Shown piece by piece: positions 1-64,000 of a DNA stretch of 64,000 nt (the first letter of the stretch is position 1; every line of letters begins with the position of its first letter). The translations under genes and the position numbers were made by a program. The DNA comes from an uncultured SAR86 cluster bacterium (GTDB taxonomy: Bacteria; Pseudomonadota; Gammaproteobacteria; Magnimaribacterales; AG-339-G14): positions 1 through 64,000 of the forward strand of contig CACILL010000003.1 in NCBI GenBank assembly GCA_902587545.1, in the 5' to 3' direction. The notes below the pieces were generated by a model, which worked only from the letters and a program-made list of their open reading frames with translations, had not been told where the DNA came from and did not search any database.

Positions 1-500
1 TAATTTGGATTACTGTCCTGTTATCGACTTTAATATCTTTTCAAAATATTTTTTCTGAAGACTATGAAGATGGAAGCATTGAGCTTTTATTGGCTTCTAG
101 ACAAAATCTTTCATTGATTGTTTTGATAAAAATTTTTGTGAATTGGATTTTTAGTTGTTTACCAATAATCATCCTTTCTGTTTCATCTGTTTTTTTGCTT
201 TATTTTCCTCAGGAGGGCTTAAAAGCTTTAATCATAAGTTTGTTAATTGGAACTCCTACCATTTGTCTTTTTGGAGCGCTAGCCGGAGCACTTTCCCTTG
301 GAAAAAACAGCATCACTGGTCCTGCCTTGATGTTGCCTTTAAGTTTGCCTGTCTTAATACTAGGTACTCAGTCGATTAATTACTCATTGAACGGCATTAA
401 CTTTTCTTCAAACATTTTGTTACTTTCAGCAATACTTATTTTTTTGTTACCAGTTATTTTGTTTGCTTCGGTTGGGGCTTTGAAACTTCATTTTAATTAG
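1..500 (+). CDS. ccmB: Haem exporter protein CcmB (5' partial)
   Basis: Membrane subunit of the CcmABCDE system that loads haem onto CcmE in the periplasm for cytochrome c maturation. The gene runs in from before the window. The frame opens at base 3 and reads through an EDYEDGSIELLL segment, typical of the cytoplasmic loop of CcmB, before four or five hydrophobic membrane segments. A TTG at 90 could look like a start but lies inside conserved sequence, so it is not one. It ends 2 bases before ccmC and is the first gene of a ccm operon; ccmA is expected just upstream, outside the window. The family call rests on this motif, the hydrophobic pattern and the operon. Confidence 0.9.
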   Translation, partial: IWITVLLSTLISFQNIFSEDYEDGSIELLLASRQNLSLIVLIKIFVNWIFSCLPIIILSVSSVFLLYFPQEGLKALIISLLIGTPTICLFGALAGALSLGKNSITGPALMLPLSLPVLILGTQSINYSLNGINFSSNILLLSAILIFLLPVILFASVGALKLHFN

Positions 501-502
501 AT

Positions 503-1252
503 ATGTTTCAGGCATTAAAGAATTTTTATCATAAACTTGGGTCTTTTCCCTGGTTTTACAAAATCTCTGGCAAAGTAATTCCATTTTTAGGATTTTTCAG
601 TATTTTATTGATAGTCATTTCTTCTATTTGGGGCTTATTTTTCTCTCCTACTGATGCGGTTCAGGGAGATGTTTATCGAATAATATATTTTCATGTTCCA
701 GCAGTATCTGTATCTCAAGTCATTTATTATTCAATGTCTGTTGCGGCAGCAGTTTTTTTAATATGGCGTATGAAAATGGCAGGAGTCTATATTAAAAGCC
801 TTGCTCCAATAGGTGCAGCTTTTACCTTTATTGGCTTGCTAAGCGGAGCTATCTGGGGACAGCCAACTTGGGGAACTTGGTGGGTATGGGATGCTCGACT
901 GACCTCTACTTTAGTACTCTTTTTATTTTATTTGGCAATCATTGGCATGCAATCGACTTTTGCCTCAAGAAAATCTGCCGATACCGCGGTTTCAATAATA
1001 ACTTTGGTTGGGGTTGTAAATCTTCCGATAGTAAAAAAATCAGTTGACTGGTGGAATACCCTTCATCAACCTGCATCAATATCTATTTCTGGTGAGTCCT
1101 CTATTTCTAGTGAAATGCTTATCCCATTACTACTCTCAATTTTAGGAGTTTATTTATTTGTTTTTTTTACTGGACTGCTTTTTATGAGAGCAGAAATATC
1201 TTCCAGAGAGCAAAATAAGGAATGGTTCAAAAAACTTTCAAGCAACAATTAA
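503..1252 (+). CDS. ccmC: Haem handling protein CcmC
   Basis: Inner-membrane protein that presents haem to the chaperone CcmE; a member of the haem-handling protein superfamily. The 249 residues hold about six membrane segments and the tryptophan-rich signature WGTWWVWDARLT at residues 123-134, which in this family forms the periplasmic haem platform. Conserved histidines lie on either side, for example in YFHVPA near residue 63. The length matches the family. The start at 503 follows ccmB by 2 bases, so the genes are probably translationally coupled. Confidence 0.96.
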   Translation: MFQALKNFYHKLGSFPWFYKISGKVIPFLGFFSILLIVISSIWGLFFSPTDAVQGDVYRIIYFHVPAVSVSQVIYYSMSVAAAVFLIWRMKMAGVYIKSLAPIGAAFTFIGLLSGAIWGQPTWGTWWVWDARLTSTLVLFLFYLAIIGMQSTFASRKSADTAVSIITLVGVVNLPIVKKSVDWWNTLHQPASISISGESSISSEMLIPLLLSILGVYLFVFFTGLLFMRAEISSREQNKEWFKKLSSNN

Positions 1253-1254
1253 CT

Positions 1255-1392
1255 ATGGATTTCGGAGAATTTAATATTCATATCTGGTCGGTTGTTTCAA
1301 TAACAGGATTTATTTGCTTGCTTTTAATTTATTTGCCGCTGGTAAAAATCAAAAAGAACGAATCCAAGATAAAAAGTAATGAAACAACATAG
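1255..1392 (+). CDS. ccmD: CcmD, small haem exporter subunit
   Basis: A 45-residue reading frame between ccmC and ccmE starting MDFGEFNIHIWS. It has one membrane segment (about residues 9-28) and then a lysine-rich cytoplasmic tail, which is the standard CcmD layout. CcmD helps release holo-CcmE from the CcmABC complex. It starts 2 bases after ccmC and overlaps the ccmE start at 1379 by 14 bases in another frame. Its size, topology and exact operon slot make the identification good despite low sequence conservation in this family. Confidence 0.88.
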   Translation: MDFGEFNIHIWSVVSITGFICLLLIYLPLVKIKKNESKIKSNETT

Positions 1393-1801
1393 ATTAAGAA
1401 GACTTTATGGAGTTCTGTTCATAGTTTTTTGTTCAGCGCTTGCTTTCGTTTTGGTTTATTTTGCCATCAGAGATAATGTAAATTTATTCTACTCACCGTC
1501 AGATTTATTTGAGAATCCACCTCAAGGAAGAAATGCAATAAGAGCAGGAGGTTTAGTCGAAATTGGAAGTCTAAGAAGATCAACAGACTCCTTAGAAATA
1601 GAATTTATAATTACTGACTTAAAAAAATCTATTGCAGTAAATTACACGGGTATTCTTCCAGATTTATTTAAAGAAAATGCTGGAGTAGTTGCTACAGGCT
1701 ACTTTGACAAAAATAAGATGAGTCTTGATGCTTATCAAATTTTAGCTAAGCATGATGAAAACTATGTTCCTAAAGAAGTAAAAAAGGCTCTTGAAAAATG
1801 A
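1379..1801 (+). CDS. ccmE: Haem chaperone CcmE
   Basis: Periplasmic, membrane-anchored chaperone that binds haem covalently and passes it to CcmF. An N-terminal signal anchor (about residues 7-29) precedes an OB-fold domain. The haem-binding histidine is H125 in the motif AKHDENYVP, equivalent to H130 of the E. coli protein with its downstream tyrosine. At 140 residues the length is normal. The stop overlaps the ccmF start by 4 bases (ATGA), a sign of translational coupling. Confidence 0.96.
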   Translation: MKQHRLRRLYGVLFIVFCSALAFVLVYFAIRDNVNLFYSPSDLFENPPQGRNAIRAGGLVEIGSLRRSTDSLEIEFIITDLKKSIAVNYTGILPDLFKENAGVVATGYFDKNKMSLDAYQILAKHDENYVPKEVKKALEK

Positions 1802-3657
1802 TTCCAGAAATAGGTTTATTATTTTTAGTTCTAGCTTTTACCATTTCCAGTTTTTATGTCTTAGGTAACTCTTTCTCGTTTTATAGAAATAACAACTTCA
1901 TTATTTCTCCTAAAATAGTTTATCCATTCTTTTTCAGTGTTCTGTTGAGTTTTATATGTCTTGAAATAAGTTTTTTAACCGACGATTTTAGTGTTTTGTA
2001 TGTGGCAAATAACTCAAATGAGAATCTTCCTGATTATTATAAATTTGCTGCACTATGGGGTGGTCATGAAGGTTCTATGCTTTTGTATCTTTTATTTATT
2101 AGTCTTTGGACTTTGATTTTCTTCTTAAAATCTCAATCTAGTTTTGGAATATTTTTTCTATTCGTCATATTTTCCCTTTTTTCAGGTTTTGTTATCTTTA
2201 CTTCAAATCCTTTCGAAAGATTACTCCCTTTCTCTCCCGAAGGAGGTTTGGATTTAAATCCTTTGCTGCAAGATTTTGCTTTTACTATTCATCCGCCGAC
2301 TCTTTATCTTGGCTATACTGCTCTGACTTTACCGTTTGCTATTGCGATGGCGCGTTGCGTAGACCCAAGTTATAAAAATTGGGCAAGCGATTTAAAAAAT
2401 TGGTCAGTAATTTCTTGGTCGTTTTTAACTTTGGGTATCGCACTGGGAAGTTGGTGGGCTTACTATGAACTTGGTTGGGGAGGTTGGTGGTTTTGGGATC
2501 CAGTTGAAAACTCCTCTTTAATACCCTGGCTTATTGCAACAGCTTTAATTCATTCTGCAATAGCCACCTCTAAGAGAAACATTTTTTCTAAATGGACGGT
2601 GCTTTTATCTTTAGGGGCAATTTTATCTAGCTACATTGGCCTATTTTTAGTTAGGTCAGGGATTGTTACCTCAGTCCACACTTTTGCCTTAGATCCTGAA
2701 AGAGGCTTGATTCTTCTTTTTATAATTTTATTTGTTTTAATTTTTTCTTTGATTATTTACTCAAGCTCAAAACTAACCGATTTAAGTTATACAAATGGAT
2801 CTATTCTTTCTAGAGAATTTTTCTTTTTAATTAATAACGTATTTTTAATTATTTTGGCGGTTGCTATTCTTTTTGGGACTATTTACCCAATAATCTATGA
2901 AATTTTTTCTGGAGGAAAAGATATTTCTGTTGGCAAGCCTTATTTTGATTCTGTAACCGTACCCATTGCATTCTTTTTGGCTTTTTTTCAGGGATTTGGA
3001 ATTCTTAGTAACTGGTCTTCAAGAACAACCGAAACTAAGAATTTGTATGCTTATTTTGCAATCTTAATTTTATTGACTGTTAGTTTGAGTGCGCTCTTTT
3101 TAAATAATATTTCAGTATCAATCATGGTAACGAACTTGATGATTTCTAGTATTTTGGCAGGTCTAATTTATTACGCTTTTTTACAAATAAAAAATTCTAG
3201 AAAAGTTAATTTATCAATGGGATTTTCACATTTTGGAATTGCAGTGATGATTTTAGGAATAGGACTTGTTTCATCTTTGGAATCTCAAAAAGAGTTGATC
3301 GCTTTCAAGGAAAAACCATTTGAACTGAAAAATTATAAAATCACTTACTTAGGAGAAGAAAAAAACATTGCTCAAAATTTCTCTTCAGATGAGGTAAGTT
3401 TTAGTGTGGAAAATTTAAACCAGGAGTTTAATTTGATTGCTGAGAAAAGGTATTATCCGGTTTCAAAATCAATAATGACTGAAGCGGCAATATATCCTTC
3501 TATTAAAGAAGATCTCTATATTTCTATTGGCGACCAGGTTGAAGAGGGTTGGGTAGTAAAAGCACAATTGAAGCCTTTTGTTAGACTCATTTGGCTGGGA
3601 GCTTTGATAATGGCTTTTGGAGGATTTTTAAGTTTGTTTAGATTCAAAAGCTTATGA
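1798..3657 (+). CDS. ccmF: Cytochrome c haem lyase subunit CcmF
   Basis: Large inner-membrane protein that, with CcmH and CcmI, attaches haem to apocytochrome c. The 619 residues contain about 15 membrane segments and the WWFWDP tryptophan signature (W230-D234) preceded by GWGG. A second haem-family feature, ALWGGHEGS, lies near residue 86, and the FTIHPPTLYLGY segment near residue 161 is also typical. Length is slightly below the usual 640-660. It overlaps ccmE and the downstream ccmG gene by 4 bases each. Confidence 0.97.
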   Translation: MIPEIGLLFLVLAFTISSFYVLGNSFSFYRNNNFIISPKIVYPFFFSVLLSFICLEISFLTDDFSVLYVANNSNENLPDYYKFAALWGGHEGSMLLYLLFISLWTLIFFLKSQSSFGIFFLFVIFSLFSGFVIFTSNPFERLLPFSPEGGLDLNPLLQDFAFTIHPPTLYLGYTALTLPFAIAMARCVDPSYKNWASDLKNWSVISWSFLTLGIALGSWWAYYELGWGGWWFWDPVENSSLIPWLIATALIHSAIATSKRNIFSKWTVLLSLGAILSSYIGLFLVRSGIVTSVHTFALDPERGLILLFIILFVLIFSLIIYSSSKLTDLSYTNGSILSREFFFLINNVFLIILAVAILFGTIYPIIYEIFSGGKDISVGKPYFDSVTVPIAFFLAFFQGFGILSNWSSRTTETKNLYAYFAILILLTVSLSALFLNNISVSIMVTNLMISSILAGLIYYAFLQIKNSRKVNLSMGFSHFGIAVMILGIGLVSSLESQKELIAFKEKPFELKNYKITYLGEEKNIAQNFSSDEVSFSVENLNQEFNLIAEKRYYPVSKSIMTEAAIYPSIKEDLYISIGDQVEEGWVVKAQLKPFVRLIWLGALIMAFGGFLSLFRFKSL

Positions 3658-4163
3658 AAATCACAAGATATATAGGTTATTTTTCTTTAATTTTGACTTT
3701 ATTTATCTTCTCTGTTTTTTTTATAAATCTCTTTGAAGAGAAAGTGGTAAATTTTCCAGAAAGAAATCTTCCCTTAGGAGAGATAAAAACCTTTGATGGA
3801 AATCTTCTGGATGTAAGTTTATTAAAAAAGAATGAATTTTCTTTATTAAACGTCTGGGCTACATGGTGTATCAATTGTAAGTTAGAACATGGTTTTTTGA
3901 TGGCAAAAAAAGCTGAAGGTTGGAACATTATTGGTTTGAACTATAAAGACGATTTAGAAAAAGCATTTAAATGGTTGGATCAATATGGAAATCCTTATTT
4001 TGTAAATCTTTATGATCAAGACGGCACATATGGCTTTAACCTCGGGGTATCTGGGGCACCAGAAACTTATCTTCTTAAAAAGGATAAAATTTTACAAAAA
4101 CACATTGGCATCATGTCTGAAAAAGTTTGGAATGATAAATTTATTCCCCTAATCAAGAAATAA
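3654..4163 (+). CDS. ccmG: Thiol:disulfide interchange protein CcmG/DsbE
   Basis: Membrane-anchored periplasmic thioredoxin that keeps the CXXCH cysteines of apocytochrome c reduced. An N-terminal membrane anchor precedes a thioredoxin fold with the active site WCINC (C72 and C75) inside WATWC. A GAPETYL segment near residue 136 carries the cis-proline loop and glutamate typical of CcmG. It overlaps ccmF by 4 bases and is followed after 1 base by ccmH. The CINC active site differs from the CPTC of E. coli but stays within the family's range. Its likely electron donor is the DsbD-like protein at 32812-34824. Confidence 0.93.
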   Translation: MKITRYIGYFSLILTLFIFSVFFINLFEEKVVNFPERNLPLGEIKTFDGNLLDVSLLKKNEFSLLNVWATWCINCKLEHGFLMAKKAEGWNIIGLNYKDDLEKAFKWLDQYGNPYFVNLYDQDGTYGFNLGVSGAPETYLLKKDKILQKHIGIMSEKVWNDKFIPLIKK

Positions 4164-4164
4164 A

Positions 4165-4533
4165 ATGTTGTTCTTGATATCAGTTTTTTTTCTATCTTTT
4201 TCCTTGGAAGCAAAGAATATTTACGAGTTTTCAAATGAAAATTTGGAGAAAGATTTTATTGAGCTATCGCAGGAAGTGAGCTGTCCTCTTTGTGCTGGAT
4301 CCTCTATTGCAGAATCTGATTCCGACATAGCAAACGATTTGAAAAACGCTATTTTTATTCAGCTTGAAAATGGTAAAACTCCCAAAGAAATTAAAAATAA
4401 TTTAATTAAGCTTTACGGAGAGGGTATTTTGTTTATGCCAGAAAATAAAATATCAATTTTAATTTTATATGGATTTCCCTTATTGCTAATTGGTTTTGGT
4501 ATTTTCTTTCTTTTCAATTTTTCAAAAAAATGA
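4165..4533 (+). CDS. ccmH: Cytochrome c maturation protein CcmH (N-terminal type)
   Basis: Membrane-anchored protein with a CPLC redox pair (C40 and C43) in the CcmH motif CPLCAGSSIAESDSDIANDL, which reduces apocytochrome c haem-binding cysteines with CcmG. A signal peptide (about 1-16) and one C-terminal membrane helix (about 98-118) frame a three-helix domain. At 122 residues it is the short form, equivalent to the N-terminal half of E. coli CcmH; the TPR half is the separate next gene, overlapping by 4 bases. Confidence 0.94.
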   Translation: MLFLISVFFLSFSLEAKNIYEFSNENLEKDFIELSQEVSCPLCAGSSIAESDSDIANDLKNAIFIQLENGKTPKEIKNNLIKLYGEGILFMPENKISILILYGFPLLLIGFGIFFLFNFSKK

Positions 4534-5078
4534 ATTTTAAAGTCATTAGTTACCTCGCAATCATCATTTTTTCTTTTTTTCTTTTTTTTCTGATACAAGG
4601 TTATGGCTCTTTAAAAAAATTCGCATTTCAAGACGATTACTCTGCATTTCTTATTTCGGATGAGCTGCGTGATATGCAGATAGATTTTAATTACTTGAAT
4701 GCTTCAGAAGTAATGCTTTCTGGAAAGAGATTTTTTTTTGATGAACAATTTAAATTGGCAATTAAAAGTTTTAATTTTTTGATAGATGAATATCCAGATT
4801 TGATTGATTCTAGCGTACATTCTTTTCTGGCAGAGTCACATTACGAGTTGCAAGGTAAATTCAGTAGCGACGTCACCAATCATGTAGAAAAAGCTTTGTA
4901 TTTAAATCCATCCGACACAAGAGCTCTATCACTTCAAGGTTTAAACTATTTTCAACAAAATAACTTTGAAGAAGCCCTCAAAAGCTGGTCAATAGCCCTT
5001 GAAAATTCTACTAATAATAAAGAAAAAGAATCCTTGATTATTGCAATGAATCTTGCATTAAAAGAGCTTGAAAATTAG
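4530..5078 (+). CDS. CcmI-like TPR protein
   Basis: Last gene of the ccm operon, overlapping ccmH by 4 bases. An N-terminal membrane helix (about residues 5-24) is followed by a helical region with TPR-like repeats from about residue 60 to the end, for example ALYLNPSDTRALSLQGLNYF. CcmI proteins bind the C-terminus of apocytochrome c and deliver it to CcmF. At 182 residues it is much shorter than full CcmI (about 400) and has a single membrane segment, resembling the C-terminal TPR part of E. coli CcmH. The role is inferred from position and fold. Confidence 0.75.
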   Translation: MNFKVISYLAIIIFSFFLFFLIQGYGSLKKFAFQDDYSAFLISDELRDMQIDFNYLNASEVMLSGKRFFFDEQFKLAIKSFNFLIDEYPDLIDSSVHSFLAESHYELQGKFSSDVTNHVEKALYLNPSDTRALSLQGLNYFQQNNFEEALKSWSIALENSTNNKEKESLIIAMNLALKELEN

Positions 5079-5127
5079 AAAAAATAGGGTTTTAAAGGCC
5101 TAAATCGGTTAAAATATACATCCAAGG

Positions 5128-7559
5128 ATGAGATTAAAAAACATCAGCCTATCTGGTTTTAAATCTTTCGTGGACCCCACGAAAATTTCCTTCCCTAGCA
5201 GCATGAGTGGAGTAGTCGGGCCTAATGGTTGCGGTAAATCCAATATTATCGACGCTGTTAGATGGGTTATGGGAGAAATATCTGCTAAAAATTTAAGAGG
5301 CGAAAATATGGCCGATGTTATTTTTAGTGGATCATCATCCAGAGCGCCTTCGAGCCGTGCTTCTGTAGAACTTTTATTTGATAATTCTTTAGGAAAATTA
5401 GGCGGGGAATATTCAAGCTATTCAGAAATTTCTGTCAAACGAGTTTTAGAAATTGATGGAAGATCTATCTACTTTTTAAACGGCTCAGAATGTAGAAGAA
5501 AAGACATTACAGATATATTCCTTGGCACTGGTCTCGGACCTAGAAGTTATGCAGTCATTGAACAAGAAATGGCGACTAAGCTAATAAGCTCTAAACCTGA
5601 AGAACTAAGAATGTACATTGAAGAGGTTGCAGGTATTTCAGTTTATCGCGAAAGGAAAAAAGAAACCGAATCAAGAATTAAGAAAACTAAAGAGAATCTC
5701 AGCCGAGTTAAAGATCTTAAAGATGAGATTGAAAGACAGCTTTTAAAACTTAAAAGACAGGTAAAGTCAGCTGAAAGATACGAAGCATTAAAAGCTGAAG
5801 AAAAGTCAAAAAAAGGCCTTTTGAAAGCAATATCATGGCAAACAAGAAAAGAAAAAATTTCAAATATAGATTTATCAATCAAAGAACTTGAATCAAGCCT
5901 TGAAAAAGAAAGAACTCTTAAAATCTCACTTAACTCCGAAATAGATAAATCTAAAGTAACTCAATCTGAAATTCAGCAAAAAATAGACAAAGTTCAACAG
6001 GATTACTATTCAAGCGGCGCGGACCTTACTAGTTCTGAACAAGAATTATCTTTGTTGAAAGAAAAGAGAAAAGACCTTCTTTTAGAAAAAGACCAAATGG
6101 AAGAGACGTTAAATAGTTTTTCTTCCGATAAAGATAATTTATCAAAAGAGTTGTCTGAAGCTGAATTAGAACTTTCAAAAAAAGAACCAGAACTTCAAGC
6201 CTTAGACGAAAGTTTTTCTAAACTTGAGGGAGCAATGTCCCCAGATTTCCTTGTAGAAAAAATCTTTCTTGACGTGTCAAATCTAACGGTTTCTTTGGAA
6301 GAGACTACAAGGGATTTCTCAACAAAAACAGAGAGCGATATCCAAGAAATTCATTCTTTTACTTTAGAAATTAAAAACAAGTTAGAAAAACTAAAGGAAT
6401 CAATTAAACATCAATCTCAATATCAAGAAGAAAAGTTTAAGGCTCAAAAAACTGAACTTCTTTCTTTGAGCTCAGAAATTACGTCTTTCAAAGTAAAAAT
6501 AGCTGAAATTAAGAGTAAATTATCTGCAATCGAAAGTTCCAAGCTTAATACTATTACTGCAAAAAACTCTCTTGAAGAAAAGCTATATGAGATTGAAGGC
6601 CCAATACAGAAAATTGAAGCAGATATTAAGCCCTTATTAGACTCTAGGATAGACGTAGAGGGAAACCTGTCAAAACTAAGACAAGATTTTAATGACTTAA
6701 ACGAAAGCATAAGAGCCAACGAGCGAAGAATTCACGAAACTGATCTAAGTCTTGAAGACTTTAATAAAGATATTCAAAAATATAAATTAGAAAGACAAGG
6801 ATTTATTTCTGAGTCAGCAATTTTTGAAGAACAACTTAAAAACGACAATTATGAAATTCAAGTACTGCTGGATGAAATTACTGAAAATATGACCGAAGAG
6901 TCACTGGTAGAAGAAATTTCAAAAATTGAAACTTCAATAGAAAGAATCGGCCCGATAAATTTAGCTGCATCTGAAGAATATAAATTAGAAGAAGAAAGAA
7001 ACTCTGAAATTGATACTCAAATGTCTGAATTGAATAGTGCGCTGGAAACCTTGCAAGGGGCGATTAAGAAAATTGATTTGGAATCAAGAACAAAATTTAA
7101 AGACACATTGGATATGCTAAATATTAAATTAGGTGAGCTTTTTCCAAAACTTTTTGGCGGTGGTTTCGCAAAATTAGAATTAACTGAAAGAGATTTATTA
7201 GAATCTGGAGTGCTTTTCAAGGCTATGCCTCCAGGAAAAAAGAACGTAAATGTTTCCCAATTATCGGGTGGAGAAAAAGCTTTATCGTCTATAGCATTGG
7301 TATTTAGCTTTTTTTCTCTAAATCCAGCGCCTTTTTGTATTCTTGATGAGATAGATGCTCCATTGGATGACTTTAATACTTCAAGATTTATCAATATGGT
7401 TGAAGAAATGTCTGAAAAGGTTCAATTTATTTTCGTAACGCACAATAAAATTTCAATGGAAAAAAGTAAACACCTTATGGGTGTTACTATGCAGGAGCCA
7501 GGTGTATCAAGATTGGTTTCTGTGGATGTCGATGAAGCTCTAAAAATGGCTGCAAGTTA

Positions 7560-7560
<1 letters not shown>
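5128..7560 (+). CDS. smc: Short SMC-type chromosome segregation ATPase
   Basis: Chromosome-organising ATPase. The N-terminal head has the Walker A motif GPNGCGKSN (about residues 31-39). The C-terminal head has the ABC signature LSGGEKALSS (from residue 712), Walker B with D-loop ILDEIDAPLDD (about 738-748) and FVTHNK. Long charged coiled-coil stretches fill residues 170-650. At 810 residues it is about 350 shorter than typical bacterial SMC (1150-1190), and I see no glycine-rich hinge domain in the middle and no CXXC zinc hook. The gene precedes zipA and ligA, as smc does in Pseudomonas. No ScpA or ScpB gene is in the window. Confidence 0.88.
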
Positions 7561-10855
<3,295 letters not shown>

Positions 10856-10859
<4 letters not shown>

Positions 10860-12100
10860 TTCTTTGAACCAGTAGGTATTTCGTTAAACGGAACGTTTTT
10901 ATCTACCCTAATATCTTGCGGCATTCCAAGGACTTGCTCAGCAATAATATTCTTAAGTACTTCGTCAGTTCCACCTGCAATTCTTATAAGAGGCGCTCCA
11001 AGTAAGCTTCCTTGAAAAATTGCAGTTTCTTCATCTCTTGCAATTGAGGCATTATCCATTAGATCCATGCCATAGTTTGCAATATCTTGAAGTTTATTTG
11101 CACTAACTATCTTAGTTATAGAAGCTTCAGGACCAGGAGTGCTTCCTTGAGATAAAGCCGAGATGTTTCTCATTTTTGTGTACTTCAGACCGGATTGCTC
11201 ACAATACCAATCAGCAAGTTTTTCTCTGACAGCACCATTTGAAATGGCAGTATCACCATTGAAATCTTGATCTTTAGCAAGTTCAAAAATTTCTTGGAAA
11301 TCTACTCCAGATGCATCACCTACAGCAAGTCTCTCATTCATAAGAGTGGTTAAAGAAACCTTCCAACCGTCTCCAATTTCACCAAGACGTTGTGAATCAG
11401 GAATTTTTACATCGGTAAAGTAAACTTCATTAAAGTTTGCTCCACCTGTGATTTGTTTGATTGGTCTAACTTCAACTCCAGGAGACTTCATATCCAGAAA
11501 GAAGTAGGTAAGGCCTTTATGTTTAGGAGCTGAGAAATCACTTCTAGTGACAATGATTCCATAATCACTGTAGTGGGCTCCTGAAGTCCATACTTTTTGA
11601 CCATTAATAGTCCAGGTATCACCATCCAGTTCAGCTTTAGTTTTAATACCTGCTAAATCAGAACCAGCTCCAGGCTCACTAAACAATTGACACCAAATTT
11701 CTTCACCTTTTGCCATTGGAGGGAGATATCTTTTTTTCTGTTCTTCTGTTGCATATAGCATTAATACTGGACCTGCCATACCTTGACCAATCTCAAAAAA
11801 ACCACCTGGTACTTTAAATTTGGATTCTTCTTGTCCCCAAATTACTCTTTCCATTGGTGTCGCATCACGTCCACCATAATCTTTAGGCCAATGAAGACAT
11901 GCCCAGCCAGCATCGTATTTCTTTGCTTGCCAAGCTTTGGCATCTTTAAGCGCGCTTGATTCTCCAGATTCGCCCTCTCCACTCATTTCTGCAGGACGGT
12001 AAATGTCTTTGGCATGCTCTTTTTTATCTGCATTAGCAGATAACCAAGAATTTACCTCATCTCTAAAATTTGCTTCGTCTTTAGTATCGTTAAAATCCAT
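10856..12100 (-). CDS. Acyl-CoA dehydrogenase, large-type subunit
   Basis: FAD-dependent alpha,beta-dehydrogenation of an acyl-CoA thioester. The 414 residues show the family landmarks FSEPGAGSDLAG (FAD and substrate loop), GQKVWTSGAHYSDYG, and a C-terminal GGTDEVLKNIIAEQVLG. A GGAGG ribosome site lies 6 bases before the start. The gene follows the 370-residue acyl-CoA dehydrogenase by 24 bases on the same strand. Such paired, unequal genes resemble the heteromeric FadE pairs of steroid side-chain degradation, in which each half contributes to the active site. The substrate cannot be read from sequence. Confidence 0.9.
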
Positions 12101-12124
12101 GTTTATCCTCCGATTTATTTAATT

Positions 12125-13237
12125 TTAAGTTGGTGAATTACTTTTTTCTAGTGATGTAATTAATTTATCTTTCCATATTCCTTGACTGCCTATGTTACTG
12201 GAAAGCAATCTTGCTCTTCTATAGAAAAGATGACAATCAAATTCCCAAGTAGCACCCATTCCCCCATGAGTTTGAATGTTTTCTTTTGAGCATTCATAAA
12301 ATGCTTTTGTTGCACTTACTCGAGCAGTAGCTGCGGCAGTGGGAAGCTCAGGGGCATCATTACTCAGAGCCCAGGCACCGTAGTAACAGTTAGAACGAGC
12401 CAATTGCAGTGAAATATACATATCAGCTACTTTGTGTTTGATAGCTTGAAAAGAAGCAATAGCTCTTCCGAAAGCATATCTACCCATAGCATAATCTTTA
12501 GCTTGATTCATTGCAGCTTCAGCACCACCTACTTGTTCAAAAGCAAATAAAACCGCAGATTGATCTAGAAGTTTTTCTATGTCTTCCCAAGCATCTGCGC
12601 TTAGTTCTTGAGCAGGTGTATTTTTAAAAGATATATCAGCATGAGATCTAGAAGGATCAAAAGTTTCTAAAGAATCAATTTCCACCCCATCAGCAGACAA
12701 ATCAACTAGATAAAGGCCAATTTTATTTTTACCTGAAGTTGCAGATACCAGAGCAAAATTTGCTATATCTCCATCAGGCACAGCAACTTTTTTTCCAGTG
12801 ATTTTTCCAGATTTAGCAGCAACACTTATTCCAGACTCGCTAGGAAATGTTGTTTTTTCTGAATGCGCGAAAGTACCTATAATTTCGCCGCTAGCTAATT
12901 TTGGGAGAAATTCCTTTTTAATATCTTCATTTGAGGAATTTAGAATTGCTGTAGTAGCAAGATAAACACTTGAAGAGAAGGGAACTGGAGCTATTCCTCT
13001 ACCAAGTTCTTCAGCAATGACACACAATTCTAAAAAGCCCATACCTATTCCACCGTATTCTTCAGGAATGGTAGTAGCCGTTAAGCCCATTTGAACTAGC
13101 TGATTCCAAAGTTCTTTATCAAACTTTTCTTCTCCCTCTAAAACATTTCTATTTCTTTTTACAGAATTCTCTTTATCAAGAAGTTTTTTCACCTCTTCTT
13201 TCATCAACAATTGATCTTCAGAAAAATTAAAATTCAT
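12125..13237 (-). CDS. Acyl-CoA dehydrogenase, small-type subunit
   Basis: Second acyl-CoA dehydrogenase of the pair, upstream in the minus-strand operon. Family features include EEYGGIGMGFLELCVIAEELGRG, FGRAIASFQAIKHKVADMYI and THGGMGATWEFDCHLFYRRA. At 370 residues it is short, and it lacks the canonical TEPxAGSD-type loop seen in its partner (FAHSEKTTFPSESG in that place). That fits a subunit of a heteromeric alpha2beta2 enzyme. An AAAGGAG ribosome site precedes the ATG by 5 bases. Substrate unknown; a role in degrading branched or cyclic acyl chains is inference. Confidence 0.88.
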   Translation of the reverse strand: MNFNFSEDQLLMKEEVKKLLDKENSVKRNRNVLEGEEKFDKELWNQLVQMGLTATTIPEEYGGIGMGFLELCVIAEELGRGIAPVPFSSSVYLATTAILNSSNEDIKKEFLPKLASGEIIGTFAHSEKTTFPSESGISVAAKSGKITGKKVAVPDGDIANFALVSATSGKNKIGLYLVDLSADGVEIDSLETFDPSRSHADISFKNTPAQELSADAWEDIEKLLDQSAVLFAFEQVGGAEAAMNQAKDYAMGRYAFGRAIASFQAIKHKVADMYISLQLARSNCYYGAWALSNDAPELPTAAATARVSATKAFYECSKENIQTHGGMGATWEFDCHLFYRRARLLSSNIGSQGIWKDKLITSLEKSNSPT

Positions 13238-13310
13238 TTGTTCTCCTTTAAATAATAGCTTTCTATTCTAACCATGAATTAAAATAAACAAAATAACCAA
13301 TCTCAAGTAA

Positions 13311-13943
13311 ATGAAAAAAAATCCAATCTCAACTAGAAGAATATTTCCTTCCAGTCAGGTACCGCCAAGCTCAGTAATATCATATGGAGTCTTTCTTTTG
13401 GTTTTCATCATATTGATTTCCTTTATGTTATTCAGAACTTCATCTCAGCAAGAAAATCTCATAAACATGAATTCCAGATTGATTGATTTGGAACAACAAG
13501 TTCAACAATCCGTTCAGTCATCAGAAGTTACTGTTGAAACTCTTTCAGATGATCTTAAGGAAGTTAATAGAGAGATAAGGAAGTTATGGGATTTGAGTAA
13601 TAAAAGAAATAAACAAAGAATTGCTACTCTTGAAGATCAACTCAATTCAATTGATAGCTCGATTAAAGAAATTTTCACTCAATCTCAAGAAATAAGATTG
13701 ATTTCAAAAGAATTTTCAAAATCTATTTCCGATATAAAAACCAGAGTCGCTAAAATTGATACTTCCTCTTTGAGCTCTCCTGATTATGAGCTACGTATAA
13801 AAGATTTGGAGGAGGCGGTGAACTCTATGGATTCTTTTAGAAGGCAAACCAATCAATCTATCCTCAAATTAAAAGATGAACTTTCAAAATCTATTTCCAA
13901 TCAGGAGAACTCAGAAAGTAATTCCTTGCCAATAGAAAACTAA
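13311..13943 (+). CDS. Membrane-anchored coiled-coil protein, unknown
   Basis: I do not recognise this family. The 210 residues have a cytoplasmic N-terminus of about 25 residues, one membrane helix (about 26-45), then a long polar region with heptad-like spacing predicted to form coiled coil to about residue 195 and a disordered serine- and asparagine-rich end. There is no enzymatic motif. It is divergent from the acyl-CoA dehydrogenase genes and its 3' end carries the apparent promoter for tRNA-Leu. A scaffold role is only a guess. Confidence 0.65.
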   Translation: MKKNPISTRRIFPSSQVPPSSVISYGVFLLVFIILISFMLFRTSSQQENLINMNSRLIDLEQQVQQSVQSSEVTVETLSDDLKEVNREIRKLWDLSNKRNKQRIATLEDQLNSIDSSIKEIFTQSQEIRLISKEFSKSISDIKTRVAKIDTSSLSSPDYELRIKDLEEAVNSMDSFRRQTNQSILKLKDELSKSISNQENSESNSLPIEN

Positions 13944-13953
13944 TCAATATACT
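13926..13953 (+). promoter_or_regulatory. Probable sigma-70 promoter of tRNA-Leu
   Basis: TTGCCA at 13926-13931, a 16-base spacer, then TATACT at 13948-13953. The -10 box ends 10 bases before the tRNA 5' end. The -35 lies inside the last codons of the preceding gene. The match was read by eye; transcription was not tested. Confidence 0.5.
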
Positions 13954-13963
13954 TATTTTTCAC

Positions 13964-14048
13964 GCGGATATGGTGGAACTGGTAGACACGCTAGATTTAG
14001 GTTCTAGTGCCGAAAGGTGTGGGGGTTCGACTCCCTCTATCCGCACCA
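13964..14048 (+). tRNA. tRNA-Leu (anticodon TAG)
   Basis: An 85-base class II tRNA with acceptor arms GCGGATA / TATCCGC, discriminator A and an encoded CCA. The anticodon stem CTAGA/TCTAG encloses TTTAGGT, giving anticodon UAG for CUN leucine codons. A variable arm lies between the anticodon stem and the GGTTCGACTC T-arm, as expected for tRNA-Leu. Confidence 0.96.
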
Positions 14049-14060
14049 AAAAATAAGCAA

Positions 14061-14900
14061 CTATAGATGCTCAATCAGTAAAGTTGGAACATTCGAACAG
14101 TGAGATTTGATTGTTGCAACAAGAGTATTAGGTTTTCTACCATCTTTAATATCAGTAATATTTATACCCGCATCAAGCAATCTCTTGTGCGTTTTTTTTA
14201 TATTTTTTGTTGTCCAGGCTAGGCCCCAAAGGGAATCTTCTGGCGATCCATCTTTTTTAATTCCAATAGCCTCAATAGTGGTGTGGTTGGTCCTAAAAAA
14301 GAGCATTCGACCTCCCCATTTTTCTACAAATTGGTCTAAAGCGAGCCTAATTCCATATTTCTCCTTATAAAGATCGACCAAACCATCAGGATCGTTTGAA
14401 TTAATAACTACATGATCCATTCTTGAAATAGAAGATTCGTCAGATATTTCGTTTTTCGGAAGGTTGCCTTTTGTGTGTTGAATCAAAAGAGTAAATATTC
14501 CTCTTGAAAACTTCCTAGGGATAAAAATGTTTCTCCAATGTCTTTCCTCATTTGAAATATTATTTACACCTTTTCCATCTGATATTTCTAAATCTGTATT
14601 AAAACTTTCCGAAAGTTCTTTTTTTGCCATTTCAATATCATCTGTCTCCAAGGCTAAGCCAAAAACACTTTCTCCATTTTTTTCTAAATGTTCGTTAACA
14701 GTTTCTGCAAGGGGCCCGTTATCATCTACAGCAATCAATTCAAAATACAGATTGTCTAGGGGAAATAGGGCGTTTTTCGTTCCCAGAGATGGATGACTTC
14801 CTTGCCAAGTAGGACCAAAGCCAAATACAAGTGAATAGTTTTCTACAGCCTTATCCAAATCTTCTACTGCAACTAATATGTGGTCGATGGATTTAATCAT
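14061..14900 (-). CDS. Two-domain VOC (glyoxalase-like) protein
   Basis: Vicinal oxygen chelate superfamily protein of 279 residues. Two repeats are visible: IDHILVAVEDLDKAVENY at the N-terminus and MDHVVINSNDPDGLVDLY from about residue 155, each beginning a babbabb half-barrel with a metal-ligand histidine. The C-terminal LLIEHL supplies a likely acidic ligand. Members include dioxygenases, isomerases and glyoxalases, so the reaction cannot be stated. It is transcribed away from the acyl-CoA dehydrogenase at 14985, with a palindrome between them, and may belong to the same catabolic function. Confidence 0.75.
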   Translation of the reverse strand: MIKSIDHILVAVEDLDKAVENYSLVFGFGPTWQGSHPSLGTKNALFPLDNLYFELIAVDDNGPLAETVNEHLEKNGESVFGLALETDDIEMAKKELSESFNTDLEISDGKGVNNISNEERHWRNIFIPRKFSRGIFTLLIQHTKGNLPKNEISDESSISRMDHVVINSNDPDGLVDLYKEKYGIRLALDQFVEKWGGRMLFFRTNHTTIEAIGIKKDGSPEDSLWGLAWTTKNIKKTHKRLLDAGINITDIKDGRKPNTLVATIKSHCSNVPTLLIEHL

Positions 14901-14914
14901 ATGACATGTATTAT

Positions 14915-14935
14915 TTTGACATATAGGGTGTCAAA
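14915..14935. promoter_or_regulatory. Perfect palindrome, candidate operator
   Basis: TTTGACA and TGTCAAA, perfect 7-base arms around the spacer TATAGGG, centred between divergent genes 14061-14900 and 14985-16241. The left arm includes TTGACA (14916-14921), a consensus -35 box for the rightward gene, so a bound repressor would block it. Another TGACAT lies at 14902-14907. I do not recognise the regulator. Confidence 0.5.
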
Positions 14936-14984
14936 TTTTTTAAAAACTTGTTAATATTTTTTGTCTTACATCAAGAGGATATAT

Positions 14985-16241
14985 ATGGAATTTCAACACA
15001 CGGATAAAGTAAAAGATTTATTAGAACGCGTAACAAAGTTCATGGACGACCACGTCTATGAAGGCGAAAAAGTGTACTCGGACCAAATGACAGAATTTAG
15101 AAATCAGGGAAACCCTTGGCAAGTTCCTCCAGTGTTAGATGAGCTTAAAGCAAAAGCAAAAGCTGAAGGCTTGTGGAACTTATTTTTGCCTGACTCTCAG
15201 TGGGGACCAGGACTGACAAACTTAGAATATGCTCCTTTGTCAGAGCAAATGGGTAGATGTGGGATCGCATCGGAAGTATTCAATTGTTCAGCTCCAGACA
15301 CTGGAAACATGGAAGTAATTGATAAGTATGGAAATCCTGAGCAACAAGAACAATGGTTAAAACCTTTGCTTGATGGTGAAATCAGATCAGCTTTTGGAAT
15401 GACCGAACCGAATGTTGCTTCATCGGATGCAACAAACATAGGTAGCAGAATCGAGGATAAAGGGGATAGATATGTCATCAATGGTGAGAAATGGTGGACT
15501 TCTGGCGCTGGCGATCCTCGTTGCAAAATCATTATATTCATGGGAGTTACAAATCCAGATAACCCTAAACACCAAAGACAATCTCAAATTCTTGTCCCAA
15601 TGGATACTCCCGGAGTGGAAGTTTTAAGAATGATGACTGTTTTCGGAAACGACGATGCTCCTCACGGACATGCTCATATGAAATTTACAGATGTTGAAGT
15701 ACCTAAAGAGAATCTTCTTTTAGGTGAAGGTAGGGGTTTTGAAATAGCCCAAGGTCGTTTAGGCCCAGGAAGAATTCATCACTGTATGAGAACAATTGGA
15801 GCTGCCGAAAGAGCTTTAGACTTATTATGTAAAAGATCTCTAAATAGAACTGCGTTTGGAAAAACACTTTCCGAACTGGGCGGAAATTATGACGTCATCG
15901 CTGATTGCAGAATAGAAATTGATATGTGTAGACTTCTTACCTTAAAAGCTGCCTATATGATGGATACAGTTGGCAACAAAATTGCTAAAAGTGAAATTGC
16001 ACAAATCAAAGTTGCTGTTCCCAATATGGCACTTCGCGTTATTGATAAAGCGATTCAGATTCATGGTGGCGCAGGAGTTTCTCAAGATACTCCTCTCGCA
16101 AGGCTTTACGCTGGGATGAGAACTCTTCGTTTAGCTGATGGGCCTGATGAAGTTCACAGAAGAACGGTTGCAAGATTGGAACTTGGCAAACATCAAGCTG
16201 AAGAAGCAAAAGCAGAAGAATATATCGGCAGACCAAGCTAA
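14985..16241 (+). CDS. Acyl-CoA dehydrogenase (ACAD10/11-like)
   Basis: A 418-residue acyl-CoA dehydrogenase starting [16 protein letters not shown]. Landmarks are [65 protein letters not shown] and a C-terminal [17 protein letters not shown], the pattern of the ACAD10/11-like subgroup. I chose ATG 14985 because AGAGG lies 7 bases upstream; an in-frame TTG at 14961 is less likely. The next gene starts 6 bases after the stop, so the two probably form an operon. The acyl-CoA substrate is unknown. Confidence 0.92.
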
Positions 16242-16247
16242 TCTTTA

Positions 16248-17255
16248 ATGGCTGATCATACAACGTATGGATTAGTCTGCTCTGAGCTCTCCGAAGATTT
16301 GTCTAAGACAAATTTAGGAGAACTCAAATTAGATTCCTTTCAGGATAATTCGGTTCAAATTAAAATTAAGGCCGCTTCACTTAATTTCCCTGATTTACTC
16401 ATGACTCAGGGTAAATATCAAAATAGACCTAATCTTCCATTTGCTCTTGGTATGGAGGGAGCAGGAATTGTTGAAAAGGTTGGATCTGGAGTTTCTTCAT
16501 TCAAAGAAGGCGATGAAGTTATGTTTGGTGGTTGGGGACATGGTGCAATTGCCGAATCAATCATTCTTCCAGAGGGCTTGGTCTCTTTGAAACCCAAGTC
16601 ATTAAATTTCTCTGAAGCAGCCTCTTTTAAAACAGCTTATTTGACTGCTTATGTTGGTTTAATTAGAAGAGGCGAATTAAAACAGGGTGAGACACTTCTT
16701 GTTCATGGTGCTTCAGGTGGCGTAGGAATGGCTGCGGTGCAAATGGGTAAACTTTATGGCGCAAAAGTCATTGCAAGCGGTACTTCGGATGAAAAATTAA
16801 AAATTGTAAAAACTTGGGGCGCAGATGAAATCATTAACACTGGATTAGAAGGTTCTGTTTCTTTTCGAGAGGAGGTAAAAGAGCTGACGGATGGAAAGGG
16901 GGCCGATGTAATTTACGACCCAGTCGGCGGCGATGTATTCGATGAATCTATTCGATGTATAAATTGGGGAGGCAGGTTATTAATAATTGGTTTTACAAGT
17001 GGCAGGATTCCAACCGTTCCAGTTAACTATCCTCTCATTAAAGGATTTTCAGTCATTGGCGTAAGGGCGGGAGAATTTGGCAGAAGAGATCCTGAAAAAG
17101 GAAGAGAAAATAATGAAATCATCATGGAATTAGCCGAATCAGGAAAACTCAAACCTCATATTTGTAAGGAATTTCCTTTAAAAAATTCAAAAGACGGCCT
17201 GGAATATTTAAGAGATAGAAAATTAGTGGGAAAAGTTACAGTCACAATGTCTTAG
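16248..17255 (+). CDS. Quinone oxidoreductase-like, zinc-free MDR protein
   Basis: Medium-chain reductase of the NADPH:quinone oxidoreductase type. An N-terminal GroES-like domain ([29 protein letters not shown]) is followed by a Rossmann domain with [16 protein letters not shown] near residue 150. The catalytic zinc ligands of alcohol dehydrogenases are absent. Family members reduce quinones or enoyl groups with NADPH. It starts 6 bases after the acyl-CoA dehydrogenase, suggesting a joint pathway. The 3' end overlaps the opposite-strand DUF2256 gene by 14 bases. Confidence 0.88.
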
Positions 17256-17376
17256 ACTTGTTTCTTTTACAACGTTCACTACAGTACAAAACATTTTCCC
17301 AATCCCTTTCCCATTTTTTTCGCCATGAAAAAGGTTTTTTACATACCTTACAAATTTTTTCCTCTTTGTGTTTCAT
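17242..17376 (-). CDS. DUF2256 small cysteine-rich protein
   Basis: A 44-residue protein starting [20 protein letters not shown] and containing [16 protein letters not shown]. Two CXXC-type pairs (C9 and C12; C33 and C37) look like a small zinc ribbon, the DUF2256 pattern. Its ATG overlaps the stop of the photolyase-family gene by 4 bases, so the two are co-transcribed. From memory, DUF2256 genes often accompany this photolyase family. The molecular function is not known. Confidence 0.82.
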
Positions 17377-18863
17377 AGCGAATTTTTTTTAATAAATTCA
17401 TCAGCAAGACCAAAAATTCTTTCCTTTCGTTCTGGATTCATCTTATCCAAGGAACGAGTCAAAATTGATAATCTAGGGTTTGATTCATAGAAATCACGAT
17501 GTTTTTCTGTAAATCTCCAATAAAGACCATCTAAAACCTCACACCAAGGTCCTTTTTTATAATTGCTCATTTTTAAGACATAATTTGAACCACATGTATA
17601 AGGCTTAGTGGACATTATCCCTCCATCGGCAAAAGTACCCATGCCAAAGACATTAGGCACCATTACCCATTCAGAAGAGTCGACAAACATTTCCATAAAC
17701 CATCTGTAGATATCTTTAGGGTCAATCTCGCAAAGAGTAAAAATATTTGAAAGTATCATCAATCGGGGGATGTGATGGGTATAACCATACTCATTCACCA
17801 TTCTTATTACATCATCCAATGGGTCTAGCCCTGTAGTGCCTTCGTACCAATTTGAGTTAATTTTATTTTTATGGTCCCAATAGTTACTTTTAAGCTCAAT
17901 CTCACTTTTTTCCTGATAGACACCTCTTATAAATTCTCGCCATCCAATAATTTGTCTGATGAAGCCTTCTAGAGAATTCAAGGGAATATCATTAGATTCA
18001 GCATGATTTAGAGCTGAATCTATAACTTCCTTGGGTGTTAAAAGTCCAACATTCAAAAGAGGCGATAACATGCTATGAAACAAAAAGTTTTGTTGTTCTT
18101 GCATGGCATCTTCATAAGTTCCAAAAAACTTAAATCTTTGTTCTAAAAATTTTTTTAAACTTCGTTTGGCGTCTTTTCTATTGTCTGGCAACCAAGAATT
18201 TAATTCTCCAGGATGATTATCAAAATACTTTTGAACATCTTTTTTTACATCATCTCCATGAGTATTTTTTGAAAACACTTCTATATTTGGAAGTTCTAAA
18301 TCTCTAGGAATTTTTTTTCTGTTTTCTTCATCGTAAGACCATTTTCCTCCTAGTGGTTTACCATCTGAAATTAAGATATCTAAATCTTTTCGCATCAGTT
18401 GATAAAAACTTACCATTCTGAGATTTTTTTTGTTTTGAGCAAACTTGTTAAATTTATCTCTTGAACAGAGAAACATTGGAGATTGGATGATTTCAAAATC
18501 AAATTCTTTTTGTTTTAAAAAATCAAATATTTTTTTTTCGAAGAATTTATCTTCTATTTCAAAAAATTTAATAGTTTTAAATTTATTTTTATTTAAAAAC
18601 TCACTTAAAAGGGTAATGAAATCCTTATTTTTATTATTTTCACTAAGTTTGTTGTAAAAAACTTTATAACCAAGATCAGTTAATTCGTTCTTAAAAGAAC
18701 GCATCGCACTTAAAAAGAAGAATATTTTTTGTTTGTGATATTTTTCTTCTGTGCAAAGTCCGAAGTCTTCAGCCATAAAAATATTTTTAGTTTTTCCTTC
18801 AGAAAGATATTTTTTATCGAAAAGTTGATTGCCAAGAATTATTAATAAAGTATCATCACTCAT
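17373..18863 (-). CDS. Cryptochrome/photolyase-related protein (PhrB-like group)
   Basis: FAD-dependent protein of the prokaryotic photolyase-related group (COG3046), which includes (6-4) photolyases such as PhrB. An N-terminal alpha/beta antenna domain ([10 protein letters not shown]) is followed by a helical FAD domain with [24 protein letters not shown] and [21 protein letters not shown]. PhrB and CryB hold a 4Fe-4S cluster with four cysteines; here only C378, C424 and C441 are in the region, and the YCxxC pair is replaced by NYKKGPWCE. The cluster may be absent or altered. It probably repairs UV damage using light, though a photoreceptor role is possible. Confidence 0.88.
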
Positions 18864-18928
18864 TCTTTTAATTTACTTTATTTAAAACTTTTTTATCCAA
18901 TTAATAACTATTCATTATTTAAATAGCT

Positions 18929-19399
18929 ATGAAAAATAAATTTCCATATCCAGGCATTACAAAAAAGGTTACTGAAGAAATGTGTGATCTAAATGGACAT
19001 ATGAATGTTACTTTCTATACAAAAATCTTTGAAGAAGGCTCCTATGAAATGTTCAATCAATTAGGAATGGGGTTCGATTACATAAATTCCGGTTTCAGTA
19101 CTTTCACTCTTGAGCAAAATCTCAGATACGTAAAAGAAAACCTATTAGGAGATAAGATTTCAACTCATTACAGAATTGTTAATGTGAATAGAAAATTAAT
19201 CCATCATGTTGGGATTCTTCTTAATAACGATAAAGAATTAAGCGCTATAGAAGAAATTCTTCTTATTCACATAGATATGAAGAAAAGAAAGTCATGCCCT
19301 ATGCCAGATGAGTCTTTCAATAAAGTGCTTCAAATGAAAGAAGAAAACGATACTCTTGGCGAATTGGATTTTGACTTAAGGTTTAAGATTAAAACTTAA
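18929..19399 (+). CDS. Hotdog-fold acyl-CoA thioesterase
   Basis: A 156-residue protein with the 4HBT pattern: VTEEMCDLNGHMNVTFYTKIFEEG at the N-terminus, where the D/N-x-x-GHMN segment corresponds to the YDTDxxGHVN motif of these thioesterases, then a long helix and sheet strands. Such enzymes hydrolyse acyl-CoA thioesters. It is divergent from the photolyase gene and converges with the enoyl-CoA hydratase (4-base overlap at the ends), in a neighbourhood of acyl-CoA enzymes. Specific substrate unknown. Confidence 0.8.
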   Translation: MKNKFPYPGITKKVTEEMCDLNGHMNVTFYTKIFEEGSYEMFNQLGMGFDYINSGFSTFTLEQNLRYVKENLLGDKISTHYRIVNVNRKLIHHVGILLNNDKELSAIEEILLIHIDMKKRKSCPMPDESFNKVLQMKEENDTLGELDFDLRFKIKT

Positions 19400-20163
19400 T
19401 TACCAGTAAACTTTGGGTCTCGTCTCTCCAGAGAGGCTTTTATTCCTTCTTGAAAATCTGCTGTTTCCCTAAGTCTATTTTGTTCAGAGAGTTCCAATTT
19501 GACTATTTCTTCTATTTTTTGAACGGAGTCACCTTTGATAGTCTCTCTAATGGCTTGAACTCCTAAAGGACCGGCAGCATTAATTTCCATTGCAAGTTCT
19601 TCCGCTTTAGACATTAACTCACTTTGAGGAACAAGAAAATCAGCAAGTCCAATCTCAAAGGCTTCTTTACCTTTTACTCTGGCGCTAGTGAGTAACATCC
19701 ATTTTGCTTTCTGATTGCCAACCACTCGTGGCAGAGTTACTGTGGTACCAAATCCTTGATGAAATGCTAATTTTGAAAAATTTGCACTAAACCTAGATTC
19801 TTCACAAGCTATTCTAAAGTCAGCAGACAGAGCTACACCCAACCCACCTCCAACGGCAGCACCTTGAATGGCCGCTATGACAGGTTTTTTGGTTTTAAAA
19901 AGCTTCACTGCTTCTTGATACAATCTTTCGTAAGGGTCTGACTCCTCCTTATAAGAAGATCTCGCAAAGTCTGCTCCAGCACAAAAATGCTTGCCTTCTG
20001 AAGATAAAATAATACTTCTGCATTCCTTTTCTTTATCCATTTCCTCAAGGAAGTCAGCTATTTGACCTATCAGTTCTGCATCAAAATGATTATTTGGCGG
20101 CCTATTAATAGTGACATAACCAATATGATTTTCAATTTTCGTTTTAAGGTCTTTATAACTCAT
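19396..20163 (-). CDS. Enoyl-CoA hydratase/isomerase family protein
   Basis: Crotonase-fold enzyme of 255 residues. HFCAGADFARS (about residues 59-69) and AAIQGAAVGGGLGVALSADFRIA form the CoA-binding and oxyanion regions. Two catalytic glutamates are expected near residues 112 and 132, but the second region reads FHQGFGTTVTLPR, without the usual E-x-G-x-x-P pattern, so the hydratase reaction is not certain. The family also covers isomerases and hydrolases. It is likely part of acyl-CoA degradation with the neighbouring dehydrogenases. Confidence 0.88.
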   Translation of the reverse strand: MSYKDLKTKIENHIGYVTINRPPNNHFDAELIGQIADFLEEMDKEKECRSIILSSEGKHFCAGADFARSSYKEESDPYERLYQEAVKLFKTKKPVIAAIQGAAVGGGLGVALSADFRIACEESRFSANFSKLAFHQGFGTTVTLPRVVGNQKAKWMLLTSARVKGKEAFEIGLADFLVPQSELMSKAEELAMEINAAGPLGVQAIRETIKGDSVQKIEEIVKLELSEQNRLRETADFQEGIKASLERRDPKFTGN

Positions 20164-20237
20164 AATACTAATAAGTCTATCACGAAGAATTTAAAGTAAA
20201 ATAAGCCTGAAAGAATCTGTATTGAAAATTTCAAAAA

Positions 20238-20444
20238 ATGAAATTCATTAAAAGCATAATCTCAAAGATCGACATTACTTTATTTGTGATTTATGGGTTT
20301 TTAGGATTTGGCAGTATGTACTTGGCAAGTTTCATTCGAAGTGTCACAAAGTTAAATTTTTGGGCAGAACTGTTGATTTGCTTTTTAATAATTTCTCCAA
20401 TTTATTTTCTTGTAAGAGTTCTCAAAAAAAAATACTCAAGCTAA
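20238..20444 (+). CDS. Small membrane protein, unknown
   Basis: A 68-residue protein with two hydrophobic helices (about 12-32 and 42-60) and a lysine-rich C-terminus. I do not recognise a family. Its stop overlaps the start of another small membrane gene by 1 base (TAATG), so both are probably translated together in front of a rhodanese gene. Confidence 0.6.
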   Translation: MKFIKSIISKIDITLFVIYGFLGFGSMYLASFIRSVTKLNFWAELLICFLIISPIYFLVRVLKKKYSS

Positions 20445-20662
20445 TGTTAAGAATTTTAATAATTTCTCTATTTTTAGTCGGAACTATTTTAATCTTTTCT
20501 TACTTAACGACTTACTTAGTGAAAAAATTTGGAAGACTGATTGCAATTTCTTCTATCATCTCCGTAGGTATTATTTTAAGCGCAATCATTATCGCTCATG
20601 AAGATGGTTGTGTAACAGAAGTTGAGGGCTTAGAAGCTGCAAAGGTTTGTTGGTTTAGATGA
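20444..20662 (+). CDS. Small membrane protein, unknown
   Basis: A 72-residue protein with two membrane helices (about 2-24 and 31-48) and a short C-terminal tail holding two cysteines (CVTEVEGLEAAKVCW). The start ATG at 20444 overlaps the previous stop; a longer in-frame reading from 20360 would run deep into that gene and lacks a membrane-protein beginning. It overlaps the rhodanese start by 4 bases. Function unknown. Confidence 0.6.
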   Translation: MLRILIISLFLVGTILIFSYLTTYLVKKFGRLIAISSIISVGIILSAIIIAHEDGCVTEVEGLEAAKVCWFR

Positions 20663-21015
20663 AGAATTTTCAAGATTTAGTTCAAGAAGCTTTGAAAAAC
20701 GTTCCGGAAGTTGATATTTATCAACTTAAAGAAAAAATCGAAAGTAATAAACAAATAAAACTAATCGATATTAGAGAAGACCGAGAGTGGGTTTCTGGTA
20801 AAATTCCCACTGCATATCACATTGGCAGAGGCGTTCTTGAAAAAGGCATCTTCGAAGTTGCTGATAGTGAAGATGAAATTATTTTGTATTGTGCAAGTGG
20901 TTTCAGGTCGGTGTTGGGTTCCAAATCTCTCAACGATATGGGATTCAAAAACGTTTTTTCCTTAAAAGGAGGAATTACAGACTGGATTACTGCGGGATTT
21001 GAAATAGAAGAATAA
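20659..21015 (+). CDS. Rhodanese-like domain protein
   Basis: A 118-residue single-domain rhodanese. The active cysteine is C78 in YCASGFRS, the loop that carries a persulfide in sulfurtransferases. LIDIREDREWVSGKIPTAYHIGRG matches the N-terminal part of the fold. There is no signal peptide, so it is cytoplasmic. It lies at the end of a set of three overlapping genes with two small membrane proteins, one of which has a cysteine-bearing tail. Sulfur transfer to that tail is only a guess. Confidence 0.88.
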   Translation: MKNFQDLVQEALKNVPEVDIYQLKEKIESNKQIKLIDIREDREWVSGKIPTAYHIGRGVLEKGIFEVADSEDEIILYCASGFRSVLGSKSLNDMGFKNVFSLKGGITDWITAGFEIEE

Positions 21016-21050
21016 TTTCAAAAGAAAAATTAAGGATTTATAATATAAAC

Positions 21051-22514
21051 ATGAACGAAGAAATTTTAGATGTTCTGATTGTTGGTTCCGGCATCTCTGG
21101 TATTGGTGCTGGCGCTCATCTTAGTATGAAGTGTCCTAATAAAAAGTACCTAATTTTAGAGGGTAGAGAAAACTTTGGCGGAACTTGGGATTTATTCAAA
21201 TACCCAGGCATAAGATCAGATTCAGACATGCATACTTTGGGCTTTAGTTTTAAGCCTTGGCTTCACAAAAAATCCATAGCAGATGGCTCTTCCATAATGG
21301 AATATCTAGAAGAAACCATTCAAGAGTATGAACTCACAGATAAAATAAGATACAGACATTACGTGCATCAAGCCGAATGGTCCTCTTCTGAAAATCTTTG
21401 GACCTTAAAAGTTGAGGACAAAAATACTGGAGAATCTAAGCTTTTTAAATCTTCTTTTCTTTATATGTGTGCAGGTTATTACAGCTACAAGGGCGGATAC
21501 TTGCCAGAATTTAAAGGAAGAGATGAATTTCAAGGCGACATCATTCACCCTCAGGAGTGGCCAGAAGATTTTGATTACGAGGGGAAAAATATTGTCGTGA
21601 TTGGAAGTGGCGCTACCGCAGCAACGATTGTTCCAGCAATGTCAAAAAAAGCAAAGCATGTGACAATGCTTCAAAGGTCACCTACATATTATGCTTCTGC
21701 TCCAGATGAGGATGCGATGGCTCTTTTTCTGAACAAGTTTTTACCGAGACGTTTTGTCTACAGCATCATAAGACTTAGGAATGTCCTTTTCCAACAATGG
21801 CTTTACAAAAGAGCCAGAAATCGCCCTGAAAAGGTCAAGGAATTTTTATTGGATAGGGTCAAAGAAGAGCTCCCCAACTACAATATACAAAAGCACTTTA
21901 CTCCGTCCTATAATCCTTGGGAACAACGCATGTGTTTGGTTCCAAATAGTGATTTATTTGAAGCTATTAGACAAGATGATGTATCCATTGTTACTGATCA
22001 CATTGAAAAGTTTACTAAGGAAGGTATTGAGCTAAAGTCTGGTGAAGTTTTAAAAACCGATGTCATTATTACTGCAACTGGAATTGTTCTTGAAAACTTT
22101 GGTGGAATAGAAGTTAAAGTTGATAATTCAAAAATTGATGTATCAGATACCATGACATACAAAAGTATGATGTATAGCGGTATACCCAATTTTGTAAATT
22201 CTTTTGGCTATATAAATGCTTCCTGGACATTAAAGGCTGACATTACTAGTGAATATGTTTGTCGTTTAATTAAACATATGGAAAAGAATAATTTCAAAAA
22301 ATGTTGTCCCGAAATCCCAGCCGATGTTGAAGAATCTAAAGACTGGCTCGAAGACTGGTCTTCCGGATATATCCAAAGATCTATCCATAAGTTTGCCAAG
22401 CAAGGAAATAAAAAACCTTGGGTGAATTACCAAGATTATCTAAAAGATTGGTTTGACGTTAAATTTGGAAAAATGGAAGACGGCAATCTTCAGTTTTCAA
22501 ATAAGAAGTCCTAA
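21051..22514 (+). CDS. Flavin-binding (Baeyer-Villiger type) monooxygenase
   Basis: NADPH- and FAD-dependent monooxygenase of 487 residues. The FAD Rossmann motif is GSGISGIGAG (about residues 12-21), followed by GGTWD. The fingerprint FxGxxxHxxxWP of class B monooxygenases is at F160-P171 (FQGDIIHPQEWP), and a second Rossmann motif GSGATAAT lies near residue 186. Such enzymes insert oxygen into ketones or oxidise amines and sulfides. Given the acyl-CoA enzymes around it, a role in breaking down ketones or cyclic lipids is possible but not shown. Confidence 0.88.
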   Translation: MNEEILDVLIVGSGISGIGAGAHLSMKCPNKKYLILEGRENFGGTWDLFKYPGIRSDSDMHTLGFSFKPWLHKKSIADGSSIMEYLEETIQEYELTDKIRYRHYVHQAEWSSSENLWTLKVEDKNTGESKLFKSSFLYMCAGYYSYKGGYLPEFKGRDEFQGDIIHPQEWPEDFDYEGKNIVVIGSGATAATIVPAMSKKAKHVTMLQRSPTYYASAPDEDAMALFLNKFLPRRFVYSIIRLRNVLFQQWLYKRARNRPEKVKEFLLDRVKEELPNYNIQKHFTPSYNPWEQRMCLVPNSDLFEAIRQDDVSIVTDHIEKFTKEGIELKSGEVLKTDVIITATGIVLENFGGIEVKVDNSKIDVSDTMTYKSMMYSGIPNFVNSFGYINASWTLKADITSEYVCRLIKHMEKNNFKKCCPEIPADVEESKDWLEDWSSGYIQRSIHKFAKQGNKKPWVNYQDYLKDWFDVKFGKMEDGNLQFSNKKS

Positions 22515-22529
22515 CAAAAAGCTAGCGCT

Positions 22530-25500
22530 ATGCTAGATTCAAGTTTTTTAAAAATACTTCTTTTTACTTTAGTTCTATCCTCTTGTGGGGGAGGTAATAA
22601 CTCTGCCACGCCTCCAAGTGAAGGTTCTTTCGTGAGTCAACCGAAATCAATTAATGGTCTGGTAGTTGATGGATACATCAGAAATGCTGATGTTTGGATC
22701 GAAACTACAAACGATTTTTCAAATATTGGAGAAATAAAGACATCTTCTAACATACAAGGTAGATTTAGCTTAACAACAAGCCTCACTGACTACAGAGTTC
22801 AGTCCTCTGGCGGCATTGATCTAGATACAAACAATAGTTTAGAAGGTTTGATTTTAATTAATCACAAGATAGATGAACTTGCATCTTCTAATACTGCTCA
22901 GAATTTTATTATTTCGCCATTAACGACCGCAGATTTTTTTCTTTCAGAATCTCTAAATAAACTATCCAACCCAATAACAACAACCATAAATGACCTTCTG
23001 GGCTTAGATCAAAACTTAAACGTAAATACTGTTGATCATGTAGATAGTTTGAAGGATGGATTTGTGTATGCTGAAGCTTATGAAAGAGCTAATCAACTGA
23101 CCTCTCTTTCACTATCTTTTACAAGATTAGTCAATAATTTAAGTACTTCTAACATTAATAGCAGTGAAATTTTCCAAGTAATCTTAGATCGAATGGTTGC
23201 AATTTATCAAAGTTCTCAAAATGAAGTAAGTATAGAATCCCCAGCCTTCATAGATGCTTTGGTTGATGATGTAAATCTTAAATTTTCTCTTTCTTTGGAA
23301 AATGAAATTAAGACGAAAGTAAAAAATATGTATAAAGCTTTCATACCTTTGATACAAGTTAAGCCTAACTTAGCAGCTACACATGGTTTATTTTATTTTG
23401 CTACCAATACTTTTTTTAATGATCTTGTTTTAGTTGCATCCAATAATGATCAAGAAAATATTTATTCCAGATATAGTCTTGATCTAATCACTTATATTTC
23501 AGAGATATCTGGACAAACAGAATCAAATTTAGCTTTTTCTATAAAAGCTAATTCTGACTTGGTTTCTTCTTTTGAAGATCAGACTTTCAATATAAACGTT
23601 TTGGAAAACGACGATTTTGATAGTCAATCAAGTTATAACATTTTATTTACACAGCCTGCCAATGGAACAATAAGTAAGGATAATTTGAATATTTTGGTTT
23701 ATCAGCCAAATGCAAATTTCAATGGCAACGATTCCTTTTCATATACTCTTGAACAAGGTTCTTTAAGCTCTACCACATCTGTAAATATCTCGGTTCGACC
23801 ATTACCTGATGCTCCAATCATTTCAATATCATCAACTGAGATAACAATTCCAGAAAATCAAATTAATGTTGTAGATATAGTAGCCAGTGATGCTGATGGT
23901 GATCCTCTTAGCTACAGTTTGTCAGGAACTGATTCTGCCTATTTTAGTATTTCTAGTTCAGGAGAGTTATCATTTATAAATCCTCCAGATTATGAAACCA
24001 AGTCTTCTTTTGAAGTGACAGTCTCAGTGAGTGATGGAGCTTTATCCGATAGCAAAGATTTAGTCATAAATATTTCTAATGTTTTATACGAAGTTGATCT
24101 TTTGGTCTATTACGCCCCTGATATGTTATCTGAATACAGCTCAGAAAATGGAGTTGAAACTAGAGTTTTATATCTGATTGAATCTGCAAATAATGCCTTA
24201 AAGAGGAGCGAGTCAGAGGTTCAGTTCAGTTTGCTAAAACTTTTGCCCTATGATGTTGATGTAAGTAACCAATCAGGAAATACAATTTTTTCTTCTCTTC
24301 TTGGTAGAGAAAAAATTAAAAAAGATCAAATCATGTATGGAGCTGATTATTTTATTCTTGTTTCAAGATGGGATTCTTCAAAGGGACAGACTGGGGGAAC
24401 AGCTTCAATTGATTTAACAATAGATAATTTAACCGATTGGGATGCAGCCCATGGATATTTATCAGCTTGGTCTGTTGATCCCAATTGGTCAGAACCGGGA
24501 TGCAATCCATGCTTTCCTGACAAAGTCTTTGCTCATGAATTAGGACACAATTTAGGTTCAGGGCACTGGCCAGGGGAAACTGGACAATCTTATGCCTATG
24601 GTCATAGGGTTGATGGAAATACTGATGGCGACTTCACAGATAGTTTCGACTGGGGAACTGTCATGAGTTATAACGATATCTCACCCGATTATTTTTCAAA
24701 TCCAAACGTGACATGTAAAAACGGCCTAGCTTGCGGAGTAGTTAATGTTAGCGACAATACCAGGTGGTATAACAACTTAGGAACAAGATTTTCTAGTATT
24801 TTACCAGCGAGCTCTTTAGACAATTCAAATACCTCGAATAAAATCAACATTAAAAACTTCTTTCCAAAAATTTCAGGAGGCATTTCTACTTTTTCAAATG
24901 CAGGCTCTACACGAATTTTCCAAGTTACTGAGTTTTCCGATGTTGATATAAATGGCGAGATTTATAAAAGTTTTAAATGGGAAAATTCATCTAACGGGAA
25001 CCCTAAGATGGCTTATCATTTTTATGAAAAGGATAACAAATACTTTATAAACCGAACTGATTACGAGGCAGGTTATAAGTTTTCCAATCAAGATGAATAC
25101 ACTCTTTATAACAATAACAATTTATGTGTTTTCTTTGATTCGTTTCAAAGTGTAGGTAATTATCTAGCAAGAGATTGCAGCAACGCACACTATGGAGACC
25201 CTCCAGCTTATAATGATGTTTTTCATTTCAACCATTTCATAAAAAGTGAAAATATAAGCGTTCCGTATGGCAGCTTCGATACGGTTAAATATGTTTTTAC
25301 AATTTGGGATAATAATAATAGTCCCTACAGTAATACCCCTTATCTAATGCATAGCATTTTTTGGATGAGTCCAACAATGGGCGTTGTTCAGTATCAAGAT
25401 CATTTAGGAAGAATATGGAAACTGGAAAGTGCTGATTCAGATGGAGATGGCATTGATAACAAATCGGATAATGATGATGATAATGATGGCGTATTGGATA

Positions 25501-25568
25501 CTTCCGACGCCTTTAAACTAGATCCAACTTCTTCTGTAGATTCTAATTTAGACGGTATTCCAGATTAG
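22530..25568 (+). CDS. Large lipoprotein with metalloprotease and Ca-binding repeats
   Basis: A 1012-residue secreted lipoprotein (lipobox LSSCGGG, C19). Regions in order: a marine-type N-terminal domain with INGLVVDGYIRNADVW; helices to about residue 330; a cadherin-like/Ig-type repeat (about 350-425, LENDDFDS and NGNDSFSYTL); a cadherin domain (about 430-520, ASDADGDPLSYSL); a metzincin-type protease domain with zinc site HELGHNLGSGH (H669-H679) and a MSYND methionine turn; and a C-terminal thrombospondin type-3-like Asp-rich segment from about 968 (DSDGDGIDN). It probably digests extracellular protein from the cell surface. The last repeat stops abruptly at the C-terminus. Confidence 0.85.
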   Translation: MLDSSFLKILLFTLVLSSCGGGNNSATPPSEGSFVSQPKSINGLVVDGYIRNADVWIETTNDFSNIGEIKTSSNIQGRFSLTTSLTDYRVQSSGGIDLDTNNSLEGLILINHKIDELASSNTAQNFIISPLTTADFFLSESLNKLSNPITTTINDLLGLDQNLNVNTVDHVDSLKDGFVYAEAYERANQLTSLSLSFTRLVNNLSTSNINSSEIFQVILDRMVAIYQSSQNEVSIESPAFIDALVDDVNLKFSLSLENEIKTKVKNMYKAFIPLIQVKPNLAATHGLFYFATNTFFNDLVLVASNNDQENIYSRYSLDLITYISEISGQTESNLAFSIKANSDLVSSFEDQTFNINVLENDDFDSQSSYNILFTQPANGTISKDNLNILVYQPNANFNGNDSFSYTLEQGSLSSTTSVNISVRPLPDAPIISISSTEITIPENQINVVDIVASDADGDPLSYSLSGTDSAYFSISSSGELSFINPPDYETKSSFEVTVSVSDGALSDSKDLVINISNVLYEVDLLVYYAPDMLSEYSSENGVETRVLYLIESANNALKRSESEVQFSLLKLLPYDVDVSNQSGNTIFSSLLGREKIKKDQIMYGADYFILVSRWDSSKGQTGGTASIDLTIDNLTDWDAAHGYLSAWSVDPNWSEPGCNPCFPDKVFAHELGHNLGSGHWPGETGQSYAYGHRVDGNTDGDFTDSFDWGTVMSYNDISPDYFSNPNVTCKNGLACGVVNVSDNTRWYNNLGTRFSSILPASSLDNSNTSNKINIKNFFPKISGGISTFSNAGSTRIFQVTEFSDVDINGEIYKSFKWENSSNGNPKMAYHFYEKDNKYFINRTDYEAGYKFSNQDEYTLYNNNNLCVFFDSFQSVGNYLARDCSNAHYGDPPAYNDVFHFNHFIKSENISVPYGSFDTVKYVFTIWDNNNSPYSNTPYLMHSIFWMSPTMGVVQYQDHLGRIWKLESADSDGDGIDNKSDNDDDNDGVLDTSDAFKLDPTSSVDSNLDGIPD

Positions 25569-25572
25569 ACTG

Positions 25573-26154
25573 TTATTCTTGTCTTGTTGAATAGTCTTCT
25601 TCGCTAAATTGAGGTATCACCAGACCTGCTTCGGCAGTATTTACTAAGTAGGTCATTTTAGAATCCCTTTTTAAAAGGAAAACTTTTTCATTTATATGAA
25701 ATTTACCAAACGCAAGTTCCTCGCCAATTACAACGAAGGATTCATTTTCTTCTGCTTGCGAATAAGTTTTTACAATTTTGTTTTTTGAAGATTTTTCTAC
25801 TGATTTAATTTCTTCCTGAAAAATATTTCCAAAAAGATTTATATTTAAAATATCACCCGGAATAATATCCTGAAATGATTCTTCAAAGTTATTTACTTTT
25901 TTAAAAGCAGGGCCGTTGATCGCAGAAATTTCAATCTCACTTGTATTAAATTGCCCTAAATCTAGGTAAATGTTTTTTTTTGATATTCTATTACTTAAAG
26001 AAGTTAAATCAGTTAATTTATTTTGCAATTCTGTTTTATCCTGCTTGATTTCTAGAATTTCTTGATCATTTTTTTTATAAAAATTTTTTTCGTATATATA
26101 AAAATATAAAATAAAAATTATTAGTATTGAAAGAAGGCTAATTATTAATCTCAT
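25573..26154 (-). CDS. Membrane-anchored protein, unknown
   Basis: I do not recognise this family. The 193 residues have one N-terminal membrane helix (about 3-21), a short coiled-coil (about 30-55) and a beta-rich C-terminal region with a hydrophobic GDILNINLFGN stretch. It may be periplasmic. It is convergent with the lipoprotein gene (4-base gap) and divergent from the glycosyltransferase, with an AT-rich inverted repeat between. Confidence 0.6.
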   Translation of the reverse strand: MRLIISLLSILIIFILYFYIYEKNFYKKNDQEILEIKQDKTELQNKLTDLTSLSNRISKKNIYLDLGQFNTSEIEISAINGPAFKKVNNFEESFQDIIPGDILNINLFGNIFQEEIKSVEKSSKNKIVKTYSQAEENESFVVIGEELAFGKFHINEKVFLLKRDSKMTYLVNTAEAGLVIPQFSEEDYSTRQE

Positions 26155-26164
26155 ATCCTATAAA

Positions 26165-26192
26165 TTATCTTAAAAAATGAATTGTAAGATAA
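26165..26192. repeat. AT-rich inverted repeat in divergent gap
   Basis: TTATCTTA at 26165-26172 and its complement TAAGATAA at 26185-26192, 8-base arms with a 12-base gap, between divergent genes. It could be an operator, but such short AT-rich palindromes also arise by chance here. Confidence 0.3.
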
Positions 26193-26223
26193 AATTAAAA
26201 AAAATTATTAATAGTATTTTTAA

Positions 26224-27285
26224 GTGATTAATCTCGAGAACATAGAGCTGATAATTGGAAACTCTGGAAGAAATTTTTCTGGAGGAACTTCCATTACGAT
26301 TCAATTATTGGATTATCAAGAAAAAGAAATGAATCTAGCTATATTGGGATCAAGATTTATTCCAGAGCATTTTACGACTTTAAATTATTTACAATTTCTC
26401 TTGCTTACTAGAACAAAATTACCTAGTGGCAAGTTAAGAGTTTTCTACACGAGAAAAAATAATGAAATGATTCAAGGCCTGATTGCAAAGTATATATTTC
26501 GTTCAAAAATTAAAATTATTTTTTCTTCATCTGCTCAAAGAAATCATACTAAATTTACCAAATGGCTGATGTCCAAAATGGACAGCGTCGTTTCAACGTC
26601 TAGGAAGGCAGGAAGCTATCTTGATAAGGAGCCTGATAAAATAATTTCTCATGGCATAGATCTCAATAGATTCTCTCTACCTGAAGATAAAGATAAAGCT
26701 TGGCAAGCCTTGGGATTTCCAGGGTCTATAGGAATTGGAATTTTTGGGAGAGTTAGATATTCAAAAGGTATAGATATTTTGGTTGATGCAGCTTTAAAGG
26801 TTTTACCGAAACATCCAAAAGCTACAGTAATAATTTGTGGAGAGATTCAGTTAGAAGATCAGACTTATAAAAATAACATGTTAAGAAAAATAACTGATGC
26901 GAACTTAGAAAAAAGAATATTATTTCTCGGTAAGAAGCCTTTTGAAGATTTACCTAAACTATTTAAAGGCATGTCAGTTGTTGCGGCATTAAGTAGAAAT
27001 GAGGGATATGGTCTCACTCCACTAGAAGGTATGGCATCTGGCGCAGCTGTACTAACCAGCTCAGAAGGCGTCTGGGACGAGTTGGTCAGAGATGGGATCG
27101 ATGGATATGTAGTAAAAACAAATGATGTTTTTCAAACTTCAGAAAGATTAAATACATTAATAGAAAATAGTTCTAAAACGAAAATCATGGGCGAAAATGC
27201 TGCAAAATATATTTCAGAAAATTTTTCTGTTGAAAAAGAAGCGGAACAAATTATTCAACATATTAGATATGTACAAAATGTATAA
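26224..27285 (+). CDS. Glycosyltransferase family 4-type protein
   Basis: GT-B fold glycosyltransferase of 353 residues. The N-terminal domain carries a SGGTSITIQLL stretch; the C-terminal domain has GIFGRVRYSKGIDILVDA (about residue 172), CGEIQLEDQ, and the nucleotide-sugar motif ALSRNEGYGLTPLEGMASGAAVLTS (E-x7-E, about 258-282). It transfers a sugar to a lipid or glycan, probably for lipopolysaccharide. The start is GTG 26224; no strong ribosome site is visible. The stop overlaps the next gene by 8 bases. Confidence 0.85.
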   Translation: MINLENIELIIGNSGRNFSGGTSITIQLLDYQEKEMNLAILGSRFIPEHFTTLNYLQFLLLTRTKLPSGKLRVFYTRKNNEMIQGLIAKYIFRSKIKIIFSSSAQRNHTKFTKWLMSKMDSVVSTSRKAGSYLDKEPDKIISHGIDLNRFSLPEDKDKAWQALGFPGSIGIGIFGRVRYSKGIDILVDAALKVLPKHPKATVIICGEIQLEDQTYKNNMLRKITDANLEKRILFLGKKPFEDLPKLFKGMSVVAALSRNEGYGLTPLEGMASGAAVLTSSEGVWDELVRDGIDGYVVKTNDVFQTSERLNTLIENSSKTKIMGENAAKYISENFSVEKEAEQIIQHIRYVQNV

Positions 27286-28537
27286 AAACTTAAAATTTAT
27301 TTTTTTTCTTTTCTTCTTCCACTTTTCATGGAGTTTTTCAACAGATTTAGATAATTCTACTAGTCATTTAAAAACTATCATCTTAGGCGCAGGTTGTTTT
27401 TGGAGCGTTGAAAAGAAGTTCCAAGAAACATATGGGGTTATAGATGTTCAATCTGGATATGCAGATGGTAAAAATATAAAACCCATTTATAAGGAAATCA
27501 TCAAAAGAGAAAATAGATTTAATCCAAATAATTATGCTGAAGTTGTAAAAGTGTCCTACAACAGTAACAAAACAAGCTTAGAAAATCTTTTAAAGACTTT
27601 TTTTGAAATGCATGATCCCACTCAAGAAAATCGCCAAGGGAACGACATCGGTGTTCAGTATCGTTCATTAATTTTAACTTCGTCAGATGAAGAAATTTCT
27701 ATTTCTAATGAAATAAAAAATGAGTATCAAAATCTTTTAACTAAAGAAGGATTTGGATTGATCAAAACTGACATAAAAAATTTCACGAATTTCTATTTAG
27801 CAGAAAATTATCATCAAGATTATCTAAAAAAGAATCCAAATGGATATTGTCCAGATTATTCAACTGGAGTTGTTTTCTCAAAAAAACCAGAAAAATTTAC
27901 AGACAATAAGAATTTAGTAATTGGAAAAAAAATACTTATTCTTGAGGCAGAAGGCTGTCCTTATTGTTATAAATTAAGACAAAATGTTTTAAATGATTAT
28001 AGAGGCTCCTTAGAAATATCTTATAGAAAATCAGATGAACTAGATAAGCTTGAGTTAAAAACACCCACTTGGGCAACTCCAACAATTTATTTTTTAGAGA
28101 ATGGTAAAGAAGTTTGGTCTCATCAAGGCTATTTATCGAATGAAAAATTCTATAAATCTCTGGGAAAGTTTAAGCTAGGTAAAACAGAAGCTTATGATGT
28201 TGCCTTTAATCAAGGTACAGATCCCACATATTGCAAAGAATATGAGTTATTTAAAAATACACCAGATGGAGTTTTCATTGATAAATTAAGCGGAGCCCCA
28301 CTTTTTAGTACCAAGTACCGTTTTAACTCAAAAACGGGATGGCTTTCATTTACCCAACCTGTAGAAGATTCTGTAACTGAACATATGGATTACAGTTATG
28401 GCATGGTTCGTGTTGAGATAAGATCTAAATCATCAGGCATTCATTTAGGACACGTATTCAATGATGGCCCAAATGGCAAACCAAGGTATTGTATCAATGC
28501 CACTGTGTTAGAATTCATCCCAAATTTAGACACGTAG
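27278..28537 (+). CDS. MsrA-thioredoxin-MsrB fusion, methionine sulfoxide reductase
   Basis: Repairs both S- and R-methionine sulfoxides in the periplasm. A signal peptide (about 1-21) is followed by MsrA (GAGCFW, C40), then a thioredoxin/glutaredoxin-like domain with CPYC (C227 and C230) and a cis-proline ATPTIYF, then MsrB ending HLGHVFNDG and RYCIN (C405). The MsrB zinc cysteine pairs are absent. Neisseria PilB has the order Trx-MsrA-MsrB; here the redox domain is in the middle. The start could also be 27269 (3 residues longer). The end overlaps tRNA-Val by 10 bases. Confidence 0.92.
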   Translation: MYKNLKFIFFLFFFHFSWSFSTDLDNSTSHLKTIILGAGCFWSVEKKFQETYGVIDVQSGYADGKNIKPIYKEIIKRENRFNPNNYAEVVKVSYNSNKTSLENLLKTFFEMHDPTQENRQGNDIGVQYRSLILTSSDEEISISNEIKNEYQNLLTKEGFGLIKTDIKNFTNFYLAENYHQDYLKKNPNGYCPDYSTGVVFSKKPEKFTDNKNLVIGKKILILEAEGCPYCYKLRQNVLNDYRGSLEISYRKSDELDKLELKTPTWATPTIYFLENGKEVWSHQGYLSNEKFYKSLGKFKLGKTEAYDVAFNQGTDPTYCKEYELFKNTPDGVFIDKLSGAPLFSTKYRFNSKTGWLSFTQPVEDSVTEHMDYSYGMVRVEIRSKSSGIHLGHVFNDGPNGKPRYCINATVLEFIPNLDT

Positions 28538-28604
28538 CTCAGTTGGTTAGAGTACTACCTTGACATGGTAGGGGTCCCCGGTTCGAATCCGGGCGTGTCT
28601 ACCA
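28528..28604 (+). tRNA. tRNA-Val (anticodon GAC)
   Basis: A 77-base tRNA with acceptor arms AGACACG / CGTGTCT, discriminator A and encoded CCA. Anticodon stem CTACC/GGTAG with loop TTGACAT gives anticodon GAC (valine GUC/GUU). Its first 10 bases are the last codons and stop codon of the Msr fusion gene. Confidence 0.95.
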
Positions 28605-28620
28605 AATTTCTGAGGTAAAA

Positions 28621-28884
28621 ATGCTTGAATTTAATATTTTCAATTCTGCACAAATTTTTGATCAAATTTTTGCATTCATCTGTGTTTACTTACTTACCAG
28701 TCTTAATGCTAAAACTCGTTTTTATGGCTTTATTATTGGTACTGTTGGTTTTATTCCAGGAGTTTATTTATTAATTGTTACTGAACTTTGGTGGCTATTG
28801 GCGTTTATGCCAATCTGGGTTTATATCAACTACATTGGAATAGTTAATAACTACAGGGAATATAAAAAAACTAAAGTTGCTTAA
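28621..28884 (+). CDS. Small membrane protein, unknown
   Basis: An 87-residue protein with three hydrophobic helices (about 13-27, 32-53 and 56-74) and a charged tail NYREYKKTK. It starts 16 bases after tRNA-Val, behind GAGGT as a ribosome site 5 bases before the ATG. The layout recalls small PnuC-like or integral membrane proteins, but I cannot assign it. Coq7 follows after 42 bases. Confidence 0.6.
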   Translation: MLEFNIFNSAQIFDQIFAFICVYLLTSLNAKTRFYGFIIGTVGFIPGVYLLIVTELWWLLAFMPIWVYINYIGIVNNYREYKKTKVA

Positions 28885-28926
28885 AAGATATTTTTTTATA
28901 ACTAAGTTTGTAGGTATTTTCTTCTA

Positions 28927-29442
28927 ATGGATAATCTATTAAAAGGCTTTCTGAGATCAGATCATGCTGGTGAAGTAGGAGCTGTTTATATTTATAAAGG
29001 AATTCTTAAAATTGCTAAGGATCCTGAATTAGTTAATTTTTCCAAAAGGCATTTAGCAACTGAAGAATCTCATCTTCAAAAGATTGAAGGAGTGCTTCCA
29101 AAAAAAGACAGAAGCAAATTAGTTTGGTTGTGGAAAGTTGCTGGCTTTTTACTCGGTTTTCTTCCTACGCTATTCGGTCCAAAAATTGTCTTTGCTACTA
29201 TAGAAGCTGTTGAAGCTTTTGTAGAAGAGCACTACGAAGAACAACTCAAATATCTTCGAGCTCAGCCAAATCCTAACCAAGAGCTAATAGATCTTCTTCA
29301 GTCGTGTCAGGACGATGAAATTGATCACAAACTTGAATCAGCTGAAAAGAAAAATTTAACCCCAGGTATTTTTATTAATATCTGGACCAAAATAGTAGGC
29401 GGTGGCTCGGCTTTCGCAGTCAAGGTAGCTAAAATTATCTAA
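28927..29442 (+). CDS. coq7: Coq7-type demethoxyubiquinone hydroxylase
   Basis: Diiron monooxygenase for a late ubiquinone hydroxylation step. Conserved carboxylate and histidine ligands appear as LRSDHAGEVGAVYIY (E19), ATEESHLQ (about 49-56), EAVEAFVEEHY (about 98-108) and CQDDEIDHK (about 132-140), the Coq7 duplicated ExxH pattern. At 171 residues it is near the compact form. Coq7 is the alternative to the flavin enzyme UbiF in many proteobacteria. The protein is probably membrane associated through hydrophobic helices around residues 70-95. Confidence 0.92.
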   Translation: MDNLLKGFLRSDHAGEVGAVYIYKGILKIAKDPELVNFSKRHLATEESHLQKIEGVLPKKDRSKLVWLWKVAGFLLGFLPTLFGPKIVFATIEAVEAFVEEHYEEQLKYLRAQPNPNQELIDLLQSCQDDEIDHKLESAEKKNLTPGIFINIWTKIVGGGSAFAVKVAKII

Positions 29443-29453
29443 TAAAATTCCAG

Positions 29454-29481
29454 TTGCATTTTCTCCTAATGTAAATATACT
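29454..29481 (+). promoter_or_regulatory. Probable umuDC promoter
   Basis: TTGCAT at 29454-29459, a 16-base spacer, then TATACT at 29476-29481. The -10 overlaps the left part of the LexA box, so LexA would block RNA polymerase. Read by eye. Confidence 0.6.
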
Positions 29482-29497
29482 GTATATATATACAGTA
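29478..29497. promoter_or_regulatory. LexA (SOS) box
   Basis: TACTGTATATATATACAGTA, a perfect 20-base palindrome and the E. coli SOS consensus CTGT-(AT)4-ACAG. It ends 23 bases before the umuD ATG and overlaps the -10 box. The gene pair is the expected target. The match also suggests that a gammaproteobacterial LexA is encoded elsewhere. Confidence 0.95.
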
Positions 29498-29520
29498 TTA
29501 ATTATTCAACCTTAATATTT

Positions 29521-29946
29521 ATGAATTTAAAACATTTAGGGCAGATTGCGGACTCTGACAGAAACTCAGAAACGCCTTTGTTTTCTGAGTACGTTCAAGT
29601 AGGTTGGCCAAGTCCTGCAGATGACTACATAGAAAAATCAATTGATTTACATCAACTCTTAATAAAAGCTCCAGCTGCTACTTATCTCGTGAGAGCAAAT
29701 GGAGATTCCATGTTAAATGCAGGAATCAATAATGGCGCAATACTTATAGTTGATAGGAGTCTAGAGCCTAAACATGGTGACATCGTTATCGCTTCCATCG
29801 ATGGTGCTTATGCTTGTAAGCGTCTTCAATTAACACCTAAGGTGGGTTTACTATCAGAGAATATTAAATACCCGCCAATTTTTTTAAAGAACGGAGAAGA
29901 ACTAGACATAATGGGAGTTGTTACTGCGGCAATAAATCAGTTTTAA
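29521..29946 (+). CDS. umuD: UmuD, SOS mutagenesis polymerase V subunit
   Basis: S24-family protein that self-cleaves in response to RecA to give UmuD', the partner of UmuC. Catalytic serine S63 in ANGDSML and lysine K100 in ACKRL. The expected cleavage region reads YVQVGWPSPADDY, giving V27-G28 as the scissile bond where E. coli has Cys-Gly and LexA has Ala-Gly. At 141 residues length is normal. The gene has a perfect LexA box upstream and umuC starts 1 base after its stop. Confidence 0.95.
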   Translation: MNLKHLGQIADSDRNSETPLFSEYVQVGWPSPADDYIEKSIDLHQLLIKAPAATYLVRANGDSMLNAGINNGAILIVDRSLEPKHGDIVIASIDGAYACKRLQLTPKVGLLSENIKYPPIFLKNGEELDIMGVVTAAINQF

Positions 29947-29947
29947 G

Positions 29948-31210
29948 ATGTTTGCTTTAGTAGACTGTAATAGTTTTTACGCGTCGTGCGAAAGAGTTTT
30001 TAGGCCAGATCTTAGAACAAAACCAGTAGTAGTTTTATCAAATAATGATGGCTGCGTCGTTGCTTTAACTAAGGAAGCAAAAAATCTTGGAATCAAGATG
30101 TGCGATCCTTGGTTTAAAATCGAAAAGACATTCAAGCAAAAAGGTGGGATTGCATTCTCATCTAATTATGAACTGTATGGCGATATTTCGTCTCGAATTA
30201 TGAGTATTTTAGAAGAGCTTGCTCCTAAAGTAGAAATTTATAGTATTGATGAAGCATTTCTTGATTTAACCGGTATATCTAATTGCATGGACTTAGAAGA
30301 GTTCGGTAGAGTCTGTCAAAAAAAAATTATGCAGTATACCGGGATGCCAGTTCGTGTCGGTATAGGCCCCACAAAGACCTTGGCCAAGGTTGCAAGTTAT
30401 GGCGCTAAGCGTTATCCAACTACTCAAGGAGTGCTAGACGTCACTGCATTGCACAAAAGAACAAAACTCATGAAGCTAATGCCGGTAAATGAAATATGGG
30501 GAGTAGGACGGAGATTAAATAAGCGCCTTCTTTCCCAAAGAGTTTCAACCGCATTTAATCTAAGCCAAATGGACATAGGACAGGTACGAAAACAATTTAG
30601 TATTATGTTGGTTAATACCATTAGAGAGCTAAGAGGAGAGACTTGTATTCCCTTGGATGATGCACCCGCACCAAAAAAACAAATAGTAGTTAGTCGGACT
30701 TTTGGCAAACGCGTCACAGAACTAGATTTTTTAGAGGAAGCGGTTAGTGATTACGCAGCCCGAGCAGCTGAAAAATTAAGAAAAGAGGGGAAGGCTTGTA
30801 AGAACATTTCTATCTTCATTAGAACCAATCCTTTTAGAAAACAAGATGTCCAGCATAGAGAAATTAGATCAATTTCTCTTTTATATCCAACTAATGACAC
30901 AAGAGACTTGATTAAGTCTGCAAAACTTTTACTAAAGGACTTATATCGAAAAGACTTTAACTACAATAAAGCTGGCATTATGTTGAGTGATTTTTTTGAT
31001 GAAACTGTATATCAACTAGACTTGTTCAAACAAAAAGACAGAAATACTAGAGACTTTAAGATGATGAGCTTAGTCGATCAAATTAACCAAAGTAATTTAG
31101 GACCTGTGAGTTTTCTTGCACAAGGAATTAAAAAAGAATGGTCAATGAAAAGAGAATTACAATCTCCTCGATATACGACCAACTTACAAGATATTCTAGC
31201 GGTTAATTAA
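29948..31210 (+). CDS. umuC: UmuC, catalytic subunit of DNA polymerase V
   Basis: Y-family translesion polymerase. Metal-binding residues are in MFALVDCNSFYASCE at the N-terminus and YSIDEAFLDL (about 99-108). Little-finger and C-terminal domains follow, with a beta-clamp binding motif QLDLF at Q356-F360. At 420 residues it matches UmuC. It is expressed with UmuD under LexA control and bypasses damage such as UV photoproducts. It converges with pyrB. Confidence 0.97.
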   Translation: MFALVDCNSFYASCERVFRPDLRTKPVVVLSNNDGCVVALTKEAKNLGIKMCDPWFKIEKTFKQKGGIAFSSNYELYGDISSRIMSILEELAPKVEIYSIDEAFLDLTGISNCMDLEEFGRVCQKKIMQYTGMPVRVGIGPTKTLAKVASYGAKRYPTTQGVLDVTALHKRTKLMKLMPVNEIWGVGRRLNKRLLSQRVSTAFNLSQMDIGQVRKQFSIMLVNTIRELRGETCIPLDDAPAPKKQIVVSRTFGKRVTELDFLEEAVSDYAARAAEKLRKEGKACKNISIFIRTNPFRKQDVQHREIRSISLLYPTNDTRDLIKSAKLLLKDLYRKDFNYNKAGIMLSDFFDETVYQLDLFKQKDRNTRDFKMMSLVDQINQSNLGPVSFLAQGIKKEWSMKRELQSPRYTTNLQDILAVN

Positions 31211-31213
31211 AGC

Positions 31214-32230
31214 TTACTTATTAGAGAACCAAGCTACATCGGCAGTAGATTCTTCTATTTTGTTTTGAACTCCTAAGACTAAAGAAAAGAGTGCCATTCT
31301 AATTAAAAGACCGTTATCGGTTTGTCTGTAAATAGCCAGATTAGGATTTTGATTGAGATCAGGATCTAATTCGTTTGCGTCTGGACGAGAATCGCGGGGA
31401 AGAGGATGCATGATTATGGTATTGGGTTCACAGTTTTTAGTATAAATGTCTTGGTTTAAAGACATGAGTCCTTTGTACTTTCCAGACTCAGATTTACTAG
31501 AAAATCTTTCCTCTTGAATTCGAGTCATATAAATAATATCCACGTCAGAAATACCTTTTGTGATGTCATCTGTTTCAAAAAAACTTACAGAAGATTCTTT
31601 AAAAGTTTCTTTAATAGAGGATGGAAGTTTTAACTTTTTAGGAGAAATTAAGTTTATGGTTACATCTTGATATAGGCAGAGAACCTTGCATAAAGAATGT
31701 ACAGCTCTTCCGTATTTTAGATCACCTATCAGAGCAATTCTCAAACCATCAATTGATTTATTCTTTGATTCCAACTCTTTTTTTATAGTGTAAAGGTCCA
31801 ATAAAGCCTGACTAGGATGTTCATTATCACCATCGCCTCCATTTATGACAGGAACCCTTGAAGCTTCTGCAAATTCGTTAACCGATCCCGCTTCATGATG
31901 TCGCATGACAATTATGTCGCTGTAGCCACTTAAAACTCTTGAGGTATCATAAAGGGATTCGCCTTTAGCCAATGAAGTTGCTTCTATTCCTGTAGTCTCT
32001 CTTACTTCTCCGCCTAAAATATTAAATGCACTTCCAAAGCTTATTCTGGTCCTTGTACTAGGTTCGAAAAACATGTTTGAAAGAATCGCTCCTTGAAGCA
32101 CACGAGTAATTCTTTCTCTTTTTGCGTAAGGAACTAGAGCGTCAGAGGTTGTAAATATTTTTTCTATGTCAGTTCTTTCAAACTGATCTATGGAGAGAAT
32201 GTGGCTTCCAAGGAACTCCATCGCGGCCAT
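31214..32230 (-). CDS. pyrB: Aspartate carbamoyltransferase
   Basis: Catalyses carbamoyl phosphate plus aspartate to carbamoyl aspartate, the first committed pyrimidine step. The carbamoyl-phosphate motif FEPSTRTRISF (about residues 55-65), the HPSQALLDLYTI motif and the MHPLPR motif of aspartate carbamoyltransferases are present. Length (338) is slightly above E. coli PyrB (311). No pyrI or pyrC gene is next to it. It converges with umuC and is divergent from the HNH gene. Confidence 0.95.
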   Translation of the reverse strand: MAAMEFLGSHILSIDQFERTDIEKIFTTSDALVPYAKRERITRVLQGAILSNMFFEPSTRTRISFGSAFNILGGEVRETTGIEATSLAKGESLYDTSRVLSGYSDIIVMRHHEAGSVNEFAEASRVPVINGGDGDNEHPSQALLDLYTIKKELESKNKSIDGLRIALIGDLKYGRAVHSLCKVLCLYQDVTINLISPKKLKLPSSIKETFKESSVSFFETDDITKGISDVDIIYMTRIQEERFSSKSESGKYKGLMSLNQDIYTKNCEPNTIIMHPLPRDSRPDANELDPDLNQNPNLAIYRQTDNGLLIRMALFSLVLGVQNKIEESTADVAWFSNK

Positions 32231-32294
32231 TCTAGCATTAAATTATTTATTTTATGGAATTAATAATTTTTTAAAATTCTTGTATCATTAATTC

Positions 32295-32810
32295 ATGTCT
32301 AGCGATTGTTTGATACTTAATGGAAATGGAAAGCCTCTGAGTTATTTTCCTTTATCGGCAGTAGATTGGAAAACTGCTGTCAAATTAGTATTTACTAGAA
32401 ACGTTATTGTTATCAAAGAGCATGATGATTGGGAAGTAAGATCGCCATCGCAATCTTTCAAAGTGCCGAGTATTGTCATGTTAAGAAAGTATTACAAGTT
32501 TTCAAAAAAAGTTAAGTTTTCTAGATCTAATGTATTTTTGAGAGACATGTTTACTTGCCAATACTGCAAAAATGTTTTCGAAAAAAAAGATTTAACTATT
32601 GATCATATAATTCCAAAAAGTAAGGGCGGAGAAACCAATTGGTTAAATGTAACTACCTGTTGTAAATCTTGTAATTTATCAAAGGCAGATAAAATAATTG
32701 ACCCTTCTCCAGAAGTAAAAACTCCTTCTTTGAGAGATCTAATCAAAGGCCAAGAATCTATAGGGACAAAAAAAATAGAAACCGATTGGCAGGAATACAT
32801 AGTTGCCTAA
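32295..32810 (+). CDS. HNH endonuclease family protein
   Basis: A 171-residue protein with an HNH domain: CQYC (residues 94-97) and CCKSC form a zinc knuckle, and LTIDHIIPKSKGGETNWLNVTTCC carries the catalytic His and the structural Asn. The N-terminal 85 residues (LILNGNGKPLSYFPLSAVDW) belong to a group of stand-alone HNH proteins widespread in bacteria. Substrate unknown; a repair role is more likely than restriction because no methylase or phage genes are nearby. It converges with the DsbD-like gene. Confidence 0.88.
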   Translation: MSSDCLILNGNGKPLSYFPLSAVDWKTAVKLVFTRNVIVIKEHDDWEVRSPSQSFKVPSIVMLRKYYKFSKKVKFSRSNVFLRDMFTCQYCKNVFEKKDLTIDHIIPKSKGGETNWLNVTTCCKSCNLSKADKIIDPSPEVKTPSLRDLIKGQESIGTKKIETDWQEYIVA

Positions 32811-32811
32811 A

Positions 32812-32835
32812 TTAATTCAAGTAATCTTGAATTAA
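32812..32835. terminator. Palindrome at convergent gene ends, possible bidirectional terminator
   Basis: TTAATTCAAG (32812-32821), loop TAAT, CTTGAATTAA (32826-32835): a perfect 10-bp hairpin just past the HNH stop and overlapping the last codons of the opposing DsbD-like gene. It lacks a strong run of U on either strand, so termination would be weak. Its position suits a shared end for both transcripts. Confidence 0.4.
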
Positions 32836-34824
32836 CGATTCGGTTAAGATTTCCGGCAAAATAATTGGTACGCTTTCCTCATCTGGATAATAAATATAAA
32901 GCGGGATGCTAGATCTTCCAAAGCTAGCAAGTTTTTTTGCAATTAATTCATTTTTATTTGTCCAATCTGCCTCTAAGTAAAAGATATTTTTTTTCTCAAA
33001 AAATTTTAGAGTTTCTTCAGTCTTTAGAGCAACTCTTTCATTTACTTTACAAGTAATGCACCAATCAGCTGTGAAATTTAAAAAAACCGGACCTTTTGCT
33101 AAGTTTTTAGCTAACTCCTCATCACTAAAAACATTGCTATCTTGCTGAAGAGAAGCTTTTTGTATTGGCAAAGTAAAGAATAAGGAAACTAAGACTGCAA
33201 GGTAAATAACATTTCTAAATTGCAATCCTATCTTAGAATATATTTTGAGTTGGTTTAACCAATAAAAAAATACAATTAAAGAAATCCCTAAAAGTACTAA
33301 GATAAGCTGAAAAGAATCAATCTGACTACTTAAGACCCATACCAGCCACAAAGCAGTAAGAATCATAGGAAAGGCCATAAACTGCTTAAAAGTTTCCATC
33401 CAAATTCCAGGTCTTGGGAGTAAGGACAGCATACTCGGAAAAATTGATAAAAGAATATATGGCAAAGAAAATCCAATTCCCAAAGAAAGAAAAATTAAAA
33501 AAGATGAAAAGCCTGGCTGGAGGATTGCAAAACCCAGTGCAGAGCCCATAAATGGAGCAGTACAAGGGGTGGCAACAATCACTGCTAGAAAGCCTGTACC
33601 AAAAGAATTCATATAGCTAGGAGTACTAATTCCAGAGGAACCTATACTAAGTAAAGAATTTAAGAAATTAACATCCAACAAAAAGAATCCAGCTAAGAAA
33701 ATAAAGAGGAAAATCAATAAACTTACAACGAGAGGCGACTGGAGTTGATATCCCCATCCAATGTCCATGCCTAATCCTTTTAGAAGAACTACGGAAAGAC
33801 CAATTAAAACGAACATTAAGATTGATCCAGACGAAAAAGCGAAACCATGTAATGAGGTTTGGGCTTTATTTTCAGAGTGATTGATAAAATTTAGAATTTT
33901 CAGAGAGATTACAGGAAAAACGCACGGCATTAAATTCAGTAAAAGGCCACCAATTAAAGAAAATAAAATTGCAGCTGAAAGAGAGATGAATTCTGGATTT
34001 AAGGTTGATTGAGTAGAGATAAAATCAGAAGCTAATTCAATTTCATAATCACCTATATTTGTTTTTAAAATACCACCTGACAAGCTTTCAGCCTTATTCT
34101 TTTCAAGAAGTTTTATATTTAGATTAATTTCATCAAAGTTTTTTTCTAAGTTTTGATTGGATGAGTAATCAATTATATTTTCCTCAAAGGGAAAGAAATA
34201 AGCTTTTTTTATATCAGAACCAATATCACTAAGATTTAGGATAAGTGTTCCACTTTCAATTTTAGAGTTTATTTTTTGCTTTAACCTTTTCGGAATAGTC
34301 GATTTAACTTCGCTAATTAAAATGTTTTTAATTGAAAAATCATTACCGCTTCCTTTGGAAAGTACAAAGTTCACTTTTCCTTCTTGAGGTATACAAACAT
34401 CTGCACATACCAACCATTTTGATTTCACAGAAAATTCATTGATTGGATCAAATTGCTTGGGGAGAGACAGTTTGAAAAGAAGCTTTAACTCATTTGTATA
34501 ACCAAAAGTAGTTAGTGGAGGATAAGGTATCAGTTCAGGAGTAGGCCAAACTGGCTCAGAAATATTAAATCCTTCAGGAAGGTCCCAATTAAAAGATGCA
34601 GGATCTCCTGAATCTCCAGGATTGATCCAATAGGTATGCCAATCTTTATCTAAATTGAATCTTACAACTAAGAAGATTTCACTTTCATTAGCAATAACAT
34701 CTCTTTCAGGGATTACTTCGAAAGATGAATTTGAGGCGACAAACTTGTTTTCTAATAAAGCTTCAGAGCTCAAAAGAATTAACGATAGAAATAACAGGAT
34801 TGGATAATTTCTAAGCCTTGCCAT
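32812..34824 (-). CDS. DsbD/ScsB-like thiol:disulfide interchange protein
   Basis: Moves electrons from cytoplasmic thioredoxin to periplasmic oxidoreductases. A signal peptide (about 1-22) is followed by a long periplasmic N-terminal DsbD-like domain with cysteines in VCADVCIPQ, eight membrane helices carrying LMPCVFPV and ATPCTAPF (the two redox cysteines of the membrane domain), and a C-terminal thioredoxin domain with DWCITCK. At 670 residues it is in the DsbD/ScsB range. It is the probable reductant for CcmG. Its 5' end overlaps the end of the YqgE gene by 14 bases. Confidence 0.9.
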   Translation of the reverse strand: MARLRNYPILLFLSLILLSSEALLENKFVASNSSFEVIPERDVIANESEIFLVVRFNLDKDWHTYWINPGDSGDPASFNWDLPEGFNISEPVWPTPELIPYPPLTTFGYTNELKLLFKLSLPKQFDPINEFSVKSKWLVCADVCIPQEGKVNFVLSKGSGNDFSIKNILISEVKSTIPKRLKQKINSKIESGTLILNLSDIGSDIKKAYFFPFEENIIDYSSNQNLEKNFDEINLNIKLLEKNKAESLSGGILKTNIGDYEIELASDFISTQSTLNPEFISLSAAILFSLIGGLLLNLMPCVFPVISLKILNFINHSENKAQTSLHGFAFSSGSILMFVLIGLSVVLLKGLGMDIGWGYQLQSPLVVSLLIFLFIFLAGFFLLDVNFLNSLLSIGSSGISTPSYMNSFGTGFLAVIVATPCTAPFMGSALGFAILQPGFSSFLIFLSLGIGFSLPYILLSIFPSMLSLLPRPGIWMETFKQFMAFPMILTALWLVWVLSSQIDSFQLILVLLGISLIVFFYWLNQLKIYSKIGLQFRNVIYLAVLVSLFFTLPIQKASLQQDSNVFSDEELAKNLAKGPVFLNFTADWCITCKVNERVALKTEETLKFFEKKNIFYLEADWTNKNELIAKKLASFGRSSIPLYIYYPDEESVPIILPEILTESLIQDYLN

Positions 34825-35368
34825 AATTACTACTTACTAAATTAAGATTAAAGCCTGCAAGTTTACTTGCCTCTTCAATCTTTTTATCACTCTTAGTTGA
34901 AAAGATTATTTGCTCATTAGCAGGAATTATTACCCAAGAACCTTGTTGGATTTCTTTTTCAAGTTGACCAGAACTCCAGCCTGTATATCCAAACGAAACT
35001 ATAAATTTATCAGGAAAATTTTTATTAAGAATTGATTGGATTATATCTGGTTTTGATGACACTCCAATCTCAGAAGTAATTGCATGAGTTTCATCATATT
35101 TTTTTTCTAAACTATGAAGTACAAATGGTGAAAAAGGGGTAACAGGACCTCCTAAAAATACTTTATCATCATTTAGAATTGCTTCTAGCTCTTTGTCGGG
35201 TTGTAAGGCAAAATCTTTTAAATTAATTTTTACCTTCTTATTTATAATAATTCCAAAGGAACCTTCTTTATCATTTTTACATAAGTAAATTAGAGCATTT
35301 TTGAAATAGTTTTCTTCTTCATCAGTTTGACAAAAATATAAGAAACTATTTTCTAGTTCAGTAATCAT
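34811..35368 (-). CDS. YqgE/AlgH family protein (UPF0301)
   Basis: A 185-residue member of the YqgE/AlgH group. Conserved segments are NSFLYFCQ, ALIYLCKNDKEGSFGIIINK, VFLGGPVTPFSPFVLHS and FVSFGYTGWSSGQLEKEIQQGSWVI. The start at ATG 35368 aligns with the family's usual beginning; a GTG at 35407 would add 13 residues. Its biochemical function is not settled. It precedes the DsbD-like gene in the same direction. Confidence 0.85.
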   Translation of the reverse strand: MITELENSFLYFCQTDEEENYFKNALIYLCKNDKEGSFGIIINKKVKINLKDFALQPDKELEAILNDDKVFLGGPVTPFSPFVLHSLEKKYDETHAITSEIGVSSKPDIIQSILNKNFPDKFIVSFGYTGWSSGQLEKEIQQGSWVIIPANEQIIFSTKSDKKIEEASKLAGFNLNLVSSNYGKA

Positions 35369-35425
35369 TATTATTTCAATATATTGCTTATATTCATTAG
35401 AATTCACAATATATTTTTAAAACTT

Positions 35426-36463
35426 ATGAAAACTTCTTCTATTGAACTAATTCCAGAGAATTTATTGGCTTCGCATAAAAGAAAGCTTTATGCCGAAGAT
35501 AAAATTACTCCAGAAGAGCTTGAATTAGTAAAAAAAATTAAAGATAAAGTTTTAGAGAATAATATATCTCTTATTTCTCACTACTACACAGATACAAAAA
35601 TTCAAAAAATTACCGAAGAACTCAACGGGTGTGTTTCTGATTCCTTGCAAATGGCTAAGTTCGGAAAAGAATCCAAATCAAATACTCTGGTAGTCTCAGG
35701 TGTAAAGTTTATGGGAGAGACCGCTAAAATCTTAAGTCCAGAAAAAAAGGTTTATATGCCTACCTTAGAGGCAACTTGCTCTTTAGACTTAGGATGTCCT
35801 GCTAATGAGTTTAAGAAATTTTGTGAAGACTTTCCTGATAGAGAAATAGTCGTTTATGCAAATACCTCAGCTGAAGTTAAAGCTATTTCAGATTGGGTTG
35901 TTACTTCTAGCATTGCTTTAGATGTCATCGATTATCTCGATTCTGAAGGAAAAAAAATTATTTGGGGTCCAGATAAACATTTAGGAAGATATATTCAACA
36001 AAAAACCAAAGCCGATATGGTTTTATGGGATGGAGCTTGCGTTGTTCATGAAGAATTCAAATATGAAGGTCTCAAATCTCTTATGAAACTACACCATGAT
36101 GCTGAGGTTCTGGTTCATCCAGAATCACCTCATGACGTGATAGATTTAGCAGACTGTGTTGGCTCAACTTCACAAATAATAGACTATGCTAACAATTCGT
36201 CTTCGAAGAAATTTATAGTCGCAACTGACAAAGGAATTTTTTATCAACTAATGAAAAATAATCCAGATAAAGAATTTTTTGAAGCTCCAACCGCAGGAGA
36301 CGGCGCTACATGCAATAGTTGTTCAAGGTGTCCTTGGATGGGCATGAACTCTCTTGAAAATTTATTAGATGCAGTTTCCGACAAAGGAGATGAAATCAAT
36401 GTAGATAATGAAATTTTAAAAAAAGCCCAGATTTCTCTTAATCGCATGGTCAACTTTAAATAA
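35426..36463 (+). CDS. nadA: Quinolinate synthase A
   Basis: 4Fe-4S enzyme that condenses iminoaspartate with dihydroxyacetone phosphate to quinolinate in NAD synthesis. SHYYTD near the N-terminus, NGCVSDSLQMAKF, MPTLEATCSLDLGCP and the C-terminal CNSCSRCPWMG supply the cluster cysteines and active-site residues. At 345 residues it matches the family. I chose ATG 35426; an upstream in-frame start at 35384 adds 14 residues that overlap the divergent gene. nadC follows after 1 base. No nadB is in the window. Confidence 0.96.
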   Translation: MKTSSIELIPENLLASHKRKLYAEDKITPEELELVKKIKDKVLENNISLISHYYTDTKIQKITEELNGCVSDSLQMAKFGKESKSNTLVVSGVKFMGETAKILSPEKKVYMPTLEATCSLDLGCPANEFKKFCEDFPDREIVVYANTSAEVKAISDWVVTSSIALDVIDYLDSEGKKIIWGPDKHLGRYIQQKTKADMVLWDGACVVHEEFKYEGLKSLMKLHHDAEVLVHPESPHDVIDLADCVGSTSQIIDYANNSSSKKFIVATDKGIFYQLMKNNPDKEFFEAPTAGDGATCNSCSRCPWMGMNSLENLLDAVSDKGDEINVDNEILKKAQISLNRMVNFK

Positions 36464-36464
36464 A

Positions 36465-37298
36465 TTGAAATTAAAAAAAGGCATAGTCAGTAATAGCGTA
36501 AAGAGAGCTTTACTTGAAGATGGATATAAAAAAGATCTTTCTTTAAAAGCAAGAAACATCAATCTAAAGAATATTTTAAAAGCGTCTCTAATATCTAGGG
36601 AAAATGGAATCTTAAGTGGTAGTCTATGGTTCGAAGAATCCTTCAAGCAAATTGATAATAAAGCAAAAATAAAATGGAGCGTAACTGAAGGAGAGGCTTT
36701 TAAAAAAGATAATATAATTGCCGAAATAAATGCTAGCTCACAATCAATTCTTTCAGGAGAGAGAACAGCTTTAAATTTTTTACAAATGATGTCTGGAATA
36801 TCTACTAAAACAAATAAATATTCAAAGCTCCTTAAAAACAGCAATATTGAATTATTAGATACCAGAAAGACTCTTCCCGGGCTTAGATACGAACAAAAGT
36901 ATTCAACTTTTGTTGGAGGAGCAAAAAATCATAGATTTGGCCTTTTTGATGCAATTATGCTTAAAGATAATCATCTAAAAGCTTTTGGTGGTATTAAAAA
37001 AATAAAAAATATTAAATTTCTAAAAAAGGGTGATTTTTTAGAGATTGAGATCGAAAAGCTTTCTCAAATTAAAGCAGCATTGAAAAGCAAACCGGATATT
37101 TTATTACTCGATAATTTAAATCTTAGCGAAATAAAAAAAGCAATTTCTCTTATTGACAATAAATGTTTGATTGAAGTTTCAGGAATAAAGAAGCCAGAAG
37201 ACATTAAAAAATATAAAGATCTTCCTATCCATTATATTTCACTAGGAGATCTTACAAAAAATATTGAATCTATAGATTTTTCTCTAAATATTTCATGA
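36465..37298 (+). CDS. nadC: Nicotinate-nucleotide pyrophosphorylase
   Basis: Converts quinolinate and PRPP to nicotinate mononucleotide. Motifs include SGERTALNFLQMMSGISTKT, LLDTRKTLPGLR, KYSTFVGGAKNHRFGLFDAIMLKDNH, and DILLLDNLNL. The start is TTG at 36465, 1 base after the nadA stop, implying translational coupling. Length of 277 is typical. Together with nadA it covers the last two de novo steps before NAD assembly. Confidence 0.96.
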   Translation: MKLKKGIVSNSVKRALLEDGYKKDLSLKARNINLKNILKASLISRENGILSGSLWFEESFKQIDNKAKIKWSVTEGEAFKKDNIIAEINASSQSILSGERTALNFLQMMSGISTKTNKYSKLLKNSNIELLDTRKTLPGLRYEQKYSTFVGGAKNHRFGLFDAIMLKDNHLKAFGGIKKIKNIKFLKKGDFLEIEIEKLSQIKAALKSKPDILLLDNLNLSEIKKAISLIDNKCLIEVSGIKKPEDIKKYKDLPIHYISLGDLTKNIESIDFSLNIS

Positions 37299-38014
37299 AG
37301 CCGATAGTAGTTTTTTGTTTGTTTTTATTAATCCTTTCTGGCTGTTCTAAACAAAATGAAAATATTTCAAAGCAAGATAAAAAAATTTATGAATTTTCTT
37401 GGTGTAGTTATAAGGACGGTTTTAAAGCTCAAGATCTAAATAATGAATTAATATCTTATTTAGGATTCTTAAAAAATCTCGAGGATCAACATGGACTTTA
37501 CAAAGAAACTAAATACTTGAATCCATCTTTTAAACAAAAAAAATATGATTTTTCTTGGCTAGATATTTTTGAAAATGAATTGGAAAAGAAAGCGTTTTAT
37601 GAGTTCGCAGAAAGCTCTGAAATTCACAAAAATTGGTTGAGTAGCAAAGATGAAATAATTATCTGTGATACTCAAAAACAGACATTTTATGAAACTAAAA
37701 TTACGAATAATTATGATTTTTTAGATGGCGATCAGACATATGTAGGATTTTGCAAACTAAAAGATGGATTTGATTTGGATTTCTTAATATCTGAGATAAG
37801 GAGAAATTCTATTTTTATGGATAAACCTTATAATCAATTAGTTCTTACTCCTGATTTCAACATGATAGATTTTAATTTTTTGATTTACTTAGAAACAAAT
37901 TTTGTTATGAATGATCTTAATCTTTTAAAGAAAAATGGACTGGATAATGCTTGTGAAGAATATGAAAATTACTCTGCAAATAGTTTATTATTTAATACTT
38001 ACACCATCGATTAA
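37295..38014 (+). CDS. Lipoprotein with internal duplication, unknown
   Basis: A 239-residue lipoprotein (lipobox LILSGCS, C17). I do not recognise a family by name. The two halves align: FSWCSYKDGFKAQDLNNEL with VGFCKLKDGFDLDFLISEI, and LNPSFKQKKYDFSWLDIFE with LTPDFNMIDFNFLIYLE. Each half probably forms one small alpha/beta domain with a C-x(2)-KDGF motif; a dimeric ferredoxin-like barrel fused in tandem is a reasonable guess. It overlaps nadC by 4 bases and is followed by a serine hydrolase. Confidence 0.7.
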   Translation: MKPIVVFCLFLLILSGCSKQNENISKQDKKIYEFSWCSYKDGFKAQDLNNELISYLGFLKNLEDQHGLYKETKYLNPSFKQKKYDFSWLDIFENELEKKAFYEFAESSEIHKNWLSSKDEIIICDTQKQTFYETKITNNYDFLDGDQTYVGFCKLKDGFDLDFLISEIRRNSIFMDKPYNQLVLTPDFNMIDFNFLIYLETNFVMNDLNLLKKNGLDNACEEYENYSANSLLFNTYTID

Positions 38015-38027
38015 CTGAGGTTCAACT

Positions 38028-39311
38028 TTGAAAAAATATTTTTATTTAAGTCTTTTATCCTTTTCAATTTTTAGTTTTTCCGCAGATTATGACTTCTCCG
38101 GATACACTAAATATTTAAATAAAGAGATAAATAAAGGCAACTATCCTGGATTTGTAACTTTAATTTATCAAAATGGAGAAATTATTTTTTCTGACACAAG
38201 AGGTTTTTCTGATATTGAAGAACAAATTCCTTTGAACGAAGATTCTCTTTTTAGAATTTACTCCATGACAAAGCCCATAACTGGCGCTGCATTGATGGTT
38301 TTAGTTGAACAAGGAAAAGTATCTCTTTCAGATCCTGTAGAGAAATATATCCCTGAGTTTAAAAATACAAAAGTTTTAAATAAAAAAACCAAACAATTAG
38401 AAAATCTAGATAGATCTATAACTTTGTTGGATTTAGCAACTCATTCTTCTGGTTTAACGTACTCATTCATTGACAAAGGAAAGATAAAAGAAATTTATGA
38501 CCAAGAAAAAATTTACCCATATTACTTTTTGGATAACGTTTCGTTAGAAAGACCTGCCAAAAAAAGTTACCCAGATATTTGTACTTTTTCTGAGAAGGTC
38601 GCTACATTACCCCTGGTTCATCAACCAGGAGAAAAATGGACTTATTCTATAGGTATGGACATTCTTGGATGCATTATTGAAAGGGCGTCCGATCAATCTT
38701 TTGGTGATTTTCTTAAGAAAAATATTTTTGACCCTCTAGGAATGAAGGATACATTTTTTGAGGTTCCTAGTTCTAAGCAAGCTAGGATGATTGATTTATA
38801 TGCTCACAAAAAAGGTTTTAAAGAATATGGCGTAGATGTTCCAGATAAAATAGTAAGCCAAAAAAATAAATTAATACTTCTTGATCCCAAAGAAGATAGT
38901 TTCTTTTTTCAAGGTGCCTCCATAGAAGATGGCGGATCTGGATTGGTATCTACTGCTAATGATTATCTCAAATTTGCAACAATGCTTTTGAACAAAGGAT
39001 CTTTTAATGGAAAGAGGATTTTAAATCCAGAAACTGTCGAAATAATGACTTCAAATCAAGTAGAAAAAAAAGCTAAACCATACAAGTTCGATGCTTTTGG
39101 TTTTGGAGTTACTGTTGGAGTTGCTCTAAATTCAAAAAAAATGAGAATGAAAAGAGGAGATAATTCTTATTTTTGGGGAGGTGCTGCTAGAACTTTGTTT
39201 TGGGTAGATCCTGAAAATGATTTGGTTTTTGTGAACATGTCACAGGTTTTGGGAAGTCCAAGGATAAATAATAAGGTAGAAAAATTGGTTTATAAGGCGC
39301 TTGGGATTTAA
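38028..39311 (+). CDS. Beta-lactamase-fold serine hydrolase
   Basis: Class C beta-lactamase/esterase family. A signal peptide (about 1-18) precedes the catalytic S79-x-x-K82 motif (SMTKP), a Y206-S-I motif (YSxN equivalent), and THSSGLTY near residue 140. Members are esterases, peptidases or lactamases; true lactamase activity is not implied. The TTG start at 38028 is supported by GAGG 7 bases upstream. The end overlaps recX by 11 bases. Confidence 0.88.
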   Translation: MKKYFYLSLLSFSIFSFSADYDFSGYTKYLNKEINKGNYPGFVTLIYQNGEIIFSDTRGFSDIEEQIPLNEDSLFRIYSMTKPITGAALMVLVEQGKVSLSDPVEKYIPEFKNTKVLNKKTKQLENLDRSITLLDLATHSSGLTYSFIDKGKIKEIYDQEKIYPYYFLDNVSLERPAKKSYPDICTFSEKVATLPLVHQPGEKWTYSIGMDILGCIIERASDQSFGDFLKKNIFDPLGMKDTFFEVPSSKQARMIDLYAHKKGFKEYGVDVPDKIVSQKNKLILLDPKEDSFFFQGASIEDGGSGLVSTANDYLKFATMLLNKGSFNGKRILNPETVEIMTSNQVEKKAKPYKFDAFGFGVTVGVALNSKKMRMKRGDNSYFWGGAARTLFWVDPENDLVFVNMSQVLGSPRINNKVEKLVYKALGI

Positions 39312-39756
39312 AAAAACATTCATCACAGAAGATAAGATTAGATTTAAGATACTAGATCTTCTATCCAGGAGAGAACATTCCTTTAAAGAATTAATCAATA
39401 AATTAAAGGATAGGGTAGATTCAGAAGAAAAGCTTTTTGAAGAGTTAACAAAGTTAAAAGAAGAAAATCTGCAGTCAGATGAGAGATTTGCTGAATCCTA
39501 TACTCGCTCAAGGAGTGTAAAAGGTTTTGGTCCTGAAAAAATTTCTTACGAGCTTAAATCCAAAGGAATAAGTGAAAACCTCATAAGCAAGATAGTGTAT
39601 TCTGATGAAATAAACTGGATGGAGATTATTAAAAAAGAGTTTAGAAAAAAATTTATAGTTGATAACGATTTTGCTGAAGAAGATATTTCTCGTGCAAAAA
39701 AATTCCTCTTACAAAGAGGTTTTGAATTTGATCAAATAAACCAATTATTTAAATAA
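39301..39756 (+). CDS. recX: RecX family regulatory protein
   Basis: Modulator of RecA filaments. The 151 residues fit the RecX helical-repeat pattern: KILDLLSRREHSFKELINKL, LQSDERFAESYTRSRSVKGFGPEKISYELKSKG and a third repeat ending FLLQRGFEFDQIN. The start is probably TTG 39301, within the last codons of the hydrolase; no ATG is available before the conserved region. recA is not in the window, so recX is separate from it here. It is followed immediately by dnaX (1-base overlap). Confidence 0.85.
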   Translation: MGFKKTFITEDKIRFKILDLLSRREHSFKELINKLKDRVDSEEKLFEELTKLKEENLQSDERFAESYTRSRSVKGFGPEKISYELKSKGISENLISKIVYSDEINWMEIIKKEFRKKFIVDNDFAEEDISRAKKFLLQRGFEFDQINQLFK

Positions 39757-41237
39757 TGAGTTATTTAGTATTAGCAAGAAAATGGAGACCATCCAATTTT
39801 TCAGAAGTTGTTGGTCAGGATCATGCTGTTGCAGCTTTAAAAAATTCCGTTTCTTCAAAAAACATTCACCACGCATATCTATTTACAGGTACCCGAGGTA
39901 TCGGAAAAACATCTATTGCTAGAATCTTAGCCAAAGCACTTAATTGTTCTGAATTAATTGATAACACAGAACCTTGTAATGCTTGTGAATCATGTACATC
40001 AATAAATGAAGGAGCTGCAATCGACTTTATTGAGATTGACGCGGCATCAAGAAGAGGTATTGAAGATACTAAAAATCTTTTAGAAACTATTTCTTATTTA
40101 CCTTCATCATCAAAGTATAAAATCTATTTGATTGACGAAGTTCATATGCTGACTCCTGAAAGTTTTAATGCTTTGCTAAAAAACTTAGAAGAACCGCCTC
40201 CCCATGTAATATTTATGTTTGCAACCACAGAATATAAAAAGATTTTGCCCACAATAATTTCTAGATGCCTCCAAATAAATTTAAGTTCTGTCTCTGTAAA
40301 TGTTATTTCAAATCAATTGGGAGAAATTTTTTCAAAAGAAAAAATAAAATACGATGAAAATTCTTTGAGGCTTATTGCCGAAGCTGCACAAGGAAGTCTT
40401 AGAGATGCTCTATCTATATCTGAAAAAGTAATATCCTTTTGCAATAGAAACCTTAAAGAGAAAGAAGTGAGAGATGTTTTGGGAATTCCAGAACCTGAAA
40501 TTATTGATAATCTCTTGAAATCAATTTTAGATGAGGATGTAACAGAGGTTCTATCAATTCTTAAAAATTATGGAGAATATGAAGATCATGAATTTTTATT
40601 AAAGTCTTTAATGGATTTAATTCAAGACATTGCAATTAGTCAGTTTGAAAAAAAAGGATCCAAAAATAATATCAATGATTTTTTAAAAACCGACCCTGCT
40701 AAACTGCAGTTTCTTTATCAGTTAGGACTTTCCAATTTAAAGCATTTTAGTTTGGGCTATGATTCTTTTTCAATACTGAAAATGACTTTATTAAAAATGA
40801 TTGCCTTTTCTCCTGAAAATCAAAAAAAAAATTCTTTAAAAATTAAAAAACAAGATAACTCTGAAATACACTGGCCAGGAATATTCTCTGATTTAAATCT
40901 AAATGGCATATCGAAAAATCTACTCAAGCAAGCAAGTGTTATTCAACAAGAAAATAATTTAAAACTATCTTTTCCAAATAACGTTCTTTCCTTACTTAAT
41001 GAAGACCAAAAAAAAGATATTGAAAAAAGCTTTGAAGATTATCTAAAAATGGAACTGGTTTTCATCTACGATGATGATGTTGATTCAAAACTTACACCGG
41101 AATACGAGAAAAAAAATAAAGATAAAGGAATTAGAAAAAATATAAAAAAAACCATGGAAAAAGATAAAAACTTCAATGAAATCATGGGAGGACTTAAAGT
41201 TGAATCTGTAAAATTTAATAAAAAAAATGAAACTTAG
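39756..41237 (+). CDS. dnaX: DNA polymerase III subunit gamma/tau
   Basis: Clamp-loader ATPase. Walker A GTRGIGKTS (about residues 44-52), a four-cysteine zinc module (about 64-79, CSELIDNTEPCNACESC), Walker B LIDEVHM with NALLKNLEEPP, sensor TTEYKKILPTIISRC. The C-terminal third is lysine-rich and divergent. At 493 residues it is short, so the tau-specific region is reduced. recR follows directly with an 11-base overlap. Several A-runs near 41107 could look like frameshift sites but do not form a recognisable programmed shift. Confidence 0.96.
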   Translation: MSYLVLARKWRPSNFSEVVGQDHAVAALKNSVSSKNIHHAYLFTGTRGIGKTSIARILAKALNCSELIDNTEPCNACESCTSINEGAAIDFIEIDAASRRGIEDTKNLLETISYLPSSSKYKIYLIDEVHMLTPESFNALLKNLEEPPPHVIFMFATTEYKKILPTIISRCLQINLSSVSVNVISNQLGEIFSKEKIKYDENSLRLIAEAAQGSLRDALSISEKVISFCNRNLKEKEVRDVLGIPEPEIIDNLLKSILDEDVTEVLSILKNYGEYEDHEFLLKSLMDLIQDIAISQFEKKGSKNNINDFLKTDPAKLQFLYQLGLSNLKHFSLGYDSFSILKMTLLKMIAFSPENQKKNSLKIKKQDNSEIHWPGIFSDLNLNGISKNLLKQASVIQQENNLKLSFPNNVLSLLNEDQKKDIEKSFEDYLKMELVFIYDDDVDSKLTPEYEKKNKDKGIRKNIKKTMEKDKNFNEIMGGLKVESVKFNKKNET

Positions 41238-41826
41238 TCCTAAAATTTCTGAATTAATTGATTCATTAAAATCTCTTCCTGGAATTGGTCCAAAATCAGC
41301 CAGAAGAATGGCTCTTTCATTATTGAGTTCCAATAAAGAGATTGGTTTATTGCTTGCCAAATCTATAGAAGATGCAATTTTAAATATTCAATTATGTCAA
41401 AAATGCTATGTTTTAAATGATCAAGAGCTCTGTGAAATTTGTAACTCAGCGAAAAGAAATAACAATTCTATATGTGTTGTAGAATCAACTTCAGATCTTT
41501 ATTCAATTGAAGAAACATCTGAATTTGATGGCAGATATTTTGTTCTTAACGGTCTACTTTCCCCAATCGATAATATTGGCGCTGAAGAACTAAGGATAGA
41601 GAAATTATTAGATCTCATAGAGGAATTAAATTCAAAAGAGGTCATACTTGCATTAAATTCAACATTAGAAGGCGAGGCTACTGCATATTTTTTACTGGAA
41701 AAATTAAAAAAGAAAGATGTAATTGTTACAAGAATCGCACAAGGAGTTCCGGCAGGAGGAGATTTAAACTATGTTGATAATAATACTCTTAGAAGAGCAA
41801 TTTCCTTTAGAACTGAATTAAAATAA
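41227..41826 (+). CDS. recR: Recombination protein RecR
   Basis: RecFOR-pathway protein of 199 residues. A helix-hairpin-helix ([17 protein letters not shown]), a C4 zinc finger (CQKC ... CEIC, about residues 58-73) and a Toprim domain ([28 protein letters not shown]) are in normal order. It overlaps dnaX by 11 bases. The usual ybaB/ebfC gene between dnaX and recR is absent. Confidence 0.96.
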
Positions 41827-41830
41827 AACC

Positions 41831-42403
41831 ATGGCTATTAAATCAGATTATTGGATAAAAAAAATGTCTATAGAAAATGACATGATTTCTCCTTTCCAAC
41901 CTACCCAAGTAAAAATCAATGAAGAAAATAATGAAAAATTAATTTCCTATGGGCTTTCCAGCTATGGATATGACGTAAGGTGTGCAAATGAATTTAAAGT
42001 ATTCACAAATATCCATTCAGCAACAGTTGATCCAAAAAAATTTGATAGTTCTAGCTTTATTGATGTTACTCAAGATGAGTGCGTAATTCCTCCAAATTCA
42101 TTTGCTTTAGCAAGAACGATTGAGTATTTCAAAATTCCAAGAGACGTTCTTACAATTTGTCTCGGTAAATCAACCTACGCAAGATGTGGGATCATTGTAA
42201 ATGTAACTCCTCTTGAACCAGAATGGGAAGGGCACGTAACCTTAGAATTTTCCAATACTACCAGTCTCCCAGCAAAAATTTATGCAAATGAGGGCGTAGC
42301 TCAAATGTTATTTTTTCAATCAGATGAAATTTGTGAGGTAAGTTATAAAGACAGAGGAGGTAAATATCAAGGCCAAAAAGGAGTAACTCTTCCTAAAGCT
42401 TAA
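41831..42403 (+). CDS. dcd: dCTP deaminase
   Basis: Deaminates dCTP to dUTP for thymidylate synthesis. Motifs are [12 protein letters not shown] (about residues 39-50), [31 protein letters not shown] with the catalytic glutamate, and the C-terminal GGKYQGQKG. At 190 residues the length is normal for the E. coli-type enzyme. It converges with the DUF3108 gene. Confidence 0.96.
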
Positions 42404-42404
42404 C

Positions 42405-43064
42405 TCAATCTAATTCCCAATCAACATTAAATCCTCTTCCGCCTTGGAAAACCTTTATTGTTTCTTTGTCAGAATCGTTCCGAATCAAAAATTTAAAGTA
42501 TCTTTTATCATCTCTTTGCTCAGTGAACTCAAATACTTCAACAAGTTTTGATTTATAAATAATTTCTTCTCTTTTGTTCAAAAAAGACTTTATTTTGATT
42601 TTTCCCTTGTCGAAATAATTTATTTTAAACTCGTCCTTTTTAAGATAATTCATTTTAATTTGAATCTGTAGAGTTAGGTTATCGTAAAAATTTTCTTCAA
42701 TTTCAATTGAACCTTTCTTTTTACCGAAAGAATAAGTAATAATTTTTCGATCCCCTTCTTTTTCAACTTTATAGGTCTGATGATCCTTTCTCAGTCCTCC
42801 TAAAACATCTAGCTTCCTAAATCCAGATTCCAAGACAACATTTCCATTGTCTATACTAAAAATAGATTCTTGTTTTATGGTGAAGAGGGGATGTTTACCA
42901 ATGGATGAAATCTTCCAACTATTTTCAGATATTTTCTCTAATGTTTCTTTTACCGATCCAGTTGGTTTTGATGAATAATAATTTTCATAAGGATTTAGAT
43001 CAAATAAGAATATTTGATTACAAAAAAAACAAAACAGCACTTTAAATAAAATATTCTTTACCAT
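42405..43064 (-). CDS. DUF3108 domain protein
   Basis: Periplasmic-looking protein of about 219 residues with a hydrophobic N-terminus and a beta-rich body (YTSKPTG-like start, SIFSIDNGNVVLESGFRKLD, RDDKRYFKFLIRNDSD). DUF3108 proteins lie downstream of purN in many gammaproteobacteria, as here. Function unknown. I chose the ATG at 43064; starts at 43079 or 43082 would add up to 6 residues and overlap purN further. Confidence 0.78.
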   Translation of the reverse strand: MVKNILFKVLFCFFCNQIFLFDLNPYENYYSSKPTGSVKETLEKISENSWKISSIGKHPLFTIKQESIFSIDNGNVVLESGFRKLDVLGGLRKDHQTYKVEKEGDRKIITYSFGKKKGSIEIEENFYDNLTLQIQIKMNYLKKDEFKINYFDKGKIKIKSFLNKREEIIYKSKLVEVFEFTEQRDDKRYFKFLIRNDSDKETIKVFQGGRGFNVDWELD

Positions 43065-43689
43065 CTTTATGATAGACATCATCTATTTTTATTTTGTTAT
43101 CGATGATGGATATTTTACCTTCCTGAAGTTCAGTTAATATTTCTGGATAAATAAAATGTTCTATTTTATGAATTTTATTTATAAGGTCGTTTTCTTTTTC
43201 CTTTGCATCCACTTTAACTTTTGCATAGCCAATTATTGGACCACTATCTAGTCCCTCATCTACAAGGTGAACCGTAACCCCATGTTCTTTATCTTTGTTT
43301 TCAAGAACTTTTTTGTGAGTATTTAGACCTGGATATTTTGGTAAAAGAGAAGGGTGAATATTTATTATTTTGTTAGGGAAATTCTTAACAAAATCTGACC
43401 CTAATATTCTCATAAAACCTGCAAGAATTATAAAATCTACACTTTCTTGCTTTATTACTTCTTTAAGTTTCTGATCATACGATTTACGATCCTCAAAATC
43501 TTTATGATCTAAACACAAATTTTTTATATTGTGTTTTTTTGCTCTTTCTAAACCATAAGCATCCTTGTTATTTGAAATAACAATTTTTATAACAGCTTTT
43601 AAACGACCATTTTGAATACTATCAACTATTGCTTGAAAATTTGTACCATTTCCTGATAAAAGAATTGCTAGGGCTAATTTTTTGCTCAT
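43042..43689 (-). CDS. purN: Phosphoribosylglycinamide formyltransferase
   Basis: Transfers a formyl group from formyl-THF to GAR in purine synthesis. LAILLSGNGTNFQAIVDS binds the substrate phosphate; NIHPSLLPKYPGLNTH holds the catalytic His and Asn, with HGVTVHLVDEGLDSGPII providing the catalytic Asp. Length (215) is typical. The start is 1 base after purM's stop. Confidence 0.96.
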   Translation of the reverse strand: MSKKLALAILLSGNGTNFQAIVDSIQNGRLKAVIKIVISNNKDAYGLERAKKHNIKNLCLDHKDFEDRKSYDQKLKEVIKQESVDFIILAGFMRILGSDFVKNFPNKIINIHPSLLPKYPGLNTHKKVLENKDKEHGVTVHLVDEGLDSGPIIGYAKVKVDAKEKENDLINKIHKIEHFIYPEILTELQEGKISIIDNKIKIDDVYHKDGKEYFI

Positions 43690-44727
43690 TCAAAAAATGA
43701 TTCCTTTATTTGATTTTCGTGGACCTATAAAACCTAATTCAAAATATGGGATTTTTAACTTTTTTAAATGATTCTTGCATTGTGTTAAATCGCTTTTGCT
43801 TATCGAAAGTATCATGCCAATGCCACAGTTAAATGTTGATAACATTTCCATTTTAGATAGATTTGATTTTGACTCAATTAAACTAAAAAGATCATTATGA
43901 AATGGATACTTTGATCCGATAGAAATATTTGCGGAAAGATTACTTGGAATTATTCTTTCTAAATTTCCCGTAAGTCCTCCTCCAGTAATATGACTTAGGG
44001 CATTTAAATGAATTTTATCTTTAAGGAATAAAATTTCTTTTACATAGATTTTCGTGGGCTTTAATAGAGCTTTTCCCAGAGCAGATCCTTTGAATTTTTG
44101 ATTTAATCTAATCTGCTTTTTTTCAATGAGTTTTCTAACCAAAGAAAAGCCATTTGAATGCAATCCATTAGATTTTAAACCTATCAAAACATCACCTTTT
44201 TTTACTTGGTTTTTAAGCTTCTTTGAGCTTTTCTCTAAAACTCCAACACAAAAGCCCGCCAAATCAAACTTACCTTTAGGGAAAGCGTTAGGATGTTCTG
44301 CTGTCTCTCCACCGATTAAAGAGCACTGAGAATCCCTACAACCTTTTGTTATTCCTTTAATTATTTCTTTTGAAACATTAAGATTTATTTTATCTGTAAC
44401 AAGGTAATCTAGAAAAAAAAGTGGCTCTGCTTGTAAAGTAATTAAATCGTTTACGCACATTGCTACTAAATCTATACCTATTGAATCATAAACTTTCATC
44501 GCATCAGCAATTTCAATTTTTGTGCCCACTCCATCAGTACAACTTATCAAGACAGGATTTTTGTATTTTTTTGGCAGAACAGAAGCAGCAGCAAAACCTC
44601 CTATAGAGCCAATTATTTCTTTTCTAAAGGTAGTCTTAGCTAAAGGTTTTATGATATCTACTAATTGATCGCCCCTTTTTATGCTTACTCCAGAATCAGC
44701 ATAGGAAGTTTTGTTTGATCTAGACAA
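43690..44727 (-). CDS. purM: Phosphoribosylformylglycinamidine cyclo-ligase
   Basis: AIR synthetase. SYADSGVSIKRGDQLV at the N-terminus, LISCTDGVGTKIEIA, DLITLQAEPLFFLDYL, LIGGETAEHPNAF and HITGGGLTGNLERIIP are the conserved nucleotide-binding segments. Length (345) is normal. It is the first gene of a purM-purN-DUF3108 operon and is divergent from the DUF2066 gene, a standard gammaproteobacterial arrangement. Confidence 0.97.
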   Translation of the reverse strand: MSRSNKTSYADSGVSIKRGDQLVDIIKPLAKTTFRKEIIGSIGGFAAASVLPKKYKNPVLISCTDGVGTKIEIADAMKVYDSIGIDLVAMCVNDLITLQAEPLFFLDYLVTDKINLNVSKEIIKGITKGCRDSQCSLIGGETAEHPNAFPKGKFDLAGFCVGVLEKSSKKLKNQVKKGDVLIGLKSNGLHSNGFSLVRKLIEKKQIRLNQKFKGSALGKALLKPTKIYVKEILFLKDKIHLNALSHITGGGLTGNLERIIPSNLSANISIGSKYPFHNDLFSLIESKSNLSKMEMLSTFNCGIGMILSISKSDLTQCKNHLKKLKIPYFELGFIGPRKSNKGIIF

Positions 44728-44777
44728 AGGATTTTGAATTTAAGTTCTATTAAAAAAACATATTATAATCATTTTTA

Positions 44778-45773
44778 ATGCTAAAAATTATTAAAGTTAT
44801 TTTTTTTATTTCTCTTATTTTTTCTGTTTTAAATTTATACAGCGAGGATTACTCTACAATTGTTCAAGGTGATGATGAGGAAGTTTCTGAACTACTTCAA
44901 AAAGCTTTAAACCAATCAATATTAAAAGTATTAGGCAGTCAAAGGGACTTCAATCTTAATCAACAAAATTTTAAACAATTAAATCCTAATAATTTTGTAA
45001 GAGAGTACAAATTTATCGAATTTAATGATGAGGAAGCTCTTGAGGTAATGATTGATTTGAAAGCACTTCAGGAAAAACTACTGGAACTAAATCTTGGAAT
45101 TTCTTTTTTAAAAAATCCAAAAGTTGCCGCTTGGGTTCTTTGTAAGCCAGATTACTCATCTCTTCAGGCTGCTAAATCTTTAGATCAGAAATGTAAGTTT
45201 GTGAAAAAAGAATTTGATAGGGTTGCAAACGAGAGGGGCATAACAATTGTCTACCCTATATTAGACTCCCGAGATATTAGTTTATTTAGCTTTGAAAATA
45301 ATTCTAATTTAGAGAATTTAACAATTTTTAATGATCGTTATCCTTCCGACGGATGGTTTTTTTGTGAAATTTCAAGTTCAAGTGAATGGTGTTTTCTTCC
45401 AGAAGATATTGAAAAGAAATTTTCTAAATTAGATGTTGAATCTAAATATAAGCCAGCAGTCGGCATAAACATCTTAATTGATAACTTATTTAGTAACCAA
45501 AGACTCAAAGCAAGCTCACAATCCAATCTTCCTTACTATTTAGAAATTAGAGGATTAAAAAAGTTTTCAGATCACAAATCATTTGAAAATATATTAAAAA
45601 ATATTTTATTTATTAATAATCTGAGTTTAATGTCATTAAGAAATAATTCAGCTACTTATAGTTTTAATCTTTTGTCAGAGGAAAGAAATCTATTGAATTA
45701 CTTTGATGAAATTGAAAATTTAATCCTTATAAACAAAGAAAAAGATAAACTTTTCCTAGCTTTAGGCGAATAA
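44778..45773 (+). CDS. DUF2066 domain protein
   Basis: A 331-residue exported protein (signal peptide about 1-22) with the DUF2066 pattern in the first 130 residues (LNQSILKVLGSQRDFNLNQQ, KFIEFNDEEALEVMIDLKALQEKLLELN). Function unknown. It sits divergently from purM and upstream of the CDP-alcohol transferase and Hda gene, matching gammaproteobacterial synteny. The end overlaps the next start by 1 base. Confidence 0.8.
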   Translation: MLKIIKVIFFISLIFSVLNLYSEDYSTIVQGDDEEVSELLQKALNQSILKVLGSQRDFNLNQQNFKQLNPNNFVREYKFIEFNDEEALEVMIDLKALQEKLLELNLGISFLKNPKVAAWVLCKPDYSSLQAAKSLDQKCKFVKKEFDRVANERGITIVYPILDSRDISLFSFENNSNLENLTIFNDRYPSDGWFFCEISSSSEWCFLPEDIEKKFSKLDVESKYKPAVGINILIDNLFSNQRLKASSQSNLPYYLEIRGLKKFSDHKSFENILKNILFINNLSLMSLRNNSATYSFNLLSEERNLLNYFDEIENLILINKEKDKLFLALGE

Positions 45774-46324
45774 TGATTGCGTCCTCAATACCTAATTTCT
45801 TAACCGTTTTTCGTTTTTTTTTAGTTTACCCGATCGTAATAAGTATTTTAGAAGAAAATTATCAACTTACCCTTTTTTTCTTTTTTCTGGCAGGAATATC
45901 TGATTTTTTAGATGGATATCTTGCAAGAAAGTACTCTTGGGAAAGTAGATTTGGGAAAATATTTGATCCTATTTCAGACAAAGTCCTTGTCATTGCTACA
46001 CTTATATCTCTTTCTTTAGTTGGAGAAATAAATATTTATTTAACAATGTTTCTTCTGAGTAGAGATCTCTTTATTATTGTTGGAGTCATTTTGTCTTCCC
46101 TTCTAATTGATAATTACGAAATAAAGCCTTATTTTTCAGGAAAATTTAATAGTTTCGTTTTGATGACTTACCTCGGATTTGTAATCATTGAGGTCTCATT
46201 TGGTCTTGTTCCCATAGTTTTCTTGAATTTTCTGATGGTAGCGCTCTTAATAACTTCTCTTTATAGCGTAATTGAATACTTAAACTATCCAGGTAGAAAA
46301 GTAATTTCCCAAATATTCTTTTAA
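45773..46324 (+). CDS. CDP-alcohol phosphatidyltransferase
   Basis: Integral membrane enzyme with the motif D(x2)DG(x2)AR(x8)G(x3)D(x3)D at D44-D69 (DFLDGYLARKY ... GKIFDPISD). About six membrane helices. It joins a CDP-diacylglycerol to an alcohol; PgsA (glycerol phosphate) is likely but the motif cannot separate it from related enzymes. The end overlaps the Hda gene by 1 base. Confidence 0.88.
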   Translation: MIASSIPNFLTVFRFFLVYPIVISILEENYQLTLFFFFLAGISDFLDGYLARKYSWESRFGKIFDPISDKVLVIATLISLSLVGEINIYLTMFLLSRDLFIIVGVILSSLLIDNYEIKPYFSGKFNSFVLMTYLGFVIIEVSFGLVPIVFLNFLMVALLITSLYSVIEYLNYPGRKVISQIFF

Positions 46325-46983
46325 TGAATCAAAAAGTTTTAGATATTTTCTTGCCCAAAGAGAGATCATTGGATCAGTTGAAAAACTTTTCATTTTTAAA
46401 AAAAATGATTTCTGAAATTGAGTTATTTTTTAGTAATGAAGAAAATTTTTTATTACTAAACATCAAAGAAGATTTAATAAGAAATTATTTATTTCATGCT
46501 TCTTTAAATTCCTACAAAATACAACCCAAAATAATCGATCTAAATGAAAAGATTTTCAATCCGGATGTATTTAAATATCCAATGGTGTTTATAAAAAACT
46601 TATCAAGTGATACTTTAAATCAAGAATCAGAGATTTTTCTATTTAATGGCTTTAATTATTGTTTAAACCAAAATTCCAAAATCTTATTTTCAAGTAATGA
46701 TTTCATTAAAAATTTAGATATTAAATTGGCAGATCTTGAATCAAGATTGAATACCGTTTTACCTGTTGAGATTTTAAATCCTGCTGATGAAGAAAAAATG
46801 AACTTAATTAACTTTGAACTTCAGCAAAGGGGCTTAGAAATCAATGACAAAGAAATGAAATACATATTTACGCATCATTCTCGAGATTTAAATAGTTTAT
46901 TAAATTTAGCAGAAAAACTTGATGAAATCTCCCATCAAGAAAAAAAATCTATTTCAATAAATTTAATAAAGAAAATTATTTAA
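46324..46983 (+). CDS. Hda-like DnaA regulatory protein, P-loop not visible
   Basis: A 219-residue DnaA-related protein. The C-terminal half has DLESRLNTVLPVEILNPADEEKMNLINFEL and HSRDLNSLLNLAEKLDEIS, matching the box VII/VIII part of Hda. At the place of the Walker A loop (WxxxGxGKSH), it reads LNIKEDLIRNYLFHAS, with no glycine-rich P-loop, and no Walker B is clear. Hda with clamp stimulates DnaA-ATP hydrolysis; without a P-loop this may be a non-ATP-binding variant. Its N-terminus lacks a clear clamp motif too. Synteny after a CDP-alcohol transferase supports Hda. Confidence 0.75.
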   Translation: MNQKVLDIFLPKERSLDQLKNFSFLKKMISEIELFFSNEENFLLLNIKEDLIRNYLFHASLNSYKIQPKIIDLNEKIFNPDVFKYPMVFIKNLSSDTLNQESEIFLFNGFNYCLNQNSKILFSSNDFIKNLDIKLADLESRLNTVLPVEILNPADEEKMNLINFELQQRGLEINDKEMKYIFTHHSRDLNSLLNLAEKLDEISHQEKKSISINLIKKII

Positions 46984-46986
46984 AAA

Positions 46987-48714
46987 CTATCTTAATTCAG
47001 GACAAACTAAACAAATTAACTTCGTTTCAATTTTTTTCTTACTGACAAGTCTTTGAATATCTATTGATTCTATAAAGCCAAAAAGGCTATAAGTTGAATT
47101 CAAAAAAGAATTAAAAGATGCAAATAAATCATCAACAATTCCTGGAGAAGTAGATATATATTTTATTTTGAAATCTGAAATTCCTGATTTCTCTTCAAGA
47201 ATTTTAATACCATCTTGAAATACCCCAAGAGAGTCGACAAGACTATTTTGAAGAGCTGATTTGCCAGACCATATTCTTCCTTGGGCAATCTTTTCAGTAT
47301 TATCGATAGTTAACTGTCGGTTCTTTGACACAAGCTTGATAAATTTATTGTAAGAACCATCAACATAACTTTGCATAAATGAAGACAAGTTATCATTAGG
47401 AGGTTCCAATAACGAAAAATTTAATTCGTTGGTAGAAACCTTATCATAGAGTATTCCGACATTTTCAAAGGAATCTTTAAAATTAGGCAAGGCTGCCCAG
47501 ACACCAATGGACCCAGTAAGAGTAAATGGGTTTGCAATTATTGTATTTTGATTCATAGAAATCCAATAACCTCCCGATGCAGCAATATCTCCCATTGAGA
47601 TTACTATTGGAATTTTTTTATTGAGAAGTTCTAATCTTTGTCTGATTATTTCTGAGGCAAAACCACTTCCTCCTGGAGAATTTACTCTAAGAAATAAACC
47701 TTTAATTGACTTATCTTTATCAATTTTATCGAGAGTTTTTGAAAAGTTTTCACTGGAGATCGCTCCTTCTGCATATTCACCATCTATTATTTCTCCAGAG
47801 GCTACTAAGACAGCAAATTTATTATCTGAAGAATTTTCATTGTTCAAGAGCGCTAGGTTATCTTTAAAAGATATTATTTTTTCCTCAACGAGCGAAGATA
47901 GATAGTCATTTAAGTTCGTTCTTACAATTAAAGTGTCAATCAAACCCTCGCTTTTGGCTAGCTTTGCAGTGTCACCATCAAATTTTTCCGTTAATTTTCC
48001 GAGATTATTTATGTAATTATCTATTTTTAAATCTGAAATTTTACTTCTATTTTTTGTAACTATTTCTTTCCAAGAATCCCAGACTTCAGAAAGATAAGAA
48101 GATGTTTGGAGTCTATCTTCTTCAGATAAATTATCTCGAGTAAAAGTGTCCAATGCTGATTTATATTTTCCAGAAACAAAAGTTGATACGCCAATATTAA
48201 GTTTTTCCAATAATTGTTTAATAAAAGGTTTCTGTGAAGAAAAGCCATCTAAAAGAACTAAACCATTCTGATTCAATAAAATAGAATCAGCATAAGAAGC
48301 CAAAAGATAGTTTTTCTTGTCGTAAAAATCAGAATAAGCAATTACTTTTTTGCCCTGGCTTTTGAAACTATCTATGGCTTGACCAATTTCTAAGATACCA
48401 GTGAATGAAATGTCTAAATAGGTTAAATCCATAAATAGTATCTTTACTTCTTCTTCTGTGCCCGCCGTTTCAATAGCCGAAATTATTTCAAACAAATTCA
48501 ATTCATAGGTTTCCCTCTCAAAAAAAGAAAGATTTGAATTCGTTGTTTCGTTTATTTTTTTTGGGGCAAAAGTTATTACAGCGCTAAGGTCTTCCTTGAC
48601 GTCGCTAACCAAAAAAGTGATTGCAATGAACAACAAAGCCAAAATGAAAAATAGATTCAAAATAACTTTTCTTGTTAGGTCAACGAAGTTGAAAAATTTT
48701 CTTAAGAAGCTCAT
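46987..48714 (-). CDS. sppA: Signal peptide peptidase SppA (67K type)
   Basis: Membrane protease that digests cleaved signal peptides. An N-terminal membrane anchor (about 17-36) is followed by two tandem ClpP-like halves. The nucleophile serine is in GDIAASGGYW (C-terminal half), and the catalytic lysine in VSGKYKSALDTFTRDNLSEED of the N-terminal half. At 575 residues it is shorter than the 618 of E. coli. It converges with the Hda gene and is divergent from the TlpA-like gene. Confidence 0.93.
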   Translation of the reverse strand: MSFLRKFFNFVDLTRKVILNLFFILALLFIAITFLVSDVKEDLSAVITFAPKKINETTNSNLSFFERETYELNLFEIISAIETAGTEEEVKILFMDLTYLDISFTGILEIGQAIDSFKSQGKKVIAYSDFYDKKNYLLASYADSILLNQNGLVLLDGFSSQKPFIKQLLEKLNIGVSTFVSGKYKSALDTFTRDNLSEEDRLQTSSYLSEVWDSWKEIVTKNRSKISDLKIDNYINNLGKLTEKFDGDTAKLAKSEGLIDTLIVRTNLNDYLSSLVEEKIISFKDNLALLNNENSSDNKFAVLVASGEIIDGEYAEGAISSENFSKTLDKIDKDKSIKGLFLRVNSPGGSGFASEIIRQRLELLNKKIPIVISMGDIAASGGYWISMNQNTIIANPFTLTGSIGVWAALPNFKDSFENVGILYDKVSTNELNFSLLEPPNDNLSSFMQSYVDGSYNKFIKLVSKNRQLTIDNTEKIAQGRIWSGKSALQNSLVDSLGVFQDGIKILEEKSGISDFKIKYISTSPGIVDDLFASFNSFLNSTYSLFGFIESIDIQRLVSKKKIETKLICLVCPELR

Positions 48715-48738
48715 TTAAAGAAGTATTATATAAAGATT

Positions 48739-49179
48739 ATGAAGTCTATTTTTAATAATTTTTTGATAATTTTTCTTCTGCTCTCTTGCTCAAAACCGGA
48801 TCTCAATGTTTTTGAAGGAAAAGGAGTTTTTCTTGATGATTTAAAAGGTAAATGGATAGTTTTTAACTATTGGGCAGATTGGTGTCCTCCTTGTATAAAA
48901 GAAATTCCTGAATTAAATAATCTTCAGTCTAATTTCTCTGATGATTTAAAAGTTTTTTTAATTAACTTTGATATGTTGGAAGGAGAGGAATTAAAACAAC
49001 AGTTAGAAAAATTTAATGTACAAGTAGACTCTTTATTAACAGACCCTTCTATTATTTTTGATTGGGTCATACCAGAGAACCTTCCTGTTACATTTATTGT
49101 TAATAGAAAAGGAGAATTGGAACTTACGTTAGTTGGACCGCAAACAGAAGAAGAAATTATTAAATTGTTATCTCTTTAA
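48739..49179 (+). CDS. TlpA-like thioredoxin lipoprotein
   Basis: A 146-residue lipoprotein (lipobox LLLSCS) with a thioredoxin fold and the active site WADWCPPCIKE (about residues 50-60). It is probably a periplasmic thiol reductase of the TlpA/ResA kind. A cis-proline LPVTFIV lies near residue 116. It converges with the M23 peptidase gene (4-base overlap). Confidence 0.88.
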   Translation: MKSIFNNFLIIFLLLSCSKPDLNVFEGKGVFLDDLKGKWIVFNYWADWCPPCIKEIPELNNLQSNFSDDLKVFLINFDMLEGEELKQQLEKFNVQVDSLLTDPSIIFDWVIPENLPVTFIVNRKGELELTLVGPQTEEEIIKLLSL

Positions 49180-49970
49180 AGAAACAGCATTGGATTTACT
49201 TTTGTTCCTAATAAAATAATTTCAAAGTGGAGATGAGGCCCAGTGACTCTTCCAGAAGAACCAACTGTTCCAATTTTAGAATTTTTAAGAACATTATCTC
49301 CTTCAGAAACAAAAGTTTCGTTTAAATGGGAATAGGTAGAGATAATACCATTACCATGGTCAATGATTATTAGGTTGCCTCTATAAAAAAATTCACCAAC
49401 AAAAATAACTTTGCCATTTTCTGGAGCGACTACTGACGTTCCAGTTTCCGCCGCTATATCTAGTCCTAAGTGGGGATTTCTAGGGGAACCATTTATAAAA
49501 CGTTTCACTCCATACTCACTGGAAATTATCCCTTTAGCAGGGAAATTGAACTTAGTATCCTGATATTTTTTTATTGATTTTACAGATATCTTTCTTCCAT
49601 AAATTTCTCTTTCGGTCTTAATTCTTGTTAGATTTTCATTAGAGATTTGGTTGAACTTATTATCTTTAATTGTAATTCTAGATTCTCTGAATTCTTTTTC
49701 AGAAAGAATTATGGTCTCTCCCATAATTGTGAATTTCATTTTTGAAGAATAAGAAATGGGGTATACAAGTCGATGACCAGCAATGTCGTTACAAATATAT
49801 TTTTTATAAGAATTGTCTAGATTTTCTTTGCTAATAAATCTATTTAGAAGGCCTCCTTTTTCAAGTGTTTCATTTGGAAATGAACAAGGAGATACCTCAG
49901 CTAATTTGAAGTTTGTACAACTAAATAAAAAAGTCAGACAAAAAAATATTAAAAAATTATTTAATTTCAT
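49176..49970 (-). CDS. M23 family peptidase (LytM-like) lipoprotein
   Basis: A 264-residue lipoprotein (lipobox LFSCTN) with a C-terminal M23 domain: HLGLDIAAETGTSVVAPENGKV (first zinc His and Asp), YSHL and GRVTGPHLHFEI (HxH) are the zinc ligands, so it should be active as an endopeptidase on peptidoglycan. It follows xseA on the minus strand with a 14-base overlap. Confidence 0.92.
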   Translation of the reverse strand: MKLNNFLIFFCLTFLFSCTNFKLAEVSPCSFPNETLEKGGLLNRFISKENLDNSYKKYICNDIAGHRLVYPISYSSKMKFTIMGETIILSEKEFRESRITIKDNKFNQISNENLTRIKTEREIYGRKISVKSIKKYQDTKFNFPAKGIISSEYGVKRFINGSPRNPHLGLDIAAETGTSVVAPENGKVIFVGEFFYRGNLIIIDHGNGIISTYSHLNETFVSEGDNVLKNSKIGTVGSSGRVTGPHLHFEIILLGTKVNPMLFL

Positions 49971-51315
49971 CTATTTTAGTTATTTCTGAAAGAATGAGAT
50001 TTCGTTCAGTTCTAGTGAGAATTTCATCTCCCTCAGTTAACTTCGTGTTATCCAAGAGCTCACCATCTTTGGTGGAAACGGTATAGCCCCTCGATAAAAC
50101 TGACAGAGGACTAAAAGCTTGTAATTTTGATGAAGAAGTATCAAAAGAATTTTTTTTGCTGAAAAGAACTTTATTAAATACATTTTTAAAAATTAATTTT
50201 TTACTCTTTAAATCTGCTTTTTGATTTGAAAGCTTTATGAGTGGATTTCTATCTCTTAAAGAAGTTCTTTTTTTAATGAGGTTTAACCTTTTAGATGAAA
50301 ACCTATCCTTTTGTAAAAAAACAATTTTATTGAAGCTTTCATCAATTTTAAAAATCTTTTGATCTAGATTAAAATTAATTTTTTTTAGAACATTGAATGC
50401 ATCACTAAAATTTTCATTTTTAGTTTCGAGATAATTTTTTATTGATATTGAGATTGATTTTTCTAGAATCTCAATTTTATCAATAATTTGTGAGTGAGCT
50501 TGGCTTGCTATTTCAGCTGCTGCTGAAGGAGTTGGAGCCCTTAAGTCAGAAACTAAATCGCAAATTGTAAAATCCGTTTCGTGACCAACCGCGCTTATTA
50601 CAGGAATTTCAAGAGCATAAATCTCTCTTGCAATATTTTCGCTATTGAAGCACCAAAGATCTTCTAGGGAGCCACCGCCTCTAGCAACTATTATTAGATC
50701 TAATTTTTCTGTTTTATTAAATTCTCGAAGCATGTTTAATGCATTTATTATTTCGTTCTCTGCTTTGTCTCCCTGCACCAAAGAAGGGGCTAAAATAAGT
50801 TTTGATAAGGGCGCTCTTCTTTCCAATATATTTCTAATATCTTGAATTACGGCGCCTGATGGCGAAGTTACTACACCGATATTCATCGGTAATTCAGGAA
50901 TTTCTTTTTTAAAAGATTCATCGAAGAGACCTTCTTTTAAAAGTTTATTTTTTAAATTTTCAAAAGCCTTTAACAAATCTCCTTCACCTGAATACTCTAA
51001 GCTTTCTGCTATAAATTGATATCTACCTTGCGCCTCAAATAAGGATAATTTTCCTTTTAGGACTATCTCGTCACCGATTTCAGGAATATTTTTAAGATAT
51101 GAGTTTTTAAATTTAAACATCACACAACTAATGGATGAATTCTCATCCTTTAAGGTGAAGTACCAATGTCCAGATTGACGATAATTGGTAAATTCAGAAA
51201 TTTCTCCTTTTACCCAAACATCATTGAATTTTTTTTCAAGAGTAAACTTAGCGTTTTTATTGAGTTGAGAGACAGAAAAAATTTCAGGAGAATTTTTTTG
51301 TTCTTTACTTAACAT
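49957..51315 (-). CDS. xseA: Exodeoxyribonuclease VII large subunit
   Basis: Single-strand exonuclease subunit. An OB-fold N-terminal domain (FSVSQLNKNAKFTLEK, WVKGEISEF), the catalytic region (IGVVTSPSGAVIQDIRNIL, RGGGSLEDLWCFN, PVISAVGHETDFTICDLVSDLRAPTPSAAAE), and a coiled-coil C-terminus with LSRGYTV. Length (452) is typical. The small subunit gene xseB is not in the window. Confidence 0.96.
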   Translation of the reverse strand: MLSKEQKNSPEIFSVSQLNKNAKFTLEKKFNDVWVKGEISEFTNYRQSGHWYFTLKDENSSISCVMFKFKNSYLKNIPEIGDEIVLKGKLSLFEAQGRYQFIAESLEYSGEGDLLKAFENLKNKLLKEGLFDESFKKEIPELPMNIGVVTSPSGAVIQDIRNILERRAPLSKLILAPSLVQGDKAENEIINALNMLREFNKTEKLDLIIVARGGGSLEDLWCFNSENIAREIYALEIPVISAVGHETDFTICDLVSDLRAPTPSAAAEIASQAHSQIIDKIEILEKSISISIKNYLETKNENFSDAFNVLKKINFNLDQKIFKIDESFNKIVFLQKDRFSSKRLNLIKKRTSLRDRNPLIKLSNQKADLKSKKLIFKNVFNKVLFSKKNSFDTSSSKLQAFSPLSVLSRGYTVSTKDGELLDNTKLTEGDEILTRTERNLILSEITKIDEIK

Positions 51316-51345
51316 TGTTACAGTATATCTATACTTCCCATAAAA

Positions 51346-52224
51346 ATGACAAATCTAAATTCAAGAACAATAGGAATATTATCAACATCTATTGGAGCCA
51401 TACTTATTGGCGTTGCTCCAATTTTAGTGAGAACAAGTGAAATCACTCCTTCTTTGACAGGATTTTATAGATTTCTCTGCGCGACGTTCATTCTGTTTGT
51501 TTATGGGATTGTAAAAAATAAATTTATCAATCTCAAGTACAAAGATATTCTGATTCTTGCAATACCAGGACTATTTTTTGGAAGTGACATTACTTTATGG
51601 CATTGGTCAATAGATCAAACATCAGTTGCTAATGCCGCTCTTTTTGTTAATACAGCTCCCATTTATGTGGCCATAATTTCTTATTTTTTATTTAAAGATA
51701 AATTAGATTTATTTTTTTATTTTGCTGGTTTTTGTTGTCTTGGAGGAGTGTTTTTAATTTTATTTGAACAAAATGAATATCAAACCTTTTCCGGAGATTT
51801 ATTATCTTTAGTCGCTGCGGTCTTTTATTCAGGATATTTAATTTCAGTTAAAAAGTTTTCGGAAACTTATGAAACTTTTCATTTAATGTTTTTTTCTGCA
51901 TTATTTGGATGCATTCCGCTTTATTTGGGAAGTCTTTTAGAGATTGGTCATGCCTTTCCTGAAACAGCCTTGGGGTGGTCAAATATTTTGTTCCAAGGCT
52001 TATTTATTCAAATTGCAGGACAAGGCTTAATTATTTATGGACTTTCTTTAATAAGAGTACAATTTTCGTCATTAATACTCTTAATCCAGCCGCTCACAGC
52101 AGCTTTTCTGGCCTTTTTACTATTTCAAGAAATGTTCTTAATCCAGCAGATTTTCGGTGCTATTATTCTTTTAATCGGGATTTATTTAGCAGGAATTTCC
52201 GATCAAAAAACTATAAAGAATTAA
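51346..52224 (+). CDS. DMT superfamily (EamA) transporter
   Basis: A 292-residue membrane protein with ten hydrophobic helices in two EamA repeats, for example LTGFYRFLCATFILF in the first and FQGLFIQIAGQGLIIYGL in the second. Substrate unknown; EamA members export amino acids or metabolites. It directly precedes the AtuA-like gene (the ATG follows the stop with no gap), so transport may serve that pathway, but this is a guess. Confidence 0.85.
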   Translation: MTNLNSRTIGILSTSIGAILIGVAPILVRTSEITPSLTGFYRFLCATFILFVYGIVKNKFINLKYKDILILAIPGLFFGSDITLWHWSIDQTSVANAALFVNTAPIYVAIISYFLFKDKLDLFFYFAGFCCLGGVFLILFEQNEYQTFSGDLLSLVAAVFYSGYLISVKKFSETYETFHLMFFSALFGCIPLYLGSLLEIGHAFPETALGWSNILFQGLFIQIAGQGLIIYGLSLIRVQFSSLILLIQPLTAAFLAFLLFQEMFLIQQIFGAIILLIGIYLAGISDQKTIKN

Positions 52225-53988
52225 ATGTCAGAAGTGATAAAGATAGCAAATTGCAGTGGATTTTATGGAGACAATCTATCCATAGCAAAAAAAATGGTTG
52301 AAGGTGGACCAATAGATGTTTTAACAGGAGATTATCTTGCTGAATTGACGATGACTATTTTGTATAACCAGAAAATGAAAAGGGGAGAAAATCTAGGATA
52401 TGTAGGAACCTTTCTGAAACAGTTTAGAGATGTAGCAAAACTCTGCAATGATCAAAAAATTAAAATTGTTTCTAACGCAGGAGGTTTGAATCCTGCTTCA
52501 ATGGCAGCTGAAGTTGAAAATATAATCAAAGAATTGAATCTTGATTTGAAGGTCGCTTACATTGATGGAGACGATTTGATGCCTAGACTAGATGAATTAA
52601 GTTCGTCTGGTGAAAAACTAAAAAATATTGATAAGAATAACGATCTTTTTTCTTATGAGAAAAAACCACTTACTGCAAACGCTTACTTAGGAGCTTGGGG
52701 TATTAAAGAGGCTTTAGATAACGGCGCTGATGTGGTCATTTGCCCGAGAGTCACGGATGCTGCTGTAGTTATAGGTCCTGCAGCATGGAAATTTAATTGG
52801 TCAAGAAATGATTATGATCAGCTTGCCGGAGCCCTTGCAGCTGGCCATATAATCGAATGCGGTGCTCAAGCCACTGGCGGTAATTATTCTTTTTTTAAAG
52901 AAGTTCCTACTTTTAAAGATATTGGTTATCCAATAGCTGAAATAAACCATGATGGTAGCTTTATAATTACCAAACACCCAAATACCGGAGGATTGGTTTC
53001 GGTTGGTACCGTCACAGCACAGCTTCTCTATGAGATAGGTTCTCCTGCTTATGTAAATCCAGATGTTATTTCTCATTTTGATACTCTAAAAATTGAACAA
53101 GAGGCCGAAGATAGAGTATTTGTTTCTGGTTGTAGAGGAAGTAGTCCACCTAAAGATCATAAAGTTTGTATTAATCTTGCGGGAGGTTTCAGAAATGGGA
53201 CTGAGTTACTTCTTACAGGTTTAGATATTGAAGAAAAAGCTAAATTAATTACTGAAACTATTTTTGATTCGGTTGGCGGTAAAGAGCAGTTTGATAAGGT
53301 AGATATACAGTTACACAGAACTGATAAAGAAAATCCAGAAAGCAATGAACAGGCACAAGCCTTTCTAAGAATTGATGTGATGTCTCAAAATCCAGATTTA
53401 GTTGGGCGATTATTCAGCGCTAAAATAATTGAATTAGCCTTAGCAAACTTTCCTGGCTGGACAGGAAGAAGTGGAGTTGTCCCTAGCGGACCTTATATTG
53501 AGTATTGGCCAGCATTGGTTGATAGTAAATTTATAAAGGAAAAAGTGCATTTTGATGGCAAGACCATGGAAGTTATTCCAACTAGCCAACTGGACTTTGA
53601 AGAAGTTTATTACCAAAAGGAACCAGCTGAAGTAAAACAAATAACTGAAAATCCTGATACGGAAATATTTTTTGGAGATATCTTTGGCACCAGATCTGGA
53701 GATAAAGGGGGTTGCGCTAATCTTGGTGTATGGAGTAAAAATCCGGAAGCTTATGGATTTTTATTTGATTATTTAACAGTTGATAAATTGAAAGAATTGC
53801 TCCCAGATTTAAAATCTTTTGAAATTGATAGATTTGAATTGCCTAATATTTTATCTTTGAATTTTTATATTCACGGAATTTTGCAAGATGGAGTTTCTTC
53901 ATCAACAAGAATGGACGGGCAGGCAAAATCTCTAGGGGAATATTTAAGAGCTAAAAAAATTAATGTGCCTAAAATTATTTTAAAATAA
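52225..53988 (+). CDS. AtuA family (DUF1446) acyclic terpene utilisation protein
   Basis: A 587-residue protein with the AtuA layout: an N-terminal DUF1446 domain (IANCSGFYGDNLSIAKKMVEGG, TGDYLAELTMTIL, VSNAGGLNP, GADVVICPRVTDAAVVIGPAAW, GHIIECGAQATGGNY) and a C-terminal AtuA-like domain (DIFGTRSGDKGGCANLGVW). AtuA is required for citronellol/geraniol breakdown in Pseudomonas, but its exact reaction is not known. It begins a group with an enoyl-CoA hydratase and faces biotin-dependent carboxylase genes. Confidence 0.88.
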   Translation: MSEVIKIANCSGFYGDNLSIAKKMVEGGPIDVLTGDYLAELTMTILYNQKMKRGENLGYVGTFLKQFRDVAKLCNDQKIKIVSNAGGLNPASMAAEVENIIKELNLDLKVAYIDGDDLMPRLDELSSSGEKLKNIDKNNDLFSYEKKPLTANAYLGAWGIKEALDNGADVVICPRVTDAAVVIGPAAWKFNWSRNDYDQLAGALAAGHIIECGAQATGGNYSFFKEVPTFKDIGYPIAEINHDGSFIITKHPNTGGLVSVGTVTAQLLYEIGSPAYVNPDVISHFDTLKIEQEAEDRVFVSGCRGSSPPKDHKVCINLAGGFRNGTELLLTGLDIEEKAKLITETIFDSVGGKEQFDKVDIQLHRTDKENPESNEQAQAFLRIDVMSQNPDLVGRLFSAKIIELALANFPGWTGRSGVVPSGPYIEYWPALVDSKFIKEKVHFDGKTMEVIPTSQLDFEEVYYQKEPAEVKQITENPDTEIFFGDIFGTRSGDKGGCANLGVWSKNPEAYGFLFDYLTVDKLKELLPDLKSFEIDRFELPNILSLNFYIHGILQDGVSSSTRMDGQAKSLGEYLRAKKINVPKIILK

Positions 53989-53994
53989 GACGAA

Positions 53995-54786
53995 ATGACA
54001 AGTAAAAAACTTTCAATAGAAAATCTAACCTTTCAAGCAACTAAAATAGATGTTTCTAACCACATTTTAACTATTACTTTGAACAGGCCTGAAAAGAAAA
54101 ATGCACTTAACAATGTAATGATGAATGAAATAAATTATGCACTTGCGTATGCCAAACAAGAAAGAGCTATAAGAGTTGTAATTATTGCAGCGGAAGGAGA
54201 TGTTTTTTGTGCAGGAGCAGACTTAAATAGAAAACAGGAAGAATCAAACGTTCCTAGGCTGGAGGGATCAGACGATATAAGTCTCTCAATTAGGCATTTG
54301 TATAAACCTGTTATTTGTAAGATTCAAGGATCGGTTCATGCTGGTGCTCTTCTAATGGTTACAAATTGCACTCACGCAATCGCTGTTGAATCTGCAAAAT
54401 TTTCGGCTCCTGAAATTCTTCGTGGGGTTTGGCCTCATATGGTTATGGCTGGATTATTTAGAGTTATGCCTAAGAGAGTTGGATTAGATTTCTGTATGCG
54501 TGGTCAGGCAATAGATGCGAATAAAGCTCAAGAGTGGGGATTGATTAATGAATCTGTACCTCTAGAAGCTTTAGATGAAACTGTTGCTAAATTAGCAAAG
54601 GATTTAGCCAGTCTTGCTCCTGGCACAATGCAATTTGGTCTTGAAGCATATGTAAATCAAGACAATATGAATTTTGATGAAGCATTGCCTTACTTAGGAA
54701 AGAAAAGTGCTGAAACTTTTGCTGGTCCTGATGCAAAAGAGGGAATTGCTGCTTTTCTAGAGAAAAGAGAGCCCAAATGGGATTAA
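53995..54786 (+). CDS. Enoyl-CoA hydratase (AtuE/LiuC-like)
   Basis: Crotonase-fold enzyme of 263 residues. Landmarks are ITLNRPEKKNALNNVMMNEI, VFCAGADLNRK and KIQGSVHAGALLMVTNCTHAIAVESAKFSAPEILRGVWP. In Atu/Liu pathways this enzyme hydrates the 3-methylglutaconyl- or isohexenylglutaconyl-CoA made by the carboxylase. It starts 6 bases after AtuA and converges with the carboxylase alpha gene (4-base overlap). The choice of pathway is inferred from neighbours. Confidence 0.88.
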   Translation: MTSKKLSIENLTFQATKIDVSNHILTITLNRPEKKNALNNVMMNEINYALAYAKQERAIRVVIIAAEGDVFCAGADLNRKQEESNVPRLEGSDDISLSIRHLYKPVICKIQGSVHAGALLMVTNCTHAIAVESAKFSAPEILRGVWPHMVMAGLFRVMPKRVGLDFCMRGQAIDANKAQEWGLINESVPLEALDETVAKLAKDLASLAPGTMQFGLEAYVNQDNMNFDEALPYLGKKSAETFAGPDAKEGIAAFLEKREPKWD

Positions 54787-56702
54787 TCCAAGACAACTAA
54801 GGTTTGACCGTTTTCTACTTGTTCACCTTTAGAAACTAAAATATTTTTAATCTTTCCAGATGACGGAGCACTTACCTTATGTTCCATTTTCATCGCCTCT
54901 AAGATAATCAAAGTATCTCCTTTTTTAACGGAAGAACCTTTTTTAATTTGGACTTCTACTACCTTTCCTGGCATTGGTGCATTTAGACCGCCTTCAATTG
55001 TTCCTGAATCTTTAACTTCAAATTTGGGTAAAACATTAAAAAGCAAATCACCCTTGTAGGTATGAATCAATAAAAGATTATCTTCAAAAGATACCTTTGA
55101 TCTGAGTCTAGATCCCGATATTTCTACATCTATAAAATTATCTTGCCAATCATAGACGGTTGCCAATTCTGAATCAGAAAATTTAAACTTACCATCTCTT
55201 GATTTTTTATAGTTAATAACAAAATTTGTATCCTTTAAAGAAAGTTTAACTTCCTGAAAAGGTAATCTTGCATTGTTCCACCCTGAATCCATATTCGTTA
55301 AAACAGAAGCGTTTTCTCTATTCAATCCTTGAATCCATAAACTTGCTGCTTTTGCATAATTTTTTATTTCTTCTTCGGAAAGGTCTACTTCTCCACTTAG
55401 TTTTTCTTTCTCGATGAAATCAGTAGTGGTAGCACCTTTTAAAAATTTCTCAGATCTTAAAATAGCTATTAAGAATTCTCGGTTTGTTTGCATTCCACCA
55501 AAGTGACTATTTTCTAAAGCAAGAGCTAATTTTTTTGCAGCTTCTGTTCTAGTTTCTCCATAAGAAATAACTTTAGCTAACATTGGATCAAAATCAGGAG
55601 TAATGATTGACCCTGATTCAATTCCTACATCCCATCTAACGAGAGGATCATCTGTCGGTAAAAAAGAAATCATCTTTCCAGTTACTGGTAAGAAATCATT
55701 ATTTGGATCTTCGGCATACAGTCTCACCTCTATAGAACTTCCAAACCAATCTATATCGGATTGGTCATAACCTAAAGACTCACCTTCGGCTATTCTGAGC
55801 TGTTCTTTTACAAGATCAATTCCGGTAACTTCTTCAGTAACAGGATGTTCAACTTGAAGCCTAGTATTAACCTCGAGAAACCAAAATTCTTTTGTCTTCT
55901 CATCAACGAGAAATTCAACAGTGCCAGCTGATTCATACTTCAATTTGGAAGCTAACTTTATGGCAGCATCTCCCATTTTTTCTCTCATGGAATCATCAAC
56001 CATGGGCGAGGGCGACTCTTCAACTACCTTTTGATGTCTCCTTTGAATTGAACATTCTCTTTCTCCCAAATGAACCAAATTACCAAAGGAATCACCAAGG
56101 ATTTGTACTTCTATGTGTCTAGACTTTTCAATGTATCTTTCTAAAAAAACTCTCTTATCGCCAAAGCCACCCTCAGCTTCTCTCTCTGCAGAAGCAATAG
56201 ATTCTTTCAAATCCTTTGAACTTTTGACAATACGCATACCCTTACCACCACCTCCTGCGGCAGCTTTAACAAGGATAGGATAACCAATTTTGTTTGCATC
56301 TTTAGCTGAAGAACCTGAAGGTAGGGTGGGTACACCGGCTTTTTCTGCTAAAGTTTTTGCAGTAATTTTATCTCCCATTTTTTTTATGGCATTTGCAGAA
56401 GGACCTACCCACTTGATTCCTGCTTTTTTTACATTATTCGCAAAATTAGCATTTTCAGATAAAAATCCATAACCAGGGTGAATTGCATCTACATTATTTT
56501 TTTTAGCGATTTCTAAAATTTCTTTAGCATTTAAATATGAATCTGAAAGTTTAAAAGACTGATCTGCCTCTCTAACATAAGGAGTATTTTTATCAGCCTC
56601 TGTATAGATAGCTACACAGGTTATTCCCATATCGTGAGCACTTTTTATGATTCTACTTGCGATTTCTCCCCTGTTTGAAATCAACAATTTTTTAATTGTC
56701 AT
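54783..56702 (-). CDS. Acyl-CoA carboxylase biotin-containing alpha subunit
   Basis: Biotin carboxylase fused to biotin carrier (639 residues). ATP-grasp regions: VKAAAGGGGKGMRIV and GERECSIQRRHQKVVEESPSP, with EVNTRLQVEHPVTEEVTG (catalytic region). The C-terminal biotinyl lysine is K605 in EAMKMEHK. With the beta gene it carboxylates an acyl-CoA, probably 3-methylcrotonyl- or geranyl-CoA given AtuA next to it. It starts 4 bases inside the beta stop region, so the two are coupled. Confidence 0.95.
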   Translation of the reverse strand: MTIKKLLISNRGEIASRIIKSAHDMGITCVAIYTEADKNTPYVREADQSFKLSDSYLNAKEILEIAKKNNVDAIHPGYGFLSENANFANNVKKAGIKWVGPSANAIKKMGDKITAKTLAEKAGVPTLPSGSSAKDANKIGYPILVKAAAGGGGKGMRIVKSSKDLKESIASAEREAEGGFGDKRVFLERYIEKSRHIEVQILGDSFGNLVHLGERECSIQRRHQKVVEESPSPMVDDSMREKMGDAAIKLASKLKYESAGTVEFLVDEKTKEFWFLEVNTRLQVEHPVTEEVTGIDLVKEQLRIAEGESLGYDQSDIDWFGSSIEVRLYAEDPNNDFLPVTGKMISFLPTDDPLVRWDVGIESGSIITPDFDPMLAKVISYGETRTEAAKKLALALENSHFGGMQTNREFLIAILRSEKFLKGATTTDFIEKEKLSGEVDLSEEEIKNYAKAASLWIQGLNRENASVLTNMDSGWNNARLPFQEVKLSLKDTNFVINYKKSRDGKFKFSDSELATVYDWQDNFIDVEISGSRLRSKVSFEDNLLLIHTYKGDLLFNVLPKFEVKDSGTIEGGLNAPMPGKVVEVQIKKGSSVKKGDTLIILEAMKMEHKVSAPSSGKIKNILVSKGEQVENGQTLVVLD

Positions 56703-58330
56703 AACCTAAATACCCCAAATCCTTCAGACCCTTTAACTTCTTTATTATTAACAATCGATAAACACATTCCCAATACATTTCTCGTATCTCGGGGATCTAT
56801 AATTCCATCATCACTAATAACGCTTGTAGCTCTCAAAGCTTTGGAACCCTTGTCATGAGAGATTTGTTGATTTTTAACAATTTCTGCGTCAGCTTTTTCA
56901 TCAAATCTAAGACCTTTTCTTGCAGCTTGACCTCTTCTCACGATAGACATCACTCCTGCGATCACTTCTCCACCCATTACTGCAATTTTTGCAGTTGGCC
57001 AAAGAAACGTGAAAGAATTCCCAAATTCTCTTCCGGACATTGCATAAGTTCCAGCCCCATATGAATTACCTACTATCACTGTAAGATGCGGAACGTTTGA
57101 GTTTGAAACAGCATTTAACATTTGAGCTCCTTTTTTAATGGAACCATCTTGTTCATAATCTTTTCCGACCATAAATCCAGTGATATTTTGAAGAAAAACT
57201 AAAGGTAAATTTCTTTTGTTGCATAGTTGTATGAAGTGGGCTGCTTTTTGAGAAGCATCGGGAAAAAGCATACCGTTATTTCCAAGCACACCAACTGGGT
57301 ATCCGTGAATGGAAATAAAACCACAAATTATTGTCGGTCCAAAAAGTGGTTTGAATTCTTCGAACTTTGATCCATCGGAGATACGACCGATTATCTCTCT
57401 GATATCAAAAGGAGTCTTTAAACTTGGCTCGATAATTCCCAACAAGTCTTCTTGACTATATTTAGGAGGAGCTATTTCAAATCGAGGATTATTCCCTTCT
57501 TTATCCCAATTTAAATGAGACATTACTTCTCGAGCAATTCTTATTCCATCTAAATCATCCTCAGCTAAATATTCAGCTAAACCAGACTTTTCGGCATGCA
57601 TTTTTGCACCCCCAATGTCTTCTCTGGAAGAAATTTCACCAGTTGCCATTTGAACTAAAGGTGGTCCTGCAAGGGCAACATCTGCTTGGTTTTTAACAAA
57701 AATATTATAGTCCGACATCCCAGGTTGATAAGCTCCTCCAGCGGTAGCAGTTCCAAAAGCAACAGTTACAGTTGGAATATTTAGTTTTGAAAGCTCAGTT
57801 ATTTCATAAAATTGTCTACCTGATTCAGCAAAATGACCCATTCCGCCAACAGCAGCTCCGGCTCTTGGACGTAAATCACCTCCAGCAGATTCAACAAATT
57901 GAATGAAAGGAATTCGACAATCTCGTGCAATTTGCATACATCTCATCCATTTTTTTACAGAGTAAAAATGCATTGCTCCTGCAAGAACAGTAGGATCATT
58001 TGCAAAGATTACACACTCGATTCCTGAAGATACTCCAATACCAGCAAAAGCACCGCCACCTATAGGGTATTCAGATTTGTAGGCCGCTAAACCGCTAATT
58101 TCTAAAAAAGGACTATCTGGATCCAAGAAGTGGAAAACTCTTTCTCGAACTGGAAGTTTTCCCCTTGCTGCTAATCTTTTATGATGATCTGGACCACCGC
58201 CTGCTTCAGCTTCATCTAATAGTTCATTCAATTCAGAAATCATCTCTAGCATGGATGACTTGTTGTTCTCAAATTCTTCAGAATTTAAATTTAGTTTTGA
58301 TTGGAAGGGTTGAGATTCTAGTTGCTTCAT
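56699..58330 (-). CDS. Acyl-CoA carboxylase carboxyltransferase beta subunit
   Basis: Crotonase-fold carboxyltransferase of 543 residues, in the methylcrotonyl-CoA type. GGPDHHKRLAARGKLPVRERV, FIQFVESAGGDLRPRAG, GMSDYNIFVKNQADVALAGPPLV, ENITGFMVG-like QNITGFMVGKDYEQDG and AGTYAMSGREFGNSFTFLWP are its landmarks. It is first in the minus-strand operon with the alpha subunit. Distinguishing MccB/LiuB from AtuC needs active-site comparison; both fit. Confidence 0.93.
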   Translation of the reverse strand: MKQLESQPFQSKLNLNSEEFENNKSSMLEMISELNELLDEAEAGGGPDHHKRLAARGKLPVRERVFHFLDPDSPFLEISGLAAYKSEYPIGGGAFAGIGVSSGIECVIFANDPTVLAGAMHFYSVKKWMRCMQIARDCRIPFIQFVESAGGDLRPRAGAAVGGMGHFAESGRQFYEITELSKLNIPTVTVAFGTATAGGAYQPGMSDYNIFVKNQADVALAGPPLVQMATGEISSREDIGGAKMHAEKSGLAEYLAEDDLDGIRIAREVMSHLNWDKEGNNPRFEIAPPKYSQEDLLGIIEPSLKTPFDIREIIGRISDGSKFEEFKPLFGPTIICGFISIHGYPVGVLGNNGMLFPDASQKAAHFIQLCNKRNLPLVFLQNITGFMVGKDYEQDGSIKKGAQMLNAVSNSNVPHLTVIVGNSYGAGTYAMSGREFGNSFTFLWPTAKIAVMGGEVIAGVMSIVRRGQAARKGLRFDEKADAEIVKNQQISHDKGSKALRATSVISDDGIIDPRDTRNVLGMCLSIVNNKEVKGSEGFGVFRL

Positions 58331-58400
58331 TACTTCTTTATAAAGAAAAAAATATGCACTAATTTTTTCACAATGTCCATTTGATTATATTTAATTTGGG

Positions 58401-58406
58401 TATAAT
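58401..58406 (+). promoter_or_regulatory. -10 box of tRNA-Val promoter
   Basis: TATAAT ends 12 bases before the tRNA 5' end. No good -35 is at 16-18 bases; TTGATT at 58381 is 14 bases upstream. Confidence 0.45.
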
Positions 58407-58418
58407 GCTTTCTCTTTT

Positions 58419-58494
58419 GGGCGACTAACTCAATTGGTAGAGTGCCACCCTTACAAGGTGGAAGTTACAGGTTCAAGTCCTGTGTCGCCCACCA
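58419..58494 (+). tRNA. tRNA-Val (anticodon TAC)
   Basis: A 76-base tRNA: acceptor GGGCGAC / GTCGCCC, discriminator A, encoded CCA; anticodon stem CCACC/GGTGG with loop CTTACAA gives UAC (valine GUA/GUG). T-arm ACAGGTTCAAGTCCTGT. A second valine isoacceptor lies at 28528-28604. Confidence 0.96.
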
Positions 58495-58548
58495 TCAAAA
58501 ACATCATTTTTTAATTGGCATATTTATTTTGAGTGTTAAATTAACCTT

Positions 58549-60144
58549 GTGAACAAATACAGAAGAAAATTCCTAAAGAGTTTAGCCCTACTTTTACTTT
58601 TTCTGCCTATACGTATTTTTCCGTCATTTAATAAAGAATCGGTTATTTCTTTTAAGTATGGAGTGGCGAGTGGGGATCCTACAAATACTAATGTAATTTT
58701 ATGGACAAAAATCTTACCAATGGGTAATCCAGAAATTAGAGTTAGGTGGGAAGTTTCAAGTTCCAAGGATTTTTCAAATCTTATTACCTATGGTCATGTC
58801 AGGACAAATTCTAAAAAAGATTATTCAGTTAAAGTTGATGCAAAAATTCCAAAAAAGTTTAATGGTGAAAAAATTTATTATAGATTTTTAGCAGATGGCA
58901 AAACCTCTGATATTGGAATGACATCAACATTACCTAGCGAAAATCCAAATAATTTTAATATCGCTTTTTGTAGCTGCTCAAATTATCCTGCAGGATATTT
59001 TAATGCTTACAAAGAAATAGCAAAAAATGAAAAAATAGACTTGGTTTTGCATCTTGGAGATTATCTCTATGAATATGGTCATGGTGGTTATGCGTCAAAG
59101 GATGCAGAACAAATGGGCAGAGTTGTAAATCCGAAACACGAAATGGTTTCATTGGATGATTATCGAAAAAGGTATGCGACATATAGGTCTGATCCCGATC
59201 TAAAATTATTACATCAAAAAAAACCTATGATTTCTGTTTGGGATGATCATGAATTTACTAATGATAGTTGGCAAAAAGGAGCTCAAAACCATTCTAAAGA
59301 TGAAGGTACATTTGCTAATAGAAAAAAGAGTGCTCTTCAAGCTTATTACGAATGGATGCCAATCCGTGAGAAAGGCAGAAAAGATAAAATTTGGAGAAAT
59401 TTCAGGGTAGGAAATCTTATAAATTTGATGATGTTGGATACCAGATCATACAAAAGAGATAAACAATTAGATATAGAAAAATACTTTGACGGTAATTCTT
59501 TTAATAAAATTTCTTATTTAAGAGATATTAATAAACCAAGAAAACTTCTTGGTAAAGAACAGTTCAACTGGATAAGAAATAAAGTAGATAGTTCTTTTAA
59601 ATGGTCTATTTTTGGACAACAAATTCTAATCGGGCCAAAATATTTACCAACAATTTTTAAGGCTGTCGACAAAGAAAACTTTCCAAAATTTCTTCATAAA
59701 TATCTTTCTTTAGCTGGTACTGAGATTCCTTACAATACAGATCAGTGGGATGGATATCCAAAGGAAAGGGAAAAGTTTTATAAAACTATAAGCAATTCTC
59801 AATCCAGCCTCATTCTTGCGGGTGATTCACACAATTCTTGGCTTTCAAATCTATTCGATAAAAATAATAAATTTGTTGGCGTTGAAATAGGAGCTCCTTC
59901 TATCACATCTCCAAATTTTGTTGATACTTTTGGAGATTTTACAGAAGCATTGGATAAATCATTTATTGATTCAAATAAAGATCTTATTTGGACTAATGGA
60001 AGGAACAAGGGTTATGTAGAGCTTAATATTTTTGCGGAATATGTAGACGTCAAATTCAATTTTGTTTCCTCGGTTAAATCTAAAAATTATAAGAATTTAA
60101 AACCCATAACTTTTAAAGTTAATCATAGCGAAGCAATCACTTAG
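58549..60144 (+). CDS. PhoD-like alkaline phosphatase
   Basis: Secreted metallophosphoesterase (531 residues). The N-terminus YRRKFLKSLALLLLFLP is a twin-arginine signal, fitting folded, metal-loaded export. A PhoD N-terminal domain (FKYGVASGDPTNTNVILWTKI) leads into the metallophosphatase domain: HLGDYLYEYG, WDDHEFTND and LAGDSHNSW carry metal ligands, as in the Ca/Fe PhoD enzymes. Start GTG 58549, behind the tRNA. It releases phosphate from organic phosphate esters and suits phosphate-poor water. It may also be a phospholipase D-like phosphodiesterase. Confidence 0.9.
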   Translation: MNKYRRKFLKSLALLLLFLPIRIFPSFNKESVISFKYGVASGDPTNTNVILWTKILPMGNPEIRVRWEVSSSKDFSNLITYGHVRTNSKKDYSVKVDAKIPKKFNGEKIYYRFLADGKTSDIGMTSTLPSENPNNFNIAFCSCSNYPAGYFNAYKEIAKNEKIDLVLHLGDYLYEYGHGGYASKDAEQMGRVVNPKHEMVSLDDYRKRYATYRSDPDLKLLHQKKPMISVWDDHEFTNDSWQKGAQNHSKDEGTFANRKKSALQAYYEWMPIREKGRKDKIWRNFRVGNLINLMMLDTRSYKRDKQLDIEKYFDGNSFNKISYLRDINKPRKLLGKEQFNWIRNKVDSSFKWSIFGQQILIGPKYLPTIFKAVDKENFPKFLHKYLSLAGTEIPYNTDQWDGYPKEREKFYKTISNSQSSLILAGDSHNSWLSNLFDKNNKFVGVEIGAPSITSPNFVDTFGDFTEALDKSFIDSNKDLIWTNGRNKGYVELNIFAEYVDVKFNFVSSVKSKNYKNLKPITFKVNHSEAIT

Positions 60145-60192
60145 ATTAGGTTTTTATATTGTTTTTGTAAGTTACTTTCGTTTCATACTATG

Positions 60193-60198
60193 TATAAT
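60193..60198 (+). promoter_or_regulatory. -10 box of tRNA-Asp promoter
   Basis: TATAAT with 14 bases to the tRNA 5' end. The -35 is not clear (TTACTT at 60172 is 15 bases upstream). Confidence 0.45.
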
Positions 60199-60212
60199 TG
60201 TTTTCCTAAATT

Positions 60213-60291
60213 GGACCGGTAGTTCAGTTCTGGTTAGAACGCCGCCCTGTCACGGCGGAGGTCGCGGGTTCGAGCCCCGTCCGGTCCGCCA
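60213..60291 (+). tRNA. tRNA-Asp (anticodon GTC)
   Basis: A 79-base tRNA: acceptor GGACCGG / CCGGTCC, discriminator G, encoded CCA; anticodon stem GCCGC/GCGGC region with loop CTGTCAC gives GUC. The T-arm is GCGGGTTCGAGCCCCGT. panD starts 8 bases after its end. Confidence 0.94.
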
Positions 60292-60298
60292 TTAAAAT

Positions 60299-60628
60299 AT
60301 GTACATTACTGTTCTTAAATCTAAGTTACATAGAGTAAAAGTTACTTCTACAAACATTGACTACGATGGATCTTGCGGAATTGATAAGGACTGGATGGAT
60401 GCTCTTGATATTAAAGAATATGAACAAGTTCATATCTATAATATTTCAAATGGAAATAGATTTGTTACCTATGCCTTTTCTGAGGATGCCGGAAGCAAAA
60501 AGATTTCTCTAAATGGCGCTGCTGCCCATAAAGCAGATACTGGAGATTTAATAATCGTATGTACTTACATGATGGGAAGTAAAGGTGATAAATTTCAAGA
60601 ACCAAAAATTTTAAAAATTGAAGATTAG
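60299..60628 (+). CDS. panD: Aspartate 1-decarboxylase
   Basis: Makes beta-alanine for pantothenate and CoA. It is a pyruvoyl enzyme: self-cleavage between G24 and S25 in YDGSCGID makes the cofactor. LNGAAAHKADTGD-like segment (here SLNGAAAHKADTGDLII) is also conserved. 109 residues, slightly short of E. coli (126). The start is 7 bases past the tRNA-Asp CCA end, so it has no room for its own promoter and probably uses the tRNA transcript. Confidence 0.94.
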   Translation: MYITVLKSKLHRVKVTSTNIDYDGSCGIDKDWMDALDIKEYEQVHIYNISNGNRFVTYAFSEDAGSKKISLNGAAAHKADTGDLIIVCTYMMGSKGDKFQEPKILKIED

Positions 60629-60634
60629 GAGATA

Positions 60635-61438
60635 ATGATGAAAATTGAAGATTTGTTTTCAGTAAAAGACAAGGTTGCTGTTGTCACTGGAGGATCTCGA
60701 GGGATAGGTGAAATGATTGCATCAGCGTATCTAGCAAATGGCGCTACTGTATATATTACGTCTAGAAAGGCTGATGTTTGTGATGCAAAGGCAATAGAAC
60801 TCTCAGAAAAATATAATACTCAATGTACATCTCTTCCATCTGACTTATCTTCTTTAGAAGGAATAGAGAAGTTTGTAAAAGAAGTAGAGGCGTTAGAATC
60901 TGGGATTGATATTTTGGTAAATAATGCTGGAGCAGCATGGGCAGAACCTATAGATGTTTTCTCAGAAAAAGGCTGGGATAAGGTGATGGATCTGAATGTC
61001 AAAAGTGTATTCTTCTCTACGCAAAAGTTTCTTCCACTGTTGAAGAAAAAAGCTACAAGAGACGATCCTTCTCGGGTTATCAACATAGGTTCAATTGATG
61101 GTATTGGAACTCCTGTTTTTGAAACATACCCTTACAGTGCATCTAAAGCCTCTGTTCATCATATGACAAGAGTGCTTGCCGCAAGACTTGTTAGAGAAAA
61201 CATTTTAGTGAATGCCATTGCACCAGGACCTTTTCCTAGCGATATGTTGGGTTCAGCAGTAGCTCATAACTATGATGGCATTATTTCCAGAAATCCAGTC
61301 CATAGAATGGGTAGAGCCGAAGATGTCGGCGGTTTAGCTTTATATCTTTCATCAAAGGCTGGTTCTTACACTGTAGGAGAAACCATTACTTGCGATGGCG
61401 GAACAATCTCTGCAACTGGTCACGATTTGAGTGAATAA
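60635..61438 (+). CDS. Short-chain dehydrogenase/reductase
   Basis: NAD(P)-dependent SDR of 267 residues. TGGSRGIGE (about 18-26) binds the cofactor, NNAGAAW follows, and the catalytic YxxxK is YSASK (about 169-173), with a Ser in NIGSIDG. The C-terminal CDGGTISATG is typical. An AGGAGA ribosome site lies 3 bases before the ATG at 60635, or 6 before the second ATG. It follows panD by 6 bases. Substrate unknown. Confidence 0.9.
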   Translation: MMKIEDLFSVKDKVAVVTGGSRGIGEMIASAYLANGATVYITSRKADVCDAKAIELSEKYNTQCTSLPSDLSSLEGIEKFVKEVEALESGIDILVNNAGAAWAEPIDVFSEKGWDKVMDLNVKSVFFSTQKFLPLLKKKATRDDPSRVINIGSIDGIGTPVFETYPYSASKASVHHMTRVLAARLVRENILVNAIAPGPFPSDMLGSAVAHNYDGIISRNPVHRMGRAEDVGGLALYLSSKAGSYTVGETITCDGGTISATGHDLSE

Positions 61439-61463
61439 AAAAACCCCGTCATTTCTGACGGGG
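61437..61463 (-). terminator. Rho-independent terminator
   Basis: A perfect 7-bp stem (CCCCGTC 61444-61450, GACGGGG 61457-61463) with a 6-base loop. Read on the minus strand, it is followed by seven U. On the plus strand the run after the stem is CTTAAG, poor in U. It is placed to end minus-strand transcripts crossing 61465-61680. Confidence 0.9.
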
Positions 61464-61660
61464 CTTAAGAATAAGTATTTCAACTTAATTCTTACCTTAA
61501 GCGGGCGAACCGGCAAAAGGTCGGAATCGGGTTAACCCGTTGTCAAGAGGCACCCCCTGAAATTCCTGCTAATTCGTTAATACTAATTTGGACCACCTCC
61601 TTCACAGGGTAAGAATAAAACGCACTTTACTAGGAACCCCTGATATTGAACCTAAGTGCA
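61464..61660 (-). ncRNA. Putative structured small RNA, unidentified
   Basis: About 200 bases between the DASS gene's stop and a strong minus-strand terminator. Structured elements on the minus strand: a hairpin with stem GCACTT/AAGTGC (61622-61659); a 9-bp long-range stem of 61608-61616 with 61488-61496 (GGTAAGAAT in DNA); a CGGGTTAACCCG hairpin near 61533; and a segment AAGGAGGTGGTCCAA (61588-61602) that can pair with the 16S rRNA 3' tail as known from E. coli with one G-U pair. It does not match 6S, 4.5S, tmRNA or RNase P motifs that I can recall. Confidence 0.45.
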
Positions 61661-61678
61661 ACACTTGTATCTATTTTA

Positions 61679-63118
61679 CTACAAGACGAGAGGGTAATAA
61701 AAGACCGATAAAAGAAGGATATATAGAAATGAAATTAAATTAATAAAAATTCCTGCTCTTACCATTTGCTGAATGGGAACTAAGTTTGAAGCAAAGACTA
61801 TAGAGTTGGGAGGAGTTGCAACTGGCAACATGAAAGCACAGCTAGCAACAATTGTTAGCGGTAATGTAAGCAGCAAAGGGTTTATATCTAAATTGAAACC
61901 TACGCTAGCAATTACGGGCATAAAAGTAATTGTCGTTGTTAGATTGCTTGTTAACTCTGTAAGGAATAAGACCAACAATATAATCAAAGCAACTACTATA
62001 ATGGGATTGATATCTGCAGGTATCAAATTAGCTAACCATGAGGCAAGGCCGGTGGAATTTACTTCATAGGCTAAAGCCATACCTCCACCAAATAAAAAGA
62101 TAAGCCCCCATGGAAATTTTTGTTGTAAGTCATCCCAATTAAGCAAATAATCTTCTCTATTTTTAGAACTAACAAAAAATAATGAGATGCCTCCTATCAT
62201 TGCAATAACTGCATCTTCTAAAAAATCTAATCCTGGTAAATCGTCTAATAATTTTCTAAATACCCAACAAAAGGCAGTTATTGAGAAAATTATTGCAACC
62301 ATTTTTTGCTCTGAAGTAATCTTTCCTAAATCTTCAAGCATTGTTCTTAGTTTTGAATTTGTTTCCGGAGAAGCCTTAAAATTTATTGGAAAAATTAAAG
62401 AGGTTAAAATAAACCAAACAAGAGGGACCATAATTAGTGTCACAGGCAGTCCTATTGCAAGCCAACTTATGAAACCTATATCTTGATTAAAATTATCATT
62501 TGCATATTGAATAAGATAGCCATTTGGAGAAGTTCCAATTGGAGTAGATATTCCTCCCAGAGAAGCTGAATATGCAATTCCAAGGAGTAGAGCAAATTGA
62601 AAATTTTTACTCTCACTTGGAAGCAAATCTTTCACTGTCTCATTTATTACAGCTATGACTGACACTCCAATTGGCAAGAGCATTATTGCTGTTGAGGTAT
62701 TCATTACCCACATACTCAAAATTGCACTTGTTAGCATAAAAGCAGCCACGATATTTTTTGCCTGCATGCCACTATACTTTAGGATATTAAGCGCAATTCT
62801 TTTGTGCAAATTCCACTTTTGCATAGCAATTCCAATCATGAACCCACCAGCAAAAAGGAACTGAACTTTATTCATATATTCTCTACTGATAACTCCAATT
62901 GGATCTATTCCTAACAAAGGAAAGAAAATTAAAGGCAATAGAGCCGTTGCATAAAGTGGCATTGCTTCAGTAGCCCACCAAATTCCCATCAGTAAAAAAA
63001 TAGCTGCAGTTAGCTTACCTTCGTTTGATAATCCATCTGGGACAGGCATGAAATAAATACAAACAAAAATCGCAAGTCCAATCCAAAAACCGATTTTTTT
63101 GGCATTAAATGAATTCAT
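61679..63118 (-). CDS. DASS/SLC13 family anion:sodium symporter
   Basis: Divalent-anion transporter of 479 residues with about eleven membrane helices. The two SNT-type motifs are visible: MWVMNTSTAIMLLP (about residue 115) and LTSNLTTTITFMPVIAS (about residue 395). It takes up dicarboxylates, citrate or sulfate with sodium. It is the last gene before the structured RNA and diverges from the patatin gene. Confidence 0.9.
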   Translation of the reverse strand: MNSFNAKKIGFWIGLAIFVCIYFMPVPDGLSNEGKLTAAIFLLMGIWWATEAMPLYATALLPLIFFPLLGIDPIGVISREYMNKVQFLFAGGFMIGIAMQKWNLHKRIALNILKYSGMQAKNIVAAFMLTSAILSMWVMNTSTAIMLLPIGVSVIAVINETVKDLLPSESKNFQFALLLGIAYSASLGGISTPIGTSPNGYLIQYANDNFNQDIGFISWLAIGLPVTLIMVPLVWFILTSLIFPINFKASPETNSKLRTMLEDLGKITSEQKMVAIIFSITAFCWVFRKLLDDLPGLDFLEDAVIAMIGGISLFFVSSKNREDYLLNWDDLQQKFPWGLIFLFGGGMALAYEVNSTGLASWLANLIPADINPIIVVALIILLVLFLTELTSNLTTTITFMPVIASVGFNLDINPLLLTLPLTIVASCAFMLPVATPPNSIVFASNLVPIQQMVRAGIFINLISFLYILLLSVFYYPLVL

Positions 63119-63174
63119 TTGAAATACTTAGTATAGTTTTGTCCATAATATGCTGAATTTATCTAAAAATAACA

Positions 63175-64000
63175 ATGACTAAATATGTTTTATCCATTGA
63201 TGGTGGTGGAGTAAGGGGTTTAGCTTCAGCAACATTCTTAAGTGAACTGGATAAGTCAACCAATAAAAAACTCTCAGATAGCTTCGATCTAATTGTAGGT
63301 ACATCTACAGGAGGCATAATAGCCCTGGCAATTTCAATTTTAGGTCTTGAAGGTGACGATCTGGTAAAAATTTATTCAAAAGAAAATCTTAAAAAAATTT
63401 TTTCTCCATTGAGGTATAGATTTTTGGGATCGAAATATGCAGGCAAAATAAAGAGAAAAACTTTCGAAGAATATTTCAAAGCTGAAACACTGAGTTCTGC
63501 AAAAACACCATTAATTATAACTGCATTCGATTTGGAAAGAAGACGGGTAAAAATGTTCAAATCTTGGAAAGAAGGTTACTTGCCAGCCAGAAGAGTAGCT
63601 GCTGCAACCTCAGCAGCACCAACTTACTTTCCAGCTGAATCAATAGAAGGCCAATGGTATCTTGATGGTGCAGTATCAACTAATAATCCTGTTCTTATAG
63701 CTCATGCAGAGTCAAAAGCTTTATGGCCTAATGAAGAAATAAAAATTCTAAGTATTGGCACAGGTTATAATGAAAGAAGATTAGATGGTAGGAAAGCAAG
63801 AAAATGGGGTTCAATTTCTTGGCTAAATGCCGGAATAATTCAGATCTTAATGGAATCTAATATAGAACATGTTATTGCACAATCCCTATTCAATGATAAT
63901 TATTTAAGAGTAGATTCTTCACTTACTGGCATTAAATCATCATTTGATAACACCTCTAAAAGAAATTTAGACTCAATTAAAAAATTGGGAGAAAGTTGGT
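63175..64000 (+). CDS. Patatin-like phospholipase (3' partial)
   Basis: Runs off the window end without a stop; 275 codons are visible. Patatin landmarks are SIDGGGVRGLASATFL (oxyanion loop), VGTSTGGI (nucleophile serine) and YLDGAVSTNNP (catalytic Asp). No signal peptide, so cytoplasmic. It hydrolyses lipid acyl esters. The short patatin-only architecture resembles CapV-type CBASS effectors, but no nucleotide cyclase is visible in the window, so an ordinary lipase is equally likely. Confidence 0.88.
   Translation, partial: MTKYVLSIDGGGVRGLASATFLSELDKSTNKKLSDSFDLIVGTSTGGIIALAISILGLEGDDLVKIYSKENLKKIFSPLRYRFLGSKYAGKIKRKTFEEYFKAETLSSAKTPLIITAFDLERRRVKMFKSWKEGYLPARRVAAATSAAPTYFPAESIEGQWYLDGAVSTNNPVLIAHAESKALWPNEEIKILSIGTGYNERRLDGRKARKWGSISWLNAGIIQILMESNIEHVIAQSLFNDNYLRVDSSLTGIKSSFDNTSKRNLDSIKKLGESW

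Follow-up and report, generated by a model that had tools for sequence, protein, structure and literature searches.

Which methionine sulfoxide reductase (Msr) is served when a redox domain lies between MsrA and MsrB in one chain, and is such an arrangement a genuine, conserved enzyme? We addressed this with a gene in a 64,000-nucleotide stretch of DNA from an uncultured SAR86 cluster bacterium (contig CACILL010000003.1, the whole stretch being referred to as the window), whose genome assembly comprises 1.13 Mb in 11 contigs and is 85% complete. An earlier note on this DNA had described a three-domain MsrA-thioredoxin-MsrB fusion with the redox domain in the middle, an MsrB devoid of zinc cysteines, and an order of domains different from that of known fusions. 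The gene and its parts are located in the window as follows:

27278..28537, + strand: MsrA-thioredoxin-MsrB fusion gene, 419 aa plus stop (ORF translation, Pfam)
27278..27337, + strand: probable N-terminal export signal (sequence, hydrophobicity scan)
27374..27850, + strand: MsrA domain, residues 33-191 (Pfam PMSR)
27902..28186, + strand: SoxS-like thioredoxin domain, residues 209-303 (profile, fold)
28184..28522, + strand: MsrB domain, residues 303-415 (Pfam SelR)

The frame at 27278-28537 on the + strand was translated with zero internal stops, and an alternative in-frame ATG lies upstream at 27197, which would give a protein of 446 aa. ORF translation and Pfam confirmed the three-domain fusion with a central redox domain (PMSR at residues 33-191, E 1.2e-49; SelR at 303-415, E 1.6e-32; Thioredoxin_2 at 218-294, E 5.1e-6 and 27.2 bits against a cut-off of 27), and the CPYC domain was indeed located between MsrA and MsrB, with C227-P-Y-C230 within residues 209-303. 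The fusion has six cysteines, C40, C191, C227, C230, C319 and C405, all of which appear from the sequence to occupy redox positions in the pairs C40/C191, C227/C230 and C319/C405. The residues C40, C227, C230 and C405 given in the earlier note were all correct, and the hydrophobic N-terminus, C191 and C319 were absent from it. The hydrophobic stretch FIFFLFFFHF occupies residues 7-16 of the fusion, by which the protein is probably exported to the periplasm. In the full-chain predicted structure (pLDDT 86.5, pTM 0.55, from 44 sequences), the individual domains were modelled soundly, but their mutual placement, on which any contacts of C227/C230 with C40 and C405 depend, was not.

In the MsrA domain, C40 lies in a GCFW motif and the resolving-type C191 in GYC; both columns were invariant in the 44 rows of alignment A1 (44 of 57 proteins, P0001 standing for L001), and MsrA fold matches reached Z values up to 25. 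The MsrB domain has C405 in a RYCIN motif as its catalytic cysteine, C319 at an alternative resolving-type position and T353 at the usual resolving position. The catalytic and resolving roles of C40 and C191 in MsrA, and of C405 and C319 in MsrB, are those that we presume from family knowledge. C319 and C405 are the only cysteines of this MsrB and the zinc CxxC pairs are absent, in agreement with the claim that the zinc cysteines were missing; such a zinc-free MsrB is ordinary, because in the control set described below 27 of 30 MsrB domains have only one or two cysteines, as does the MsrB of PilB. As a lead only, C319 may correspond to the alternative resolving cysteine in the Xanthomonas MsrB (3hcj), which we take to be its 'Cys31'; the aligned spans are equal in length (7-115 versus 26-134), but with compensating gaps. 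The same genome also contains a stand-alone MsrA and a zinc-type MsrB (L002, L003), neither with a hydrophobic N-terminus, and the zinc-type MsrB has no cysteine at either resolving position.

Is the middle domain really a thioredoxin? It was folded alone from 49 aligned copies (alignment A2, consisting of the window's segment and 48 of 89 thioredoxin segments, decayed and deleted copies having been excluded from the 89), and its pLDDT of 95.2, pTM of 0.87 and fold matches refuted the possibility that it is not a thioredoxin fold. Foldseek placed SoxS on top (E 1.3e-5) and thioredoxins next, the best solved relative in the profile search was 3d4t (E 1.7e-7), entitled SoxS of Paracoccus pantotrophus, and VIA-align returned SoxS entries first (Z 12.7 and 12.6, the former with an rmsd of 1.9 over 87 residues) with ordinary thioredoxins at most 1 Z behind. 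The thioredoxin-fold features are all present, namely the CxxC at a helix start and the cis-Pro position (P268) before the next strand, and C19, C22 and P60 of the domain were invariant in the 49 rows, from which five CxxC-less copies had been excluded beforehand. Both the sequence profile and the predicted fold thus point to the periplasmic thioredoxin SoxS as the closest solved relative of the middle domain.

Of 101 related genomes, 60 have a long match to the fusion, although two of these matches are truncated at contig ends and one, in G003, carries a frameshift; the fusion also occurs in named SAR86 records and is therefore neither a chance product nor an assembly artefact. The nearest named relatives were SAR86 cluster bacteria, many of which bear isolate labels beginning with AG-, presumably denoting single-cell genomes. 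Among 369 genomes drawn from the class, seven had a match at E <=1e-45: the window's own, one more of the same order, and G422, G215, G262, G152 and G308. Domain order and CxxC were intact in G422, G215 and G262, the thioredoxin of G152 was without CxxC, and G308 had MsrA-thioredoxin only; this draw undercounts the arrangement, since G233 has the MsrA-thioredoxin-MsrB order yet missed 1e-45. When 398 genomes were drawn from the phylum, three, including the window's own, had a match at 1e-60 or better. At 1e-60, matches occurred in 9 of 200 genomes in the order of G717 (one of them, G903, with thioredoxin-MsrB only), 48 of 62 in the order of G152, 13 of 197 in the order of G575, and 42 of 83, some partial, in the order of G422; 18 partial matches fetched from the order of G152 comprised eight stand-alone MsrAs and ten full fusions. 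The MsrA-thioredoxin-MsrB arrangement is therefore recurrent but patchy in the class, being present in its own order and four others, and the domain search over genomes, which had been suggested as a check, told against the novelty of the order. Two further candidates were set aside: the Rhizobium plasmid match H6 (93% covered) was not a fusion, as its MsrA and MsrB lie in separate frames, and the 615-aa frame of L181 was rejected as a four-domain protein, because its N-terminus, judged by eye, looks like sequence that precedes a lipoprotein-type signal.

The surroundings of the gene in the window contain the following features:

22530-25568, + strand: 1012-aa putative exported protein with Big_9/cadherin-like and reprolysin-like metalloprotease domains (HELGHNLGSGHW)
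25573-26154, - strand: 193-aa protein with no Pfam match
26224..27285, + strand: GT4-type glycosyltransferase, whose stop overlaps the fusion start by 8 nt
29521-31210, + strand: adjacent S24-peptidase and impB/mucB/samB-family genes, a UmuD/UmuC-like pair
32812..34824, - strand: DsbD-type transmembrane thiol reductase (DsbD_N, DsbD_TM, Thioredoxin_7), 4.3 kb from the fusion

Because of the 8-nt overlap, the glycosyltransferase is possibly co-translated with the fusion. Both genes are broken into several frames at locus L022, where a frame resembling the 193-aa protein was also seen by eye; the UmuD/UmuC-like pair belongs to a small genome. DsbD was present in 89 of the 101 relatives, whether or not they carry the fusion, so we rejected it as a tell-tale co-occurring partner. 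Both genes were found in 57 genomes and on the same contig in 40, of which 33, the window's own included, had them within 12 kb (4.3 to 9.3 kb) and seven at 99-142 kb. In genus g1 the spacing was 4281-4290 bp in 13 of 14 genomes with both genes and 6348 bp in G004. The linkage in 33 of 40 genomes reflects a few inherited neighbourhoods, not 33 independent events.

Variation within the family was followed in 136 fusion-type proteins, with identical proteins counted once and trimmed frames of <290 aa omitted, a filter that removed stand-alone MsrAs and the thioredoxin-MsrB protein L091; all alignments were made without L054 and without L022 and L053, two frameshifted versions of a single locus, and L056 and L135 were omitted from the trees. 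The CxxC was kept in 131 of the 136. CxxC and C319 occurred together in 92 proteins, CxxC with T or S at 319 in 37, C319 with a lost CxxC in three (L059, L093, L094), and C319 with a deleted thioredoxin in two (L173, L174), while one (L056) was MsrA-thioredoxin without MsrB and one (L135, with CxxC and C319) ended before C405; no MsrB-bearing protein in the set was without both CxxC and C319. An export signal, called by a crude scan with a hydrophobicity threshold, was detected in 99 proteins, all 99 with CxxC (L135 being scored among them, probably wrongly), and was not detected in 37, of which five had lost the CxxC and 32 had kept it (L155, at a contig edge, and L156, whose lipoprotein-type signal falls just below the threshold, were scored signal-less and probably have a signal). 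Among these 32 keepers, 29 had C319, all from the order of G422, and three had T, two of them probably signal-bearing. Since the CxxC persists in 32 fusions in which no signal was detected, the thioredoxin is not confined to the periplasm, and although all five losses fall in signal-less proteins, absence of a signal does not force the loss.

The five CxxC losses represent two independent events, decay (L059, L093, L094) and deletion (L173, L174). The thioredoxin segments of the decayed trio were 23-27% identical to those of L095 and L096, with 66-74% for MsrA and 63-68% for MsrB; for L095 and L096 the identities were 68, 76 and 89% in thioredoxin, MsrA and MsrB, and for L082 and L096 they were 66, 73 and 84%. 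None of the trio had a detected export signal, and their MsrB has C319, which is absent from their relatives. In the tree of MsrA plus MsrB columns, C319 and T/S319 proteins were split and the trio was nested in the T/S319 part; it lay inside the T/S319 clade in the MsrA tree, and beside this clade, not within it, in the MsrB-only tree. The idea that C319 was 'regained' in these three proteins was thus weakened, because the MsrB-only tree allows replacement of MsrB from outside, and the case is one event. In L173 and L174, from two genomes in the genus of G422, the thioredoxin is cleanly deleted; what is left is MsrA-MsrB with C319, and no export signal was detected, as is the case for nearly all copies in that order. 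Further, L056 of G308 is MsrA-thioredoxin and L091 of G903 is thioredoxin-MsrB, both with a hydrophobic N-terminus, and no further MsrA, thioredoxin or MsrB profile match was found in these two loci (3.7-3.8 kb); their existence indicates that the thioredoxin can be retained alongside MsrA or alongside MsrB, in keeping with service of both.

The control set consisted of 30 MsrB domains (28 from new loci that were among the top-scoring matches in 143 genomes, plus L003 and L179); one of its members is an intact fusion (L181) and another a decayed one (L183). Neither resolving position was occupied by cysteine in 24 of them, five had the usual one (353), and one had C319. With 24 of 30 controls lacking both, C319 is the unusual state and a one-cysteine MsrB the ordinary one, and the same count weakened the idea that an MsrB without C319 must rely on an in-chain thioredoxin. 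Seven of the 30 domains belong to MsrA-MsrB fusions without a thioredoxin and without an MsrB resolving cysteine (L189, L192, L195, L196, L198, L200 and L201, linkers of 49-60 residues); a clear hydrophobic N-terminus was present in at least five of them (L189, L192, L195, L196, L201), that of L198 was weaker, and L200 was cut by a contig end. Exported-looking MsrA-MsrB fusions with neither thioredoxin nor resolving cysteine therefore exist, which makes the in-chain thioredoxin optional.

Considering the domains, the middle-domain fold, the cysteines, the conservation and the loss pattern observed here, we think it likely that the fusion is an exported bifunctional Msr which, like PilB, carries its own recycling thioredoxin, here in the centre, and is fed by DsbD. 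We infer its location, its two activities, the roles of its cysteines, the in-chain electron transfer and its donor as follows. In the periplasm, C40 of MsrA, resolved by C191, would reduce Met-S-O in oxidised envelope proteins, and C405 of MsrB, resolved by C319, would reduce Met-R-O in the same class of substrates. The resulting Msr disulfides would be passed to C227/C230 of the central SoxS-like thioredoxin, which would in turn be re-reduced from the cytoplasm through DsbD. DsbD would be the natural donor by analogy with PilB, because nDsbD reduces the N-terminal thioredoxin of PilB, which itself reduces MsrB within the chain (excerpts of PMC6210582).

How many Msr domains the thioredoxin would serve is the point on which the readings divide. 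The PilB thioredoxin serves MsrB efficiently in-chain and MsrA only between molecules, for a spatial reason left open in the excerpted text (PMC6210582). It is quite possible, though short of likely, that the SAR86 fusion behaves similarly, with its thioredoxin recycling one Msr domain in-chain, most likely MsrB, and MsrA being reduced by other molecules; G903 has an exported-looking thioredoxin-MsrB without MsrA in the 3.7-kb locus L091, and the sole decay event changes a cysteine in MsrB (C319). However, the exported-looking MsrA-thioredoxin of G308, with no further fusion match in its locus, points to service of MsrA too, and the thioredoxin adjoins both Msr domains here whereas that of PilB is not adjacent to MsrB. 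Its central position could let the thioredoxin serve both Msr domains, in comparison with MsrB only as in PilB. A wider proposal is that the central SoxS-like thioredoxin is the in-chain donor to both Msr sites and is also exchangeable with the resolving cysteine of MsrB within the family; the exchange is suggested because a signal-less, dithiol-less lineage has C319 and none of the MsrB-bearing proteins among the 136 is without both, and we regard this combined proposal as doubtful.

Two other readings would take the thioredoxin out of the Msr cycle. A general thiol reductase merely travelling with Msr, acting on sulfur or other disulfides in the manner of SoxS, would agree with the SoxS likeness, SoxYZ being the target of SoxS in the excerpts of PMC11582611, and with the exported-looking MsrA-MsrB fusions that do without a thioredoxin; yet the domain order is fixed in five orders, the junction to MsrB is only a few residues long, and the loss of the thioredoxin in the decay event coincides with the change of the MsrB cysteine, so that we consider such a reductase improbable. 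If the middle domain were a structural linker with a dispensable CxxC, the three homologues without CxxC and the two without the whole domain, all with MsrA and MsrB kept, would be readily accommodated, but the retention of CxxC in 131 of 136 proteins and the fast decay of the domain where the CxxC is lost make a linker very hard to credit.

The fusion is real, well conserved and functionally clear in outline, and our preferred reading, an exported, PilB-like enzyme with a central recycling thioredoxin, suggests how a single gene could equip a small-genome open-ocean bacterium for repair of oxidised methionine in the periplasm. With the donor placed between MsrA and MsrB, it provides a natural and direct test of whether domain order decides which Msr is served in-chain. 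The loss of the donor together with an altered cysteine pattern in MsrB forms a natural experiment that could be rebuilt by mutation. If the proposal of dual service and exchange were true, the full fusion, MsrA-thioredoxin, thioredoxin-MsrB, and the decayed and deleted forms would together make up a natural series, with the in-enzyme donor retained in some members, replaced by a local cysteine in others, or given up. Of particular interest are the SoxS-like donor, the place that it takes in the middle of the chain, and the exchange, in one event, of its dithiol for an MsrB cysteine.

The fusion would belong to a known kind, the self-recycling Msr fusions, and its domain order had already been named: one sentence of PMC6211008 (2018) mentions archaeal fusion proteins including 'MSRA-Trx-MSRB', which shares the domain order of the SAR86 fusion. 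In the open-access literature this string was found only in PMC6211008, no paper on a bacterial MsrA-Trx-MsrB family was found by titles and abstract starts, and none joining SAR86 and methionine sulfoxide reductase was found. The novelty of the order is therefore supported only in part: it does differ from the Trx-MsrA-MsrB of PilB, but it has been named for archaea (PMC6211008, excerpts) and is also found in four further orders within the class.

PilB has its thioredoxin first (Trx-MsrA-MsrB) whereas the SAR86 fusion has it between MsrA and MsrB, and the MsrB of PilB has a cysteine before GW (SGCGW) where that of SAR86 has T353, with C319 instead. The NCBIfam MsrA/MsrB model NF010625 (521 positions), which we take to represent the PilB type, gave the fusion a score of 263.3 against a cut-off of 522. 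The periplasmic PilB of Neisseria shares with the SAR86 fusion the same three kinds of domain, and its export, in-chain recycling thioredoxin and DsbD donor (excerpts of PMC6210582) are features that the SAR86 fusion would probably share. The PilB thioredoxin has a TlpA fold with WCPLC (same excerpts), unlike the SoxS-like domain with CPYC found here. The best whole-chain structure matches, covering MsrA plus MsrB, were the MsrAB proteins of S. pneumoniae (3e0m), T. denticola (5fa9) and H. pylori (7e43), which, unlike the SAR86 fusion, have a short linker and no thioredoxin domain. Finally, SoxS of Paracoccus pantotrophus (3d4t, 3dml), the closest solved relative of the middle domain as judged above, is a stand-alone protein that acts in sulfur oxidation (excerpts of PMC11582611), whereas the SAR86 thioredoxin is part of an Msr fusion.
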